Assembly: GCF_025602895.1 (NCBI RefSeq)
Contig: NW_026516317.1
Coordinates: forward strand, 83,438-147,437
Source of the DNA: Polychytrium aggregatum
Taxonomy: Eukaryota > Chytridiomycota > Chytridiomycetes > Polychytriales
Direction of reading: 5' to 3'
DNA length: 64,000 nt
Shown here: positions 1 to 64,000 of the stretch, piece by piece
Position numbering within the stretch: position 1 is the first letter of the stretch
How the letters are laid out: the number at the start of each line of letters is the position of its first letter
The notes under the pieces: model-generated
The model's input: the letters and a program-made list of their open reading frames with translations, nothing else
What the model was told of the DNA's origin: nothing
The model's database searches: none
Program-made: the position numbers and the translations under genes

Positions 1-1901
1 ATCCTCGGCTTTGGCGGCTCAATGTTGTTGTGGCCTTGGCGACATATGGCTGATCCGATTTCCGACCGATTTCTCGGCACGCAGATATCCCAGGACTCGT
101 GCCTGTCCTCTTGCAGCTTGTCGTCACAAAAACCCTTCCGCGGGCCAAAAAATACCACTTTTACTTTGACACCGCGATCCTCCTTGGGGTTCTCGCAACC
201 GTTACTCTGAATGTCGACGGCCACACACCTCAGTTCCAGGGACTCACAATCACAGCCGTCCAGACCGCCTTGCTCTATGGCCTGACTGCTGGCTTCCAGA
301 TTAGAAGCGCCGCCGAGCACTATTCGGCCGTTGTGATCTTCATCATCAGCTCTGGCATTGTTTGGGGAGTCCTTTATCCGCAGTTCTTCTTGGGAATGGG
401 TGGCTTTCGGGCACTGCTCCTGGTCATCAAAGTAGTCTTGACTGGGCTTGTGGCCGCCTATGCACAGGTACGCAGCGATTGTTGATGGGCCGACACACCG
501 AAGCAGTATCGACGCCCTGGAGTGAGTCGTAGGGCTCGATCAACCACTGCTGTATTCGTGGTTCTTGGCCATCACCCACCAACCCATTGCCTTCGAGACG
601 TGCCATTTACCCAAGCGAATGCACGCCGACTCGGCTTTGATGCGCTATATCTCCTTCTCCCCCAGGATCTGGTCCTGCGCGAAGCCTTTTTGGTTGCCCG
701 CCGAATCCAGCAGCACCAGGAGCTTCCGCGCGCAAACCGCAGTATCAACAGCGAGCTGGCATTCTACTTCTCCGAGATCAATTTTGAAACCGGCAAGTAT
801 ATTTTTCCGATCGAGAAGCACATCAAGGTCGTGACAATGACCCGGCTCGAGAAGCTCAAACGCTTCTGGCGCCAATGGATCTACATCCGCTTTGTCGACA
901 ATGAGCTGGAGCAGGCCTACCTCGGGTGAGTCACCGGCCAATGTCGAGCAGCCGCTCTCTGGTTACTGCGCTATTACAACGTGGCTATTGTCCGGTCTGA
1001 TGTGGATGTCGCAATGCTCATTCCGAGTGCCTCTATCCTATCCTGACACACGCCTTTGTCGATCAAACTTTGTGATGCCCGCAACGCTGCTTGTGTCGCT
1101 CCCATGTCATGTCCGCTGCAACGACCTCATGATTCAAGGGACTATCGAGCATATTCGATCCACCTCCATGTGCTGACGCTCATGATGAACGTAGGCGGTG
1201 CCTGTCTAACGTTCCTGTTCGAGGGCAACGATCCCTACGGACTCGCCCAGGCCGGGGTCGTTAGCACATCCACCTTGCGGCTCATCTTTGGCATCAAGAT
1301 GGCGTATTTCCCTGTGATGCTGTTGATCCCGACCCTGGCGCTGATTTCCAAGCGTATCCGAGGATCGCCAGCGGCCTGCCAGAAGGTGATCTTGATTGCC
1401 TCGATCGGCAACATCGTGGGCTGGTTGGCCGCATATCTGTCCCTGGGCTCGCTGAAAGTCACCGACCCGCTGGCGTTCCATCGTGCCCTTGCTGGGTTCA
1501 CAGCGGCCATATTTTCGGCCGGGGTGCAATCGGGACTGCTCTCGTACCTCTTGCTCCCGCTGCTGGTCGTGGTGATGCTGGCCCACCTGGCGCTGATCTT
1601 CCTGTTCAAGATGCCCTTCAAGCAGTACTCGCTCACGGCGCTGCTGGAGGTTTGCCTGACTGCGGCTGGAGTCTGCCTTGTCAACGAGTTTGAGTTCCGG
1701 AAGCTGTTCCTGCTCCGAAAGTGGGCCGAGGACTTTGTCGATGTCGAGAAGATCAAGTTTGTATCCAAGACTATCGAGCTCCCCAAGTCGCTGAGCCGCG
1801 CGAACGTCACACTCCATGGAACTCTCCGGACGACGGACTACATGCCGGAGGAGGATGGGCAGAAGGCTCCAGAAACCCCCGCGCAGGGGATGGAGGCTTG
1901 A
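1..1901 (+). CDS. Multi-pass membrane protein, unrecognised family (5' end may lie outside the window)
   Basis: At least three exons are visible. The first (to about 466, donor GTACGC) encodes several hydrophobic helices around residues such as TAILLGVLATVTL and AVVIFIISSGIVWGVLY. A middle exon ending near 928 (donor GTGAGT) encodes a soluble segment ending DNELEQAYLG. The last exon (about 1190-1901) has four or five more hydrophobic segments followed by a charged tail ending in a stop at 1901. The pattern suggests about seven membrane spans with a cytoplasmic C-terminus. I recognise no family motif, so no function is proposed. The exact start and the acceptor of the second exon are uncertain. 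Confidence 0.5.
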
Positions 1902-1995
1902 AACAATCCCAAGCTCCGAATCGGCACGGGCTGGTGCTGACGGTGGTCGTAGTGGCAGCAGCGGCGCAGTGGTGATAGACGCAGGGACGATGCAT

Positions 1996-2190
1996 TTTGA
2001 ACGGGACATCTCTCGTTTCCACCGGGCGGCATTGTCGTTGATGGCCTCCGTCCAACAGACCATTTGCAATGAAACGGATCGCCTCGGGAGCCTCCGAGTG
2101 ACGACATCGAGTCTGTCTCTGGTCTCCACAATCGCCGTGCACACAGCGATCATGTTGCGCCGGATTGACGCCGCAATTGCCCGCTGAACG
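1996..2190 (-). mobile_element. Degenerate Fanzor transposon right end
   Basis: Read on the minus strand, 2185-2075 translates to a clear but decayed copy of the Fanzor C-terminus (RNMIAVCTAIVE, then VVTRRLPRR), matching the RNMITVCRSIVE and VFTRRLPK of the intact copies. Below it, about 80 bases of non-coding right end have nearly the same length as in the intact elements. They end at a terminal-repeat-like core, AACGGGACAT, at about 1998-2007. The RuvC-III catalytic region is mutated. It is an old relic of the family at 16769-20401. Confidence 0.7.
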
Positions 2191-2729
2191 ACAGCAGCCG
2201 GGATTGTAGCATCGCAGCGCAGCGATGGATGTGCATTCAGGACCCAGAGGAGGGGGTCTGGACTGGTGGTTGGTTGCGGACATTTGTGTCTGGGGCCACA
2301 GAGCCGCTCGTGCATCGTCCTGACCAGCAACAGACCATCGTCCTGGCCGTCCGAGAGTTGTGCCCACATCCCAGCAACCAAGACGGGCCCACAGATCGTA
2401 TCGAGTGCCGGGCCGCGGCTCTCCCGGCCACCACCCAGCGAAGGCCTCCAGCGCATGCCGACCGCATGCCCCGGACACGGGGCCCAGCACTCGCCTCGAC
2501 ACCACTATCCGCGGAGCATCCGGGCGACGCTGGTTGTGATCCCTCGCGGAAAACCCGCCGTGAGGGCTTTTGGCAATCGCCATCGGTTGCCAAAGCGGCC
2601 GGGTCGGCCGAGGGGGGGGGAAGTGTCTGGGCATCTGCGCTGGTCAGCCGCTCCAGAACTTGTCCCATATCATAGCTCTGCTGCATCTATCACCTCGACT
2701 CTGCAATCTCCTCCACCACTGCTACAAGA
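2191..2729. other. Intergenic, no gene supported
   Basis: About 540 bases upstream of the gene at 2730. Open frames exist on both strands but carry no motif or splice-consistent coding pattern. It probably includes the promoter of the downstream gene. Confidence 0.4.
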
Positions 2730-4354
2730 ATGTCCTCGGTCTCTGCTGTATCGCTTCATCCATGTGCTGCCCCTGCCACGGAGAAGGACGCTCCTTCAAC
2801 AGTCTCTGAGGATGAAAGGGCACCCTGTCCCATGGCCGCAAATAAGGCCAAGAAACCATCGCCCTTGAACAGGAGCTGGCTGAGGGCATCTGGCTTCTTC
2901 TGGCGGAAGCCAAAGGACGCTGTCGCCCCGGCATCGTCAGCTACCCCCGCCAAGCCACTATCCAGCAAGACAAAGCGGTCCTCAGTGCCTCCCTCCAACG
3001 GGCGGGCCTCGGAGGTTTCCTTAACAAGCGGCCTCAAATCCGATCTCGCCGCCACCATCGAGGCCCTGGTCGCCCAGGCGATTCCAGGGTACGGCTTCCA
3101 CTCCTTCCTGAGAAAGTGTCGATCCAATCACGCGCAAATCGTTGCCGGTGAATATATCGAACAGATTTGTGTAGGTGATGCGATTCTGTTGGCCAGCATT
3201 GGGTCATCAACCGCAAGATAAGCCCCCCTCTGGCCATGCAAGAGCCCTCCATCACCTATTGTGTCTCGTCTGTGGTGATGGCCACATTTGCCTTCTTGAT
3301 GACACTCACACGCTTTCCTCCGAACCAGAGGACGAAGGAGTGCATCTCCTATGTCTTGGACGTGAGCCGCTACTTTATTCGAGTCCAAGCCGAAGCGCAA
3401 CACGGACGACTGGTAGTTACTTTCGATGCACCAGGTAAGCACTCAGTCACCGTCCTATCTTCGCTCTTTCAACTCGTGGGGTTCGTCATTACAAACATAC
3501 GATGTGATTCCAACTGCCCTGCCAGCTAACGACAGACCAATGCCTCACGATAACCCCGCTCTGCTGGGTCTAGGGATATCAGAGATGCCCACTGGTCCAT
3601 CGGATATCAGTACTCAATACATGGAGCTCGAGAGCAGGATGGCTGAGCTAGGTTTCCGACTCGATGGTAAAGGCCCCTTCCTCATCACCCATACCGCCGT
3701 GCTGGTCGCTCAGAGCTGTGTTGGCCCAGGGCATTGGTGCGGGATCGCTGAACATGGCCCCCATCTCTCTATCGGCTTGCGCAGATGTCAGCACAGAATC
3801 TCGATTGCACAAACTGTCAAAATGGCTTGCATGGGACAGCTCCAGCCCAGAGAACGAGTGGCTACGGTACCTCTGCGTCGATGATAATGAGCACCGAGGC
3901 ATGCCGTCCCATGCTATGGTCGACTATATAACGTCGCTACTTGACCTGGAGAGCTATCAAGCTGAGCTCGCAAATGTACGTGCCCACTTCATACTCCACG
4001 GCTACAGCTACTCTCGATTGCGCTGTGCTCAGTCAGACCTTCAGTCTTGCTTTGACTATTCGTATGGACATCGAGTCCCCCCTTCACTCACACCTGGAAC
4101 TCTCCATTCAGCTGAAAGGATACCATCGGGACAGCCTATTCAAGCTCGCAAGTCGAGTCTCGCTTCTACTCACGTCCAAAGATGTCAACGAGCACATGGC
4201 CCGCAGCATCTTGAAACGGATAGCCATTCTGCTCCTCCAGACGCGGCGAGAGTTCACGCTGCCTATGATTCTCCGGTTCGACACCGCCTCGTTGCAATCC
4301 AAATTTACAGTTGTGAAGCTTGGCGATGGCTTTGTCTTTCTCGGCGAGAACTAG
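2730..4354 (+). CDS. Hypothetical protein, at least five exons
   Basis: The start at 2730 opens a Ser/Pro/Lys-rich N-terminus (about 70 residues, likely disordered) followed by a more ordered segment ending GEYIEQI before a donor at about 3170. Later exons include QRTKECISYVLDVSRYF (to about 3433, donor GTAAGC), EMPTGPSDISTQYMELES (to about 3666), NEWLRYLCVDDNEHRG (to about 3974, donor GTACGT) and a final exon from about 4040 to the stop at 4354. The last exon is Leu-rich and helical (ARSILKRIAILLLQTRREF). I do not recognise the family. Exon boundaries are approximate. Confidence 0.5.
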
Positions 4355-4864
4355 ATCCTGTGTGGCACTATGTCCGCCTCTGCTCTCGTCGGTGCTTTTG
4401 GATCTAGCAGCCAGCGACGATACCTGTACAGATTATGCAAGAGCCTCTCTCTCCGGGACACTCTCCGCCTCGATAATAATTATAGTTGGCACGGAGAGGC
4501 GCTTATCAGTGAGTCTATTTGGTCTGTCGTCGCTGAGACCCCCAGTTCCTGGGCGTGATTCTGGCGTGCGGTTCAGTTCAGATGGTTGCTGATGGATAAT
4601 GTATTACCACACCTTGAGCACCGCTGGCTGATCAGACGCTGTGTCATTGTAATTCCTGGGAGCACTGTGGCGTGTGTGGGTAGTGCATTTTGCCATTCTC
4701 GCCACAGAGGTGGTTCGGCACAGGGGACAAGCTGGACGGCAGTACCTCAACGAAGCAAAGCAACGGTCGGGAGTGTGAGGGGAGGGACGAGGAGGCCGCT
4801 GTGGTGGATGTATGTATTTGTGGCCAGAAGAAATCCTCGGCATTATACCGAGGATGTCGCTCGA
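4355..4864. other. Intergenic between convergent genes
   Basis: About 510 bases between two convergent 3' ends. No conserved ORF, RNA gene or repeat was recognised. Confidence 0.4.
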
Positions 4865-6178
4865 CTAGATCATTTTGCACTTTTGCGAAGCCTTTCTCGG
4901 CTTGATGGACAGCTTGGCGGCAGCCAGGAAGATTTCCTCGACTCCGGTGCCGGCCTTGGATGAGCATTCGAAGAACTTGGAGGCGCGAATGCGGTTCATC
5001 ATGTCCTCGCCCTGGACAACATCGACCGATCGACGGGGCCAAGTTGCGTCGAGATATGCAATGCATCGGGAGTGAGCGGAGTGTCAGTCGAACATGAATG
5101 TGTGGGCGGAGGGTATTTATGGCACAGCCGAGCCAGAGCCGAGCCAGAACCAAGCCAAGCCAAGTCAAAGAAACGCTACTGCTGCAAAATACCATTTCAA
5201 AGCTGACGGGCTTGGAGCCACTCTTTCGGAGACGCTCCTTGATTTCGGGATCGTCGCGAAGATCAAGCTTCAGACCGACTAGAATAGAAGGCATATTGTA
5301 CAGAAAGTGCGATGTCTCGGGACTCCACTGATTCATTTAGGCGATATCCCACATGGGTTTGACGATAGGGGTGGACGAGTTAAGAGGAGATGATGGAGTC
5401 GATGTCCTTGAGCTTGACTCGTTCGAATCCGAGTGGGGTGCGTCGCTCCCCGGCAGCCTGCGGTGGCCCTCGGCCTATTCCCAAATGCGGCCACGACTTA
5501 CCTTCTCCAAAATGTTCCAGTACGACGAGGGCTCGGCGATAGAGTACGCCAGGAGCACCACATCGGTATCAGGATAGCTCAAGGGCCGCAAGCGGTCATA
5601 GTCCTCCTGTCCGGCGGTGTCCCAGAGCGAGAGCTCAACAAGCTTCTTTCCCAATTGGATCCGCGAGATGAAGTTTTCAAAGATCGTGGGCACATACTCC
5701 TGAGATGCGGCCATGGCATGACGATAACAGGTCGATGGGCGAGAGGAAGGCGGCGCGGGAGCATGTGCGTGTATATTTGCAGGTGTATGCGGAGGTGAAT
5801 GCGAAGGTGAATGCGGAGGTGAATGCGAAGGTGAATGCGGGGGGGGGGGGAGTATATGCAAATATTAGTGCCAGGAAGACTGATGGTGGGCCCGATGACC
5901 CTGTGCAGATGCACCGGGGTTTGTGCGAGGAGGCTGTGCGCCGGCTATTCTCAGGTCAAGCCGCTTCATGAGACCGGGCCGCGGGATAATCGCGCGTGGG
6001 AACTGCGAATATATGCTCCGCTCACGCTCGCTCTGCCATCGTTGAGCTCGGCATCGGTTACCTCGGGAAAGTCTTTTCCGCTCTGCACCATCAGCAGGGC
6101 CGACTTGCCGATATTTCCATCACCGACAATGACGAGCTTTCTTCTCAGTCGAGACGACGGCTCCTCGTAAAGTCGCAT
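4865..6178 (-). CDS. Rho family small GTPase
   Basis: A membrane-anchored molecular switch that binds and hydrolyses GTP, in fungi controlling actin, cell-wall synthesis or polarity. Four exons on the minus strand: 6178-6062, 5699-5502, about 5327-5193 and 5011-4865, giving about 198 residues, normal for Rho. Visible G boxes are the P-loop GDGNIGKSA, switch [12 protein letters not shown]3 DTAGQE, G4 as GLKLDLRDD (Rho proteins usually read TKLDLRDD) and G5 SSKAG. The last four residues are CKMI, a CaaX-type prenylation box, and they follow a lysine-rich stretch. The start is the ATG at 6178, just before the conserved [10 protein letters not shown]. The subfamily (Rho1, Rho3 or other) cannot be fixed by eye. 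Confidence 0.9.
5781..5850. repeat. 12-bp tandem repeat plus poly-G tract in Rho intron 1
   Basis: Units of the form GAGGTGAATGCG and GAAGGTGAATGC alternate several times and run into a long G run at about 5838-5849. It lies inside the first intron of the Rho GTPase gene. Confidence 0.8.
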
Positions 6179-6742
6179 GTTTGGGGAGCGGACTGGGGTT
6201 TGGAGGAGCACGAGTTTGATGTGGGGTTGCAGGAGGACACTTTCAGATACGCGGGGATGTTGGCGATGCCATCTCGTGCTGCCCTCGCGTGGTCGATATC
6301 AGCGTCTCGTTCAATGGCGCCAAAACCTCCCCCCGACCGACCAGGTGGGTATGCTCGACCGGGCCCACGGCGCTGCTTTTGATGGGGGGGGGGAGGGAAC
6401 TTGATCCTGGAGTTGGACTGTCTGTGGCGCGCGCTGGACTGGCTGTGGCGCAAATCCAGGTGACTCGCGGCGGTATCCAGCACGGTTTCTCCCGCCCATG
6501 CTTCAGCCGCTGGATCGTGGCCAGCTGCGAACGATCAAGCCAGCCCGAGCCACCCCCCCCCAACGAGATGGGCCGCCCAAAGATCCAACGCAAGGTCGAG
6601 GTCAAGACCCAGCCCACGACGCTCTCGGAGAGGTAGGCGCGCCGGATGATCCTGCGGCTCTCGCGAACAACGCGGGCGAGGCGGGCAGACGCAGACCCCA
6701 GATCGGCTTTTAGGGGCAAGGAAACCATCGCATCGACCGCCG
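6179..6742. other. Divergent promoter region
   Basis: About 560 bases between the start codons of the minus-strand Rho gene and the plus-strand FoP gene. It contains poly-G (6384-6392) and poly-C (6555-6562) runs. An upstream exon of the FoP gene may be hidden here, because a good acceptor (TTCCCAACAG) precedes the recognisable coding sequence at 6833. Confidence 0.4.
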
Positions 6743-7366
6743 ATGTGCGATTCCATGCATCAGGACCACGAGCGAACGAGTTGCAGTCCCAAAGCTGATC
6801 TATCGTCCCGCTCATGCCGCTTTCCCAACAGATTCAGTATCCTGGGGCAGGGCCGACAGGGCAAGGCTGCCGCGCCTCCACAGCCGAAAGGACGGTCGGT
6901 CGCCTCTGCGGCTGCACCTGCCACGGCGATAAAGAGCCGTCTTGGTCCTGCGCCGGTCCTCTCCCGACTCGGCTCCATGAAAGGGGCCACGGTTGGAGAT
7001 GATATCAACAAGCGCCTGGGCACGGTTCGCCGTGACGGCGCCATCACCAAGAAAACTCAGAGCCCTGCCAAGAAGACCCAGTCCAAGGCGGCATCGGGTA
7101 CCGCAAAGCCCGGCGAGGCCTCCAAGTTGGCGAAATCTAGAAAGCCAGCCGCTGCAGCTACGCAGCGGGGCCTCAAGAACCAGAAGCGAGGCAAGGGCAG
7201 CGCTCGCCCTGGCACCAAGGATACCGCCAAGACCTCGGATGCGCTGGACAAGCAGCTGGACAGCTACATGATGAGGAACACCGATTACGCACAAAAGAAG
7301 CTGGACAATGACTTGGATTCGTATATGGCAGCCAAGGAGCCCTCAGGCGATATGAATGTGGAGTAA
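6743..7366 (+). CDS. FoP/CHTOP C-terminal domain protein (probable mRNA export or chromatin factor)
   Basis: The open frame 6743-7366 ends with two copies of the motif that marks the FoP duplication domain: LDKQLDSYMM and LDNDLDSYMA. That domain occurs at the C-terminus of ALY/REF (Yra1) export adaptors and of CHTOP. The preceding 130 residues are basic, rich in Lys, Ala, Arg and Gly (KKTQSPAKKTQSK, RGKGSARPG), consistent with RNA or chromatin binding. No RRM is present, so it is closer to CHTOP than to a full Yra1. The true N-terminus is uncertain: the first 30 residues may be intron read-through, since an acceptor consensus sits just before ATTCAGTATCC at about 6833. Confidence 0.65.
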   Translation: MCDSMHQDHERTSCSPKADLSSRSCRFPNRFSILGQGRQGKAAAPPQPKGRSVASAAAPATAIKSRLGPAPVLSRLGSMKGATVGDDINKRLGTVRRDGAITKKTQSPAKKTQSKAASGTAKPGEASKLAKSRKPAAAATQRGLKNQKRGKGSARPGTKDTAKTSDALDKQLDSYMMRNTDYAQKKLDNDLDSYMAAKEPSGDMNVE

Positions 7367-7902
7367 TCTTACGCAGGAATATACGCTGGATTCCGTCCCA
7401 CGGCTCTCCCTTCGCTCATCCAGTTCGGATCTCCGGATCCTTGGGTCTCAACCAATGCTTGTCTCAACTGATCCTGAGGGTGCCGATCCTGGACAATCCA
7501 AATGCCCGACCAGGCCGATGGCTGAAGCGATTGTTCGGCAGTGCAAGTCCAGCTGCCCCCCGCTACCAATGCGGCTCAGCGCGGGTTTCTTGACATCCGG
7601 AGCCGATGGAGGAGACTGCGGCGTGGCACGACCATCAGCCTGCTGGCTCTGGACTGAAGAGCCGAACGAAAGAGCTGGGAGGACGATGGTAATGCAGCTG
7701 ATTACCGAGGGTCGAGCGCCACATTGGCGCTGCATGGGTGATGATTGATATGTACATCTCCAAAACCATGAGAAATGCTGGAGGCGGCTCCGTTGGGAAT
7801 CCGCGCGATATGCTATAGCAGAAACCATGCTTCAGATCCGTCACCAAGGCGGAAATTGGTCGTCGTGGATCGACTGCTAGGATCACTGAACCAAACAAAA
7901 GA

Positions 7903-9462
7903 TCACTGGAAAGTAGAAGGCGGCGACTCTGTGAGCGATATTGGCAGCGGGGGGTTGCGGATGTGAAAACGTATCCAGCACAGCGGCGAGGTATCGCGCA
8001 CTCGCACGGTGCTTACCAGATCGTCCACAGATCCGATGATGTCGACGATGGATTTCTTGCCAGCAGCCCTGCTGGCCGAATTGGTCATGGTGGCTTCGAC
8101 AGTGGGCTTGTGGAATATTGCGTGGACAAGAATCACTGGACCGCATGAGGTCGGAGCGTCAGCCAGAATGCGATGGTTGATGCAAAGGGTCGGCGCGACT
8201 GTGAAAGGGAGGCAACATCGACGCCCACGGATGCCTGGCTTGCGGCCTTGCCTCGCATTGCGGCCCCGCATAAAGAACCAATCGAGTACTATTTACCTAT
8301 AGACGATATCAGGAAGCCGTAGAGGCACGCCATGCCTGAGGTAGCGTAAAAGAGGAGCCCTCCGGCTGGTGGAGGAGCATTCTCGGTCAGCCGTGTGTTT
8401 CCATGCTGCCATATCCAGTCCCGCACTGCACCTGGCATCGGATTGCAAGCCCACCCATGTTGATGAGCTTGACGGCTTTTTCCTTGCTCAGATGGATATC
8501 CGACGTAATCTGGATCGATGATTTCCAAGTCAATCGTGATGGCGGCGAAACCCCGGGCTGATGGCAAGGAAGCAGCGATGCGATGGAGTAGCAAAGCCGA
8601 GCAGAGAAAACTCGTCCACTTACCTGGACCGGCGTCGTAATAGTCTTCCGGGCAACCTTGACGCCGCCCAGCCACAGTATGCCAAGGATCAAAATGGAGC
8701 TGTAGATGTAACTGCGATGCGGACCAAAGCAACTCCGGCTGATGAGAATCGCGAGGCTTGTGCCATGCAGAGCATCAAATGCCGCATACCAATACAAAGC
8801 ATTGCAATGCACAATGCAAAATGCACAGTGCAGAATATCAAGTGCAGTGCATGGAATCCGGTCAGGCAGGTCCTGTGGCAGCCATCTGCGGGGACAATGC
8901 CGCGGCATCTTGGCCAACCAACCGCCAGCCAGACTGGTGGCCAATCTTCCTGCTCCCGACCCTTGCTGCTTCGGCAGCGGGGGTCATGTTGCTCGGGTAT
9001 TGCCCAACCCGGACGGAGAGGATCGAGTACAGGGAGGCCACCAGGAGAGCGGGTGCCATCGACTTACCATGCCATCAGAAACACACAGACCATGATGATG
9101 CCATAGTTGCCCTGGTAGTACTCCAGGTTGATTGCGATTCGCTGCCAGAGGCGGGTCAGACCCTTGGAAACCTGGCCCTTCTGCATCATCCGCAGGCCCA
9201 GGGGAAGCGTCACTCGGGTACGCTCAAAAAACTCTCGCCATGGGCGGGTGGTATGCGGGATGGACTTGACGATGGTGATAACGTCACGCATCAGCGACTG
9301 GACCTGGCCCTGCTGGATTGCGATTTCAGCCCCGGCCGTCAGAGCCTCCTCGGCCAGGAATTGCAGGTTGTTGGCGGCTTCTTCGACCTTGTCTGCCTCG
9401 TCCAGGGTGACGGCAGAGTCCAAGGCGAGGAATCGCCTGGCACGGCGTGAGAAGAGACGCAT
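7903..9462 (-). CDS. PRA1 (prenylated Rab acceptor) family membrane protein
   Basis: PRA1/Yip3 proteins are small ER/Golgi membrane proteins that interact with prenylated Rab GTPases. Exon 1 (9462-9068, donor GTAAGTC) starts at the ATG of MRLFSRRARRF and contains the family signature in order: RPWREFFERTRVTLP, then LTRLWQRIAINLEYYQGNYG and the hydrophobic IIMVCVFLMA. Later exons supply a second hydrophobic segment (YIYSSILILGILWLGG near 8700-8630), a KEKAVKLINMGG segment (about 8480-8440), GMACLYGFLISSIG (about 8340-8300) and VILVHAIFHKPTVEA (8135-8027). The last resembles the usual PRA1 end of hydrophobics plus LLHAAF. The second exon limits and the stop are uncertain. A TGA directly after an acceptor at 7903-7905 would end the protein at VDDL. 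Confidence 0.7.
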
Positions 9463-10421
9463 TGGATATGGAGGGAAGTGGCGAATGGGGAGGGAGATGC
9501 TGGCTGAGGGAAAGTGGGTATGAGGGTGGCACCGCACTGCACCGCACAAGGGGGCCAGGCAAAATACGGTGGGGCCAGGGGGAACTGCGGCGCGGGAGGG
9601 GGAGACCCTTCGGATGCCAAGACAGAGGGGCACCCAGGACGCTGCTCATTGGACAGCCCCAACGGCGCAAGCCCCAAACGATGCCGCTCTGTTTCGAAGC
9701 TCTATCGCCACTGCGTCCTGTGCTGATTGACCGATATCGTATCTGGTCTGGATCATCTGCTCTGGCCTCACCCGCACTTGACCCGCCCAAGCAGAAACCA
9801 CGCTGCAGCGGCGTGGCTGGGCAGAGAAGAGGCAGTGCACCGGACACGAGCTGTGTCGATCCGCGGGGGTTGCAGAAGCAGCAGAAGCAGCAGAAGCAGC
9901 AGAAGCAGCAGAAGCAGCAGAAGCAGCAGAAGCAGCAGAAGCAGCAGAAGCAGAATCTCAAGCTGCTTTATTGCTGCAAGCAATATCGACCACACTAATG
10001 CACCACAGCGATGAACGGCGCAGGGGTGCTCAGAGGAGGTCGTCGATCTCGAATGCCTGGAAGCGCAGCGGCTATGTGGCAGCTGCTGCGCATGAATGGC
10101 AAGCCTTTGTGTATTGATTAATAGGAAGTTGGAGTCAAACAGATTCAATCTATATGACTCGAAAAACTTCTGTCGGCGAAAGAGGGATGCACGCGCAGGG
10201 CGGTATTTATAGGGTTGGCTGCGGCAACAGGCGCCCGCGGGCCAATCGGAGAATTGATCACGCCGCCAAGCCACACGCGGCCTTTGGGCTCGATCCAGGA
10301 TGCATCCTGGGTCCAGCCCGGATCGAGCCCGGATCCAGCCGGAGGCACCAGAGCCGGCCCCCTGGTTTTGCGGCCCCATGCGATCGATCCCGGATACTCG
10401 CCCTCTCTCGCTGGCGGAATA
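9463..10421. other. Divergent intergenic region with microsatellite
   Basis: About 960 bases between the PRA1 and thiamin pyrophosphokinase starts. It contains the AGC-rich repeat at 9868-9953 and a TATTTATA box at about 10204-10211. At about 10288-10345 there is a cluster of GATCCAGG/GATCGAGC-like short repeats. Long open frames here are products of the repeat and carry no protein motif. Confidence 0.5.
9868..9953. repeat. AGCAGCAGA microsatellite, about nine units
   Basis: A near-perfect 9-bp tandem array. It produces artificial low-complexity frames (poly-Leu, poly-Cys/Phe, poly-Ser/Arg) on both strands and is not coding. Confidence 0.9.
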
Positions 10422-11983
10422 ATGACCGACGAAACCGCCTGGTGCGCATACAAGTTCCTTGCTCCGGGCGAGGCTATCGTGCCCGGACACACGGCCCTGA
10501 TTGTCTTGAACCAGCCAGTGTGTCGGCGCTCGGTGCTGGAGTCTGTTTGGCGCAACGGTAAAGAGGACTGCTTTGCTCGATCGCATGCTGAGCGGGTTCG
10601 GCCTTGGTTCAGGGGCACAGACAGGCAGCCCCGAAGGATCGCAAGCCATCCCCTCCGCAGCGCAGATGTGCCATATCGAAAGGCACGGACGCAGCGCAGG
10701 GATGATTGATAAGAGAACACGGAGAAGTGAAAGACCGAGGACAAGAGCAAAGGAGTGGCATTGGAGCGGCTCGCTGGGTGCTGACCATGTTTGTCTCTTG
10801 GATTTCTCAACTTCATTTCACGCACATACGGATGCCCAACATCGGATAGCGTCGCTGAGGATATGCGCCGACGGAGGAGCCAATCGACTCTTTGATGCCT
10901 TCGAGGACAACGTGCAGCGAGCCCTGTAAGACCCGTGCGGATATGGTGTCGGAGACGGCAACAGTGTCTACCTCACAACCCGACGCTCTTTGGATCTCTC
11001 CAGTCCAATGCCTCGCCCTGGGTTCCTGCTATTCACTCCTGCACCATTGCACAATCTCGGACCAACCAATCGATGCGCAGATTCATCCCAGACTACATCC
11101 GCGGAGATCTCGACTCGATTCGGCCCGAGGTCCGGGTCTGGTACGAGCAACAGGCGAGTTCATCTGTGATGCAGAGTCTTGGCGACACTCGAGTCTGCTC
11201 GCGTTCCAGCCCTCGATGCTGAACAGGCTTCATATTGATCCAGGGCGTCAGCGTTGGGGTTGTCGAGGATCAGTACTCCACCGACTTTCAGAAATGCCTG
11301 CATCTTCTGGGGCAGGTCGAGTCCGAGCGTGGAATCAAGGTTTGTGTGCGATGCTATGGAGGCGACGGATCTGCGTTGGACGATAGGATGGCCGTCCTGT
11401 CGCACCATCGTTCCGCTTCTGGTTGCTGGGCTGACTCTGGATTGCTCAGTTCGACAGGGTGCTCGTGCTCGGAGGAATCGGCGGCCGATTCGACCAGACA
11501 ATGCACAACATCCATGTCCTCCATCTCCTGGGGCGGTCGCGAGTGCTCTACATGATCAGCAACGAGTCGGTCTCGTTCTTGCTGATGCCGGTAATGCCTT
11601 GCACTGGGTTGATTCCATCCTTCTCACCACGCTTGCGGGCCAGGGTGGGTGGTGGGTGGTGGGTGGTGGGTGGTGGTGGTGCATACGAGGGAGACTGGTG
11701 GCAATAACGCCGTTCTGTCTGTGTCGGCCGATAGGGGAAGCATCGCATCGAATGCTCCAAGGCCATCGAAGGTCCGACCTGTGGAATCCTCCCCATCGGC
11801 ACCGCTGTCGCCAATGTGATTACGCACGGGCTCAAGTGGGATCTCGACGAAACCATGCCGTCGTCGTTTAGCCAGCTCGTGAGCACCTCGAACCAGTTCC
11901 CGGACGACTCTGGCCCGCAGCCACAGATTCATGTCGAGACCGACGCTCCTGTTGTGTGGACAGTCGAAGTGCATCTGTACTAG
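10422..11983 (+). CDS. THI80: Thiamin pyrophosphokinase
   Basis: Transfers pyrophosphate from ATP to thiamin to make the cofactor thiamin diphosphate in the cytosol. Six exons: 10422-10557, 10850-10925, 11081-11153, 11244-11315, 11450-11590 and 11735-11983. They total 747 bases, or 248 residues, within the family range. Family motifs appear in order: HTALIVLNQPV, RICADGGANRLFDAF, FIPDYIRGDLDSIRPEV (the acidic substrate/Mg site), VVEDQYSTDFQKCL, VLGGIGGRFDQTMHNIH, YMISNESVSFLL, GPTCGILPIG and THGLKWDL, then LVSTSNQ and a final VVWTVEVHLY. Intron 3 begins GCGAGT after CAG, so it is a GC-AG intron. Intron 5 carries a G-rich tandem repeat. Confidence 0.93.
11640..11682 (+). repeat. G-rich tandem repeat (GGGTGGTGGGT type) in TPK intron 5
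   Basis: Repeated GGGTGGTGGGTGG units on the coding strand within intron 5 of the thiamin pyrophosphokinase gene. The spacing of G tracts would allow G-quadruplex folding in the pre-mRNA. Confidence 0.7.
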
Positions 11984-12174
11984 CGAACACGGCCATGTTT
12001 CGGTGGGATCTCGCATCTGCACCGCATGGTCGCTTCGTCCGCACAATACAAGCCGCAATGCAATCGACGGCTGTATCGCCTGCACACAAACGGACGGCAT
12101 TGGCAAGCCCACGCTGGCTCAGAGAGCAGTTGAGCGCACTTTGGTATTGGCTAGCTGCACTTCATGACTTTGTT

Positions 12175-14247
12175 TCACGACACAGTTTCGTTTGCATCCC
12201 CATGCGCTCCATCGCTCGAATCCTCTCGTGCGATCTCGCTTGCGGATTCAGACTCGGATTCGCTTGTGTCGTCACTTGAATAGTCCGTTTGGCCAGCATC
12301 GTGGGCCGCAGAACCCGAGTCGCTGTCCAGGGGACCCGCTTGAAGCCTGCGAGCCTCCTCCAGGATCGCGATAATGCTTTCATTTTTGCGACTCTTTGCC
12401 AGCGCCAGCGCTTCTCCGCCAACTTGGTCGATTCGCACACCTCGGCTGATCAAGCGGCGGATCATGTCCTCATCGGACTCTTCGACAGCCGAGACAAGGA
12501 GCGAACCGTCGTCGGTGCCAAGGTTGAAGGGATTCGGCGAGTTCAAGGTGAGGAGATCCAGCATGAACAGGTCTCGGTTCCGGATCGCGGCCTTGACGGC
12601 TTGCCGACCGACGTAGCCATCGAGGGACATGGAGCACTTTTTGATCAGGAACAGGACGACCTGGACCCGCTTTTGGGCAACCGCGGTGATGAGGGCATCG
12701 TGGGCGTACATCGTATTGAAGCTGGCGCCGTCCCTTCGCAGCTGATCCAAGGCCCTGATATTGGAGGCTTGGGCAAGCCGCACCATGTGGCGGCGATTCA
12801 GCGATGCTTCGTCCTGGCCTTCCAGCGCGACGGCTTCTGTCGTCGTCTCGGGTGGGTTCGGGCCCGCGGTTGTCGTCAGCGTGGAGTCAGGCTCTCGCTC
12901 GGATTCGTCGGCATGCTCATCCTCGGCATTTGCGCTGGCAAAACTTGGAGGCGGGACTGCATGGTCAGGCATATTGGCAACTAGAAGCTCGATAATGCCC
13001 GTGCGTCCGTATTTCTTGGCAAAGGTGATGGCCTCGGCGCCATACCTGAGGAGACTGACGCCGGCGGTCAGAAAGTATATGACGATATCTTCGTATCCTT
13101 TGACGATGGCGTCGATCATGGCCTCGGCTCCATCCCGTCCACGAACATCGACGCCGAGACGGACGAGGACCTCGATCGTGTGAATGTCGCGCTTCTCGGC
13201 TGCTGTTCGGAGGCAGTACCGCCCGTCTTTGCGAGGGTCGAACCCGGTTCCGACAACGATCGGGGCGTCCGGGATCTGGATATAGGCCCCTGTCAGGATG
13301 TTGAGGTAGTAGCCGCGGTCGTTGAGGTACTTTACAATTTCGACAAGCCCGTCGCGGGTGGCAGTCCTCAGCAGAGCTTCGAAGCGCAAATCGTCCACGG
13401 GGGACTCGAACGAAACCAGCAGCTCCTGGAAGAGCTCGTCTTGCTTGCTGACGAGGGCCTCCGAGAGGGCCAGAATACCGACTTCGGCGACTGGGTAGCC
13501 CATCAGGATGAGCCATCGCACGCTCTCCAGGTCGCAGTCGGCAACGGCATTCAGGAGAAGCCCGCCATTGTCCCGCTGCAGGTTGTAGCGGCCCTCGGAG
13601 ATCAGCAGGTGGAACATGTCAAAGTCTCTCGTGCGGAGGGCGACTTGGACGGCGGCCTGGCCAACGTAGTGAACCAGGTCGCAGAGCGGCAGGAGATACA
13701 GGGCAACGTCCCGATGGCCAGCCTCCAGGGCCTTGACGAGCGCTTCGCCGCCGTGCAGACCGTTGGGTCGGAAGCCCTCGTCGACCAGCGTCGCTATGGT
13801 TTCGAAAGCCCCCTGCGAGGCCGCATTGACGAGGCACCGGCCTCCATGTCGATACAGAGGCGCACCTTTGTGGATGAGCAATCGGACGAGCGGTGGCGAT
13901 GTGTTTTGGGTGCGGTTGACGATTTCAAAGGCCTCGTTGGCGTTGAAGAGCTCGTTGTCGGCGGCTTTGAGGATGCTGATGGCCAGCCAGCTCATCCGGT
14001 TTTCCAGCGAAAGGGTCAGCAGCTCGGAAGGCGGGGTGGGCAGGCGCTGGAACAGCAGCGGCTCGAGCGAAGCCAGGGCATCCAGCTGGCCGAACTGGCT
14101 CTTCTCCAGCAACAGCGGTCCGTTGTCCAGCGCCCGGCGGATGTGTCTGCAACTTCGGGCGAGCTCCCTCAGTTGGGCAGGAGTCAGGTATCTGGCGATT
14201 TCGACCAGAACCTCGCTGGGAATTCGGTATATGTGCATTGCGTCCAT
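12175..14247 (-). CDS. F-box plus ankyrin-like repeat protein
   Basis: An intronless frame. The likely start is the ATG at 14247, because the next residues MDAMHIYRIPSEVLVEIARY begin an F-box-like segment (IPSEVLVEIARYLTPAQLRELARSCRHI). The frame is open further upstream to 14550, so a longer protein is possible. The rest consists of ankyrin-like units of about 30-33 residues, for example LVNAASQGAFETIATLVDEG, ALVKALEAGHRDVALYLL, CLRTAAEKRDIHTIEVLVR and SLLVSAVEESDEDMIRRLI. An acidic linker (about residues 530-580 of the longer frame) and a Ser/Asp/Glu-rich tail break the repeats. F-box/ankyrin proteins usually act as substrate adaptors for SCF ubiquitin ligases; the substrate is unknown. Confidence 0.75.
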   Translation of the reverse strand: MDAMHIYRIPSEVLVEIARYLTPAQLRELARSCRHIRRALDNGPLLLEKSQFGQLDALASLEPLLFQRLPTPPSELLTLSLENRMSWLAISILKAADNELFNANEAFEIVNRTQNTSPPLVRLLIHKGAPLYRHGGRCLVNAASQGAFETIATLVDEGFRPNGLHGGEALVKALEAGHRDVALYLLPLCDLVHYVGQAAVQVALRTRDFDMFHLLISEGRYNLQRDNGGLLLNAVADCDLESVRWLILMGYPVAEVGILALSEALVSKQDELFQELLVSFESPVDDLRFEALLRTATRDGLVEIVKYLNDRGYYLNILTGAYIQIPDAPIVVGTGFDPRKDGRYCLRTAAEKRDIHTIEVLVRLGVDVRGRDGAEAMIDAIVKGYEDIVIYFLTAGVSLLRYGAEAITFAKKYGRTGIIELLVANMPDHAVPPPSFASANAEDEHADESEREPDSTLTTTAGPNPPETTTEAVALEGQDEASLNRRHMVRLAQASNIRALDQLRRDGASFNTMYAHDALITAVAQKRVQVVLFLIKKCSMSLDGYVGRQAVKAAIRNRDLFMLDLLTLNSPNPFNLGTDDGSLLVSAVEESDEDMIRRLISRGVRIDQVGGEALALAKSRKNESIIAILEEARRLQAGPLDSDSGSAAHDAGQTDYSSDDTSESESESASEIAREDSSDGAHGDANETVS

Positions 14248-15394
14248 CGAAGCCAGATGTGAAGGCTGGCCGACCAGTGCCGGGGGGGGGGAGGGACCGG
14301 CGAAGAGCCAGGGGAAGCCGAGACGGAACCACATCCGTTCGGGCGCCAGCAGACTCATCCGTTTCGGGCGACCACGAACCATGAACGTGCTCACCACGAA
14401 CCAGGCCGATCGCACAGCCAGCAGCGGGTGTCCCAGAGCCGCCACCACACCGCAGCCGCGGGACGCTCTTCCTCGCCGAGCGACAGAATCTTGTGAGCGA
14501 AGCGGATTCATGCTGGCACAGGCTGGTCCATGCGGTAGATTATCGGCCAAACGGTCGGCCAGGGCAGCCGCGAGGTGCTACCGCAGTATTATGCGAACGC
14601 AAGTGATATACAGACGCACCAGCAGTGCAAGCTCCCGACCGGCGGTGGCGGCTGGCGAATCCAGTGGCCCTTGGGATCTGCACATCGGCCAGGGGTGTCA
14701 ATAACAGGCATCGATCGGCTGGCACGGCACTCTGCGTTGCATACCCGAGCTACTCACTCATCGGGAAGTTGGGCCATTCCGACAGCACCAGCGCCTCGCA
14801 AATGCTCGATCCGAGAGCGGATCAGGCTGAGCTGGCGCAGAAACGGCAGACACCGGCTCCGGAATCGATCGATGTGATTGTGGTGTCGACGGAGCAGGAA
14901 CGATGCCAGTGCCTGGCTTTGGACACAGCTTCGACCGGCGGTTGGTGGTCTTGCCATCGACATCGAGGCATCCGGGTAGTTGCTGCGTGGATCACTCACG
15001 CGGTAATCGGCTGCTTGCCGAAACCACCGGGATTCCATCCCATCCGAGCCTAGGACGCCCCTTTCTGCAGCAAGAAGCTGCTTTGATGCAACCATTTCTG
15101 GGATTGTTTCAACCAGGGCTGCAGCAAACTCGAGAATCTGTGAAATGGAAGCCACAAGGACGATAAGAATGCAGCGACGCAGCCTACGGCCACCAGGCTC
15201 GGAATCGCAAGGTGGCAGGATGAAAGGGAATAGAGAGGCTGCCTCGGGTGCTTGTGCTGTACCTGATGCGCTTTGTCGACATCGGGACCAGAGTCATCGG
15301 TCCGATACACCGATGTCAGCAACTGACGGTGGCGATGGTGGTGGTGTTAGAGGCAGTTGCCATGCTGTAGAATTGTCCATCGACGAGGGCATCA
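14248..15394. other. Intergenic, one weak small minus-strand frame
   Basis: This stretch contains the promoter of the F-box gene, with a poly-G run at 14281-14290. A possible small minus-strand gene begins near 15322 (MLTSVYRTDDSGPDVDKAHQ, then a GTACAG donor) and continues through a hydrophobic IPSLVAVGCVAAFLSSLW segment. No consistent exon chain or family was found, so I do not call it as a gene. Confidence 0.35.
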
Positions 15395-16687
15395 TCATCG
15401 TGCTGATTGTGTTTGATCATCATGCGCATCGGCAATCCGCCGGCTTACCCTCAGCTGCCATGCTTCGAAGCGCTCTTGCGGCCTCAAACCACACAGACTG
15501 TTGCGGGCCAGAATCACATTCCCAGGATCCGACACATAGTCCATTCGGGATTTGTGCAGCTGAAACAGCACCACCGGATGTCGTCGCGGCGGAATCTTCT
15601 GCGCATTCGGAGTCGGTGTCTTTGCTGCCAACGGATTCGATTGTCTCGAGCGAATGACGCTTGCGTTGAGTGGATATCGCATCGCTGATGCACGGCCGAT
15701 CTCAGGCGACCCCGAATCGTCTCCGGGAAGATGGCGCTGCGAGGGAGGCCCGGGGCGCTTCATCCTCTGACCCGACATTTTGAGCTTAACCGAGATCGGG
15801 GTCTGCAGTCGATTTCCAGTGCCGGACAGAGGACCTTCTGACTGGCTCTGTGCACCGATGCGTCCCAAGGCACTGGGCCCGGGTTCGGATATGCTCTCGC
15901 CCAGGTCGTCGCAGCGCATACGATCTGGATCATCCACATCCATACTGTCTCCATCTCGCCGCTGAGGCGTCTCGGCATCGCTTGGTTGCGCTGGGACAGC
16001 ACGCTGGCTTCTCCGTTGTCCGCCTCGGGCTCCTCGTCGGCATCGCCGCAAGCGGGGGGTTCCAGCCCCAACGCCGGGCTTGGTATCAAGATGGGTTTTG
16101 TGAAGATGGCTTCTAAGATGGCACGCAGAGGTCAGGTAGCTCCGATGCACCCGGGCGAGGTACTCGGCCGAATTCAGATGGAGCTGGATGTCATACTAAA
16201 CGGTTGCAATCCGGATCAAGCGTCAGAGGAGCTGCACCAGCCCTTCGTTGTCGATAACAGCAGCGCAGATCACCAAGCTAAGATGCGATCGCGCAAGCAC
16301 GAGTCGTCACTGATGGGATAGAGTCTTACAGTTCGGGTCTGGTTGGCAATCTGCAGAGCAGCAGTGGAAGCGAAGCCACATGCAGCACATTCCACATCCT
16401 GAGCAGGGAGGAGCGCAAGACAGCCTGGGCATGGATAGAGGCCGTGGCGGCAGGCAGGGCTGCAGTCGACGAACATGCCAATGCACAATGTCAGCATCGA
16501 GGCGAAAAGATCGATGGTGCTGCCGACGACAGGAGCTCAGCGGGATCAGCACCCACCATCGCAGCGAGAGGAAGACACTGGCGCCGCTTTGAGCCGGGGA
16601 GAACTGGACGACCCTCTCATCAAGCAGAGCGGCAAATGCAAGCTCGTGGTGCTGGCAGGCCGGATGCGGACATAGAAGCCGGACCAT
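15395..16687 (-). CDS. Hypothetical Cys-rich protein with zinc-ribbon-like pairs
   Basis: Three exons fit splice consensus. Exon 1 runs from the ATG at 16687 through MVRLLCPHPACQHHELAF to a donor (GTGGGT) near 16556. Exon 2, after a TGCAG acceptor at about 16463, encodes CRHGLYPCPGCLALLP and VECAACGF, i.e. two CxxC pairs that could bind zinc. Exon 3, after TTTAG at about 16196, encodes YDIQLHLNSAEYLARVHRS, an Arg/Ser/Pro-rich disordered middle and an ordered C-terminus (PVVLFQLHKSRMDYVSDPG, LRPQERFEAWQLRVSRR), with the stop at 15395. I do not recognise the family. The Fanzor element at 16769 sits only 82 bases upstream of the start codon, in what should be the promoter or 5'UTR. Confidence 0.5.
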
Positions 16688-16768
16688 GTCGTCGCAGCGA
16701 GGGGCAGCGATGCAGATCAAGAGGAAACCCGGCAGTGGGCGATGCGGAGTCCAAGAAAGCCTCGCCGT

Positions 16769-16800
16769 TACAGCGTATCCACTAAAAAACGGGACACCCA
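16769..16800 (+). repeat. Left terminal inverted repeat, copy 1
   Basis: TACAG followed by a stretch containing TAAAAAACGGGACACCC. The same end occurs at 42721-42690 (minus strand), 62487-62518 and, more diverged, 48117-48085. Confidence 0.85.
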
Positions 16801-16853
16801 GGGTTTTGACCATTGATCAATATTTTGTTACCCAAAACCATCGCGCGCTGGCC

Positions 16854-17658
16854 ATGACCATTCGCCACACATCCGATTTTCGCACCGCCGCATTGCGATG
16901 CTACGACCTCATCCATAGCCTGCGTAAGGTCGCCTCCATATTCAGTGTATCCAAGAGCACCATCCATCGATGGCACCGAGGATGCAAGCTGGATGACCCA
17001 TCCCGGGTCCCAGCTCGCAGATCCACTTTCTTCGAGCAGGCATGTCCAGTCATTCGCACCCTGATTGAACAGGACCCGTTCCAGACTGGTCCTGTGTTGC
17101 GATGCAAGCTCGAGTCCATCCTCCAGAGGAAAGTTTCACTCTCACTCTGCCACACTGCCCTACAGCGAGCAGGTCTCTCACACAAGAGTGCAACACACCT
17201 CTACAAGTCCAAGCGACTGGATGAGCGAGTGGCACAGTTCAGGAACCAGGTCCGCTCCATCGACCCGCGGCGATTCGTTTTTGTCGATGAGACGGGGATC
17301 AGGAGATCCATTTTCCCTCTTTACGGATACTCACCGAAGGGTTCCGCTTCGCCAGCGCAATCACATGAAACACAAGTCTGTCTCGGCTGCATTTGCCATC
17401 AACCACTCTGGTGTGCTGCATCGGATGTACATCCCCACATCATTCAAGACACACTCGATGGTCGAGTTCTTTGAGCGAGCGAGCTTCCCAGACGACTCTG
17501 TGATTGTAATGGACAATGTCAGCATGCACAAGACAATGGCTGTCCTGGACTGCATCGAGCGCCGAGGATGGTCAATGATCTTCACCCCACCTGCCTCGCC
17601 CGACTTCAATCCCATCGAGAACTTCTTTGGGGTTGAGTCCCCACCGCTTTGGGGTTGA
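16854..17658 (+). pseudogene. Tc1/mariner (IS630-type) DD34E transposase, frameshifted
   Basis: The likely original start is the ATG at 16854 (MTIRHTSDFRTAALRCYDLI). An N-terminal helix-turn-helix (LRKVASIFSVSKSTIHRWHR) is followed by a second HTH-like region and a DDE core: FVFVDETG (first Asp), VIVMDNVSMH (second Asp) and SPDFNPIENFF (Glu). Exactly 34 residues separate the second Asp and the Glu. Near 17340, two bases are missing relative to copy 2 (GAAGGG then TTCCGC instead of CGTCCC), which shifts the frame. The C-terminus stops after NFFGVESPPLWG, right after the catalytic Glu, where most family members continue for tens of residues. It is therefore probably inactive. Confidence 0.85.
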
Positions 17659-17693
17659 GTTCCTCCAATTTGGGGTTGTCCCTCCAATCAAGC
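17628..17693 (+). repeat. Short tandem repeat at the transposase-Fanzor junction
   Basis: Three units beginning TTTGGGGTTG follow the catalytic Glu codon of the transposase. Copy 2 (about 42065-42110, minus strand) has only two related units. It marks the join between the two genes of the element. Confidence 0.7.
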
Positions 17694-17793
17694 CGCCGTT
17701 CTCACGTTCACATCCCTGGCTTGAACCTCTCGGCGATTTTTGAACAGGGTCACTTCCCCAACCAGCCCGCAACGACGGGCTCCTGCTCTCGGG

Positions 17794-17800
17794 TATAAAT
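17794..17800 (+). promoter_or_regulatory. TATA box of Fanzor gene, copy 1
   Basis: TATAAAT lies 129 bases upstream of the Fanzor ATG in a short leader. The same box is conserved in copy 2, so the Fanzor probably has its own promoter and does not depend on transposase read-through. Confidence 0.55.
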
Positions 17801-17928
17801 GCCACACCTTCGTCCTGCTGCTTTCTTCCCTCATCTCGCCTTGATCTGATCATCGCGCTATTGTACGATAAAGAGAAGTCTCTGTTCTGACCAGTACCAC
17901 TGGCAGGCATCCAGCATCCTCTGCCCCC

Positions 17929-20301
17929 ATGCCTCCGAAGCGTAAGGGTACCGGTGATGGCCAGCCTCGGCCACCCAGGCCCAAGAAAGCCAAGTCACAG
18001 TCGGAGCCTGTCTCTTGTTCGTATTCTGATCCCACGCATGCTTGGTCGTCTGTTGCTCCGTCGCTCACCACCACTGCTTCTGCAGATCCAATGGATGTCG
18101 ATCCCACCGAGCCTGGTCCATCTACTTCCTCGAGTACCGGCAAGCGATGTCGCCAGTGCGATGGTACCGATCACGAACGTTGCAACACCAACAAGTGTCC
18201 CGAATACCGGCCCCTCAAGAGCTCTGTCGTCCCACTCGTGGATGGAAGGTCATCCGCCCCTCAGTTCAGCTGCTTCAAGCAGACGATGGATGGCTGTTGT
18301 CTCAATCCCGCTCTCCGCGACAAGATCCAGGCCACCGTCGAGGCCATGACCCAGATCCAGTTCGAGGCATCCAGGCTGCTCAACCTGCACATCCTCCGGT
18401 GCATCGAGCAGGATATTCCCGTCCCCGTCATCTCCAGGGCCACCCCTGCTTTCATCCGCCAGTGCTTTAAGATCGTCCAGGACGGTGCCCTCTCCCCGAC
18501 AGGGGACAATGAGAAATACAACGAGCATCTGGTCGCTTCCTTTCGCGACTATCAGACCACTCGGCACGCAGACCTGCCTCCGGCCCCTTGTCTGCCTGAT
18601 GGTGCTCACAGTCAGCTTCTCACCCTGGCTGTCAATGCCTATGCTACCAACTGCACCACCCACCTCAACCTGGCCTACTGGAGACTCCTTCGTCGCTTCT
18701 GTGCTGCCGTCTTCCCAGACAACAAACACAAGCACGACGCCATCGAGGTCTGTCTTGAGCACTTCGAGAAACCAGGGCAGACACCACCCAAGGCCGATAT
18801 CGAGTTCCTCTATCCCGAGTTTGGCCACATCCTGGACGAGTTTCGGTACAGCAACGACCAGGACCGCTTCCGGGCCCTCCATCGCCTCTCACACCATGTG
18901 GGAATCCTCGCCCGAGACAAGATGGTCGACAATGTCCACAAGTGGATCGACTGTGACATGCCCGCCCTCCGAGTCACCGAGTTGCAGCGCCAGGCCAAGC
19001 TGGACAAGCTCACTACCCAAGGCATTCTCTCCGACGACAAGAGGTTCACCACGGCCAAGTCTGAGCTCGGCACCACCAAGTCCAAGATCAACAAGCTGGC
19101 ATCCAGGATCAACTGGGCACTGAAGCAGCTCGCCGTCGACACTCCTCCGGCCGTGTGCACGATGGTTCCTCTATGCACTGCAAGGGCCAAGTATGTCAAG
19201 ATTGACACGGTCACTCTCTGGGAACTCCTGGGTCCAAAGAAGCGCCTTGGCCTCACCCGGGACATGCTCAAGGAAGAAGGTGAGGACGGTGTCAACAACC
19301 AGGATCGTCTCTGGCGCAGTTGCTTCAAGCTGCGTAGTTCCCTCTTCCAAGAGCGGGACGTGAACAAGAAGCTGTTCAACTACGAGATCAGCACCGATGG
19401 CATTGGATGCACCATCGGTCTCGTCAAGTTTCTGCCTCGAACCGATCGCACCGAGACCATCGAGCCTCCTCCGACTGCCGAGCAACGCATCCAGACCCAC
19501 ATCGGCAACCCAGACCCCAACCGCACCACTTGGATTGGAATCGATCCTGGAGTCGGCTCCATCTTCACGGCGGTCATCCAAGCACCGGGCCACCAAGACG
19601 AGGTGGTCTCGTTCTCCAATGGCCACTACCAGCACATGTGTGGCCATACGTCCAACACCAAGTGGCACAACACCATGAAGTATCGACTCAGCATCGAGAC
19701 CTGGATGTCGACCACCCCCTCGCCCAAGGTGTCGTCCTCGGAGGCTTTCAAGATCCATCTCACCCATGTCCTGCAACCGGAGCTGCGAGTGCAGCTCGAT
19801 TTCCACCTTGGCAAGAAGGCCCGTCACCATCGCTTCACGGGCCACAAGAGGCGCCAAGTGGCCGTCGACAGGATGTGCAAGGCCGTCCTGAAGCACGCCC
19901 CGATACGGACCGATGTGGTGATCGCCTTTGGCAATGCGTCATGGCGACAGGGCAAGGGCTATGCATCCAGCCCTCGGAGGCAGCGGTTTGCTCGGTACTT
20001 TGAGCAATTCGAGCACCACCGACGCCGTCCCAATCACCATCATGGAAGCGTCAAGGTGGCCTCGACGAACGAGTTCAACACCTCGCAGGTGTGCTCCAAG
20101 TGCCTGGAGCCAGTTCGGTTGGAAGGACTCGATGCGCCCAGTATTGCGAATTCCCACTTTGTCAGGAGCTGCAAGAATCCCAGCTGCCAGACAGTGTGGA
20201 ATCGCGACGTCAATGCGGCGCGCAACATGATCACAGTATGCAGGTCGATTGTGGAGATCGGAGAGCGACCGGCGGTCTTCACTCGGAGGCTGCCAAAGTG
20301 A
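17929..20301 (+). CDS. Fanzor RNA-guided nuclease (TnpB-like), copy 1, intact
   Basis: A 790-residue intronless protein. The N-terminus has basic nuclear-localisation-like clusters (PPKRK, RPKKAK), a disordered stretch and a Cys/His cluster (C74, C77, H82, C85, C90). A helical region follows, then the RuvC core: RuvC-I WIGIDPGVGS with D539; VVIAFGNASW, where the usual RuvC-II Glu position is G668; NEFNTSQVCSKC with E715 as the probable relocated Glu; a zinc ribbon from C722/C725 and C748/C753; and RuvC-III WNRDVNAARNM with D760. Fanzors are eukaryotic relatives of TnpB that cut DNA guided by an RNA made from the transposon right end. The frame has no stop or shift although the adjacent transposase is dead. 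It is about 94% identical by eye to copy 2. Confidence 0.93.
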   Translation: MPPKRKGTGDGQPRPPRPKKAKSQSEPVSCSYSDPTHAWSSVAPSLTTTASADPMDVDPTEPGPSTSSSTGKRCRQCDGTDHERCNTNKCPEYRPLKSSVVPLVDGRSSAPQFSCFKQTMDGCCLNPALRDKIQATVEAMTQIQFEASRLLNLHILRCIEQDIPVPVISRATPAFIRQCFKIVQDGALSPTGDNEKYNEHLVASFRDYQTTRHADLPPAPCLPDGAHSQLLTLAVNAYATNCTTHLNLAYWRLLRRFCAAVFPDNKHKHDAIEVCLEHFEKPGQTPPKADIEFLYPEFGHILDEFRYSNDQDRFRALHRLSHHVGILARDKMVDNVHKWIDCDMPALRVTELQRQAKLDKLTTQGILSDDKRFTTAKSELGTTKSKINKLASRINWALKQLAVDTPPAVCTMVPLCTARAKYVKIDTVTLWELLGPKKRLGLTRDMLKEEGEDGVNNQDRLWRSCFKLRSSLFQERDVNKKLFNYEISTDGIGCTIGLVKFLPRTDRTETIEPPPTAEQRIQTHIGNPDPNRTTWIGIDPGVGSIFTAVIQAPGHQDEVVSFSNGHYQHMCGHTSNTKWHNTMKYRLSIETWMSTTPSPKVSSSEAFKIHLTHVLQPELRVQLDFHLGKKARHHRFTGHKRRQVAVDRMCKAVLKHAPIRTDVVIAFGNASWRQGKGYASSPRRQRFARYFEQFEHHRRRPNHHHGSVKVASTNEFNTSQVCSKCLEPVRLEGLDAPSIANSHFVRSCKNPSCQTVWNRDVNAARNMITVCRSIVEIGERPAVFTRRLPK

Positions 20302-20401
20302 TCTGTTTTATTTCTTGTGGCTTTGCTTGACGCAAGCACAGCACATACTACATGTTCATGGAAACGGCTATATTGTCCCGTTTTTTTCTGAATAAAGTGT
20401 A
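20302..20401 (+). ncRNA. Candidate guide (omega/fRNA) region at the right end of copy 1
   Basis: Only 100 bases separate the Fanzor stop from the end of the element, and they are nearly identical in both copies. They include a 30-base hairpin at 20316-20345: TGCTTG pairs with CAAGCA around an ACG loop, and the outer TGT-GCT arm pairs with AGC-ACA with one mismatch and one bulge. Characterised Fanzor guide RNAs come from this position, overlapping the 3' end of the coding region and reading out through the right end, so the guide would be the flank from 20402. No expression evidence is available. Confidence 0.4.
20372..20401 (-). repeat. Right terminal inverted repeat, copy 1
   Basis: Read on the minus strand it starts TACACTTTATTCAG and continues into AAAAAAACGGGACAAT. 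It shares the ACGGGACA core with the left end and is nearly identical to 39350-39379. Confidence 0.85.
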
Positions 20402-20779
20402 TGGGAAATGGTCGCTGGCAGCATCTCGTCCTATCGGCCGGATAGAAGCATATCCCAGTATTTCGCCACGGGCAGCTTGCCGATCGATACCGACGTCTGC
20501 TCTGCGAGAGCCTGCCTTCGCAGACCCACCACAGGCTGCAGTCAATCACCAAGACAATCGGCCTTGGCTGATTGGTCTTGGAGCGCATTCTCGCAGCGAT
20601 ACAGCAGCTCATCTGCGTGGCCAGATATTTTGGGGCCACTGATGATGTGAAAGGCTTCAGGCACATCGCCGCAGAACCACAACCAGCAAGCGGCCTCTGT
20701 TCATCGCATCTACAGCCCGCTCGCTTCCAAGCAAGGAACCCCGATACATTCCCGAGCCCAGGCTTGGACGTCGCCAGCG
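20402..20779. other. Spacer between Fanzor element and RasGAP gene
   Basis: About 380 bases with no gene recognised. It contains the flank that would serve as natural guide for copy 1 and presumably the RasGAP promoter. Confidence 0.4.
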
Positions 20780-23700
20780 ATGCCAAACGAAAGGAGCTAT
20801 GCCCACATCCACGAGTCTCTGAAGCACTGCAACAACCTCGCGGGGTTTCTCAAGAAGCGGCAACAAATCGAGTTTGCCTATGCCAGCGAGCTGTTCGAGC
20901 TGTGTCAGAGCTTCAACCGATCCTTTTTTGAGTCTAGCTCCCGGCCTCCAACGGTTGTGCGGCCGCCTTCGATCCTGCACGCCGATCCAAAGAACAGCTC
21001 GGATCTACTGGATGCCATGGCGCCGGACACTACGCTGCTGCGACAGTAGGCGTTCGTTCACTGCCGATTTGCTGCCGACGCCGACGTTGTTGCGTGGTGT
21101 GCAGAGTGATGAGCGAGCCCAACGCTTCTTCAGAATGGCTGCTATCGTCGCACATCTTTGGCCATGTCCTTGCGAATGTCGACTCACAACAATGCCTCGT
21201 CATCCAGATCGGTGTGGAAGGCTGTGGTTGAGGCCATGGAGCATATGACCCGAATGTCGGAAAGCCATGTCGGTACCCCAGTGCATTCACCAATGATGAT
21301 GCTATCCGGCTGTTGCTCTGTCCTGCCTGGTTTCGAGCATGGGCACGATAGTCCCTTGCTCTTGTTCATGGCTTCTGACGCCATCGACAACTGCCTGTCA
21401 CTTTCGGCATGTCTCTTCGTTCGTACCGGCGCTCCGCTACAGAAAGCGCTCGGAATCAGCATCCAGCAGAACCTCATCGACCCCTTCCAAATCAAGATAA
21501 AGGATATGGAAGAACAGATCCGAGTTGTGAGTACGGCCTTGCGATTCTTCTGAAGACGCCAAACAGGGAGTGGTCGTGTGAGCAGGTCCGCCCCAGAGGG
21601 CAGTTCGCGCATTGCTCGCCGCTCATGAACTGCATGCTCAGCATCAAGAAGAGTCCGTCAAGCTCACAAAGAGACTGCAGGACGTTTTCAGTATTGTTCA
21701 GAAGGTGGGTTTCGGCTCAGTGCTCTATATCCGTGCCTTGGGCGGCAGGGAGAGAGGGACGATGGCCTGCACTTTGATCTGAACCCCTGCCTGATGGTCC
21801 CAGGCTCAACACGACTATGACGAGCTCAAGTGCCTCGCTGATGAAGCGAGAGACAATCTCTCCAAGGCCCAGCTCAATTCAAGCACCAAGAAGAAGGACC
21901 TCGAAAAGGTGCAAGTCGGAACGCGATAAACTGTGGCCAGTTCCCCAGCCCTTTGGCCAATCGCTAACACAGCCGCCCACTCCCCAGCTCTCGCTAAAGT
22001 ATCGCCAGGCGGAAGAAAAGGCGTCCCAGGCACTAGAGAACTTCAACAAGTGTCAGGCTGCCTGCAATTCTGCGCAAGAGGACCACTACAATCGACTGCT
22101 GCCGTCCTTGAATGGCGAAATCCGTAAAGGGGAAGAGGATCGCATGACGGCGATTCGCAAGCTCCTTCTTGACCTCAACTTCCTCGATAAGATTCAGTCC
22201 GATGCCTGCATGACGACCATCGAGGGACTGAGTGACCGGCTGTCCACAGTCGATGTCGACAAGGATGTTAAGCAGTTTGTCGAGTCCTGTGTAGGTGACT
22301 CGGGATCGGCTATGAAAGAGCAGCATATTCGAGTGGCCTGGAGCTAAAGCTGGCTCCTACTACCCCCGCCACAACAGCTGGCCGATGGGAGGGACTCACT
22401 CAACATGGGCGTGCGGAACTTGGTCAATCCTCTCAAGGCCGGGCGCGTGTTTGTCAAGAAAGGTAATGATGCATCGAGGCGGCTCGGATTCAGGCTGATC
22501 TTGCAGCTCGACACCCGATCGAGCAGAGCTACGGCCTCTATGTTCTCCAACATAGCTGCATCCGGGAGCTATTGGCGCTCTCGGATATCATCCGGACTGC
22601 GCCTTTCGATGCTGACAGATTCGGGCTTCTCCAGGCGATCATACCCCCGGCTGGGTTCCTAGCTACCTTGTGCTTCTGGAGAAAGAGAAAAGGCTATACT
22701 GCTTTGATCGAGTGGATGTAAGGAGGATTCGTCACCAAAGACGACAGCAGCAGCATTGGCGATGTGCGGGGCGCCTGTGCTCTCCGGAATGCAAACTACA
22801 CTCCGTCCTCTGCACTCCACTGTTGCCACTCTGGAGCCGTCTCAGATAATCATCTTACAAGCTATGTATAGTCAAAGAGTGCTGGCCATACACCGCACCT
22901 CATTCGTGCACATCACATACATGATGCAACGATAACTCATCATCTGCGTGTGCATTCCATCCACAGTCCGAACGACCCCGCGAAATCGTTTCCACTTCGA
23001 AGCTGAAGATTTATTCTGTCGATGACAGCTACTTTGGTCGGGCCAATTGCTTTCAAATCATCATCGACGATATTTCTCCGAGTGCATTATCGGACAAATC
23101 GGAATCCGCGCCCGGATCATCACCGGCCGCAGCTGTGGCCAGACAAACGTACAACATCATCAGCGAGTCCCAAAACGACAAGCTAGAGTGGATAACGCAC
23201 CTGCGTCGGCTCTCATACTGCTGCCCTCGATGCGCACAGGTTTATGATCAAACCGATCCCGATATCGATCCAAAGGGGGGCTATGCTATGCATTCGGCGG
23301 ATGGCACAACCACCCCGGTGGCGTCGCACAGTCGTCAAGCCTCAATGAGCGAAGGATCCGGCGATCCGCAGTCGGCCCCGGTAGCGACCGCCAAGGCGCT
23401 CACGGGCTATGCAAGAAGCCTTCAGCTGTGGATCACTGAGGCGAAGGACATGGGAGGAGCGCAAAAATACGCCCCGTATTGTGTGGTTCTTTTGAACGAC
23501 ATAAAGCAAGCTCGGACGACCACAAAACATGGCGACAGTCCGTTCTGGGGAGAAGACTTTCGGTTCAGGTGAGAAGGACGACCGAATCGCAGCGGTCAGA
23601 GCCTCGCATTGCATCCATTTTTCAAACAAACGGCGGCGACAACGTTTTCTATTCGCTGTTTCGCTCTTGCTTGTCCTGTGCGGTACTGTTGACAGCTCAT

Positions 23701-26700
23701 AAAGCGCGAGGTAACCCGATCTATCGATCCAACCAAATGTCTGCTGTACAGCGATATACCTCCGTGTCGAACACGTCTCCGGCTCCTGTTCTTTTCAAGC
23801 AGTACGAACCGAAGCCAGAAGGATACTGAAATCGGTAACAGCGCTGCTTCCCGAGTATGCCCGATGCTGACTCTGGACTAACTCCTCGAATGCTGCGTCT
23901 CCCAGGCTACATCAGTATCAATCTCTCCAACCTCAAGTCCGGCAAGCAGGTCGAAAGCTGGTACCCACTAAAAGCCTTTTCCCGCCAAGCCACCGAGGGC
24001 GATGGTACGCCTCCTGCTGCAGCGTCACCCGGAATGGTGCGCGTGGCATACTTCCTGACGGTAGGTCACCATCGCGAACATCGAGATTGACCGGCAACAA
24101 CTTGGTGCTGACAAAGGTTTCTACTCTCAGAATGAGAAAACACTACCGATGAATGCATACGAAGAGTTCCTCCAGATTGCAATGGAGCCCAAGCTGACGT
24201 GCATCAAGCACCTTAGCAAGCTTCTGGGCAAGGACAAGGAGGACTTTGCCAAGACAGTAAGTGTCCCTGTTGGCGTCGGAGGATACTTGTGGGATGAATC
24301 GGTGTTGGAGGAGATTCGCAGAATGAGCCGTGTCGACCGCACCAACGCAACTCGCGGTATCTATGCTTGATCGCCAGCTCGTGAGCATTCTTGTGGCGTA
24401 CAATCGAGACATTGAAGGAATTCAAGAGCTCATGAGCGAGGAGATTATGGCGACAGGTAATTCGAGATCTACAAGGGCTCGTTCGCTCCAGCAGCACATG
24501 CCGTATCGCCCGTTCACCAACTTGTGGATCCTTGCTGTCCTGCGCTGGATTGATCATAGTCGTTGTGAGACACCCATACCCTCGTAGTGTCGGTGCACTT
24601 GTCGGCTAACACTTTCACGCGCTGCCCTTTCACCACAGCCAACTCGAACATCATCTTTCGCGGTAATTCTGTGGCCATCAAGTCACTGGATCAGTACATG
24701 AAAATGATCGGATCTGAATATTTGGAAGGAACGTTGGGCTCGCTCATCCGTGGTGTATATAACAGCAAGGACAACTGCGAGGTATGCATGTCTGACACTC
24801 GCGGCTGGCTGGTGCAAGGGCCGCAGCTTCGATCAGTCGTAGCCTCGATCAGTCGCAGCTAATCAGCTCTCACAGGTCGACCCAACCAAACTGGGCCAGC
24901 TTCGGTCCAAGAATGTCGAAGAAGTTATTCGGAAAAACTCCAAGAGACTCCTAAACCATGTCAACATCTTCTGGGTTACGATTGCCCGGTCGGCAGAGAA
25001 ATGCCCGCCGTAAGGACCGCCCGACCATATGCAATTTGGCTGCACTGCCCTTCCATACCGGTCCGGCGCTGTGTCGGTTCAGTGGTCTGTGGATGCCTTG
25101 CTTACGGACTTTCCGTGTCGCATAGAGAGCTGCTCTCAATCTTTGCCCGCATCAAAGACGTCGTCTCCAAAAAGTTCCCCGAAGACCCCAATGCCATATA
25201 CTCCGCAGTCAGGTGGGTATGAAAGCGTGCACGCCCATTCACCGTCACGGCTGAGCCGTCGCATGCTGATAGGGAATGCTATATCGTGGATCTATCTTAG
25301 CGGATTCATTTTCTTGAGATTTTTCTGCCCAACGATTTTGTCGGTAAGGACCGCGTCCAGCTTCGCGTGTGCAGTGTTGAAGGGGACAGCATATCCCCGG
25401 CGTTGCATTTGCCTCGTTTCGACTACCGATCTGACAGAACGTATCCACAAGCCCAAGCTTTTTGGCATCATGAGCGAACATCCCGATCCGATCACATCAA
25501 GAACTTTAACCCTGATTGCCAAGATCATTCAAAACCTCGCAAATCTCTCTGAATTTGAGGGCAAAGAGCCACATATGGGATGTGTGAGTTGACTTGAGAG
25601 ATCGCCATGCCTTCAGGTCCTGATATGTCGGATCTGTGTTGCACGATACTCACGAGCTCTGTCCTTGATCGACTCGGCACGCACCTGTCACCGGCAGTTC
25701 AATCCATTCATCGTCGAGCACATCCAATCCATGAAGGCGTTCATCAACACACTTTCGGTAAGCCACACGACTAGCGCTGCAAGAATCGAGCTGCAAACCG
25801 TCGCGAACCAGCCCCGGCATTGGATATTGTGTCGATAGCGAGCTCCATGATGATTCCTGAACAAAGCTGCTGTCTCTCAGCGCGGGCCTGTTGATATCCA
25901 GCCCAGTACAAAGCCACGCATCAATCTGCGGCGCGAGACATTTTTGCTCTATCAGTACTTCAGCACGTACTCGAGCGAAATTAAAAAGATCGAGGAGCCC
26001 TTGATCGACAAGCTGCTTCCCATTGTCGAGCAGCTGGACAAGATCCAGAACCTGGCGCAGGCCGAGGAAGTCGGCAATTCCAATGCAGAAACCGACGACG
26101 AGGATCTTGTGATGGCCCCTCACCACAGCGCTCCATCGGAGGGTGCCCCGGCCCCACTTTCGGGGCACCTGATGGAGGAATCCGTCTCAAGCAAGAGCCC
26201 GGCCCAATGGGGCAAAAAGGTCCTGCGCAGCATGAGCAGCACCAACAACTCCCAGAAAGAGCATCTACTTGCGGATGAGGTTGGGTCGTATCAGCGCCCG
26301 AGCGCACTCGGAAACGAGAGTGCCAGCGCAGCACAAGGCGAGGTGCTGTCCAGCAGTCTCCTGTCGTCAAGCGACCTCATGGGTGTTCCAAAACGCACGG
26401 ACACGACCGAAAAGCATGCAAGAACCTCCAAGGCGCTCCTCAATCGAGACAAAAGTCGGTCCATCCCCGTCAACTCGCCGCCGACCAGCGGCGAGTCGTA
26501 CCTGCCTCACAATCCCTCGAAGCTTGGCTCGTTTGATTCTCTGAACCACGAGCCCGACTCTCCCAGCAAATCAGAAGAGTCCAAGACCAAGCGGTTCTTC
26601 AAGGCCCTCATGGGAAAGAAATCCAAGGACAAGCACGATGCCGATGCGGGCGGTGGATACCAGCGTAAGCTCTCCGAGGATTCGACAGGAGGCTCGACAG

Positions 26701-27182
26701 GAGGCTCGATGGGAGGCTCGATGGCAGGCTCGTCTTCGATTATCAAGCTTGCCGAAGACGACATTCCTCAAAGCTCGATCCAGGGCTCGGTCCAAAGTCT
26801 CAACATCGACAAGCGAGCGTCGATGGACTCGCTGGAAGAGGAGCTCAAGCAGCAGAAACGAGGCAGCCGGTTCCACTTTGGCAGCGGCAATCTGCGACAG
26901 CTGGGAAGAGCAAAGTCATCGTCGGACACGCCTCAGTCCAAGCTTCCGAGTCGGCGCCGCGACTCTGACATCATTTCGAGCGACAATCCCGACGAAAACA
27001 GCGGAAGCTTCCTGCAGATCGGGCACCACGAGCCGCTCAAGTCGGACGATGGCTCGGTTGGCAAGCACCGGTCCCGGCAAAGGAGGTTCAAGGGCCCGCT
27101 GCAGGCAGTCCACGGCGAAAGCATGATTCAGGGCGGAACGACGCCCGATCCCATGTCGTTCCTGGGCGGTCTCAACGACTAG
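20780..27182 (+). CDS. F-BAR / PH / C2 / RasGAP protein
   Basis: A large gene with many introns that should switch off Ras at the membrane by stimulating GTP hydrolysis. Domains in order: an F-BAR/FCH start (YAHIHESLKHCNNLAGFLKK, QQIEFAYASELFELC) and its coiled coil (KYRQAEEKASQALENFNKC, about 21990-22290); a PH domain split by an intron (SVDDSYFGRANCFQI; SESQNDKLEWITHLRRLS); a C2 domain (SLQLWITEAKDM, KYAPYCVVLLN); and a RasGAP domain (AYEEFLQIAMEPKLTCIK; SNIIFRGNSVAIKSLDQYM with the arginine finger; GFIFLRFFCPTIL with the FLR motif; ITSRTLTLIAKIIQNLANL). A long Ser-rich tail in the last exon (25944-27182) is probably disordered. The start is the ATG at 20780 and the stop is at 27180-27182. 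Many internal splice sites are approximate. Confidence 0.85.
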
Positions 27183-27601
27183 AGTCGGATTGAATACAGC
27201 CAACAGAGCAAATAGATTGACCAGTGATGATGACCAGCCTATGGCGCCGGTCTGGACATCTAAACCGAGCGACCATATATTCAAGAGCGCACTCCCCCGA
27301 ACTGGCGAGCTGATTTTGCAGTGCCATCGACTACCTCATATATTTTTGTCTTTGGATTCTACAGAGTAATTAGTGCGCGGACAGTTCCATTAAATGTTTC
27401 ATTATTGTATCACCGGGATGCAGTCCAGACGGCGCTCGAGGGCTCAAGCGTGCACGAGATCGACATGGAATCTAGTTCGACTGCCCGACGACGAGTTGGC
27501 TAGTTAGGAAGAGCAGCGTGAGAAAGATGCGGCATACGCTTGTCGTGTCGTGTGGATACGCAGAGCAGCGATGTCGCCGATGTGGCCATTACGCTTCCAC
27601 C
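27183..27601. other. Intergenic between convergent genes
   Basis: About 420 bases, AT-richer than its surroundings, with no recognised gene or repeat. Confidence 0.4.
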
Positions 27602-27952
27602 TTACCGCGGATGCCTCTTGGACGGAGTGCCGCTGGCACTGTGCGGCAGGTGTCGGCGCTCTCGATGCGCATGGTGGTTATCGAAATCGATTGCGCCCGC
27701 ACTGCGCAGTGTGAAGCTCATGGATTTGAATATTTCGATGGGAGTTGGCGCCGCTAGAATGGATAACAAGTCAGTCAATCGAGGAAAGGTGACATGTCTC
27801 CGATTTAGTCAGCGCTGGCGAAACAGGGTTGGGGGTATTTGGTAGCTCGGATTCGAACGGTCGGTATCGGTCGAATGCTCGGATAACATACCATGGACAG
27901 CAACCATCCACACAAGCAAGCACACAGCCACAAGGGTATGGAGGCCTCTCAT
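27602..27952 (-). CDS. Small secreted protein, 70 residues
   Basis: Two exons, 27952-27892 and 27753-27602, total 213 bases with an exact frame. Intron ends are GTATGT and TTCTAG. Exon 1 is a signal peptide (MRGLHTLVAVCLLVWMVAVH) and the intron interrupts the first codon after it. Cleavage after AVHA would leave a mature peptide starting APTPIEIFKSMSF. It ends in a basic region with possible dibasic processing sites (RERR, SKRHPR). It contains no cysteine. It has no known family. Its exon design is the same as that of the neighbour at 28458-28777. Confidence 0.55.
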
Positions 27953-28457
27953 TATTGATGGGACTAGAGTTAAAGTTGACGGTGTCTCGAGAGGGGAGCG
28001 AGGGATTAGAGCTGACGAAAGTGGCTCCGAGGGAAAACGGGAGCAGAAATAGGCTCGCGGAAGGATGCTGCAACTCTCTGAAACAATCGCTTGGCAGCAC
28101 GCTTCGATCCAGAATACAGATGACCCCGGCCGAATCGTGGACGTTTCTGTCTTGGACCAATCGCCAGAGAGAGAACAATGGTGGTCCTGCCGGCAGCATC
28201 TGGACCATTCATGCCGACCTTGCGCCCAGCAGCGACAGTAATCCTCGAATGCAGCCCATAATGCCATCTCCATCTGCCCGCTGTTGTGCGCTCGAGCGTT
28301 TCGTGTCGTCTCAAGTGGTGGTTCAGCCATGAACGGTGTATTATGCAGAGCATCGTCTCTCAAATCAACTGAAAGTCTCCCTGCTGATATCCCAAACTCC
28401 TAGCCCCGTGCCCCGAGCCCGGAGCCCCGAGCCCCGAGTGGCCCACAAAACGACGAT
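27953..28457. other. Spacer between the two small secreted-protein genes
   Basis: About 500 bases. The minus strand near 28230-28160 reads NGPDAAGRTTIVLSLAIG, faintly like an ARF-type P-loop, but there is no further homology. A short CCCGAGCCC-type repeat lies at about 28402-28440. Confidence 0.35.
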
Positions 28458-28777
28458 CTAGTTACTGTCTTTGAAGACAGTATCCACGCCGCTTTCGTTG
28501 AGAATCGCAATGTCGTCTGGGCTCAGAGGTGTAATGTTGCTGCTGTCGCCGCTGAGAGGAGGCGGAATGGGAACGGGCACTGCCGCGCAGAGAGCTGGGA
28601 GGAAAGAGCGCCGGGCGATCAGCCATGCCACCGAGTGTGTCCTGAATGTCTCAGTAGATATGCTCGAATATGCATCTGCGCACAGTTGCTCCCGCCACAT
28701 CAGATCGAGGCGATAGCGCTTCGCTGCTTACTCGCAAGCAGGGACAAGACAACAAGAGACAAGAGGGCGGGCTTCAT
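28458..28777 (-). CDS. Small secreted protein, 60 residues
   Basis: Two exons, 28777-28732 and 28594-28458, total 183 bases with an exact frame (donor GTAAGC, acceptor TCCCAG). Exon 1 encodes the hydrophobic core of a signal peptide (MKPALLSLVVLSLLA). The mature part would begin near AVPVPIPPPLSG and is short, proline-rich and then acidic (LSPDDIAILNESGVDTVF), with two possible N-glycosylation sites (NIT, NES). Secreted peptides of this kind are often signals, effectors or wall-associated, but nothing in the sequence decides which. Confidence 0.55.
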
Positions 28778-29306
28778 GGCTTGTGCTGGCAGTGTTTGGT
28801 GCAAGGTATATGGCGGGAACTTGGGTCTTGGAAAGTGTGTGAATGAGAGGACCGGGGTACTATTTGCGATGGACTGTGGGAAGCAGAGGTCAATATATGG
28901 GGTTCGCCGGTGAGCGCTCGAACAATGCAGGAGACTTGTGCGAACCATCCGTCAGTCTGTCCCATGCTGTTTCTCGAGCCATTCACCTATCCACCCATTC
29001 AAAGAATGGCTATGGTACCGATGGGAGCAATGGTATGAATGGAGTGAATGACATCCGTGACAATGCCACCTGAGTGTATCCAATCGACAACGCTCACACA
29101 CAGCTCAATCATTTTCCACAATGGCCATCAATGCACTCTGAGGACTGCAGTTGCCAGTGCTGCTCATCCAGTTCAGCCCGATTGGGGGGTTGCGATAAAG
29201 GTGCTCTTGACACATGAACAAATGAGACAGCCATATGTCAGCGTTGTATTCGATGGCATGTGTCGTATTCGATGGCATGTGTCCAACTCGGCCATATGCA
29301 ATAACA
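28778..29306. other. Intergenic
   Basis: No gene was recognised. A 19-base unit GTATTCGATGGCATGTGTC is directly duplicated at about 29248-29285, next to the transposon relic. Confidence 0.4.
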
Positions 29307-29960
29307 CAGATCACCTCCCGGTGAAGACTTCTGGTCGCTCTCCACAATCGACCTGTACACAGTACAGTCGGTCCAGAAAAACGAGACAGTTCCTTCCTGG
29401 CTTCAGATGTCTGACTGACTGTAGGTCCAGTGAGCAAGCCGTGAGATTGTTTCCCGTCCTGGTTGGCAATCTCTCTGTGTAGTGCATCCACTCCACGCTC
29501 TGGACAGTTCCATACTAACTCGATATCAAGATGCTCGGCCTTCTCGAGTCGCTTGGTTTCCCGACAATGTGAGCATACCTGGGATGTGTTGAACTCGTTC
29601 ACCGAGCACACATGGATCTTGGAGACGGATTGGTCTGGTGGTCGTCTCTGGTGGTGGTGGAATTGCTCGAAGTACTTGGCGAACCTGAGTCTCCTGGGAC
29701 TGGATGCATATCCCTTCCCCTGTTTCCAGGATGCATTCCCAAAGGCAATCACCACTTCGGTCTCCTTGGCCATACTTGCTTGGCCATGAATACGATGAGT
29801 GGGTGGGTGTATTCAGGTTCCAGAAAAAGCACAGTCATAGCTCAAAACGGGGCTGTCCCATTTCATTTTGGAAACGCTGTAATCACGTTGCGCTCTGTAT
29901 TGACATCGCAATTCCGCACCGTGCAGCTGCTGGGAACGCTGTAGATCAGCCATTGCGGGT
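29307..29960 (-). pseudogene. Fanzor C-terminal relic split by a nested element
   Basis: Two pieces of one degenerate Fanzor 3' end flank the insertion at 29363-29881. The upper piece (about 29930-29882) encodes NCDVNTERNVI, equal to the RuvC-III NRDVNAARNMI. The lower piece (29362-29307) encodes VDCGERPEVFTGR, equal to the C-terminal IVEIGERPAVFTRR. Removing the insert and one TA joins them without a gap against the intact copies. Confidence 0.8.
29363..29881 (-). mobile_element. Short non-autonomous Fanzor-family element (519 bp), nested
   Basis: TA-flanked ends: the left begins TACAGTCGGTCCAG and the right, read inwards, TACAGCGTTTCC followed by AAATGGGACAGCC. The interior on the minus strand keeps a fragment of a second, diverged Fanzor (EVVIAFGNASWKQGKGYASS, NEFNTSQVCSHCRETKRLEK) but no transposase. 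The 29363 side is nearly the same as the 47632 side of the 486-bp element at 47632-48117. Confidence 0.8.
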
Positions 29961-30430
29961 TCGGCCAGAGACATGGACGTGCTCAAGTCTCCGTCGATAG
30001 TCCTCTTTCGCGAGCGATGTGATGTGGTCGTAAGAATTGTATTGAATGTGCGTGTCAGGGCAGTTCAGCGATGGCATGCAAAACAATGAATACGTCAGAC
30101 GGCGGAAAGGGACCGTGACAGCGCTTGAGGCTGACGGCCTTGGGCGTCGACGGGTACGAGTCAGGACGAACGCAGGTCGTCGGTGGCTGTGGCGAGTTGC
30201 AAACGACCTTGATCGAATTGCACATGAAGCGCAAAGGGAATATTTTTTTTTCTTCTCTTTGTCAGAGAACAGGGAGTTGCCTTTTTTTGGTTGCTTTTCT
30301 TTTCACTTCTTCAGAGCATGGGACATTGACTTTTTTTTCTCTCCTCCTTCCTGCGAAATCAAATATATATCAAAAAGACGGACAGAGGGGGCGAACTCAA
30401 ACTTCAGCGCGCTCTTCGTTCCTTTGCTGA
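29961..30430. other. Intergenic with poly-T tracts
   Basis: The 3' flank of the RRM gene. T-rich runs at about 30243-30260 and 30329-30340 may belong to its 3'UTR. No gene was seen. Confidence 0.4.
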
Positions 30431-32745
30431 TCACTTGTCGCCAGCAGCGAGCTCGGCGGCAGCAGCAGCAGGGTGCTCAGCAGGCTCGGAGCCCGAAACC
30501 GAGGTGGAACGGGGTGCCGAGATGGTGACGGGTGAGAACGGAAGAGGAACAAACACCGGCTTGGGCGAGGTCGGGGTGAGCGGCTTGGAAGCGGTGGTGG
30601 TAGCGGTCGTCTTGGAGGCGTGGTAGGCCGCCAGTTTTTTCTCGCGATAGCTCTTGGGCTCGGCAATGTTGACGACCAGAGACTTGGCGCCGACTTTCTT
30701 GCCGTTCAGCTCGCGCAGAGCCCTTGTGGCCTGCTCCTCGGCTTCGAAAGAGACAAAGCCAAAGCCCTTGGACTGGCCCGAGGACTCGTCCTTCATGACA
30801 CGCGCCGAGACGATACGGCCGTACTTGCGGAAGAGATTGAAGAGCTCCAGGTTGTCGACTTGCTCGTCGAGGTTCTTGATGTACAGATTCTTGCCATCAA
30901 GGGAGGAGTCGTTGCTGGCGGCATCGTTCGAGGCGTTGCTGCTGGTTTCCCAGGCGTGCGGAGTGGTGTTGGTGGTGGTGCTGTTGCCGGAGGACTGCTT
31001 CTGCGTAGGAACAAAGGCAGGGGCGTGCGGGTCGACGGAGTGCTGGGCGTTGAGGCTGCCTGGCTGGTGCCAGCCGGTCTGAGAGGGCGAGCCCCAAGAG
31101 GGAGTGGGGGAGTTCCACTGGCCATTTGCAGCGGTGCCGCTCACGGGAGGCGGAGGACTGCTCCAGCCAGCAGCGACGGTGGGAGTAGGAGGCGGGCTGT
31201 TCCATCCCACGGGAGCGCTGGTGGGCGACATGGGAGTGTTCCAGCTCATGGTGGGGGAGGCGGGCCCGCGGCTGGACTGCCAGCTGTCGCGCCGGCTGGC
31301 CTGGTCGCCGGGAGGAGAGGCATCGGGCTTCCACGAAAGACGGTTGTTGCTGGAGGACGTGGAGTTCTGGCGGGTGGGGTATTGGTACGGCGAGTTCTTT
31401 GGGAACTGCCAAGAAAGCGAGCTGGTCGAGGGCGCGGCCGTGGTTAGTGTCTCTGGACCGAGGTATCAAGGCATGTGCCCAATACAAAAGCTCAAGGTGT
31501 CCGGCCGGAGGGGACATGCAGCCGCTGTAAGCTCTCGGGGGGTGCAAAACCTACATGGGACAGCCGCGGAAGGTGGAGCCGTTCAGCTCTCTCAGGCACT
31601 GGTCGGCGTGGTCCTGGTTCTCAAACTGCACGAGCGCATAGGACTCGGTGCCGGAGCGATCCAGCATGACCTTGCAGACCATGATGCGGCCGAATTCGCG
31701 AACGACGTCGAACAGATCCAGCGATGTGGTGCCCAAAGGAATGTGCTTGAACACGATCGTCTTGGATCCAGATGTGGTGCTAAAGTTCATGTTGGGGTCC
31801 TTGAAGAGGCATGAGACCTTGGAGCCCAGGAACATGGACTGGTTGACCGTGGCGTAAAACTTTTCGGCTGCAGACGCAACGTGAACAGCGCGGCGGAGAT
31901 GAGTCCGCAGAGGAGCGTAGCACCAGATGGCTATGGTGAGTATTGAGAAGCTGCGGCAGGAGCGGGCGTGGTCGCAGCGACAATGGCGGTAGTGCGAGAG
32001 ACTCCAGGACAGAGACAGGCGGGACTTGCCTTCGATCAGGTGGCGGAAGATGAGCTTGTGTCGGCCGAGAGGAGCAGACGTCACAGGGTCGCGCTCCATG
32101 AGGACCTTGCTGCAAACCGATACCACATTCCGAGCAAAAGAGCGGGCAGCGAACGGTCAGCAAGGCAGAGCGGGGGGGGTGGAGGGGTCGAAATGAAGCC
32201 GAAATGCAGCCGAAATGCAGCCGAAATGAAGCCGAAATGCAGCCCGAGGAGCAACCCGAAATTAAGGGAGACAAATGCAGTTTCCGGCTGGTCTGTGCGA
32301 GATGGGCGGGCAGCACCGGCCGAGGATGGAGGATGCAGCCTTACGTTTCGAGCCTCATGTCGTTGAGGACCCTCACCAAATCCTGTCGACAGAAACACAG
32401 ATAAAGTCAGCCGAGATTCGCGGAGCAGGGAGGACAGGAGGCGAGTCTGTCTCCCGGCCACAAGAGCGTCGCTGGAGCATGGGCCAGGGCGATGCAGCCT
32501 ACCATCTCAGTGATAGTGAACGGAAGTCCACTGCACAGACACAAGGGAGATATGGGCCGGAGCAGAGAAAGGTCAGCGGCAGCGACATGGCGATCGCGGA
32601 TGCAGGTCGATGCAGGTCGATGCAGGTCGATGCAGTATGGTCTCAGGACAGAAGCCTTCCCCCCCCCGCAAGGACGGGGGTATGCGGCAGAAGCCCACCT
32701 GAGGAAGATGGCTGGGTAGCCGTCAAGAAGAGATTCGATGGACAT
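30431..32745 (-). CDS. RNA-binding protein with RRM domains
   Basis: A minus-strand gene ending at the stop at 30431-30433. The clearest RRM is in the last exon: RNP2-like NLYIKNLDEQVDNLELFNLF and RNP1 KGFGFVSFEAEEQATRALRE. An earlier exon (about 31860-31560) holds another RRM (TIVFKHIPLGTTSLDLFDVV; ESYALVQFENQDHADQCLRE). Further exons upstream (QDLVRVLNDMRLET near 32380-32345; RDPVTSAPLGRHKLIFRHL near 32090) may be part of a first domain. A likely start is the ATG at 32745 (MSIESLLDGYPAIFLR, donor GTGGGC). A Trp/Pro/Ser-rich linker (WNSPPPTPT-type repeats) separates the RRMs. Such proteins act in mRNA stability or translation; the exact orthologue is unclear. Confidence 0.7.
32170..32265. 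repeat. Tandem GCCGAAATGCA-type repeat
   Basis: Several 10-11 base units (GCCGAAATGCA, GCCGAAATGAA) in an intron of the RRM gene, preceded by a poly-G run at about 32171-32178. Confidence 0.7.
32599..32635. repeat. 10-bp tandem repeat GATGCAGGTC
   Basis: Three full units and a partial one, inside the first intron of the RRM gene as modelled. Confidence 0.8.
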
Positions 32746-33569
32746 GGCTATTCGAGATTTGTGATAGATTTTGAAGTGGCGATATGAGATGCAATGGCCA
32801 GATTAAAAAAATAGGTGGCTGAATGGACGAAAGGGAGTCGGCGCAGCGGTGGGAGCCGGGGGGATTAGGGCAGCAGAAGGAAGGGGGGGAGGAAGAGCAA
32901 ACAGAGATGGCCAGGGGGAAAGCAGATGAGGTCCTAGTCGCTGGTGGGGTCTTTCACAAATGCAGGAACAGCGGGGTCAGTCTCGGTCGACGGCAAGCTC
33001 GCAGGAGGGGCTTGATCGTTGGAGTCCTTGACGACCAAAGACCCGCTGGCCGAGGCTTTTTCTCGGCCTCGCTGGCGCAGAGACGCCGGGCGAGAAGCTT
33101 GGTGCTGTCGTGTGCCCCGGTCGTCGCTGCGGTGCTTTCGATTGTTACTGCCGTGCTTCTGGCCTGTGGCCGCCAGGGACAACCAACGAGAGCGCCGAAA
33201 GCGATCGCGGCCTTCCTGATTTGGGGCCGCTGTGCGCGTCGGTGGCGGCCGGCAGAGGCACGGCCCTGGGTCGTTGTCGTTGTGGCAGGCGCAGTCGGTG
33301 ACGCCGGGCGGATCGATGGTGAGGGGCAGTGGGATCCGAAGATGGTGGGCGAGCGGGGAGGGACATGGCTCATGAGCGGCAGCAGCACGGGCAATCTGCG
33401 CGGCGCTGGCGATAGACTTTGGTCTATTACGACATGGTGCATTGTCCGCATGTGAGGGCACTGCAAACATCGAGCGCATCAACCTGAACCACCAACACCA
33501 ACCATCAACCACCAATCACCAAATACCAAATATCAAATACTAATCATCAAACACATCCTCTGCTGGTCG
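32746..33569. other. Intergenic; one unsupported minus-strand frame
   Basis: An open frame of 193 codons (33515-32934, minus) is Arg/Ser/Pro-rich without motifs. AACCACCAA-type repeats at about 33484-33545 lie just past the USP gene end. I see no convincing gene. Confidence 0.35.
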
Positions 33570-36500
33570 CTATGACGTTAGCGGGCCCGGCGGCGGCACG
33601 GTCGATGTGGCGCTGACATCTCCAGCGCCATCAGCAACGGGTGTTTGCTGGGGCAGTTCGGCAGCTGTTCCATCGCAGAGTTCCAGGTTCTCGCGCACAT
33701 AGAAGCACATGTATCTGCAGGCACACCGGATGCGGTCAATAGATCCGTCGGCGTCGAGAGTCAGGGCAGCCGAACGCTGTGCCAAACCCGAGCCAGCGGT
33801 GGCGGTCCGAAGCGACGTCGGTGCCGATAGCATCACACAACACCCGCATCCAACACGCATCAACACACACAAGGTGGAAAACTCACATTTGGTTCTCCAG
33901 CGCAGCTTGAGGGTCCGTCAGCGTGATGCTGTGGTCGTCGATGTTGAACCACTATGAGCCCCGGCGAGCGGGTTGCCGAGCAATACAGCGAGTCAGCAGC
34001 AGCCGCGGTCGCAGGTTCCAATCGCTCATGTACATCCAGCCATGCAAAGGATATCCCAGCGCCAGACCAGTCCGCCCACTCATTAAATACCTCGCCGCGG
34101 TACTTGACGCATGCGGTGTAGTGTCCAGTCTCAAGCTTGCCCTGATGATTGACGATCGCAAAGAGCGAGTAGCGGTGGGCAGGAACCGTATCGCTGAGGG
34201 AAGAAGCCCGGCCGGCATCGTGGTAAGGATGGCAACTCGTACACGCTGTCGTTGGCCGCATCGGCTCGGCCATGGACACGCAGGTCCGCCAGCGCACCGC
34301 ACCAAGGCCGGCTGTGGACTTACACTTGGTAGTCAAACTGCGAGGGCCCCTTCAGCACTGTTTTTTTGATCGGCGTGGTTGTATCCTTCTTGACCGTGGC
34401 CTTCTTCATGCGTAGCTTGACCGATCGGGATGTATACGGCGTCATGTCGAGGTCGGTCGGAACCCTGACAAACGTCTCGATCTTGGAAGACGAAACGGCC
34501 GTGTGCTCGAAGCGCTAAGGACAACAGTTGCGTGCATTTGAGAGCCATCCACAGACAAGGCGGGTCAGCACAACACAGCTATCAGCGCATGGTGATCTGC
34601 AGCTCGCTTGTCGATGGGCCGGCGGCTCGCTCACTGACCTTGAGCTGGATACCCAGGACAGGAGGGAGCTTTTTGATCGACAGCTGCTTGGTGGCTTCCT
34701 GTGGGGTATTGTCGCAGTTGGCGCAGGTATACTCCTGGGACCCCAGCCGTTCGGGATGTGTGAACCTGGCCAGACCGACAAGAGTCAGCGAGGACACAGG
34801 GGTGCGCTCGTGTCAGCGATATGGCCCCCGAAACATGCCCCTTGGCTTGCGGCGACGAGCTTTGTTGCTCCAGAGGCGCCGGCCCACCTGTCGAGGCAGT
34901 CCACCAATGTGCAGCCGTCATCGTGTCTGATGCGGGCAGACTCCTCCGATGTGGGCGTGACTGTGTCGTCGAGCTTTTTCTTGATCTTCTTGGCCGACTT
35001 TGCGGTGTTTTTCAGGTCCAGCGACAGATCCAGCATCGGGTCGTTCACCGTGGTCACATTGTAGCACTTGAGGCAGGTCACGTCCGACTGGAGCAGGCCC
35101 GAGAACACCTGGTGCACCACGCACTGGCAGTTCGGAGTTTCCTCGGTGCCTGGCGCAGAGTTTCATTTTTTCGAGACGATGATCAGCCGCATGCCATCAA
35201 CGTGGGCCGTGATCGCAAAAACCGCACTCTTGCATTCGAAAGAGCCCCGAACGAGAGCGAGGCTGTCGCTCCACAATCCCTACCGACACAGCCGCTGTGG
35301 ATGGCGCTCAGAATCGATATGAAGAATTCGTGCGCATCCTGCTGGGAATAGCGCGCAAGGTGCTTCTGCGACATCCACATCTGGTACAAAATCGCTGTTG
35401 GGCCATACGGCGTTGACACGTTCGTGGTATAGGACTATCTTCCCCCCCCCAGATGCAGAGGTGAGAGAATGCAACGCTGAGTCTCATCGGCCGGACACCG
35501 TTATATCCTCCATATGGCCAGGGGATCGAGAGGAGCACAGACACGATCGCCGCACGAGTTACTTGTCGACAGCGACTCGACATTCTGCACCCGCAAAGTC
35601 CTGCGCACTTACGTTGCTGAAGAGCTTGTCGATCTCGCAGGCCATGCAGGACTGGTTCGGGCACCTCGCGGCATCATGCTTGTCGGCCAAGAAGTGGCCC
35701 CGTAGAAGTGGATTGTGGATAAAGGTTTGCAGCACAGCGTTCATGAAGCAGGTCGAGCCCATGTTTCGGAGACCGCGCAAGCCTGGAGCGAGGGTTGGAC
35801 CGAGCAGCATCAGCAACCGAGCCAGCGATCGTACCAGCGATCGTACCGGCGATTGTACCAGCAACCGAGCCAGCGATCGCATCAAAACCCATGTCGGGAA
35901 CTCATGCCGAAACCCGCTCCAACCCGTCGAGCAGCTGGGCTTCAATGACGCCTTACCGCCGCAACGTTGCAGATCCGCATGGGTCTTGATGAACTCGGTT
36001 TCTTCAGACGTGGCCGTCCATTCCACAGGACGGACCCTCCGAACGGAGGGCTCTGAAGATGAAATCAGAAACGGAGGCGCAGAATGAAGTGTATAATGGC
36101 AGTGTTAGCGAGGGCGAGCAATTGGTGAGGCTGCGGGGCTGGATACCGTTTGGCAGCCGGCCTAGCCAGATGCATTACCTTTGACCCTGGAAATGAATGC
36201 GTCTGTCCGAGTTCGCTCGGACTGGACGATGGACTCGAGCTCGAGGTCATAGACATAGTCGTGGCAAGCGGCGCAGTAGACGGTATAGTGCGAGAGATCC
36301 AGTGCTGTGTCCAAACGAGGGAGATGAGAGCAGGATCGGCGTGCAGGCCGCCGACTGGAAAGGCGACCACCACCACCATCCTCGAGCCCACAGAGATCCA
36401 CCAAGACTCTGTGCCCCTTCTCCACAACTGACCAAAGTTGTGGTTTGCTTCCGAGAAGTGCTTCTTCATGTGTCCGTCTTTCCAGCAGCCGATATACACG

Positions 36501-37195
36501 CATTCGATGCAGGAGTGCAGCCGCCCAAGGGTTTCATCGCAGACAACGCACTGGGGCGAAGGAAGCTGTGAAAGGAGCCGACGAATGCAGATCGTTAGTC
36601 GTCCCGGCTTGCTCATCAAAACGCTGCCCGCGATGCTGGCTGCATCAGTACAGACGACGCCTCTCGGCGTGCTCATCGAAGCAATCACCTATTCCAGCGG
36701 GCCCGATGCAGGCTGGCAGTGCTTTTCGGGCAGTGTCAGCTCGCTCGGCGACGATGAATGTAGCGGATGGCTTTGCGCTCGCTCGTGCAGCAGCACCCCC
36801 AGTCAGCGCATGGGCCCGTATCGCCTCACAGAACCCACCTTCTCCATGGCCGTCATTTCCTTCTCTAGGACACCCCGCTTGCGCTTCTTGCCCGTGCCAC
36901 CGCCGTTGGCGATCATGGCCGCCTCTTCCTCGACGAGAGCCTTGCGGGCCTTCTTGGTCATGTGCAGATGGAATCGGGCTTGATGGCACATCGAGTATCG
37001 CACGCATGTCCGAAACGAGTCAAAGAACTCTTCAGAGTTGGATCGCAGCTTGGCCTTCTGCAGATGAACACATCCATGGGCGCTGGCGTCGGTGCTCCTT
37101 CGGAAGACCGAGACCGGAAAGAAGGGCTTGCCATGGGATGCATCCGCGGATCCTTTTTTCTGCGGCGAGGAGGTGGGATGGCCGGCTTTGACCAT
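33570..37195 (-). CDS. Ubiquitin carboxyl-terminal hydrolase, Ubp8/USP22 type (SAGA deubiquitinase)
   Basis: Removes ubiquitin from histone H2B as part of the SAGA coactivator. The N-terminal exon (37195 to about 36842) has HGCVHLQKAK and a basic segment. The next exons carry the rest of the UBP zinc finger (CVVCDETLGRLHSCIECVYI; HYTVYCAACHDYVYD). The catalytic Cys box is GLRNMGSTCFMNAVLQTF at about 35770-35730. Further in are QQDAHEFFISILSAI, a CLKCYN / CANCDN zinc pair (near 35060 and 34720), and the His box GKLETGHYTACVKYRG (about 34140-34095) followed by WFNIDDHSITL. The last exon ends PPPGPLTS with the stop at 33570. The protein is split by about ten introns. USP22/Ubp8 is chosen over other USPs from the N-terminal zinc finger layout. 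Confidence 0.85.
35810..35883. repeat. Tandem repeat of CGATCGTACCAG type in USP intron
   Basis: Diverged 12-base units (CAGCGATCGTAC, CGGCGATTGTAC, CAGCAACCGAGC) in an intron next to the catalytic-Cys exon. Confidence 0.75.
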
Positions 37196-37582
37196 ACTTG
37201 CGGGCGGTTGGGGTCCTTGCTGGGCTCGGGCGGGTGGTTAGATGGGTGGACAGACTCCGGACGCAGCCGGATCGGGCCGTGGACGGTCGAAAGGAGGGGA
37301 GAGGCCGGGAAGGTTGATGGAGGACCAAGATGGATCGTCGGGCCAGCGACACCGCCGGGGCCAAGTTGCACGACGCATGTTCGCGCCGGGCACATCTCAA
37401 CAGTCTCCGGGTCTGCCTCTCATCCGGCTGTGCCTCTTCCTCATCCACGATTGCCGTCATTGCCTGGCCCGCCGCCGGTATCTGCTGCGTCGCTGATAGC
37501 CATATATCGCCGGACACGGAGCAGTCCACCAGCTAGTGTAAATCGAACGCCGGACGCCGGATCAGTCGCCGATCGCAACGAA
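37196..37582. other. Divergent promoter between USP and SEN2
   Basis: About 390 bases between two divergent starts. Open frames cross it on both strands but are overprints with no motif. Confidence 0.4.
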
Positions 37583-39097
37583 ATGGACAAAACGGCCCGG
37601 GGCAAGGCCCAGCATCTCCGTGAGCTGCACCGTCGGCCACTTCCGGTCCAGATCGCCCCGCATGGTCTCGGGCTGCGGTTGCTGCTACCCTCATGGCTGT
37701 ACTTATTCCGTCAGCCAGCTCGCCCAAAAGCCATCTCGACCGTCAGCGGATCCATGGTGTGGAGCCCAGAAGACTATCTTCTTCTCTGGCAGTGCGGCTT
37801 CTTTGGAAAGGGCACGCTTTCTCGCAGCGAGCTCACCTGGGAAATGCGCCAGACTCGAGGAGGCGGAGGCGAAGGTATCGCCGGACTGAAGCAGAAGACC
37901 AGCGACCCATCAGGGTCGGCGCAAGATCCCGGCATCCTGTCTCTGGGCCAGGCTCTGGATCTCGAGAGCAACCAGGACGACCCCGCTGCCCTGCCACCCT
38001 CGCTGAAGGGCCTAGAGTCGATGCAGCTCACGGCCGAAGAGTCCTTCTTTCTGGCATTCGCCTTGGGTTCACTCGAGGTCACCCACTCGGTTTCAAAGGT
38101 AAGATAGCGCCGGCGGCACTGACCCTTGACCACCACGAACGAAGCTGTGAATCTCTGTCATGGAGGCCTGATGTCTCACCCTCAATGCTATTGCCTCGGC
38201 CTGTGGGTCGCGACGGGCATGGCTCCACTCTGTGATCTTTTTCTTCTTCTTTTCTTTTCTGGCTTAGAAACAACTGACGATCCTGGATCTATGGAGCAAG
38301 TTTCATGCCGACGCAGTTGTGCAGCGGTCCCGCCATCCTCCGACGGAGGGCGAGATATGGTGCCCAGACAATCCGTTTGTGGTCGCATACGCTGCATACC
38401 ACTTTTACCGAGCGCTCAAGTGGGTGGTTCGCTCGGGAATCAAATTCGGAACAGACTTTGGTGCGTAATCATGGAATTGGACCCTGGTCGCATAGCCAAA
38501 CGGACCAAACGGACCAAACGGACCAAACGGACCAAACGGACCAAAGCAGCCGCATGCCCATCGCTCTAACTGTTGCAAACTTGCGGTCCCACTCAGTGCT
38601 CTACCAGAAAGGACCGGCATTTCGTCACTCCGAGTAAGTCGAATCGCAGGGAAAGGCGAGCCAGAGGATGGGTTGGATCGATATACCACTCGCCGTCTCA
38701 CACCAGTGCGTCTCCACTCCCCACCATAGCTATGCCGTCACCGTGATCTCGACGAAGCCATCGGCCCAGCGGCAGCATAGCCCTGAGCCCGAAATCGAAT
38801 CGTCCGGACGCCCATCCAGCACCTGGCAGCAGTTCCTGGCATCATCACGGGTGTGCGCACAGGCCAATAAGGTATGTACTCCATCTATCGATGGCCGACC
38901 CATAGCCACACACACAACCCAAGATCCTAACATTTCGGCCGCATCATCAGCGCATGCTGCTCTGCTACGTTCAGGTTCCCGACACTTTGTCGGTCGAGAC
39001 CCATCGAGACGACCCTGCCGCGGCTCTGCGGCAGTACAGCATCTTTGATGTGGTTGTTTCCCGATGGGTTCCACAGCGGACACGGGAAGCAGCGTAA
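37583..39097 (+). CDS. SEN2: tRNA-splicing endonuclease catalytic subunit Sen2
   Basis: Cuts the 5' splice site of intron-containing pre-tRNAs within the four-subunit Sen complex. Five exons: 37583-38098, 38268-38460, 38597-38633, 38730-38871 and 38951-39097. They total 1035 bases, or 344 residues. Family signatures: MVWSPEDYLLLWQCGFFGKG near the N-terminal third, MQLTAEESFFLAFALGSLEV, FVVAYAAYHFYRALKWVV, then the catalytic block RSGIKFGTDF + VLYQKGPAFRHS + YAVTV containing the Tyr and His, and the Lys at ANKRMLLCYVQV. The C-terminus DVVVSRWVPQRTREAA is also typical. The three-residue catalytic set (Tyr, His, Lys) is complete. Confidence 0.93.
38497..38545. repeat. 9-bp tandem repeat CCAAACGGA in SEN2 intron 2
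   Basis: About five perfect units within the intron between the second and third coding exons. Confidence 0.85.
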
Positions 39098-39349
39098 CGA
39101 CACAAATGTCCCTGCGTGTGATCGAGCCAGAAGAGCCAGACGATGCCCAAGTCCATGTCAGGAGGTAGACGGCTCAGCTGAGCTGCGACATTACTCGTCT
39201 GCAGCCTGCTCAGACTGAACCGGGACGCAGCAGCTTATTGGGCTGAGTGATGCTGATCGATCACTCAAGCGACATTGATCGGTGCTAGTACTGCCGTGAT
39301 GGACTCGGCCGATGACTATACCGCGAGACAGATCCTCAAGGAAATGGCT

Positions 39350-39448
39350 TACACTATATTCAGAAAAAAACGGGACAATATAGCCGTTTCCATGAACAGT
39401 AGTATGTGCTGTGCTTGCGTCAAGCAAAGCCACAAGAAATAAAACAGA
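39350..39448 (-). ncRNA. Candidate guide (omega/fRNA) region at the right end of copy 2
   Basis: The equivalent of 20302-20401. The 30-base hairpin is at 39434-39405 and unchanged from copy 1, and only a few bases differ in the whole interval. The guide would be read from 39349 downwards. Conservation may reflect recent common origin and not RNA function. Confidence 0.4.
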
Positions 39449-41821
39449 TCACTTTGGCAGCCTCCGAGTGAAGACCGCCGGTCGCTCTCCGATCTCCACA
39501 ATCGACCTGCATACTGTGATCATGTTGCGCGCCGCATTGACGTCGCGATTCCACACTGTCCGGCAGCTGGGATTCTTGCAGCTCCTGACAAAGTGGGAAT
39601 TCGCAATACTGGGCGCTTCCAGATCCCTCAGCCGAGAGGGCATCAGGCAGTTGGAGCACACCTGCGAGGTGTTGAACTCGTTCGTTGAGGCTACCTTGAC
39701 GCTTCCATGATGGTGATTGGGACGGCGTCGGTGGTGCTCGAATTGCTCAAAGTACCGAGCAAACCGCTGCCTCCGAGGGCTGGATGCATAGCCCTTGCCT
39801 TGCCGCCATGACGCATTGCCAAAGGCGATCACCACATCGGTCCGTATCGGGGCGTGCTTCAGGACGGCCTTGCACATCTTGTCGACGGCCACTTGGCGCC
39901 TCTTGTGGCCCGTGAAGCGATGGTGACGGGCCTTCTTGCCAAGGTGGAAGTCGAGCTGCACTCGCAGCTCCGGTTGCAGGACATGGGCGAGATGGACCTT
40001 GAAGGCCTCCGAGGACGACACCTTGGGCGAGGGGGTGGTCGACATCCAGGTCTCGATGCTGAGTCGATACTTCATGGTGTTGTGCCACTCAGTATTGGAC
40101 GTATGGCCACACATTTGCTGGTAGTGGCCATTCGAGAATGAGACCACCTCGTCTTGGTGGCCCGGTGCTTGGATGACCGCCGTGAAGATGGAGCCGACTC
40201 CAGGATCGATGCCAATCCAAGTGGTCTTGTCGGGGTCTGGGCTGCCGATGTGGGCCTGGATGCGCTGCTCGGCAGTCGGAGGAGGCTCGGAGGTCTCGGT
40301 GCGATCGGTTCGAGGCAGAAACTTGACGAGACCGATGGTGCATCCAATGCCATCGGTGCTGATCTCGTAGTTGAACAGCTTGTGATTGATATCCCGGTCA
40401 CGGAAGAGGGAACTACGCAGCTTGAAGCAACTGCGCCAGAGACGATCCTGGTTGTTGACACCGTCCTCACCTTCTTCCTTGAGCATGTCCCGGGTGAGGC
40501 CGAGACGATGTTCGGAGTCAAGGAGATCCCAGAGAGTGGCCGTGTCGATCTTGACATACTTGGCCGTGGCAGTGCACAGAGGAACCATCGTGCACACGGC
40601 CGGAGGAGTGTCGACGGCGAGCTGCTTCAGTGCCCAGTTGATCCTGGATGCCAGCTTGTTGATCTTGGACTTGGTGGTGCCGAGCTCAGACTTGGCCGTG
40701 GTGAACCTCTTGTCGTCGGAGAGAATGCCTTGGGTAGTGAGCTTGTCCAGCTTGGCCTGGCGCTGCAGCTCGGTGACTCGGAGGGCGGGCATGTCACAGT
40801 CGATCCACTTGTGGACATTGTCGACCATCTTGTCTCGGGCGAGGATTCCCACATGGTGTGAGAGGCGATGGAGGGCCCGGAAGCGGTCCTGGTCGCTGCT
40901 GTACCGAAACTCGTCCAGGACGTGGCCAAAGTCTGGATAGAGGAACTCGAGATCGGCCTTGGGTGGAGTCGAGTCCGGTTTCTCGAAGAGCTCGAGACAG
41001 GCCTCGATGGCTTCGTGCTTATGCTTGTTGGCTGGGAAGACGGCAGCGCAGAAGCGGCGAAGGAGTCGCCAGTAGGCCAGGTCGAGGTGGGTGGTGCAGT
41101 TGGTGGCATAGGCATTGACAGCCAGTGTGAGAAGCTGACTGTGAGCACCATCAGGTAGACGAGGGGCCGGAGGCAGGTCTGCGTGCCGAGTGGTCTGGTA
41201 GTCGCGAAAGGAAGCGACCAGATGCTCGTTGTATTTCTTGGTCTCCCTGGCCGTCGAGAGGGCACCGTCCTGGACGATCTTAAAGCACTGGCGGATGAAA
41301 GCAGGGGTGGCCCTGGAGATGACGGGGACGGGAATATCCTGCTCGATGCACCGGAGGATGTGCAGGTTGAGCAGCCTGGATGCCTCGAACTGGATCTGGG
41401 TCATGGCCTCGACGGTGGCCTGGATCTTGTCGCGGAGAGCGGGATTGAGACAACAGCCATCCATCGTCTGCTTGAAGCAGCTGAACTGAGGGGCGGATGA
41501 CCTTCCATCCACGAGAGGGACGACAGAACTCTTGAGGGGGTGATATTCGGGACATTTGCTAGTGTTGCAGCGTTCGTGATCGGTGCCATCGCACTGGCGA
41601 CATCGCTTGCCGGTACTCGAGGAAGTAGATGGACCAGGCTCGGTGGGATCGACATCCATTGGATCTGCAGAAGCAGTGGTGGTGAGCGACGGAGCAACAG
41701 ACGACCAAGCATGCGTGGGGTCAGAATACGAACCAGAGACAGGCTCCGACTGTGACTTGGCTTTCTTGGGCCTGGGTGGCCGAGGCTGGCCATCACCGGT
41801 ACCCTTACGCTTCGGAGGCAT
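39449..41821 (-). CDS. Fanzor RNA-guided nuclease (TnpB-like), copy 2, intact
   Basis: A 790-residue intronless protein of identical length to copy 1, with about 50 substitutions and no indel, stop or frameshift. D539, E715, D760, the zinc-ribbon cysteines and the N-terminal Cys/His cluster are all kept. Substitutions cluster in the middle (residues about 190-310 and 420-530) and next to the first CxxC (CSNCLMPSRLRDLEA against CSKCLEPVRLEGLDA). The even length and preserved catalytic residues suggest a functional protein. Confidence 0.93.
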   Translation of the reverse strand: MPPKRKGTGDGQPRPPRPKKAKSQSEPVSGSYSDPTHAWSSVAPSLTTTASADPMDVDPTEPGPSTSSSTGKRCRQCDGTDHERCNTSKCPEYHPLKSSVVPLVDGRSSAPQFSCFKQTMDGCCLNPALRDKIQATVEAMTQIQFEASRLLNLHILRCIEQDIPVPVISRATPAFIRQCFKIVQDGALSTARETKKYNEHLVASFRDYQTTRHADLPPAPRLPDGAHSQLLTLAVNAYATNCTTHLDLAYWRLLRRFCAAVFPANKHKHEAIEACLELFEKPDSTPPKADLEFLYPDFGHVLDEFRYSSDQDRFRALHRLSHHVGILARDKMVDNVHKWIDCDMPALRVTELQRQAKLDKLTTQGILSDDKRFTTAKSELGTTKSKINKLASRINWALKQLAVDTPPAVCTMVPLCTATAKYVKIDTATLWDLLDSEHRLGLTRDMLKEEGEDGVNNQDRLWRSCFKLRSSLFRDRDINHKLFNYEISTDGIGCTIGLVKFLPRTDRTETSEPPPTAEQRIQAHIGSPDPDKTTWIGIDPGVGSIFTAVIQAPGHQDEVVSFSNGHYQQMCGHTSNTEWHNTMKYRLSIETWMSTTPSPKVSSSEAFKVHLAHVLQPELRVQLDFHLGKKARHHRFTGHKRRQVAVDKMCKAVLKHAPIRTDVVIAFGNASWRQGKGYASSPRRQRFARYFEQFEHHRRRPNHHHGSVKVASTNEFNTSQVCSNCLMPSRLRDLEAPSIANSHFVRSCKNPSCRTVWNRDVNAARNMITVCRSIVEIGERPAVFTRRLPK

Positions 41822-41949
41822 GGGGGCAGAGAATGCTGGGTGCCTGCCAGTGGTACTGGTCAGAGCAGAGACTTTTTTTTATCGTACAATGGCGCGATGA
41901 TCAGATCAAGGCGAGATGAGGGAAGAAAGCAGCAGGACGAAGGTGTGGC

Positions 41950-41956
41950 ATTTATA
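41950..41956 (-). promoter_or_regulatory. TATA box of Fanzor gene, copy 2
   Basis: TATAAAT on the minus strand, 129 bases upstream of the ATG at 41821, at the same distance as in copy 1. Confidence 0.55.
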
Positions 41957-42635
41957 CCCGAGAGCAGGAGCCCGTCGTTGCGGGCTGGTTGGGGAAGTGA
42001 CCCTGTTCAAAAATCGCCGAGAGGTTCAAGCCAGGGATGTGAACGTGAGAACGGCGGCTTGATTGGGGGACTAAACCCCAAATCGGTGGGGACTCAATCC
42101 CAAAGAAGTTCTCGATGGGATTGAAGTCGGGCGAGGCAGGTGGGGTGAAGATCACTGACCATCCTCGGCGCTCGATGCAGTCCAAGACAGCCCTTGTCTT
42201 GTGCATGCTGACATTGTCCATTACAATCACAGAGTCATCTGGGAAGCTCGCTCGCTCAAAGAACTCGACCATCGAGTGTGTCTTGAATGATGTGGGGATG
42301 TACATGCGATGCAGCACACCAGAGTGGTTGATGGCAAATGCAGCCGAGACAGACTTGTGCTTCATATGATTGCGCTGACGGAGTGGGACGCCCTTCGGTG
42401 AGTATCCGTAAAGAGGGAAAATGGATCTCCTGATCCCTGTCTCATCGACAAAAACGAATCGCCGCGGGTCGATGGAGCGGACCTGGTCCCTGAACTGTGC
42501 CACTCGCTCATCCAGTCGCTTGGACTTGTAGAGGTGTGTTGCACTCTTGTGTGAGAGACCTGCTCGCTGTAGGGCAGTGTGGCAGAGTGAGAGTGAAACT
42601 TTCCTCTGGAGAGTGGTTGTGTGGCGAATGGTCAT
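41952..42635 (-). pseudogene. Tc1/mariner DD34E transposase with internal deletion
   Basis: The frame starts MTIRHTTTLQRKVSL and keeps the DDE core (FVFVDETG, VIVMDNVSMH, SPDFNPIENFF). Relative to copy 1, an exact 81-codon in-frame deletion removes the helix-turn-helix region, so the protein should not bind its terminal repeats. Unlike copy 1, the DDE part is not frameshifted. After the catalytic Glu the frame runs on into the Fanzor promoter region, so the native C-terminus is missing here too. Confidence 0.85.
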
Positions 42636-42981
42636 GGCCAGCGCGCGATAACATTGGGTAACAAAATATTCGATGAATGGTCAAAATCCCGGGTGTCCCG
42701 TTTTTTATTGGATCGCCTGTAATTCACTTGGTCACTCTCGGCCGAGTGGGTGATATGATCGAACTACGGCACGTTTTCAGAAAGAGACGATGCTGCACTG
42801 GCGCGGACATCTCAAGGCGATCAAAGTTTGGGCCTGATTGGCGATGATGGGCGGGCGCTTGCTTTGCCAAGCGAGGCCCCACAGCCAGTCGGATTCCCTC
42901 CCTCTGCTCAGAAATGCATGCTTCGACTCTTCCGTTTGTATTCTGCCATTATTCGCGCCCCAGCGTTGTTGTGAATCAGCC

Positions 42982-43710
42982 ATGGCGACCAAAGACATGA
43001 ACTCGGTGCTCAAGGAGATGGCCGATGCGCGCGGCGTTGCTGCAACGATCACCAAAGCCGCCCAGCAAATGTCCGAGTTCCTGGGCCGCTTCGGTGGGAG
43101 ATTACTCTGACGAGCGCACTTCTGGTCGCATTCGAGAGGGCGTGATGATGAGTGTGTGCGGCGAAGGCTCGTTCGCTCATATCTCTTGGCCTTGCGCGGC
43201 AGAGAATCGCTGTCGATTCGGACTCGCAAAACTCGAGGAGCAGCTCATGGTTCTCGAAAAGCGGCTGGTGCTGCTGGAGACAAGGGTATGGGGTCGCCTC
43301 TTCCTCCAGTGCACTCTTCCCACGAGCATCCGGCCATCCTCGGCTGCTTGCTCGCATCCCGGTCAACGTGCTCTTGCAGCTTGGAACGGCCCCAGCCTCC
43401 GGATCGCTAACGACTGGGTTTGCACACAGGCTATCAGCGTGCAGAAGAGCACCTTTGATGCCTCCGCGGGTCTTTCGCCCACCGAAACGACGCTGCCCCG
43501 AGATATACCGTCCACGATGGAGCCACCACCACATGCGATTGCTGATGCAGGTACGATGCATCGCTCCTGCAATGGCCACCGCCGTACGAGGAGGGATGAA
43601 CCGCCGAGGGGCCGATTTGGTTCTGCTCCATAACTCTATATCCTCGTCACATAGCCTCGGTATCTGCCGGTCCGCCTCCACCTCCGCCAGCACCCCCATG
43701 CAAGGTGTAG
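42982..43710 (+). CDS. Small coiled-coil protein, WASH subunit 3 (CCDC53)-like or BRK1-like
   Basis: Four exons (42982-43093, 43203-43285, 43430-43550, 43655-43710) total 372 bases, or 123 residues, with an exact frame. The N-terminal half is a helix with heptads: ITKAAQQMSEFLGRFE, then LAKLEEQLMVLEKRLVLLET. This matches the shared FLxRF...L..LE.RL..LE pattern of two related actin-regulator subunits, BRK1 of the SCAR/WAVE complex and CCDC53 of the WASH complex. The C-terminus is proline-rich (AGPPPPPPAPPCKV), which favours CCDC53 because BRK1 is only about 75 residues. Either way it would help activate Arp2/3 actin branching. Confidence 0.6.
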
Positions 43711-44343
43711 CGGGCCAGCAGCGCGATCTGGAATGATCGATGGCGCTCATCAAGGGCAGCTCATTGAATAATCGCCGGAGGGCATGCGGGAGTGTGTTGG
43801 GTTGGGCAGCACGATCTTGAAATACAAACGGTCCATCTTGGAACAGGACACCATTCAATCCACAGAAGCCGCAGCCATCCGCATGATGTTGATCGACCAC
43901 CTCTCCTCTGTCGCCCTGGAGAAAGCAGCGCTGTCGGATCGACAGCGACAATGCCATCTTGGTCGTGCTCTTGCAGTTTCCCGCCCAACGCATTCCCCTC
44001 TGCCTCCCGTCGATGACATTTCTGGCCCGCGCGGACAGACACGGGCCACCAAGCGTGCAGCAGCCAAAGCGACGCCTGCTCCCAAGTGTGATTGTCGGCC
44101 CCGGGAGTTTGATCCGCGCGGGGTTTGTGGGCTGTCTGCCGTTGCCGAAGTACTTGGTGGGGTTCCGGAGTGCTTTGTGCGGGTTCGGGAGCACTTCGGA
44201 GGCGCGCGGGAGTGCCGCCAGCCTCCATAAAACGCTCAGCTTCCCTTCCGTCCTGCTTTCCCCCCCCCGTCGCTTCTTTGCCCAGAGAACCGCTTTTCTG
44301 CTCTTCGCATCGTATCGCCCTTCTTCTTCCGCCTCCAGCCGTG
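43711..44343. other. Intergenic
   Basis: About 630 bases, promoter of the peptidase M2 gene. A C run lies at 44261-44267. Open frames on both strands have no motifs. Confidence 0.4.
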
Positions 44344-47300
44344 ATGCTCGTCTCCAGAGGCCTCTGGGCCGTGTTCGGCTTGCTCCAGGTCGCCTCGACC
44401 GCCCGCGCCGCCTCTGTTCCGCAGGTGCCGCTCGTCCTCGAAACTGATGAATCCAGCGTCCCGATGAAAAAGTTCCCCAATGCCCGCGCCTTCCTCCGCT
44501 TTGTCAACCACACCCTCTCCGAGCTCGAGTACCCTACCAACCAGGCGTCGTGGGAGTATGAGACCGACATCACCGACGAGCACGGCCAGCGCGCCGTCGA
44601 GGCCCAGATGGTTTTCAACCAGGTGAGGCGGTTGCTGATCACCGCGGGCTCTTCGTGAGCGAGCCCACAGCCATCCCGCCGTGTTGGCTGCCAGCATCAC
44701 GTCCCGCACAGCCAGCCAGCGGCATCGCTTTGATCATAGTCGTCTCCCGCTTACCAAACGCTAACAAGCGACTGCTTCCGCGTCCCGCTATCTCCGTCCT
44801 CGATCGTGTTTCCAGGCCCTCCAGAACATCCTGAACCAGATCGGAGACTATCATGGCTCAAACGACGACGAGAAGCGCCAGCTCGAGCTCCTCTCGCTGA
44901 TGGTCGGCAACCCCAAGGATCCCGAGGACCAGCGTGTCTTGTCGGCAATCGAAGCCGACATGGTGAGCATATATAGCACTGCCAACGTCGACGGTCTCAG
45001 CCTGGATCCCGACCTGGTCAAGATCATGGCCTATTCGCGCGACTACGACGAGCTCAAGCACGCATACCTTGGCTGGAGAAACGCCACCGGTCCTCGCATG
45101 AAAGGCCTCTACACGGCCTTTATCGACCTGCTGAACAAGGGCGCTCGCCAGGGCGGCTTTGAAGACACTGGCGAGCTCTGGTGAGTGCCTGTCCCCGTCG
45201 CTTGCGGTATGGCGATCGATCAATACCTGTAGAATTACGAACAAGTGGCTCATCTTTGGGTGTGGTTTGACATCAAAGGCGCTCGCAGTACGATATGAAG
45301 CCCAAGAAATTTGAGGTTGGTAACGCCGAGATGCGCTGCTGTGGTGTCGCCGGGCAGCACCATGGGGGCATGCAGTCGCATCGCCATGCTGCTGCATCCC
45401 GGCATCTCCAGGCATCGCCAGGCACGGCTGTATTGCACGGCTGTCTGGCTACTCCTTTGCTGGCTCTGGCTCTGGCTCTGCGACTCCACGCTGACGGCGC
45501 GTATCCCACCAAACAGAAAATGATCGACAAAGTCTGGAAGCAGGTCCTGCCCCTGTATCGCGAGCTACACTGCTATACGCGAGCCAAACTCGTCGAAAAG
45601 TATGGGGCTGACCGATTTGGAAACGACGGGCTGATTCCGGCCCATCTTCTCGGTGAGCGCCGCATGCATTCTGTCGGTCCCTTGCTCTGCTGTTGTCCGA
45701 GAATGCTCCTCCGCTGACGCTGTCTCTGGCTGCAGGCAACATGTGGTCCCAGGACTGGAGTACCATCTTCGACATTTTGGTGCCCTTCCCAGACACCAAG
45801 CCAATTGGTTTGTTCCAGTCAGATGGCCAGTGCGGTGAGACGGGTGCGGAAAGCGCTCTGTTCTAACCTCCGACACGGCAATGCAGATGTGACCAAGGCT
45901 CTGATCGAACAGAACTACTCAGCCGAGGCCATGCATCGACTCTCCGAGAGCTTTTACCACTCTCTTGGCTACGATAGTAGGTATCCGCTACTGGATCATG
46001 CGAACGTTTCTCCAGGCGTATGCGTGTCGCCAAATCTTGACATTCTCGACTGTTTATCGTTGCGCCGGCAGAGCTCCCTCAGTCCTTCTGGGAAAAATCG
46101 ATGCTCACCAAGCCTTCCGACCGCGAGGTTGTGGTAGGTACCAGTATCCGCCAGCATTGTCGGCGCGCCTGCAGCGTCCCTTTTCTCTCTCTCTCTCTCT
46201 CTCTCGTCTAACGTCTCTTCATTTCTCGATGGCACATGCAGTGTCACGCCAGGTAGCACTCTGCCATCTCTCGCACTGGGAGGGGCGATTGGGCCAGAGC
46301 TTGCAGCTAACACGACCTTCTTCAGTGCCTGGGACTTTGGAAACAACGATCTCCGCATCAAGATGTGCACCAATGTCAACCAGGAGGACCTTTTCACGGT
46401 GCACCATGAACAGGGCCATCTGTACTACGACCACTACTATCGACATCTCCCGTACTTGTACCGATCTGGAGCTGCCGACTTTTTCCACGAGGTTGGCGTC
46501 GCTCTGTGCTGCTCGTTTGCGATATTCAAGGCTGATCTATGGTTGCTGTTGTCTCGGGGTTGCTGTAGTCTCGGGTCGGCGGGTCTCACCCTTGTCGCAA
46601 ACTTGCTAGACAACAGTAGAGGCACTCTCCTCTGTCGGGACCACTAAATCACTTCTACTTTATCTATCATCCCCCCACAACGACAGGCTATTGGAGACAC
46701 CGCCGTTCTGTCTGTCGTTGTCCCCAAGCATCTGAAGGAGATTGGTCTGATCGAGGGCGAGATCGAGGATAGCTGGCAGCAGACCATCAACTATCAGATG
46801 CTCGTGGCCCTCAGCAAGGTCGCTGTGCTTCCATGGGCCTTCCTGGTCGACAAGTGGCGATGGCAGGTACGCGTATAGAGGTGACCTGGTCAGCAGCTTC
46901 TCCAAGCGATGCCTTGTTAACCCACATGCCGCACATTCAGGTTATGAGCGGACAGGTCCCTCCCCACAAGTATCAGCAAGAATGGTGTGTATCTGCAGTG
47001 TCGATTGGTCCGGAGGTGCGTTTGGTCGAGACACTGACCAAAGTCACCGGTACTCTAGGGACTCGCTTCTCGAGAAATACCAGGGAATCAAGCGACCCGA
47101 GCCCGCCGATGTCGACTCCTTCGACCCTGGCGCAAAGTACCACATCCCGGTAAGCGACTCCCGCGTCTCCACGCAAGTGCAGAGCCAGGCAGTGGCGGGT
47201 GCGGGTCTTTGGGGCCAGAGCATATCCCTAGAACCCCAGCTCACATCCTCTGTCCTCGCCACAATGCAGGCCAACACCCCGTACATGCGATACTTTGGAG

Positions 47301-47578
47301 CCGCGGTGATTCAGTTCCAGTTCCATCACGGCCTCTGCAAGGCTGCGGGACACAAGGGCCCGCTCCACGAGTGCAGCATCTACAAGAACAAGGATGTTGG
47401 AAAGAAGTTCCGACACATGCTCGAGATTGGCAGCAGCCAGCCGTGGACCAAGGCTGTTGAGGCCGGCTCCGCGGGCCTCTACGACACCCTCGACGGCTCC
47501 GCGCTCATCAAGTACTTTGAGCCCCTGCTGGAGTACCTCAAGAAGGCCAACAAGAAGAATGTGTGCATCTGGAAGTAG
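44344..47578 (+). CDS. Peptidase family M2, angiotensin-converting-enzyme-like dipeptidyl carboxypeptidase
   Basis: A zinc metallopeptidase predicted to remove C-terminal dipeptides outside the cell or in the secretory route. Signal peptide MLVSRGLWAVFGLLQVASTARA. About ten exons carry M2 landmarks in order: QASWEYETDITDEH; LVKIMAYSRDYDELKHAYLG; ARAKLVEKYGADRF-type segment and IPAHLLGNMWSQDWSTIFDI; LPQSFWEKSMLTKP, EVVCHASAWDFGN; the zinc site VHHEQGHLYY (HExxH at about 46404-46418); third ligand FHEAIGDTAVLSV, spanning an intron; and PWAFLVDKWRWQV, MRYFGAAVIQFQFH, CSIYKNKDVGKKF. It ends without a transmembrane anchor at NVCIWK. A (TC)n run lies at about 46176-46205 in an intron. Confidence 0.88.
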
Positions 47579-47631
47579 TCGATGGGTCGTGTGCGGCAAG
47601 CCAGCCTTGCGATGGCGGCGAGAGCGTTTGC

Positions 47632-48117
47632 TACAGTCGGTCCAGAAAGAAACGGGACAGCCACTTTCTGGCATCAGAGGCAAAGGTCTGCTGATCCGCA
47701 GGCCCCAGTGGGCAAGCCGTGAGATTGTTTCCCGTCCTGGTTGGCAATCTCTCGGTTTCGTTGGTTCGGAAAGCGTAGTCTTGAATACACTCGGTCGATC
47801 TCTTGTGGCGACTAGTATTGATGTGTCGATGTGTGAATGTGGTGCATTTACTCGATGTGTGAGTGCGGTGCATTCACCACCCTCTGGACTGCTCCATGGT
47901 GTATCGATATCAAGATACTTGGCCTTCCCGAGTCGCTTGGCTTCCCGGCACTGTGAACACACCTGGAGATCGAGTCGCTTGAATCGCCGTCGCCTGGGTG
48001 GCGTCCTTGATTCAAAACACAGAGTAGTCATGGCCAGCGCGCGATGGTATTGAGCAACAACATATTTGATCAGTGGTCAAAATCAAGGGTGTCCCGTTAT
48101 TTATTGGATCGACCGTA
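47632..48117 (-). mobile_element. Short non-autonomous Fanzor-family element (486 bp)
   Basis: TA-flanked. The left end begins TACAGTCGGTCCAG with GAAACGGGACAG. The right end, read inwards, is TACGGTCGATCCAATAAA with AACGGGACACCC, close to the left ends of the full copies. Next to that end is a remnant of the leader before the transposase (CATGGCCAGCGCGCGAT). The interior on the minus strand keeps only a fragment of the zinc-ribbon region of a diverged Fanzor (VCSQCREAKRLGKAKYLDID). It lies 54 bases after the stop of the M2 peptidase gene. Confidence 0.85.
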
Positions 48118-48324
48118 GATGATCCGGAGCACCTATTTTGTTGATTGTTTGCTGTGGGAATACATGCATCCGTCATTCGCAACGGTCATCGACCGCTCGC
48201 TTGGGCACACGTGAGTTGTCCGGACGTGGTCAGACCCAGGCGGCCATTGTCGTCCGTCCAGGTGCTTCGAGGCCGGCTGGCCTGCATCCATCGATCGTAG
48301 TCTGCAGCGACCCGCCGAGAGAGA

Positions 48325-50331
48325 ATGTCGGCCACAAATCCCTCCACATCCCAGCGGAGCAGTGTCTCGTTGCGCTCGAGCATGAAACGGCCGAGCCCAC
48401 TCGAGCACGAGTCTCCAGAGTCGTCGCCGCGCAGACAGGCTTCGGTCTCCTTCGTTGACGATGCCGCTCACCAGCGACAGCCTTCCGAGTCGAGCTTTGA
48501 CGACAGAGAGCTCGACGGCTCGGTGACCTCGACCTCCACCACGACCCACTCGGCTCTGCCACCACCCAGGCAGCTGTCGTTCTCAGAGTCGCTTGCTGTG
48601 CTTGGTGGCGACTACATCCTGGCGGGCATCAAGGATGCATTGCTGTTTCCATCCGCGCTTATTGTGATATACAGGTATGTGTCCGGCTGCCGCCATGAAC
48701 AGTTGAGAGGGCATCTGGACCAGGAGTGCCGATCGTCTCCTACTGCATTCTGTTTCGCCCGCCCGCCCCTCGCCTCCTCATTCTGACGGCCCACGGACTC
48801 TATCGCCTGGTAGCTCGAGAACGATCCAAGTTGCGATTGTCAAGTGCCTGGTTCTGAACGGAATCCTGCTCTTGGGATCGATAGCCCTCTTCCATCTCTT
48901 TGTTTCGCCCGTCATCAAGGCCCTGCTGGACTCGCCCGGCAGCATATCTAGCCCAGCCTCGGCAGCCGATGCACTTCCGGCAAGCGAGCGCTTTGGTGCT
49001 GTTTTGATGACGATATACCATGTATGGGGCTCTGATTGCCAGCACGGCCTTTGGAAAGCGGCCTCGGATACCAACAGCAGGACGTCATTGGGAGCCGGAG
49101 GCATGGCCTGTGCAAAGTTGCTGAGCGGAGCACATATGGATGCTGCTTGCTGTTCGAGTCTCCTCCTTCTGACGGCTGCTGACGCCTCCCATGGCACCAG
49201 ATCTTCTTGCTATACCCTATCTACCTCGTAAGCTTTGTCCTCAGCACCTTTTGGTATCAAGAAATAGCAAACCGTTCGTTCCGGCTCCAGGTCGGCACGC
49301 CCCGCCCGATGGCCAAGACGTACGAAAGGTAGGGCATTTGGCTCGACGGCGTCGACTCTAGGTCCCATATATACGCATCTCTATGGCATCGGCCATCGAC
49401 TCGTTTGCATGTGCATGTGCATGTGCATGTGCATGTGCATGAACGGTGTACCATGGATAGTATCGCATGAGCGGTGTACCATGGATAATATCGCATGAAC
49501 GATATCGCCGCGCTGTGGCTAATCCGACCTGCGAAACATGCAGTCTTCTGAAGATGGTCGCCGGCGAGGTCTATCACGCGATCCTCATCCTGATTGTCAG
49601 CATCCAGACCTCGCTTGTCTACAACCTGATCCCTGTGCTGGGCCCTTCCTTGAGCTTTGTATGCTCGGCATGGATGTTCAGCTTTTTCTCGTTCGAGTAC
49701 AAGTGGATCTATCAAGGCTGGCCGCTGGAGAAGCGCATCGACTATCTCGAGAAGCGCTGGGCTTACTTTCTGGGATTCGGTCAGTGTTTTGCTGGCGGCG
49801 GCGTCTCTCCGTCGATATGCTCGTCGTGCGGCCTCTCGGGCATGTTGGATTGACGAGCGTGTCGTATTTAACTGTGCCCTTCTCCATGCGCTGCTCCAAC
49901 ATTGACTGCCCCAACATTGACTGCCCCAACATGGACTGCTCTACGAACCGATGAACCAGGCCTCCCCGGTGCGGCCGCGACGTTTTTCTTTCCGACGATG
50001 ACCAGCCAGGGTGTCTTTGCAATCATATTTCCACTGGTGAGCACAGATTTTGCCACTTGTGCATGAAACGGACCCTCTGAGCCGTGCGGGGCTGGATGAC
50101 GACGCTCGACACACAGCTCCCCAACTCGCAGCCAACTCACCCATATCTGCCGCCAACGCGCATCTTCGCATGGTGCTCAAGTACATCATTATGGCCAACA
50201 CGGCAACGCCGCTGCCTCCAAGCCGGTCGAATGTGGCCCTCCACTGGCTCCTGCCGAAGCGGGCTCCGTTCTTCCGGCTCGCAACGCATCTGAACCAGCT
50301 CTGGATCAACCGGCTGAAGAAAGGTCGATGA
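48325..50331 (+). CDS. EI24 (etoposide-induced 2.4) homologue, ER membrane protein
   Basis: EI24 proteins are multi-pass ER proteins linked to autophagy and ER homeostasis. Start ATG at 48325; the first exon has a Ser-rich cytosolic N-terminus and GGDYILAGIKDALLFPSAL. Later exons give hydrophobic segments (LNGILLLGSIALFHLFVSPV; IFLLYPIYLVSFVLS TFWYQ split over an exon; VYHAILILIVSIQTSLVYNL), then the diagnostic FEYKWIYQGWPLEKRIDYLE, KRWAYFLGFG and, after introns, TFFFPTM with GVFAIIFPL. The last exon ends QLWINRLKKGR at the stop at 50331. Intron limits are partly inferred. Confidence 0.8.
49404..49442. repeat. TGCATG hexanucleotide repeat, about six units
   Basis: A perfect array in an intron of the EI24-like gene. 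It is followed by a diverged duplication of GAACGGTGTACCATGGATA at about 49441-49500. Confidence 0.85.
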
Positions 50332-50762
50332 ACACCAGGCGACGGCCGAAATGCGAGAGACATGGCGACAGACCAGCCGCACTGAGTGGCGGCCCAGTGG
50401 TAGACCGCTCCCGAGCCAGATCTCTCAATACATTGCGCATGCCCTTGCGCCAAATGTTCATCCCATGTCCTTGCTGACAGTCGCCGTTGCCCATCCAGCC
50501 ACCACGTCGGCCGCCTGTGATCCCGCCAGGCATGTGATTCTGGTGCCAACAAGGCGCCCAGGCAAGATGGTATGGAACATGCATCGCCACATTCCAAATC
50601 AGCCCGCAGCGGCCGTTTTTTCTGTTCCTGGGCGTCTTGGGCCTTGGGCACCCACTTTGTCCATCCCGTCTCCGTTCCAGCAATCTCGCCAACGCAGCCT
50701 GCGGCTGCACCGATTTGTCTCTCGCTCGACCAGCTCGCTTCTCTCGATACCGCTGCCGACGA
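50332..50762. other. Intergenic
   Basis: About 430 bases between the EI24-like and lipase-like genes. No feature was recognised. Confidence 0.35.
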
Positions 50763-53700
50763 TGATCTCTGAGGGCGATTCAGCATCGGCTTCCGTTGGC
50801 TCCACGCTGGTGCGCATCCGTTCGTCCATCCATCCATCCATCCGCCTCATCCTCTCCGTTTATGCATCCGCCTGTTTCGTCGGCTGCTGTCGACCATCAC
50901 CCGTCGTTTGTGCTGCTTCAGCTCTAGCTCCCTTTCGCCGTTCGTCCGCTTTAGATAACTGACATATGCCCCCTGGTTGGTGGCGCCGCGCGGTGGCATA
51001 GGTTCTGGTGACGGTGAACGGCCATAAAGCATTCCACAGCGATTTCGACAACTTTGTCGATGCTATCAAGTCTCAGTTCTTTGGACTCGAGTTTGGCAAC
51101 TCGTCGGCCAGAGACAAAGTCTTTGTGCTGCAGAGCAAAGCCAACGAGAGCTTCGCCACGATGGACGGCCTGCCCAAGTTGGCCCACCGGCTCGCCAGCG
51201 AAATCCATCAATGGGTTCGCGATTCGGTCCTGCCCAAGATCGACGTCCCCACGGACCTCTACTTCTCGCTGGTGGGCCATTCACTCGGAGGGCTTATCAT
51301 TCGCGTGGCCCTGCCGCATCTCTTTGGCCTCTCCACCTCGAGCTCCGTCGACACGCTTTCGCTCATCGACCTGGTCCAGGCCAACCCAAACGTGTGCTCC
51401 TTCAATCCGACCTCGTACATGAGCATATGTACCCCGCATCTCGGCTCGCGGAGAACTGACGGAAACGACGCCTGGAATTACATTTTCCACTCTGGCATCG
51501 AGCTTACGTGCAACTTGTTGATGGGCCGCACGGGGAAGGAGCTTCTGCTGCTCGACAATCCAAGCGAACGAACCTCCAGCATGAGTCTCCAGCAATGGGC
51601 AAGTATCGGTGTTGTCTGTTTGCACTGCGGCGAGCTATACGCCAAGGTGTGCCGACCGGGCTCGATTCGCAGTCGTGAGGCGGCAGTCTAACGCCAGTAC
51701 GATTCCTCAGCTTCCTCAACTTCCTCAGCTTTCAAGCTCGGCCATCTTTACTGCCGATGGGCTCGATTCAGAGGGGACCAAACAGCCCATTATTCGACGG
51801 CTTACGGCCCTGGTTTCTCCCTCGGGAGTATCACCGGTAAGCGGACTGTGCCGATGGGATCTGTGCGGGCTAGTCCGTGGCGACCACGGTCTGTTGTCAT
51901 GCTGCTCTACTTTTGACACAGTCGCTCATGTCCACAGGGACATGCGGCTCATCAGACACTCACACCTATCCCTGTTTGCTTGCACATAGCCCTCAACCGT
52001 GTCTCAGAACGAAAGTGGTGCCTCCGCCGAGGATTCGCGGGCAAGGGACGAGGCCAGTTACAAAGGAATTCTGAAGGGATTTCCAACCATTCCGGTAGGC
52101 GTGTATTGTACACTTTGCTGAACCAGCTGGATCGCTGCGGATGCGCATTTCGAGTCCATCGACGGGATCTATGAGGCCTGTCATTGGTCTTGCAGTTGGT
52201 ACATGCATGTCACTCGCCACTAAAGCAGCCGCATTCCATTCAGTTCGACTGGACCGTTATCCCCAAGCGAGCCACGAGCCCTGGGTCTCCAGACGAAGAC
52301 GGCCGAGTCCAGTCTCCGATATTCGAAAAGCTCAATTCGATGCTCTATGGGATGGCCTCGGTGAGTAGACCCCACATCAAATCGCGCTTACCTGGCCGTG
52401 CGATGGAGGGCCATGCCGAATCTGTGGGGCAGCCCAGCATCCAGGTCAAGCCACCACTGCTAACCCGACCTCCAGACTTCTCAGGGCGCAAGAAGCGTCG
52501 ACGAAACTGCCGAGGAGCCGCCGGCGCTACCCTCCCCCTCCCCCATGTTGCACAAGCTGACTTCGTTCATGTCCAGTTCAAACCCGGTAGGCAGACATTC
52601 CTCGATCTCGGTCCATTCAATTTGCAACGCCTGCGCCGTTCCATGACGCTCTGGCTTGAAAAGTGCTCAGCGCTCACTGTGCCTCCATAAAACCACATTC
52701 AGGCCCTTGCAACAGACAGCGGCACTCGAACACCTCCGCTGCAGCGTCTCCGGAAGCGAATGTCGCTGTTTGTAAGTATCGGATCAACGTCGCCTGACGC
52801 ACGGGGCTCTCTGAATTGTTCTTTGATGGGACTGATGGGCGGCCAAAGTCCGCAACTCGCATCCAACCACTCGCGCCACATCTCCATCGGTGACTAGTTC
52901 CACGAGGCCGTTCCCGCACCAGACGAAAAATCAGTCGAGGAGCCAGAGAGTTTGCCGATTCTTCTTCGAATGACGGAGCCGTCGAGCATCTACGCCAAGA
53001 GCCTGTGCCTGTTCAATTACTGCACCGTCGTATCGTGTCTCCGCGACGATCTCGCCGTGGGCTACTGCAGCGCAGCAATCACCGACACACATCCCCACTC
53101 TGAAGTGTTGAATCTCAATCGTGAGCTCAATCAGGTCGAGGTCGTGAGTTTCTCGGGATTCCGGCCTGCGCATCCAGCCTCCGAGCCTTCGGCTGGCGCG
53201 CCCGGCGACATCCGTTCAGACTCGACCCCCAAGCCTCAAGCGGCCCTGTCGGAGACGCAGTCGTCTGTGGAGCCGATAGCCGCCCACCATGTCCCAGTCG
53301 GCGATTTTGAGGGCGACGAGGCGTGGCCGCTGTACGAGCGCCATCTGTTCAAGCACGACGGCCACACTGCCAACATCTCCAAGAGCGTGCAAGTTGAAGG
53401 GACGGTCGTTGAGCTGCCGAACCCGGTCTTTGCGTCGCACTACAAAGTGATTGCTGATGAGCCTGGAGTCGACACACGGTCCCCAGGAGATCCCAGCGGC
53501 TCGCCCAACACCCGATCTCGCACAGGCCACGTCTGGGCAGACGATTCGGTCGGCGTCTCGCGGTTCATGCCCAAAATGCTGCATGACTTGAACGAGATCC
53601 GGCCATGGCGACGGATCAACATCGACCTCAAAGTCGAGAGTTCGCTCGATGTCGTCCACGTTCACGCCATGGTTGTTGGCAAGAGCTTCCCCTGGCAGTC

Positions 53701-54001
53701 GATCAAGGCCAAGCAGTCGACGCTGGAGTCAGCCTGGTATCTCGCTCGCATCATTCTGCTTGACTTCAAGATCAACAAGACCCAGAAGACCAAGGGGCTC
53801 GCTGGACAGCGCAACCACGCCGACTGCTCAAGTGTGTATGTCGACGATGGCAGCAGCTGGGCAAGCTTGCGGGACGAGACTGCCGCTGAGGAAGGGACGG
53901 CGGAGAGCCTCCATGAACCCGACGACACAGCTCCAGATGCTTCGGTCGAGCACAACGATATCTGCGCCTGTGCCGCTCCAGCCAGCGCCATGCAGGGCTA
54001 G
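50763..54001 (+). CDS. DUF676-type serine esterase/lipase-like protein
   Basis: An alpha/beta hydrolase with the nucleophile elbow GHSLGG at 51275-51292. Before it come ARDKVFVLQSKANESFATMD, GLPKLAHRLASEIHQWV and PTDLYFSLV, and after it CTPHLGSRR and TGKELLLLD, the usual order in DUF676 (FAM135/ROG1-like) lipases. The start at 50763 (MISEGDSASASVGSTL, donor GTGCGC) joins after an ATAG acceptor at 51001 to VLVTVNGHKAFHSDF; this start is inferred. A late exon has FNYCTVVSCLRDDLAVGYCSAAI, the family's conserved segment near the Asp/His half. A long C-terminal exon (to 54001) has HVHAMVVGKSFPWQSIKA, probably holding the catalytic His. The middle exons (51690-52930) are approximate. Confidence 0.7.
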
Positions 54002-54194
54002 CGGCAGTCGATGTGCGAGCTCTGACAAGCTCCAGCTTTGTTTCAATATCACTTCGATGTGCGGGTCATTGCCATCCGTAGCTGCTGTCAGCAGCAGCCA
54101 TCGTCCGCCGTGCTTTCTCACGCCAGTACCAAGGTGTTTCAGAGTGTCCAGAGCAATCTCGGATGTCCCGTTTGAGCCAGGGCTGTCGTTGTTC

Positions 54195-54330
54195 TCTGGG
54201 TCTCGAGCACACCGATGACCAAGTGTGCTCGCAGCGCATGGAGACTGAGCGAATCGGTCGACCTGACTACCTTGATATCGAGAATCTACAGAGCTGTCCT
54301 GGTGCGAAGGACATTCAGGGACACTGCTTC
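54195..54330 (+). mobile_element. Decayed fragment of the diverged Fanzor subfamily
   Basis: The plus strand reads DDQVCSQRMETERIGRPDYLDIE followed by a CP pair, split here only for description. It lines up with TSQVCSHCRETKRLEKAEHLDIE of the nested element at 29363-29881. The second Cys of the CxxC is lost. No ends could be defined. Confidence 0.55.
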
Positions 54331-54541
54331 GTTCAGGACATGCACTCCGTTCGCTCGCCACCCGCTCGGCCACCGCCGCTTGTCCCGTTTTGGCTGGCCG
54401 CGGTTTCGCCAATCACCGCCCGCCATGCCACAGACGCCGTTGAGCAACCCGCTCGCCAGGCGGTCGCTGCCCCCGGCCCTCGACTCTTTTGCGATCTTGC
54501 CTGCGATTCCCCCTCTCCCTATCTGCCGATACGATACCAGA

Positions 54542-56782
54542 ATGAAGTTCAGCCTGACCCCCGTCCTCGTCGCCGTCTCGGCCCTGCTCGCCGCCGTTGC
54601 CAACGGCGAGGTCATCGCCCTGACCCCCAAGACCTTTGACACGGTTCGTGGCCTTGTGCTGATGCTACCCTGGATTGCTTCTGGCATTGCTGTTGGCCTG
54701 GCTTTGGCGGCCATCCTCTGGGATCGGATCATCTGCGAGATCCATGCGATCTGCGGGATCTGTCCGGTGGATGGACTGCTTCGCGTAATTGGGCCAGCGA
54801 TGCCTGCCCACGCTCTCCTGCTCTGCGATCACCCTCCCCTTTGGCCCTCCCCTTTGGCCCTAACCTCACTGTCTCTCTCGGGATGTTGCTGCGATGCTCT
54901 GTTCTTCAATCCCCGCGAATAGGTCATCGACGGCTCCAAGCCTGCCCTCGTCGAGTTCTATGCCCCTTGGTAAGTGTCGTCGGCTGGTCTGCAGATGCTC
55001 TCGGCACCAAGGTTGATGCTGCTGGCAATCGAATCTGACGACTGTGCTTCTCCTGCCTCATACGGGCCATGGTTAGGTGTGGCCATTGCAAGGTTCGGAT
55101 CGCTGGCTGCCGCAAATTCAACGGCGTTGCTTGGCGAAACGCGAGGATGATCGGTTTGGATAAACGGATGTGCTCCGACGCTAACTGGTGTGCTGCCCTT
55201 ACCATGCATCCCTGACAATATGCGGCTTCATAGCAACTCGCTCCCGTAAGTCTCGACCTTGGCCGCGACCATGTAGCCGTACATCGCAATACTGCCTGCT
55301 CCAATCTTTGTTTTCTATTGCACTCGTTGGGCTCGTTACTTTCGCTCCTTTCGGCTGACATCCCGGATATCAACTGTCCAGATCTACGACGAGCTCGGCG
55401 ATCTCTACGAAAAGTACAAGGACCAGGTCGTCATCGCCAAGGTCGATGCCGATGCTCACCGCGATCTCGGTTCCCGCTTCGACATCAAGGGTTTCCCCAC
55501 CTTGAAGTGGTATGTTCGTGTCTGTGAGCGAGCCGGCTACGTTGCTGGATTACTCCCCCCCCCCGAATGTGATCATGCGGATCTGCGCCAGGTTAATGGT
55601 CTGGGCGAGTTGCTCATTCAATGTCTGCTCTGTACCGTAGGTTCCCCAAGGGCTCCACTACCCCCGAGAACTACGAGGGCAGTCGCGACGTCGAGAGTTT
55701 CATCAAGTTCATTGGTGACAAGACCGGTGAGTGCTTCGTCCAAGCAAAATGTGATTGCGCCAGGCCACGACACAGGACAGCGAGGGCTGTAACCCTGCTC
55801 GCATGAGTGCGCTGTGGGAAACGTGCGGGAATGTCTCCTAAATTATTCGGCTGCCAGGTGTTGCCCCCAAGATCAAGACCCCCGAGACCTTTGTCAAGGC
55901 CCTGACTGCCTCTAGCTTTGATGAGGTTGTCCTGAAGGATGACAAGACCCACGTCCTCGTTGAGTTCTTTGCTCCCTGGTAAGATCTTGCTCCTGGCCTG
56001 GCTGCCCCGAGCGTACCGGATCAGGACAATCCACGACAATTGTTGACCACTCATCATCCCTCAAATCTCCAGGTGCGGCCACTGCAAGAACCTGGCCCCC
56101 ATCTACGAGAAGCTGGCCAAGACCTTTGCCCCTCAAACCAACGTGAGTCCCAGAAATGTGCATCCAGCAGCTCGCCAAGAGGCGGGTATGTGGTGTTTGT
56201 AATTGCTCTGCTGCCACAGGACTCACGACCGTGCTGCCATGTCCCCCTGGCAACCAGGTTATCATTGCCAGCGTCGATGCCACCAAGGAGCCCGCCCTTG
56301 CCCAAAAGTACAACATCGCTGGCTTCCCTACCATCAAGTTCTTCTCTGCTGCTGACAACGAGCCCGTTGACTACAACGGTGGCCGCACGGAGGAGGACTT
56401 TGTTCAGTTCCTGAACGAGAACACCGGTAGCCAGCGTGTTGCCGGTGGCGGCCTCCTCTCCACTGCTGGTCGCATCTCGGCCCTTGATTCCCTTGCCCGC
56501 AAGTTCATCTCTGCCGCCAAGAGCGAGCGCGATACTCTCATCAAGGAGGCCCAGGCCGAGGCCAAGGAGCTGAAGGACAAGTTTGCCAACTACTACAGCA
56601 AGGTCATGGAGAAGATCCAGAAGGCCGGCAGTGGCTACATCCAGACCGAGACTGCTCGCCTCAACAAGATCTTGGCCTCGGGCTCCACCACTCCCGAGAA
56701 GCGCGACGACTTTACCATCCGCAAGAACATTCTCGCTGCCTTTGAGGAGAAGGAGACCAGCGATGCTAGAGAGGAGCTCTAA
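54542..56782 (+). CDS. Protein disulfide isomerase, ERp38/TigA type (two thioredoxin domains plus ERp29-like C-domain)
   Basis: Forms and reshuffles disulfides in the ER lumen. Signal peptide MKFSLTPVLVAVSALLAAVANG. Exons include 54542-54643, 54923-54969, a 16-base microexon 55077-55092, a 12-base microexon 55234-55245, 55382-55509 and 55641-55726. The frame stays consistent through all of them. Thioredoxin domain 1 is VEFYAPW + CGHCK + QLAP, with the active site split over three exons. Domain 2 is VEFFAPW + CGHCKNLAPIYEK. The last exon has a Lys/Ala-rich helical domain (ISAAKSERDTLIKEAQAEAK) typical of ERp29-C and ends SDAREEL, an ER-retention-like REEL (usual KDEL/HDEL). Confidence 0.92.
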
Positions 56783-57217
56783 AGCTCATTCGCCCCATGT
56801 GGTAGATGCCAAGCCCAGTGAATGCGCGGGTGATTTTGCCCCGCGGGAACTTTCAACGTTCTTTGGAAAAGCCAGCACGATGGCACTGGGAGGATCTGCG
56901 TGGCAGAGAAATGTCCAGGTGATTCCGGCACTTTGCTGTCTTTGGCTTTTGCTGAGCAAAGGTACGACTGAATACAGTCTTTTCAACGGGATATCGCGGC
57001 TGAAGGAGAGAGCTGCGATTCATGAGCAGGGTCTGTCAAGGGAGGTCTTATTGGGCTATCACACCGCCGTCGTTGACATCGTCGTTGCCGTCGAGTGCGT
57101 CGCGGCTGGAATGTCAGTGCCTGGTGGTGGCAGAACTCTTCAGCGACAGGGACTGGATGGTCATGAAGAGCGGGTGTATATTTCATTCAGGGAGCAATAA
57201 CAACAGGGCCTCCCGCA
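56783..57217. other. Intergenic between convergent genes
   Basis: About 435 bases between the PDI and chitin deacetylase 3' ends. No feature was recognised. Confidence 0.4.
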
Positions 57218-59229
57218 TCATTTGGCAAGTGCTGCAAGGTGAATGAGAAGAGTCATGCAGGAGAGGGAAAGCACAAACACTCCAGGCTGGAAGCGCGCGC
57301 TGCCGCTGGACTTTCCAGAAGGGCTCGGGGTGCCAGAAGGATTGCCTGTGCTGTTCGCGGCATCGAGCGAGCCTTGATCAAAGTTGATGGGGCGAGCTTG
57401 GTCCTGATAGGCACACGAGGCGTCGTTGCAGAGACACTTGCCCGCAACCGGGTCCCACCAGAGTGTGTCGCAGTTGGTCGGGAGGGGATAGCGGCTGCTG
57501 CTCGACGAAGGAAGTGGGTTCGGGATGTCGGGAACGACGCTGGGACAGCCATAGCAGGTCTGTGGGAGAAGTGTTGTGTCATTTGCTGGTGTTGGCAAAC
57601 GAACCACCCATGCCAGAGCGACACAGTGACTCGGATCAATCCAAAGCAAGACCAACGGTCGGGAATGCACCAAGTGCAGCAGCAGAGACAGCACCGAGTG
57701 CATCAGCAGAGTGTACCGAGTGCAGAAGCAGAGACAGCGCCGAGTGCAGCAGCAGAGAATGCACCAAGTGCAGCAGCAGACGCTCATCCAGCACCGCTCA
57801 GAGTCCCCAGAGCCACTCGGGACACTCACATGCATTGTGCCGGTGAGGAAGTTGCATGTCTCGGCAAGCGACGCCGGTCCGAGTCCGTTGCAGATGTTGG
57901 TCGGCGCCGTGTTCTTGCACTGCATGTATGGCTGCGAGCCGAGCTGGCTGGCCGGGACCGGGTTCTTCATGTACTCGACCATCTGGGATCCGGTGATCAT
58001 CCACACATCGGGTTTGCTCATTGCATAGTCGAGGAACTTTGCGACCGTGGCCTGTTTGTTGAGGCCGTTGGGCGAGGTCGAGGCGCCGGTGAGCCAGACA
58101 GGGTGTGTGTAAACGCCAAAGGGGGCCCGGTTCCCGTTGTAGTGGCTGTCGAAGGTCGAGGCGTACTCGGAATAGACAGTGTCGAGCGAGATGGGGTTGG
58201 TGATGGTGGGATCGTTGTAAGGATCCATGAGATGGATACCGCTGGCACCTGGGGAGAGATCGGACACGCCAGAGAATCAAGTCAGTCATGGCAGCGAGGG
58301 ACAACGACCCACCGGCCGCCGATGCAGGTGCAGGTGCAGTCGCAGTCGCAGTCGCAGTCGCAGTTGCAGTCGCAGTCGCAGTTACAAGCGGGAGCAGTTG
58401 CAGGCGGGAGCATCGAGTGTTACCTCCGGTCTCGTACAGTGGAACCTCCCACATTCCTTGAGCTTTCAAGTTTGGATCACCACAAACGTTGACCTGGTCG
58501 GTACATCCCGTGGCCTCTCCATAGTCGAGAGTGTAAGGCCAGTAGAGAGTGTTTCCGCCGGCACTCATCGAGGAGTCATAGAGGAATCCCATCTTCTTCA
58601 TCATGTTGAGGGCATCGGTACTGTAGTTTCGGAACGGAAAACGAACACCTTTGATCTTGCCAAGAGGAATGCCGGCGTATCGGTTGAGGAAAGCGCGGTT
58701 TCCTTCGTATTCGATGTATTCATAGACACCGGCCTTCTGAGGGCCGGGATAGGCGCCGTGGGACATGGTGTGGTCGGCGATCTCGTGGCCGCGGGCATAG
58801 AGCTGGGTCGCCAGGAAGGGATCGGTGTAGTAGGTTTGGGTGTAGAATGTGATTTGAACGGGGCAACCGTTTGGGTTCTTGCGGGTCCCGGTGAGGGCCG
58901 AGACGACGCCAAAGGTGTCTGTTGGTCGGGAGCCGCAGCCAGAAACGTCAGATCCGGCTCAACGGATTGGGAGACATCCGGTCGAGGCGATGCCGACCCC
59001 ACAGCCGGCTCTCTGCAATACCATCGTACTCACCGGAGTTGAGTCCATCATCAAAAGTCAGCATCAGGAACTGGGGAGCCTGTTGTGGGGCGATGCCGCC
59101 AGGAGGTGTGGGGCTGGCACAGGTGCAGTTGGGCAGCTTGCAGACGGTTGGGTCGCAGCTGTAACCCTGGACACAGGCAACGCCCGCGAGAACCGAGAGC
59201 AACAGGCTGGAGTAGGTCGAAAGGATCAT
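57218..59229 (-). CDS. Chitin deacetylase-like protein (polysaccharide deacetylase, CE4), paralogue 1
   Basis: Would remove acetyl groups from chitin at the cell surface. Start ATG at 59229 with signal peptide MILSTYSSLLLSVLAGVACV. The N-terminal Cys-rich piece [15 protein letters not shown] is followed by the NodB catalytic motif LMLTFDDGLNSG, then GHEIADHTMSHGAY (zinc His pair), GVRFPFRNYSTDALNM, and after an intron [13 protein letters not shown] and [12 protein letters not shown]-terminal Cys motif ([27 protein letters not shown]) is followed by a Ser/Thr/Gly-rich stretch and a hydrophobic end (SLSCMTLLIHLAALAK), consistent with a GPI signal. Introns contain GCAGTC and CAG-type repeats. 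Confidence 0.88.
57663..57790. repeat. Diverged tandem repeat of AGTGCAGCAGCAGAG type
   Basis: Several units of 21-30 bases built on ACCGAGTGCAGCAGCAGAGA in an intron of chitin deacetylase paralogue 1. The equivalent intron of paralogue 2 is shorter and lacks it. Confidence 0.7.
58323..58385. repeat. GCAGTC hexanucleotide repeat
   Basis: About ten GCAGTC/GCAGTT/GCAGGT units in an intron of chitin deacetylase paralogue 1. Confidence 0.8.
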
Positions 59230-59797
59230 GAGGAAGGCAGAGGCTGACAGCGATGTGGGTGGTGCAGATGGTCGCCGTCGCTTGGAGCGTGGGGCTTGGA
59301 GCTTGGCGATATACCGCAGCGGACGAGCGAGTGCGGAAAGGACGAAGCGAAACGGCTGCCTTTTGAAGCCCGAGATTGGCGGAACGGACAGAAACCTTTG
59401 CGCGTGCACAAAGCGCGCTTGTGTACGCGGCGCTGTGCTGTGCTGTGTACGGCGCTGTATGATGCTGCGCTCTGTGTTGCATACTGCGCTGGATCTTCCT
59501 TGCTGGGCTGCGCGGTGGTGGGGAATCCCAGCCCGGCGATGTCAATGTCGGTGCCAGCTGGCTGATCGACATCGATCAGCGCTTGTCTGGTTGTGATGAG
59601 CTCGGCCGAGGAGTTATCGTGAGATGGATGCTGAGAGAAACGAGCGAGCCCACTTGGCCGAGTGTATGATTACGATCAAAGTACAGCGTGTTTGTCCGAA
59701 AGGGGCGGCGGGACTGATTGTGTTTTCAATGTGCTTGCCCATCCTCCGACCCAGCCACATGTTGCATCCGCGAGAAATACAGGTTCCCAAAGAGACC

Positions 59798-59900
59798 GAG
59801 GTCGATTGTGGAGACCGGAGAGCGACCCACGGTCTTCACTCGGAGGCTGCCGAGACGATCTGATTTATTTCTTATGGCTCCGTTGAACGCAGACCATCAT
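59798..59900 (+). mobile_element. Decayed Fanzor 3' end between the two chitin deacetylases
   Basis: The plus strand GTCGATTGTGGAGACCGGAG at 59801-59820, followed by AGCGACC and CTTCACTCGGAGGCTGCC, matches the C-terminal codons and stop region of the intact Fanzors (20244-20300) closely. It continues into TGATTTATTTCTTATGGCTC, equal to their 3' non-coding start. No left end is present. Confidence 0.75.
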
Positions 59901-59953
59901 AAACTACACTTACATATAGGTCTCCCTGAATACAGCGTATACCTCCGTCCTGA

Positions 59954-61978
59954 TTAGGCCAACGCCAGCCAGGCCCCCCACGATACGCTGGCCAAGAGTG
60001 TCATGTAGATGCGGGGAGCGGTGCTCTCTCCGGCGCTGGTGCTTTTGCCGGATGCTCCTGTCGGACTCGTCTTGGCTCCGCTTCCAGTCGGTGTCGAACC
60101 GCTGCTCTGGCCATTGTTGCTGGAGGAAGGGTTCAGCCAGGTCTGATCAAAGTTGATGGCCCTGCCGGTGTCGCTGTAAGCACAGGACGAGGATGTGCAG
60201 AGACACTTTCCCGCAACGGGGTCCCACCAAAGCGGATCGCAGTTGGTTGGGAGCGGCTGTCGCGAGCTGGCGGGGGCCGGAAGCGGGTTCGGAATATCGG
60301 GCACGGCGCTTGGGCAGCCATAGCAGGTCTGGATGTGTAGCGGTATGCACAGCCAGACAGTACAGTTAGCACATACAGGTGGGCACGGACAAGTCCACCC
60401 AAGCGGTCCATTCAACAAATAGAAAGTGCACCTGCCACTTACATGGATCGTGCCCGTGATGAAGTTGCATGTCTCGGCAAGCGACGCCGGCCCGAGTCCG
60501 TTGCAGATGTTGGTCGGGGCAGTATTGTTGCACTGCATGTACGGCTGCGAGCCGAGTTGGCTGGCTGGGACCGGGTTCTTCATGTACTCAATAAGCTGCG
60601 ATCCGGTTACCATCCACACGTCGCCCTTGGCCATGGCATAGTCAAGGAATTGAGAGACAGTGGCCTGCTTGTTGAGGCCGTTGGGCGAAGTAGTTTCGTT
60701 TGTCAGCCAGACAGGGTGGGTGTAGACACCAAAGGGCACCTTGATGGCGTAGTGGGTCTCAAACGTCGAGACGTACTCGGAATAGACGGTGTCGAGCGAG
60801 ATGGGGTTGGTGATACTTGGGTCGTTGTAGGGATCCATGAGATGGATGCCGCTGGCACCTTCACAGTCGAGGAGCGGGACCCGTCAGTATGCGGACATTG
60901 GCCACGAACGGCACTTCAACCAGTTACTCTCGACGTCGAGACTGCTGCCCCTCGCTTACACGGTGCACGGCTCTCATCGCTCCATTATCGTTATGGCTTT
61001 TGATGCGATCTATGGGCCAGCAGAGCATGCATGCTGCCTACCTCCGGTTTCGTACAGGGGAATCTCCCACAGACCCTTGGCATTGAGACTCGTGCTTCCG
61101 CAAACGTTGATCTGGTCAGTGCAGCCGGTAGCCTGTCCATAGTCATATGTATACGGCCAAAACATGCCGCTGCTGCCAGCCGAGGCGGACGACTCCCACT
61201 GAACGCCCATCTTGGAGATCATATTGAGGGCGTTGGCGCTGAAGTTAAGGAATGGAAAGCGAAGGCCCTTGATCTGGTCGAGCGGGATTCCGGCGTAGCG
61301 ATTGAGATATGCCCGATTGCCCTCGTACTCGATGTAGTCATAGACACCCCACTGTTGAGGTGCTGGCGGCGGAGGGTATGCTCCGTGAGACATGCTGTGC
61401 AGGGCGATTTCGTGGCCCTGGGCGTGCAGCTGCGTCACAAGAATAGGATCGGTGTAGTAGGTTTGGGTGAAGAACGTTGCATGGACGGGGCAGCCATTGG
61501 GATTCTTCCGGTTGTTGGTCAGCGCCGTGACAACACCATAGGTGTCTGATGGTCGAGGGGGGAGGCTGCTGTGAGTTCGATGCGTCGATTGCCAACACAG
61601 ACTTGCGCCGGCAGAGATGAGGATGCAAAGAGGGCTCATCCCTCCTCGCCCAGGTGTGAAGGAGAGCCACTCCGATATCCACTCGCATCCCCATTCCGAT
61701 CCCCACCCCCTCCATATCCGCCCTCGTATACAGGGTGCAGCGTCAGACCCTGATCAAGTCGTACCGGTTTGAACGGCGTCATCAAAGGTGAGCATGAGAA
61801 ACTGCGGCGCATTCTGGACAGAGATGCCTCCGGGTGGGCTGGAGCTACCGCAAGCACAGCTCGGAAGTTTGCACACGGTGGGGTCGCATTGGTAGGATGA
61901 CGATTGGCCATGGCTGGGACCGACAGAAAACGCAAGGCCCAGCAACAGGCTAGCGCAGCGAATATGCATTCGACGCAT
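59954..61978 (-). CDS. Chitin deacetylase-like protein (CE4), paralogue 2
   Basis: Tandem duplicate of the gene at 57218-59229, same strand and same exon plan. Start ATG at 61978 ([17 protein letters not shown]; the in-frame ATG at 61969 is also possible), with a signal peptide ending near PSHGQ. It has [16 protein letters not shown], NodB motif [12 protein letters not shown] (TFDDA instead of TFDDG), [71 protein letters not shown] and a Ser/Thr/Gly-rich tail ending in hydrophobics ([14 protein letters not shown]), so also probably GPI-anchored. The Asp of IADHTMSH in paralogue 1 is Leu here (IALHSMSH). Confidence 0.87.
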
Positions 61979-62486
61979 TGGTCAAGAGCAAGTAATAGCC
62001 AGCGGCACGAGAGGAGCTGAGGGCAAAGAGGTTGGCATCGAACGGTGGTCTGAGGGAGGTGCGACAATATATACTTGGTGGATGGGCAAATGGTTGTCAT
62101 GGATTTCCAGCGGTCTTGTTCGCTGGAAGGACGGTAGAAGTGTCAACACTGCTGAGTTTGTGATGCCAACAGAGAAGCAACTGCCGAGTTGGCCGTCGCT
62201 CCCGAGCAAGCTTTAGGATTGTTTGTTGGCAAAGCCGAAATCATCGGCCGTGCAGTTGTTCGTGCACACACCGACAGTTCATCGAGGAAGTCCTTCTTCG
62301 AAAGCAGTCGAGGACACAGTTTTCGATCGTATACGCAAGTCGGTCGAAGACAGTGTGGGGAGGGGGAGGTGTTTGACTCCCCCGAATGTGCTGTTGTCTG
62401 GGCGACGGCAGCCAACTCTGTGGCCTGCAAGAGGCACACACAGAGCTGCGTGTCAGGCGATTTTGGAGATGGTCTATCGGAATGTT
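61979..62486. other. Intergenic
   Basis: About 500 bases upstream of paralogue 2. No gene was recognised. Confidence 0.4.
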
Positions 62487-62692
62487 TACAGGCAATCCAA
62501 TAAAAAACGGGACACCCGGGTTTTTGACCATTCATCGAATATTTTGTTACCCAATGTTATCGCGCGCTGGCCATGACCATTCGCCACACATCCGACTTTC
62601 GCACCGCCGCATTGCGATGCTACGCCCTCATCCATAGCCTGCGTAAGGTCGCCTCCATATTCAGTGTATCCAAGAGCACCATTCACCGATAT
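62487..62692 (+). mobile_element. Solo left end of the Fanzor transposon
   Basis: Starts TACAGG and TAAAAAACGGGACACCC exactly like copy 2, then follows the leader and first codons of the transposase (MTIRHTSDFRTAALRCYALI, RKVASIFSVSKSTIH) and stops abruptly at about 62692. There is no right end nearby. The transposase frame meets a stop two codons later. Confidence 0.85.
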
Positions 62693-62990
62693 TGAGCTTC
62701 CCAGAGCCACAAACAGGCGGCACCGAGCAGCGAACGGACGTGATCATGATTGTCTAATCTCATCCAAACACAAAGCTATGAAGGTGGAGTCTCACGTCTC
62801 TTGGGTATCAAAAATTGGGCTGGATATATCTGATCGGACATAGGCATGTGGCCAAAATAGAAAGCTTGGCAGAGATACAGTTGCTTGGCCCGTATTGCGT
62901 CAGGGCTGACAATCGCCAACCAAACAAAGAATCACTCATCGCGAGCAGAATATGCCGATCAGAGGCAGGGGTTGAAGTCTATCGCCACCA
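62693..62990. other. Intergenic
   Basis: No gene was recognised. The 3' end of the GT15 gene may reach into this stretch. Confidence 0.3.
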
Positions 62991-62999
62991 GCTCTCATT

Positions 63000-64000
63000 G
63001 GCGACTCGCTGGCTTATTCTTTGCGAGCTCGAGGCTATGCTTGTCCAAGAAGGCGAGGTAGTCTTTGTAGACCCAAGTTCCAGAAATGATGGTCGACCGA
63101 GACCATCCAGTCCTCCTGCAGAGACAGCCACGGTCAGCGGAGGACGTAAACGCTCGTGAGGCTGCTCGTTCCACGGCTGCATGATGGGATCGACATTGAG
63201 CAGAGATGAAGGCAACCTACCTTGGTGTGGAAATGGTTGCATTCACACGAGTCAAAAGTAAACCCCGACTGAAGGGACATTGACAGGACAGTGCGCGAAA
63301 TCAGCTGTGCTCGTAGCCTGAAAGTCAGTATGGCAAGAAGTTTAGAAATGGATGAGTTGCAAGCATGTCAAACATTTGGCTGTGGGCATTTATATGCAAT
63401 CTGGTGTCATTGCGTAATCAATCGGCAAGACGGGCCACGGGGCTCGTGCACCACATCGGCACTGTGCAGGCCGGGACACTCACCAATATCGTAAAAATAG
63501 TGAACTTCGGTCGGATCCATGAATAAGCCGACCGCCAACGAATGAACGGGGGCGTCGCCCCAGCGCTCGAAGAAGAACCCGCCTCGCTTGTCGAGATAGT
63601 CAAAGTAGTCGAGATAATCGCTGGATCTGAAAAAGTCCAAGTCGCCGATCTCAAAGTTGGACCAGAAGTGCGCCAGATTGTATTCGGACTTGGAATCGAT
63701 CTTGTCCTTGGGCTTCTCAAAGGCTTTGAGGTGAGGCGGGAAGGCCATTTTGCGGTTGTACATGTAGTCCAGTGTCGCGTTCCAGAGGGTGGGTATGGTT
63801 GTCTCGGTCTCTTCTGCCATAATGTTGAAGCCGTAGCGCTTCTTGTGAGTGCGCATCAGCTCAAATGGATCGTAATTGAGTTTGCAGTAAAAGCTCACGT
63901 CGGGCTCGATCTGAAAGGGCGAGCGAGTGGTTACCAAGTGTTGTCCGGAACTCTGGCATTTGCAAAAGCTAAACCATGGATGCTATAAACGGGTTCTGCG
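63000..64000 (-). CDS. Glycosyltransferase family 15 (KTR/MNT1-type alpha-1,2-mannosyltransferase), partial
   Basis: Golgi enzyme adding mannose to protein glycans; the 5' part lies beyond the window. The main exon visible (63910-63484; acceptor TTTCAG, donor GTGAGT) has the GT15 core: EPDVSFYCKLNYDPFELM, KRYGFNI, ETTIPTLWNAT, YNLAHFWSNFEIGDLDFF, SDYLDYFDYLDKRGGFFFER, WGDAPVHSLAVGLFM and VHYFYDIG. A following short exon (about 63260-63215) reads SGFTFDSCECNHFHTK, and a last exon may include TWVYKDYLAFLDKHSLEL near 63080-63000. The end is uncertain. Confidence 0.85.

Follow-up and report, generated by a model that had tools for sequence, protein, structure and literature searches.

Why Fanzor nucleases persist on eukaryotic transposons is an open question, and it is raised afresh by two transposon copies of the fungus Polychytrium aggregatum, each of which carries an intact Fanzor gene beside a damaged transposase gene. 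Both lie within the 64,000-nucleotide stretch that we analysed (NW_026516317.1, positions 83,438 to 147,437; hereafter the window). Copy A occupies positions 16769–20401 (+ strand; 3633 bp) and copy B positions 39350–42721 (− strand; 3372 bp), as delimited by self-BLAST of the window and by inspection of the terminal inverted repeats (TIRs) and TA ends. The two copies have common TIRs, TACAG....AAAAAACGGGACA (left TIR of A, TA included, at 16769–16796, + strand), with TA at both extremities of each. TA ends and matching TIRs were also found in two shorter derivatives, D and E. Together with a DDE_3 match and a Fanzor1 gene, these ends bear out the original prediction of a Fanzor-bearing Tc1/mariner-type element present in two full copies, the coordinates of which proved exact. 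The match between A and B ends at the element borders; a single segmental duplication encompassing both was therefore rejected, and A and B are two independent insertions at unrelated sites.

The transposase gene is damaged differently in each copy, as had been predicted. In A, two bases found in B are missing at 17340/17341, a frameshift that separates the HTH-like part of the remnant (16855–17655, + strand) from its DDE_3 part, while the ORF of B (41952–42635, − strand) retains DDE_3 but lacks 243 bp, an in-frame deletion of 81 codons that spans the HTH region. The catalytic part is recognizable in both (Pfam DDE_3, E 7.9e-15 in A and 1.4e-21 in B), with 34 residues separating the second D from the E, the DD34E spacing. 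The HTH_23 match in A (E 0.0024) lies under its Pfam cut-off, and the IS630 profile match (E 2e-25, 89.9 bits) lies below a cut-off of 100 bits that is set for the whole protein. A third lesion, beyond those predicted, is common to both copies: homology to the transposase ends just after NPIENFF, which holds the third catalytic residue, and all six bacterial relatives fetched extend 51 residues beyond that Glu. Neither copy therefore encodes a full-length transposase, A being frameshifted, B lacking the HTH and both lacking the C-terminal part. Among the plasmid matches listed (60 of 811 records), 57 end at or before query residue 179 and three extend beyond it (to 191, 203 and 211), so the tail of the B transposase is not entirely devoid of weak resemblance. 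An intron holding the missing C-terminus was also considered: the reading frame after NPIENFFG differs between the copies, and no IS630-like tail was seen there by eye.

Fanzor, by contrast with the transposase, is uninterrupted in both copies. The ORFs of A (17929–20301, + strand; Pfam PF07282, E 4.3e-9) and B (39449–41821, − strand) each encode 790 residues, are 94% identical in protein sequence and differ by 115 nucleotides and 49 amino acids with no indels and no stops, in agreement with the predicted full-length nuclease with about 50 substitutions. Published features of Fanzor1 include DPG at RuvC-I, a Glu six residues before the zinc finger and TDG in the WED domain (as given in PMC10711439), and the pattern D-X(125,275)-[TS][TS]-X-X-[C4]-X(5,50)-RD (as given in PMC3627910). 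Both copies carry D539-P540-G541 at RuvC-I, the alternative Glu at E715 followed by six residues and C722, and T489-D490-G491, presumably in the WED domain; D539 is followed by 178 residues, T718-S719, the cysteines C722, C725, C748 and C753, five further residues and R759-D760. A profile built from the two proteins returned SpuFz1 (E 0.052) and GtFz1 (E 0.12) as its top two PDB matches, both weak and confined to the C-terminal region, and structure prediction gave a mean pLDDT of 31.4. Scans of viral contigs yielded no confirmed relative of either Fanzor or the transposase, and tblastn of Fanzor A against phages found none.

Constraint between A and B was estimated for each gene separately, as the original prediction had proposed. 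Fanzor gave a dN/dS of 0.319 between A and B, a value as low as which was reached in none of 500 neutral simulations. The differences are clustered, however: in 60-bp bins the variance/mean ratio was 5.08, compared with a maximum of 1.95 in 5000 shuffles, and a two-state model assigned 2.2% difference to the background and 38% to patches with a mean length of 9.5 bp. Because of this clustering, the 49 amino acid changes are unlikely to represent 49 independent events, and the transposase and Fanzor genes may differ in history. Ectopic gene conversion and local error-prone repair were considered as sources of the clustered differences. Outside the patches dN/dS was 0.217 (none of 2000 simulations as low), so that estimates for Fanzor span 0.22–0.32, away from the value near 1 that would have spoken against selection.

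The transposase core shows the same constraint. Over 170 codons, A and B differ by 3 nonsynonymous and 10 synonymous changes (pN/pS 0.091), and so few nonsynonymous changes were reached by 1 of 5000 simulations. Fisher tests of Fanzor against this count gave P 0.076 for all Fanzor codons and 0.34 outside the patches; against a 180-codon count of 7:11 they gave P 0.32 and 1.0, respectively. The nonsynonymous share was larger in Fanzor in all four comparisons. Constraint on the transposase core is thus the same as or stronger than that on Fanzor, and nothing points to a tighter constraint on the nuclease. Since both genes are constrained, most of the A–B divergence arose while both proteins were selected; at most 24–39% of the A–B path (95% bound) can have been neutral for the transposase, a stretch so short that an intact Fanzor is uninformative. 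The probability of no stop arising in Fanzor was 0.07 for 115 random substitutions and 0.42 or 0.31 for 52; with a stop-free gene expected by chance in 7–42% of simulations, intactness proves little. The argument that a Fanzor left intact beside a dead transposase must mean that the nuclease was selected was rejected on both grounds. Of the predicted selection, what stands is purifying selection on Fanzor along the A–B path; that it was selected while the transposase decayed does not follow, given the core count.

Elsewhere in the window lie a pair of ghost-like derivatives, each about 0.5 kb long, together with a truncated left end and three remnants of Fanzor 3′ ends. Derivative D (47632–48117, − strand; 486 bp) has both TIRs and TA ends, and retains only the transposase start and sequence from the Fanzor zinc-finger region. 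Derivative E (29363–29881, − strand; 519 bp) carries a C-terminal Fanzor fragment with 71% amino acid identity to A, and is inserted at a TA within another Fanzor remnant, the downstream (29291–29362, − strand) and upstream (29882–29935, − strand) parts of which were recovered by aligning the joined flanks (72% to B, E 4e-20). The other two 3′ remnants lie at 59799–59879 (+ strand) and, in degenerate form, at 2068–2243 (− strand). Copy C (62487–62692, + strand) is truncated to the left end and the start of the transposase. The base preceding the left TA is T in four of the five copies (A, B, C and E) and C in D, from which TTA is the predicted target-adjacent motif (TAM) of the nuclease.

The 3′ noncoding end of A, including the right TIR (20302–20401, + strand), differs from B by one substitution and one gap and is a candidate omega-RNA region. 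A right-end hairpin that includes TIR bases was predicted in A (z −2.26 at 140 nt, −1.98 at 100 nt) and B (z −2.86 at 139 nt). At 75 nt, however, right ends folded no better than shuffles (z −0.41 for A, −1.21 for B, −0.95 for D and +0.38 for E) and left ends folded alike (z −0.91, −1.52, −0.57, +0.46 and −1.02); right-end folding gives no clear omega-RNA signal. Rfam, at the gathering threshold, and ARAGORN returned no match in the window, and for each of A, B, D and E the 16 nt just past the right end have no second site in the window at two or fewer mismatches.

We think it somewhat probable that these copies represent a young, now non-autonomous Fanzor1–mariner family in which both proteins were formerly selected, and in which the nuclease would retain the element by cutting the vacated site. 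The family is of Tc1/mariner kind (IS630-type, DD34E), and its Fanzor1 gene, with promoter-like sequence of its own, is flanked on one side by the transposase gene and on the other by the right terminus; a TATAAA box-like sequence that may serve this role lies 135 bp 5′ of the Fanzor ATG in A (17794–17799, + strand). Both proteins would have been under purifying selection in the ancestors of A and B, after which each copy would have acquired a private and apparently recent transposase lesion in addition to the common C-terminal loss, Fanzor remaining intact mainly because little time has elapsed. A working Fanzor would most likely bind a guide RNA whose transcription runs out across the right end to the adjoining DNA, and would cut the empty TA site after excision, whereupon repair templated by the sister or allelic copy would restore the element. 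Gene-drive-like retention through RNA-guided cutting has been reported for bacterial TnpB (in the account of PMC11870625) and proposed for Fanzor (in that of PMC10432273). At present A and B are non-autonomous, and only an outside transposase could move them. Such mobilization in trans, as originally predicted, is plausible because the same C-terminal loss occurs at different sites and the transposase-less D and E also have TA ends; the accompanying claim, that the nuclease was maintained while the transposase decayed, was not upheld. If the common C-terminal loss killed the transposase, its constraint is puzzling, unless the short form was itself functional or the histories were blended by recombination.

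It is also possible, but rather unlikely, that Fanzor has been selected since before the A–B split in a C-terminally truncated, transposase-less lineage moved in trans, the nuclease alone paying its way via retention or homing. The loss of the transposase C-terminus at the same position in A and B and the Fanzor dN/dS agree with this, as does the existence of intact transposase-less families: SPu-1 is intact in 9 of 17 full-length copies, and the durability of the CMe-1A coding capacity was noted by Bao and Jurka (both as described in PMC3627910). The equally constrained transposase core, however, is unlike a dead gene. We regard as unlikely the fuller version, in which selection maintains Fanzor alone, ancestral C-terminal loss was followed by spread through vacated-TA cutting and trans-supplied transposase, and D and E also depend on this nuclease as its clients. 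Plain decay, with both genes unselected passengers today and Fanzor intact by chance in young copies, seems less probable still; the no-stop probabilities above (0.31–0.42 and 0.07) and the fragmentary state of the remaining Fanzor remnants in the window fit it. Against it, a dN/dS well under neutral attests past selection along the path, being silent on the present. Very improbable is the recruitment of Fanzor to a cellular function in the host: the ORF is intact in two copies, but both lie within complete TA-flanked elements with intact ends at unrelated sites, and several derivatives carry the same ends.

Fanzor1 on Tc1/mariner elements is a known class, to which A and B add another instance. 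PUl-1, PGv-1 and PUl-4 belong to it, and Fanzor-only and degenerated forms have already been described (Bao and Jurka, 2013; PMC3627910). Those three, compared by description only, resemble A and B in having Fanzor1, a duplicated TA target and a Mariner-type transposase, TIRs or both, but their hosts are Pythium ultimum and a Phaeocystis virus rather than a fungus. SPu-1 of Spizellomyces punctatus, which encodes SpuFz1, is likewise bounded by TA and TIRs, keeps an intact ORF in several copies and has ghost elements (according to PMC3627910 and PMC10432273), the last of about 550 nt (PMC10432273) and resembled by D and E; the SpuFz1 C-terminus is similar to that of the present Fanzor (RS..RP.VF.R..P), a weak match. 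SPu-1 is, however, about 2.1 kb with transposase absent within its inverted repeats, as stated by Saito et al. (PMC10432273), whereas here a DD34E remnant lies inside the TIRs, and SpuFz1 has 633 residues compared with 790. A transposase coding sequence that is likewise incomplete at its C-terminal end is described for MCi-2A, a Fanzor element of Mucor circinelloides, but that transposase is a Crypton one, and the element has no recognizable TIRs and 11–12-bp target duplications (PMC3627910). Bacterial TnpB (IS200/IS605, IS607) has the RuvC/zinc-finger C-terminal part in common, with PF07282 above its cut-off; the NCBIfam guided_TnpB match falls far under its own, and the present elements differ in transposase class, a rearranged RuvC-II Glu and a much longer N-terminal part. 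By analogy, Fanzor here likely works as bacterial TnpB does. A and B alone do not discriminate selection on the nuclease with a transposase from selection without one; a family in which the same two TIRs enclose both an intact Fanzor1 and a still recognizable DD34E transposase, and which has left ghost-like derivatives close by, is nonetheless a good test bed for that distinction.

Two Tc1/mariner elements (IS630 type, DD34E), each carrying a damaged transposase gene on the left and a Fanzor1 nuclease gene on the right, lie in the window, which has a base composition of 57% GC over 64,000 bp. Self-comparison showed that copy A (16769-20401, forward strand) and copy B (39350-42721, reverse strand) are complete, with TA at both ends, and that the match between them ends at the element borders; A and B are therefore separate insertions. 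Their left terminal inverted repeat (TIR) reads TACAG..AAAAAACGGGACA, and the right TIR, reversed, TACAC..AAAAAAACGGGACA. Polysaccharide-deacetylase-like and Glyco_transf_15 genes are found near the elements, gene families that make a fungal host probable. The two deacetylase-like ORFs (57801-58958 and 61013-61753 (-)) sit inside a local duplication (57375-58928 versus 60144-61555, three pieces at 74-84% DNA identity).

The transposase matches DDE_3 (E 1.4e-21 in B) and the NCBIfam IS630 model (E 2e-25; 89.9 bits, under the 100-bit cut-off). A spacer of 34 residues separates its second D from its E. The lesions of the two copies differ, as the original prediction had stated: aligned with B, A shows a gap of 2 bases, and B is missing 243 bp spanning the HTH (A matches HTH_23 with E 0.0024, which does not reach that model's cut-off). 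Both transposases, moreover, cease matching at NPIENFF. The DDE_3 alignment ends at position 127 of 146 in A and B alike, and the IS630 alignment in B at 269 of 299. All six relatives from genome_contigs have 51 residues beyond the Glu of NPIENFF; among the 60 plasmid matches listed (of 811 records), 57 end at or before query residue 179 and three extend to 191, 203 and 211. Past this region A reaches a stop in 12 residues, and B has a tail of 52 residues that by eye looks unrelated. As the junction is the same in both copies, a single C-terminal loss predating the A–B split is the simplest history. Where homology ends in both transposases there is a short imperfect tandem repeat (TTTGGGGTTGAGTCCCC-like, 17625-17687), shorter by 20 bp in B.

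Fanzor is 790 residues long in both copies, and its fingerprints were scored against published criteria (PMC10711439, PMC3627910): the motifs T489-D-G and D539-P-G, E715 six residues ahead of C722, the C4 finger and R759-D760 are all present. The match to Pfam PF07282 exceeds the family cut-off. A profile built from both proteins gave SpuFz1 (E 0.052) and GtFz1 (E 0.12) as its top two PDB matches, neither significant alone. Near the N-terminus of Fanzor A, a basic NLS-like stretch precedes a Cys/His cluster, CRQCDGTDHERCNTNKC (residues 74-90; 18148-18198), which is zinc-knuckle-like by eye; no Pfam match falls on these residues.

Fanzor1 on Tc/mariner elements was described in 2013, as were Fanzor-only forms and degenerated coding regions (PMC3627910). 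Further copies in the window comprise a truncated left end (C, 62487-62692) and two short derivatives, D (47632-48117, 486 bp) and E (29363-29881, 519 bp), which retain both ends and only the C-terminal part of Fanzor, with no transposase gene, similar to the ghost Spu-1 elements of ~550 nt (PMC10432273). Adjoining D is an ORF (46751-47575, +) with a Peptidase_M2 match (angiotensin-converting enzyme family, E 4e-39). Across 73 aligned columns the Fanzor fragment of E shares 71% of its residues with A, so E derives from a second subfamily. E is inserted at a TA within another Fanzor remnant (29291-29935), directly after the RD-motif codons, and its joined flanks match B at 72% (E-value 4e-20). 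The guide of an E right-end RNA, if such an RNA is made, would match the Fanzor allele that E interrupts; at the corresponding site A and B differ by 3 of 16 nucleotides and have no TA. Self-comparison also located two further Fanzor 3' remnants, at 59799-59879 and 2068-2243.

Fanzor1 RNAs cover the right-end TIR and TSD and extend ~15 nt into the flank (PMC10711439, PMC10432273). The last 100 bp, which are the same in A and B apart from one substitution and one gap, could encode a Fanzor RNA of this kind. The right-end TIR is predicted to form a hairpin, and the right ends fold with z -2.26 (A, 140 nt) and -2.86 (B, 139 nt), 3 of 200 shuffles being equal or better in each case, and with z -1.98 for 100 nt of A (7 of 200). 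When only 75 nt are folded, however, the ends do not beat their shuffles and left ends behave like right ones, so an RNA at the right end is unproven. The base before the left TA is T in A, B, C and E and C in D (4/5); given the SpuFz1 TAM, CATA (PMC10432273), TTA may perhaps be part of the TAM. Gene-drive-like retention has been reported for bacterial TnpB (PMC11870625), and for Fanzor is a proposal only (PMC10432273).

Between A and B, Fanzor shows 55 synonymous (S) and 60 nonsynonymous (N) differences, a dN/dS of 0.319 (NG86), to which none of 500 spectrum-preserving neutral simulations fell (minimum 0.479). The differences are clustered along the gene. The patches (17343-17352 and within 18189-20133) are of 2-29 bp each at ~40% divergence or higher; the stretches between them are more similar, and one patch borders the A frameshift. 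As pS is 0.67 in Fanzor patches versus 0.058 elsewhere in the gene, the patches seem to have a history unlike that of the rest; conversion and local error-prone repair are candidate sources. With the 51 patch codons removed, the other 739 codons show 30 S and 22 N and a dN/dS of 0.217, a value that 0 of 2000 simulations matched or undercut. The probability of no stop in Fanzor, for simulated random substitutions with no indels, is 0.80 at 10, 0.63 at 20, 0.31 or 0.42 at 52 and 0.07 at 115.

In the transposase, 180 codons were compared, with one codon skipped, and gave 11 S and 7 N; its 170-codon core, which leaves out the deletion-edge codons and the unmatched tail, gave 10 S and 3 N (pN/pS 0.091); so few N arose in 1 of 5000 simulations (P 0.0002). 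If any of the A–B path was neutral for the transposase, its share is at most 24-39% (95% bound, for omega of 0.2 to 0 elsewhere). Fisher tests against the transposase (7:11) gave P 0.32 with the whole Fanzor gene and 1.0 with its non-patch codons, and against the core (3:10) 0.076 and 0.34 in that order; the nonsynonymous share is larger in Fanzor in every comparison. Fanzor is thus not the more constrained of the two genes. Among the matches listed in the open-licence literature, no title or abstract opening compared, branch by branch, the selection acting on Fanzor with that on its transposase.

The original prediction took an intact nuclease beside a dead transposase to suggest selection on the nuclease, or mobilisation in trans with the nuclease maintained. 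The substitution counts show that Fanzor was under selection in the past. Neither they nor the no-stop odds show selection after transposase death, and the core, at 3 N to 10 S, appears as constrained. A transposase lacking its C-terminus already in the common ancestor should not appear so, which leaves a tension: either the short transposase form worked or recombination mixed histories.
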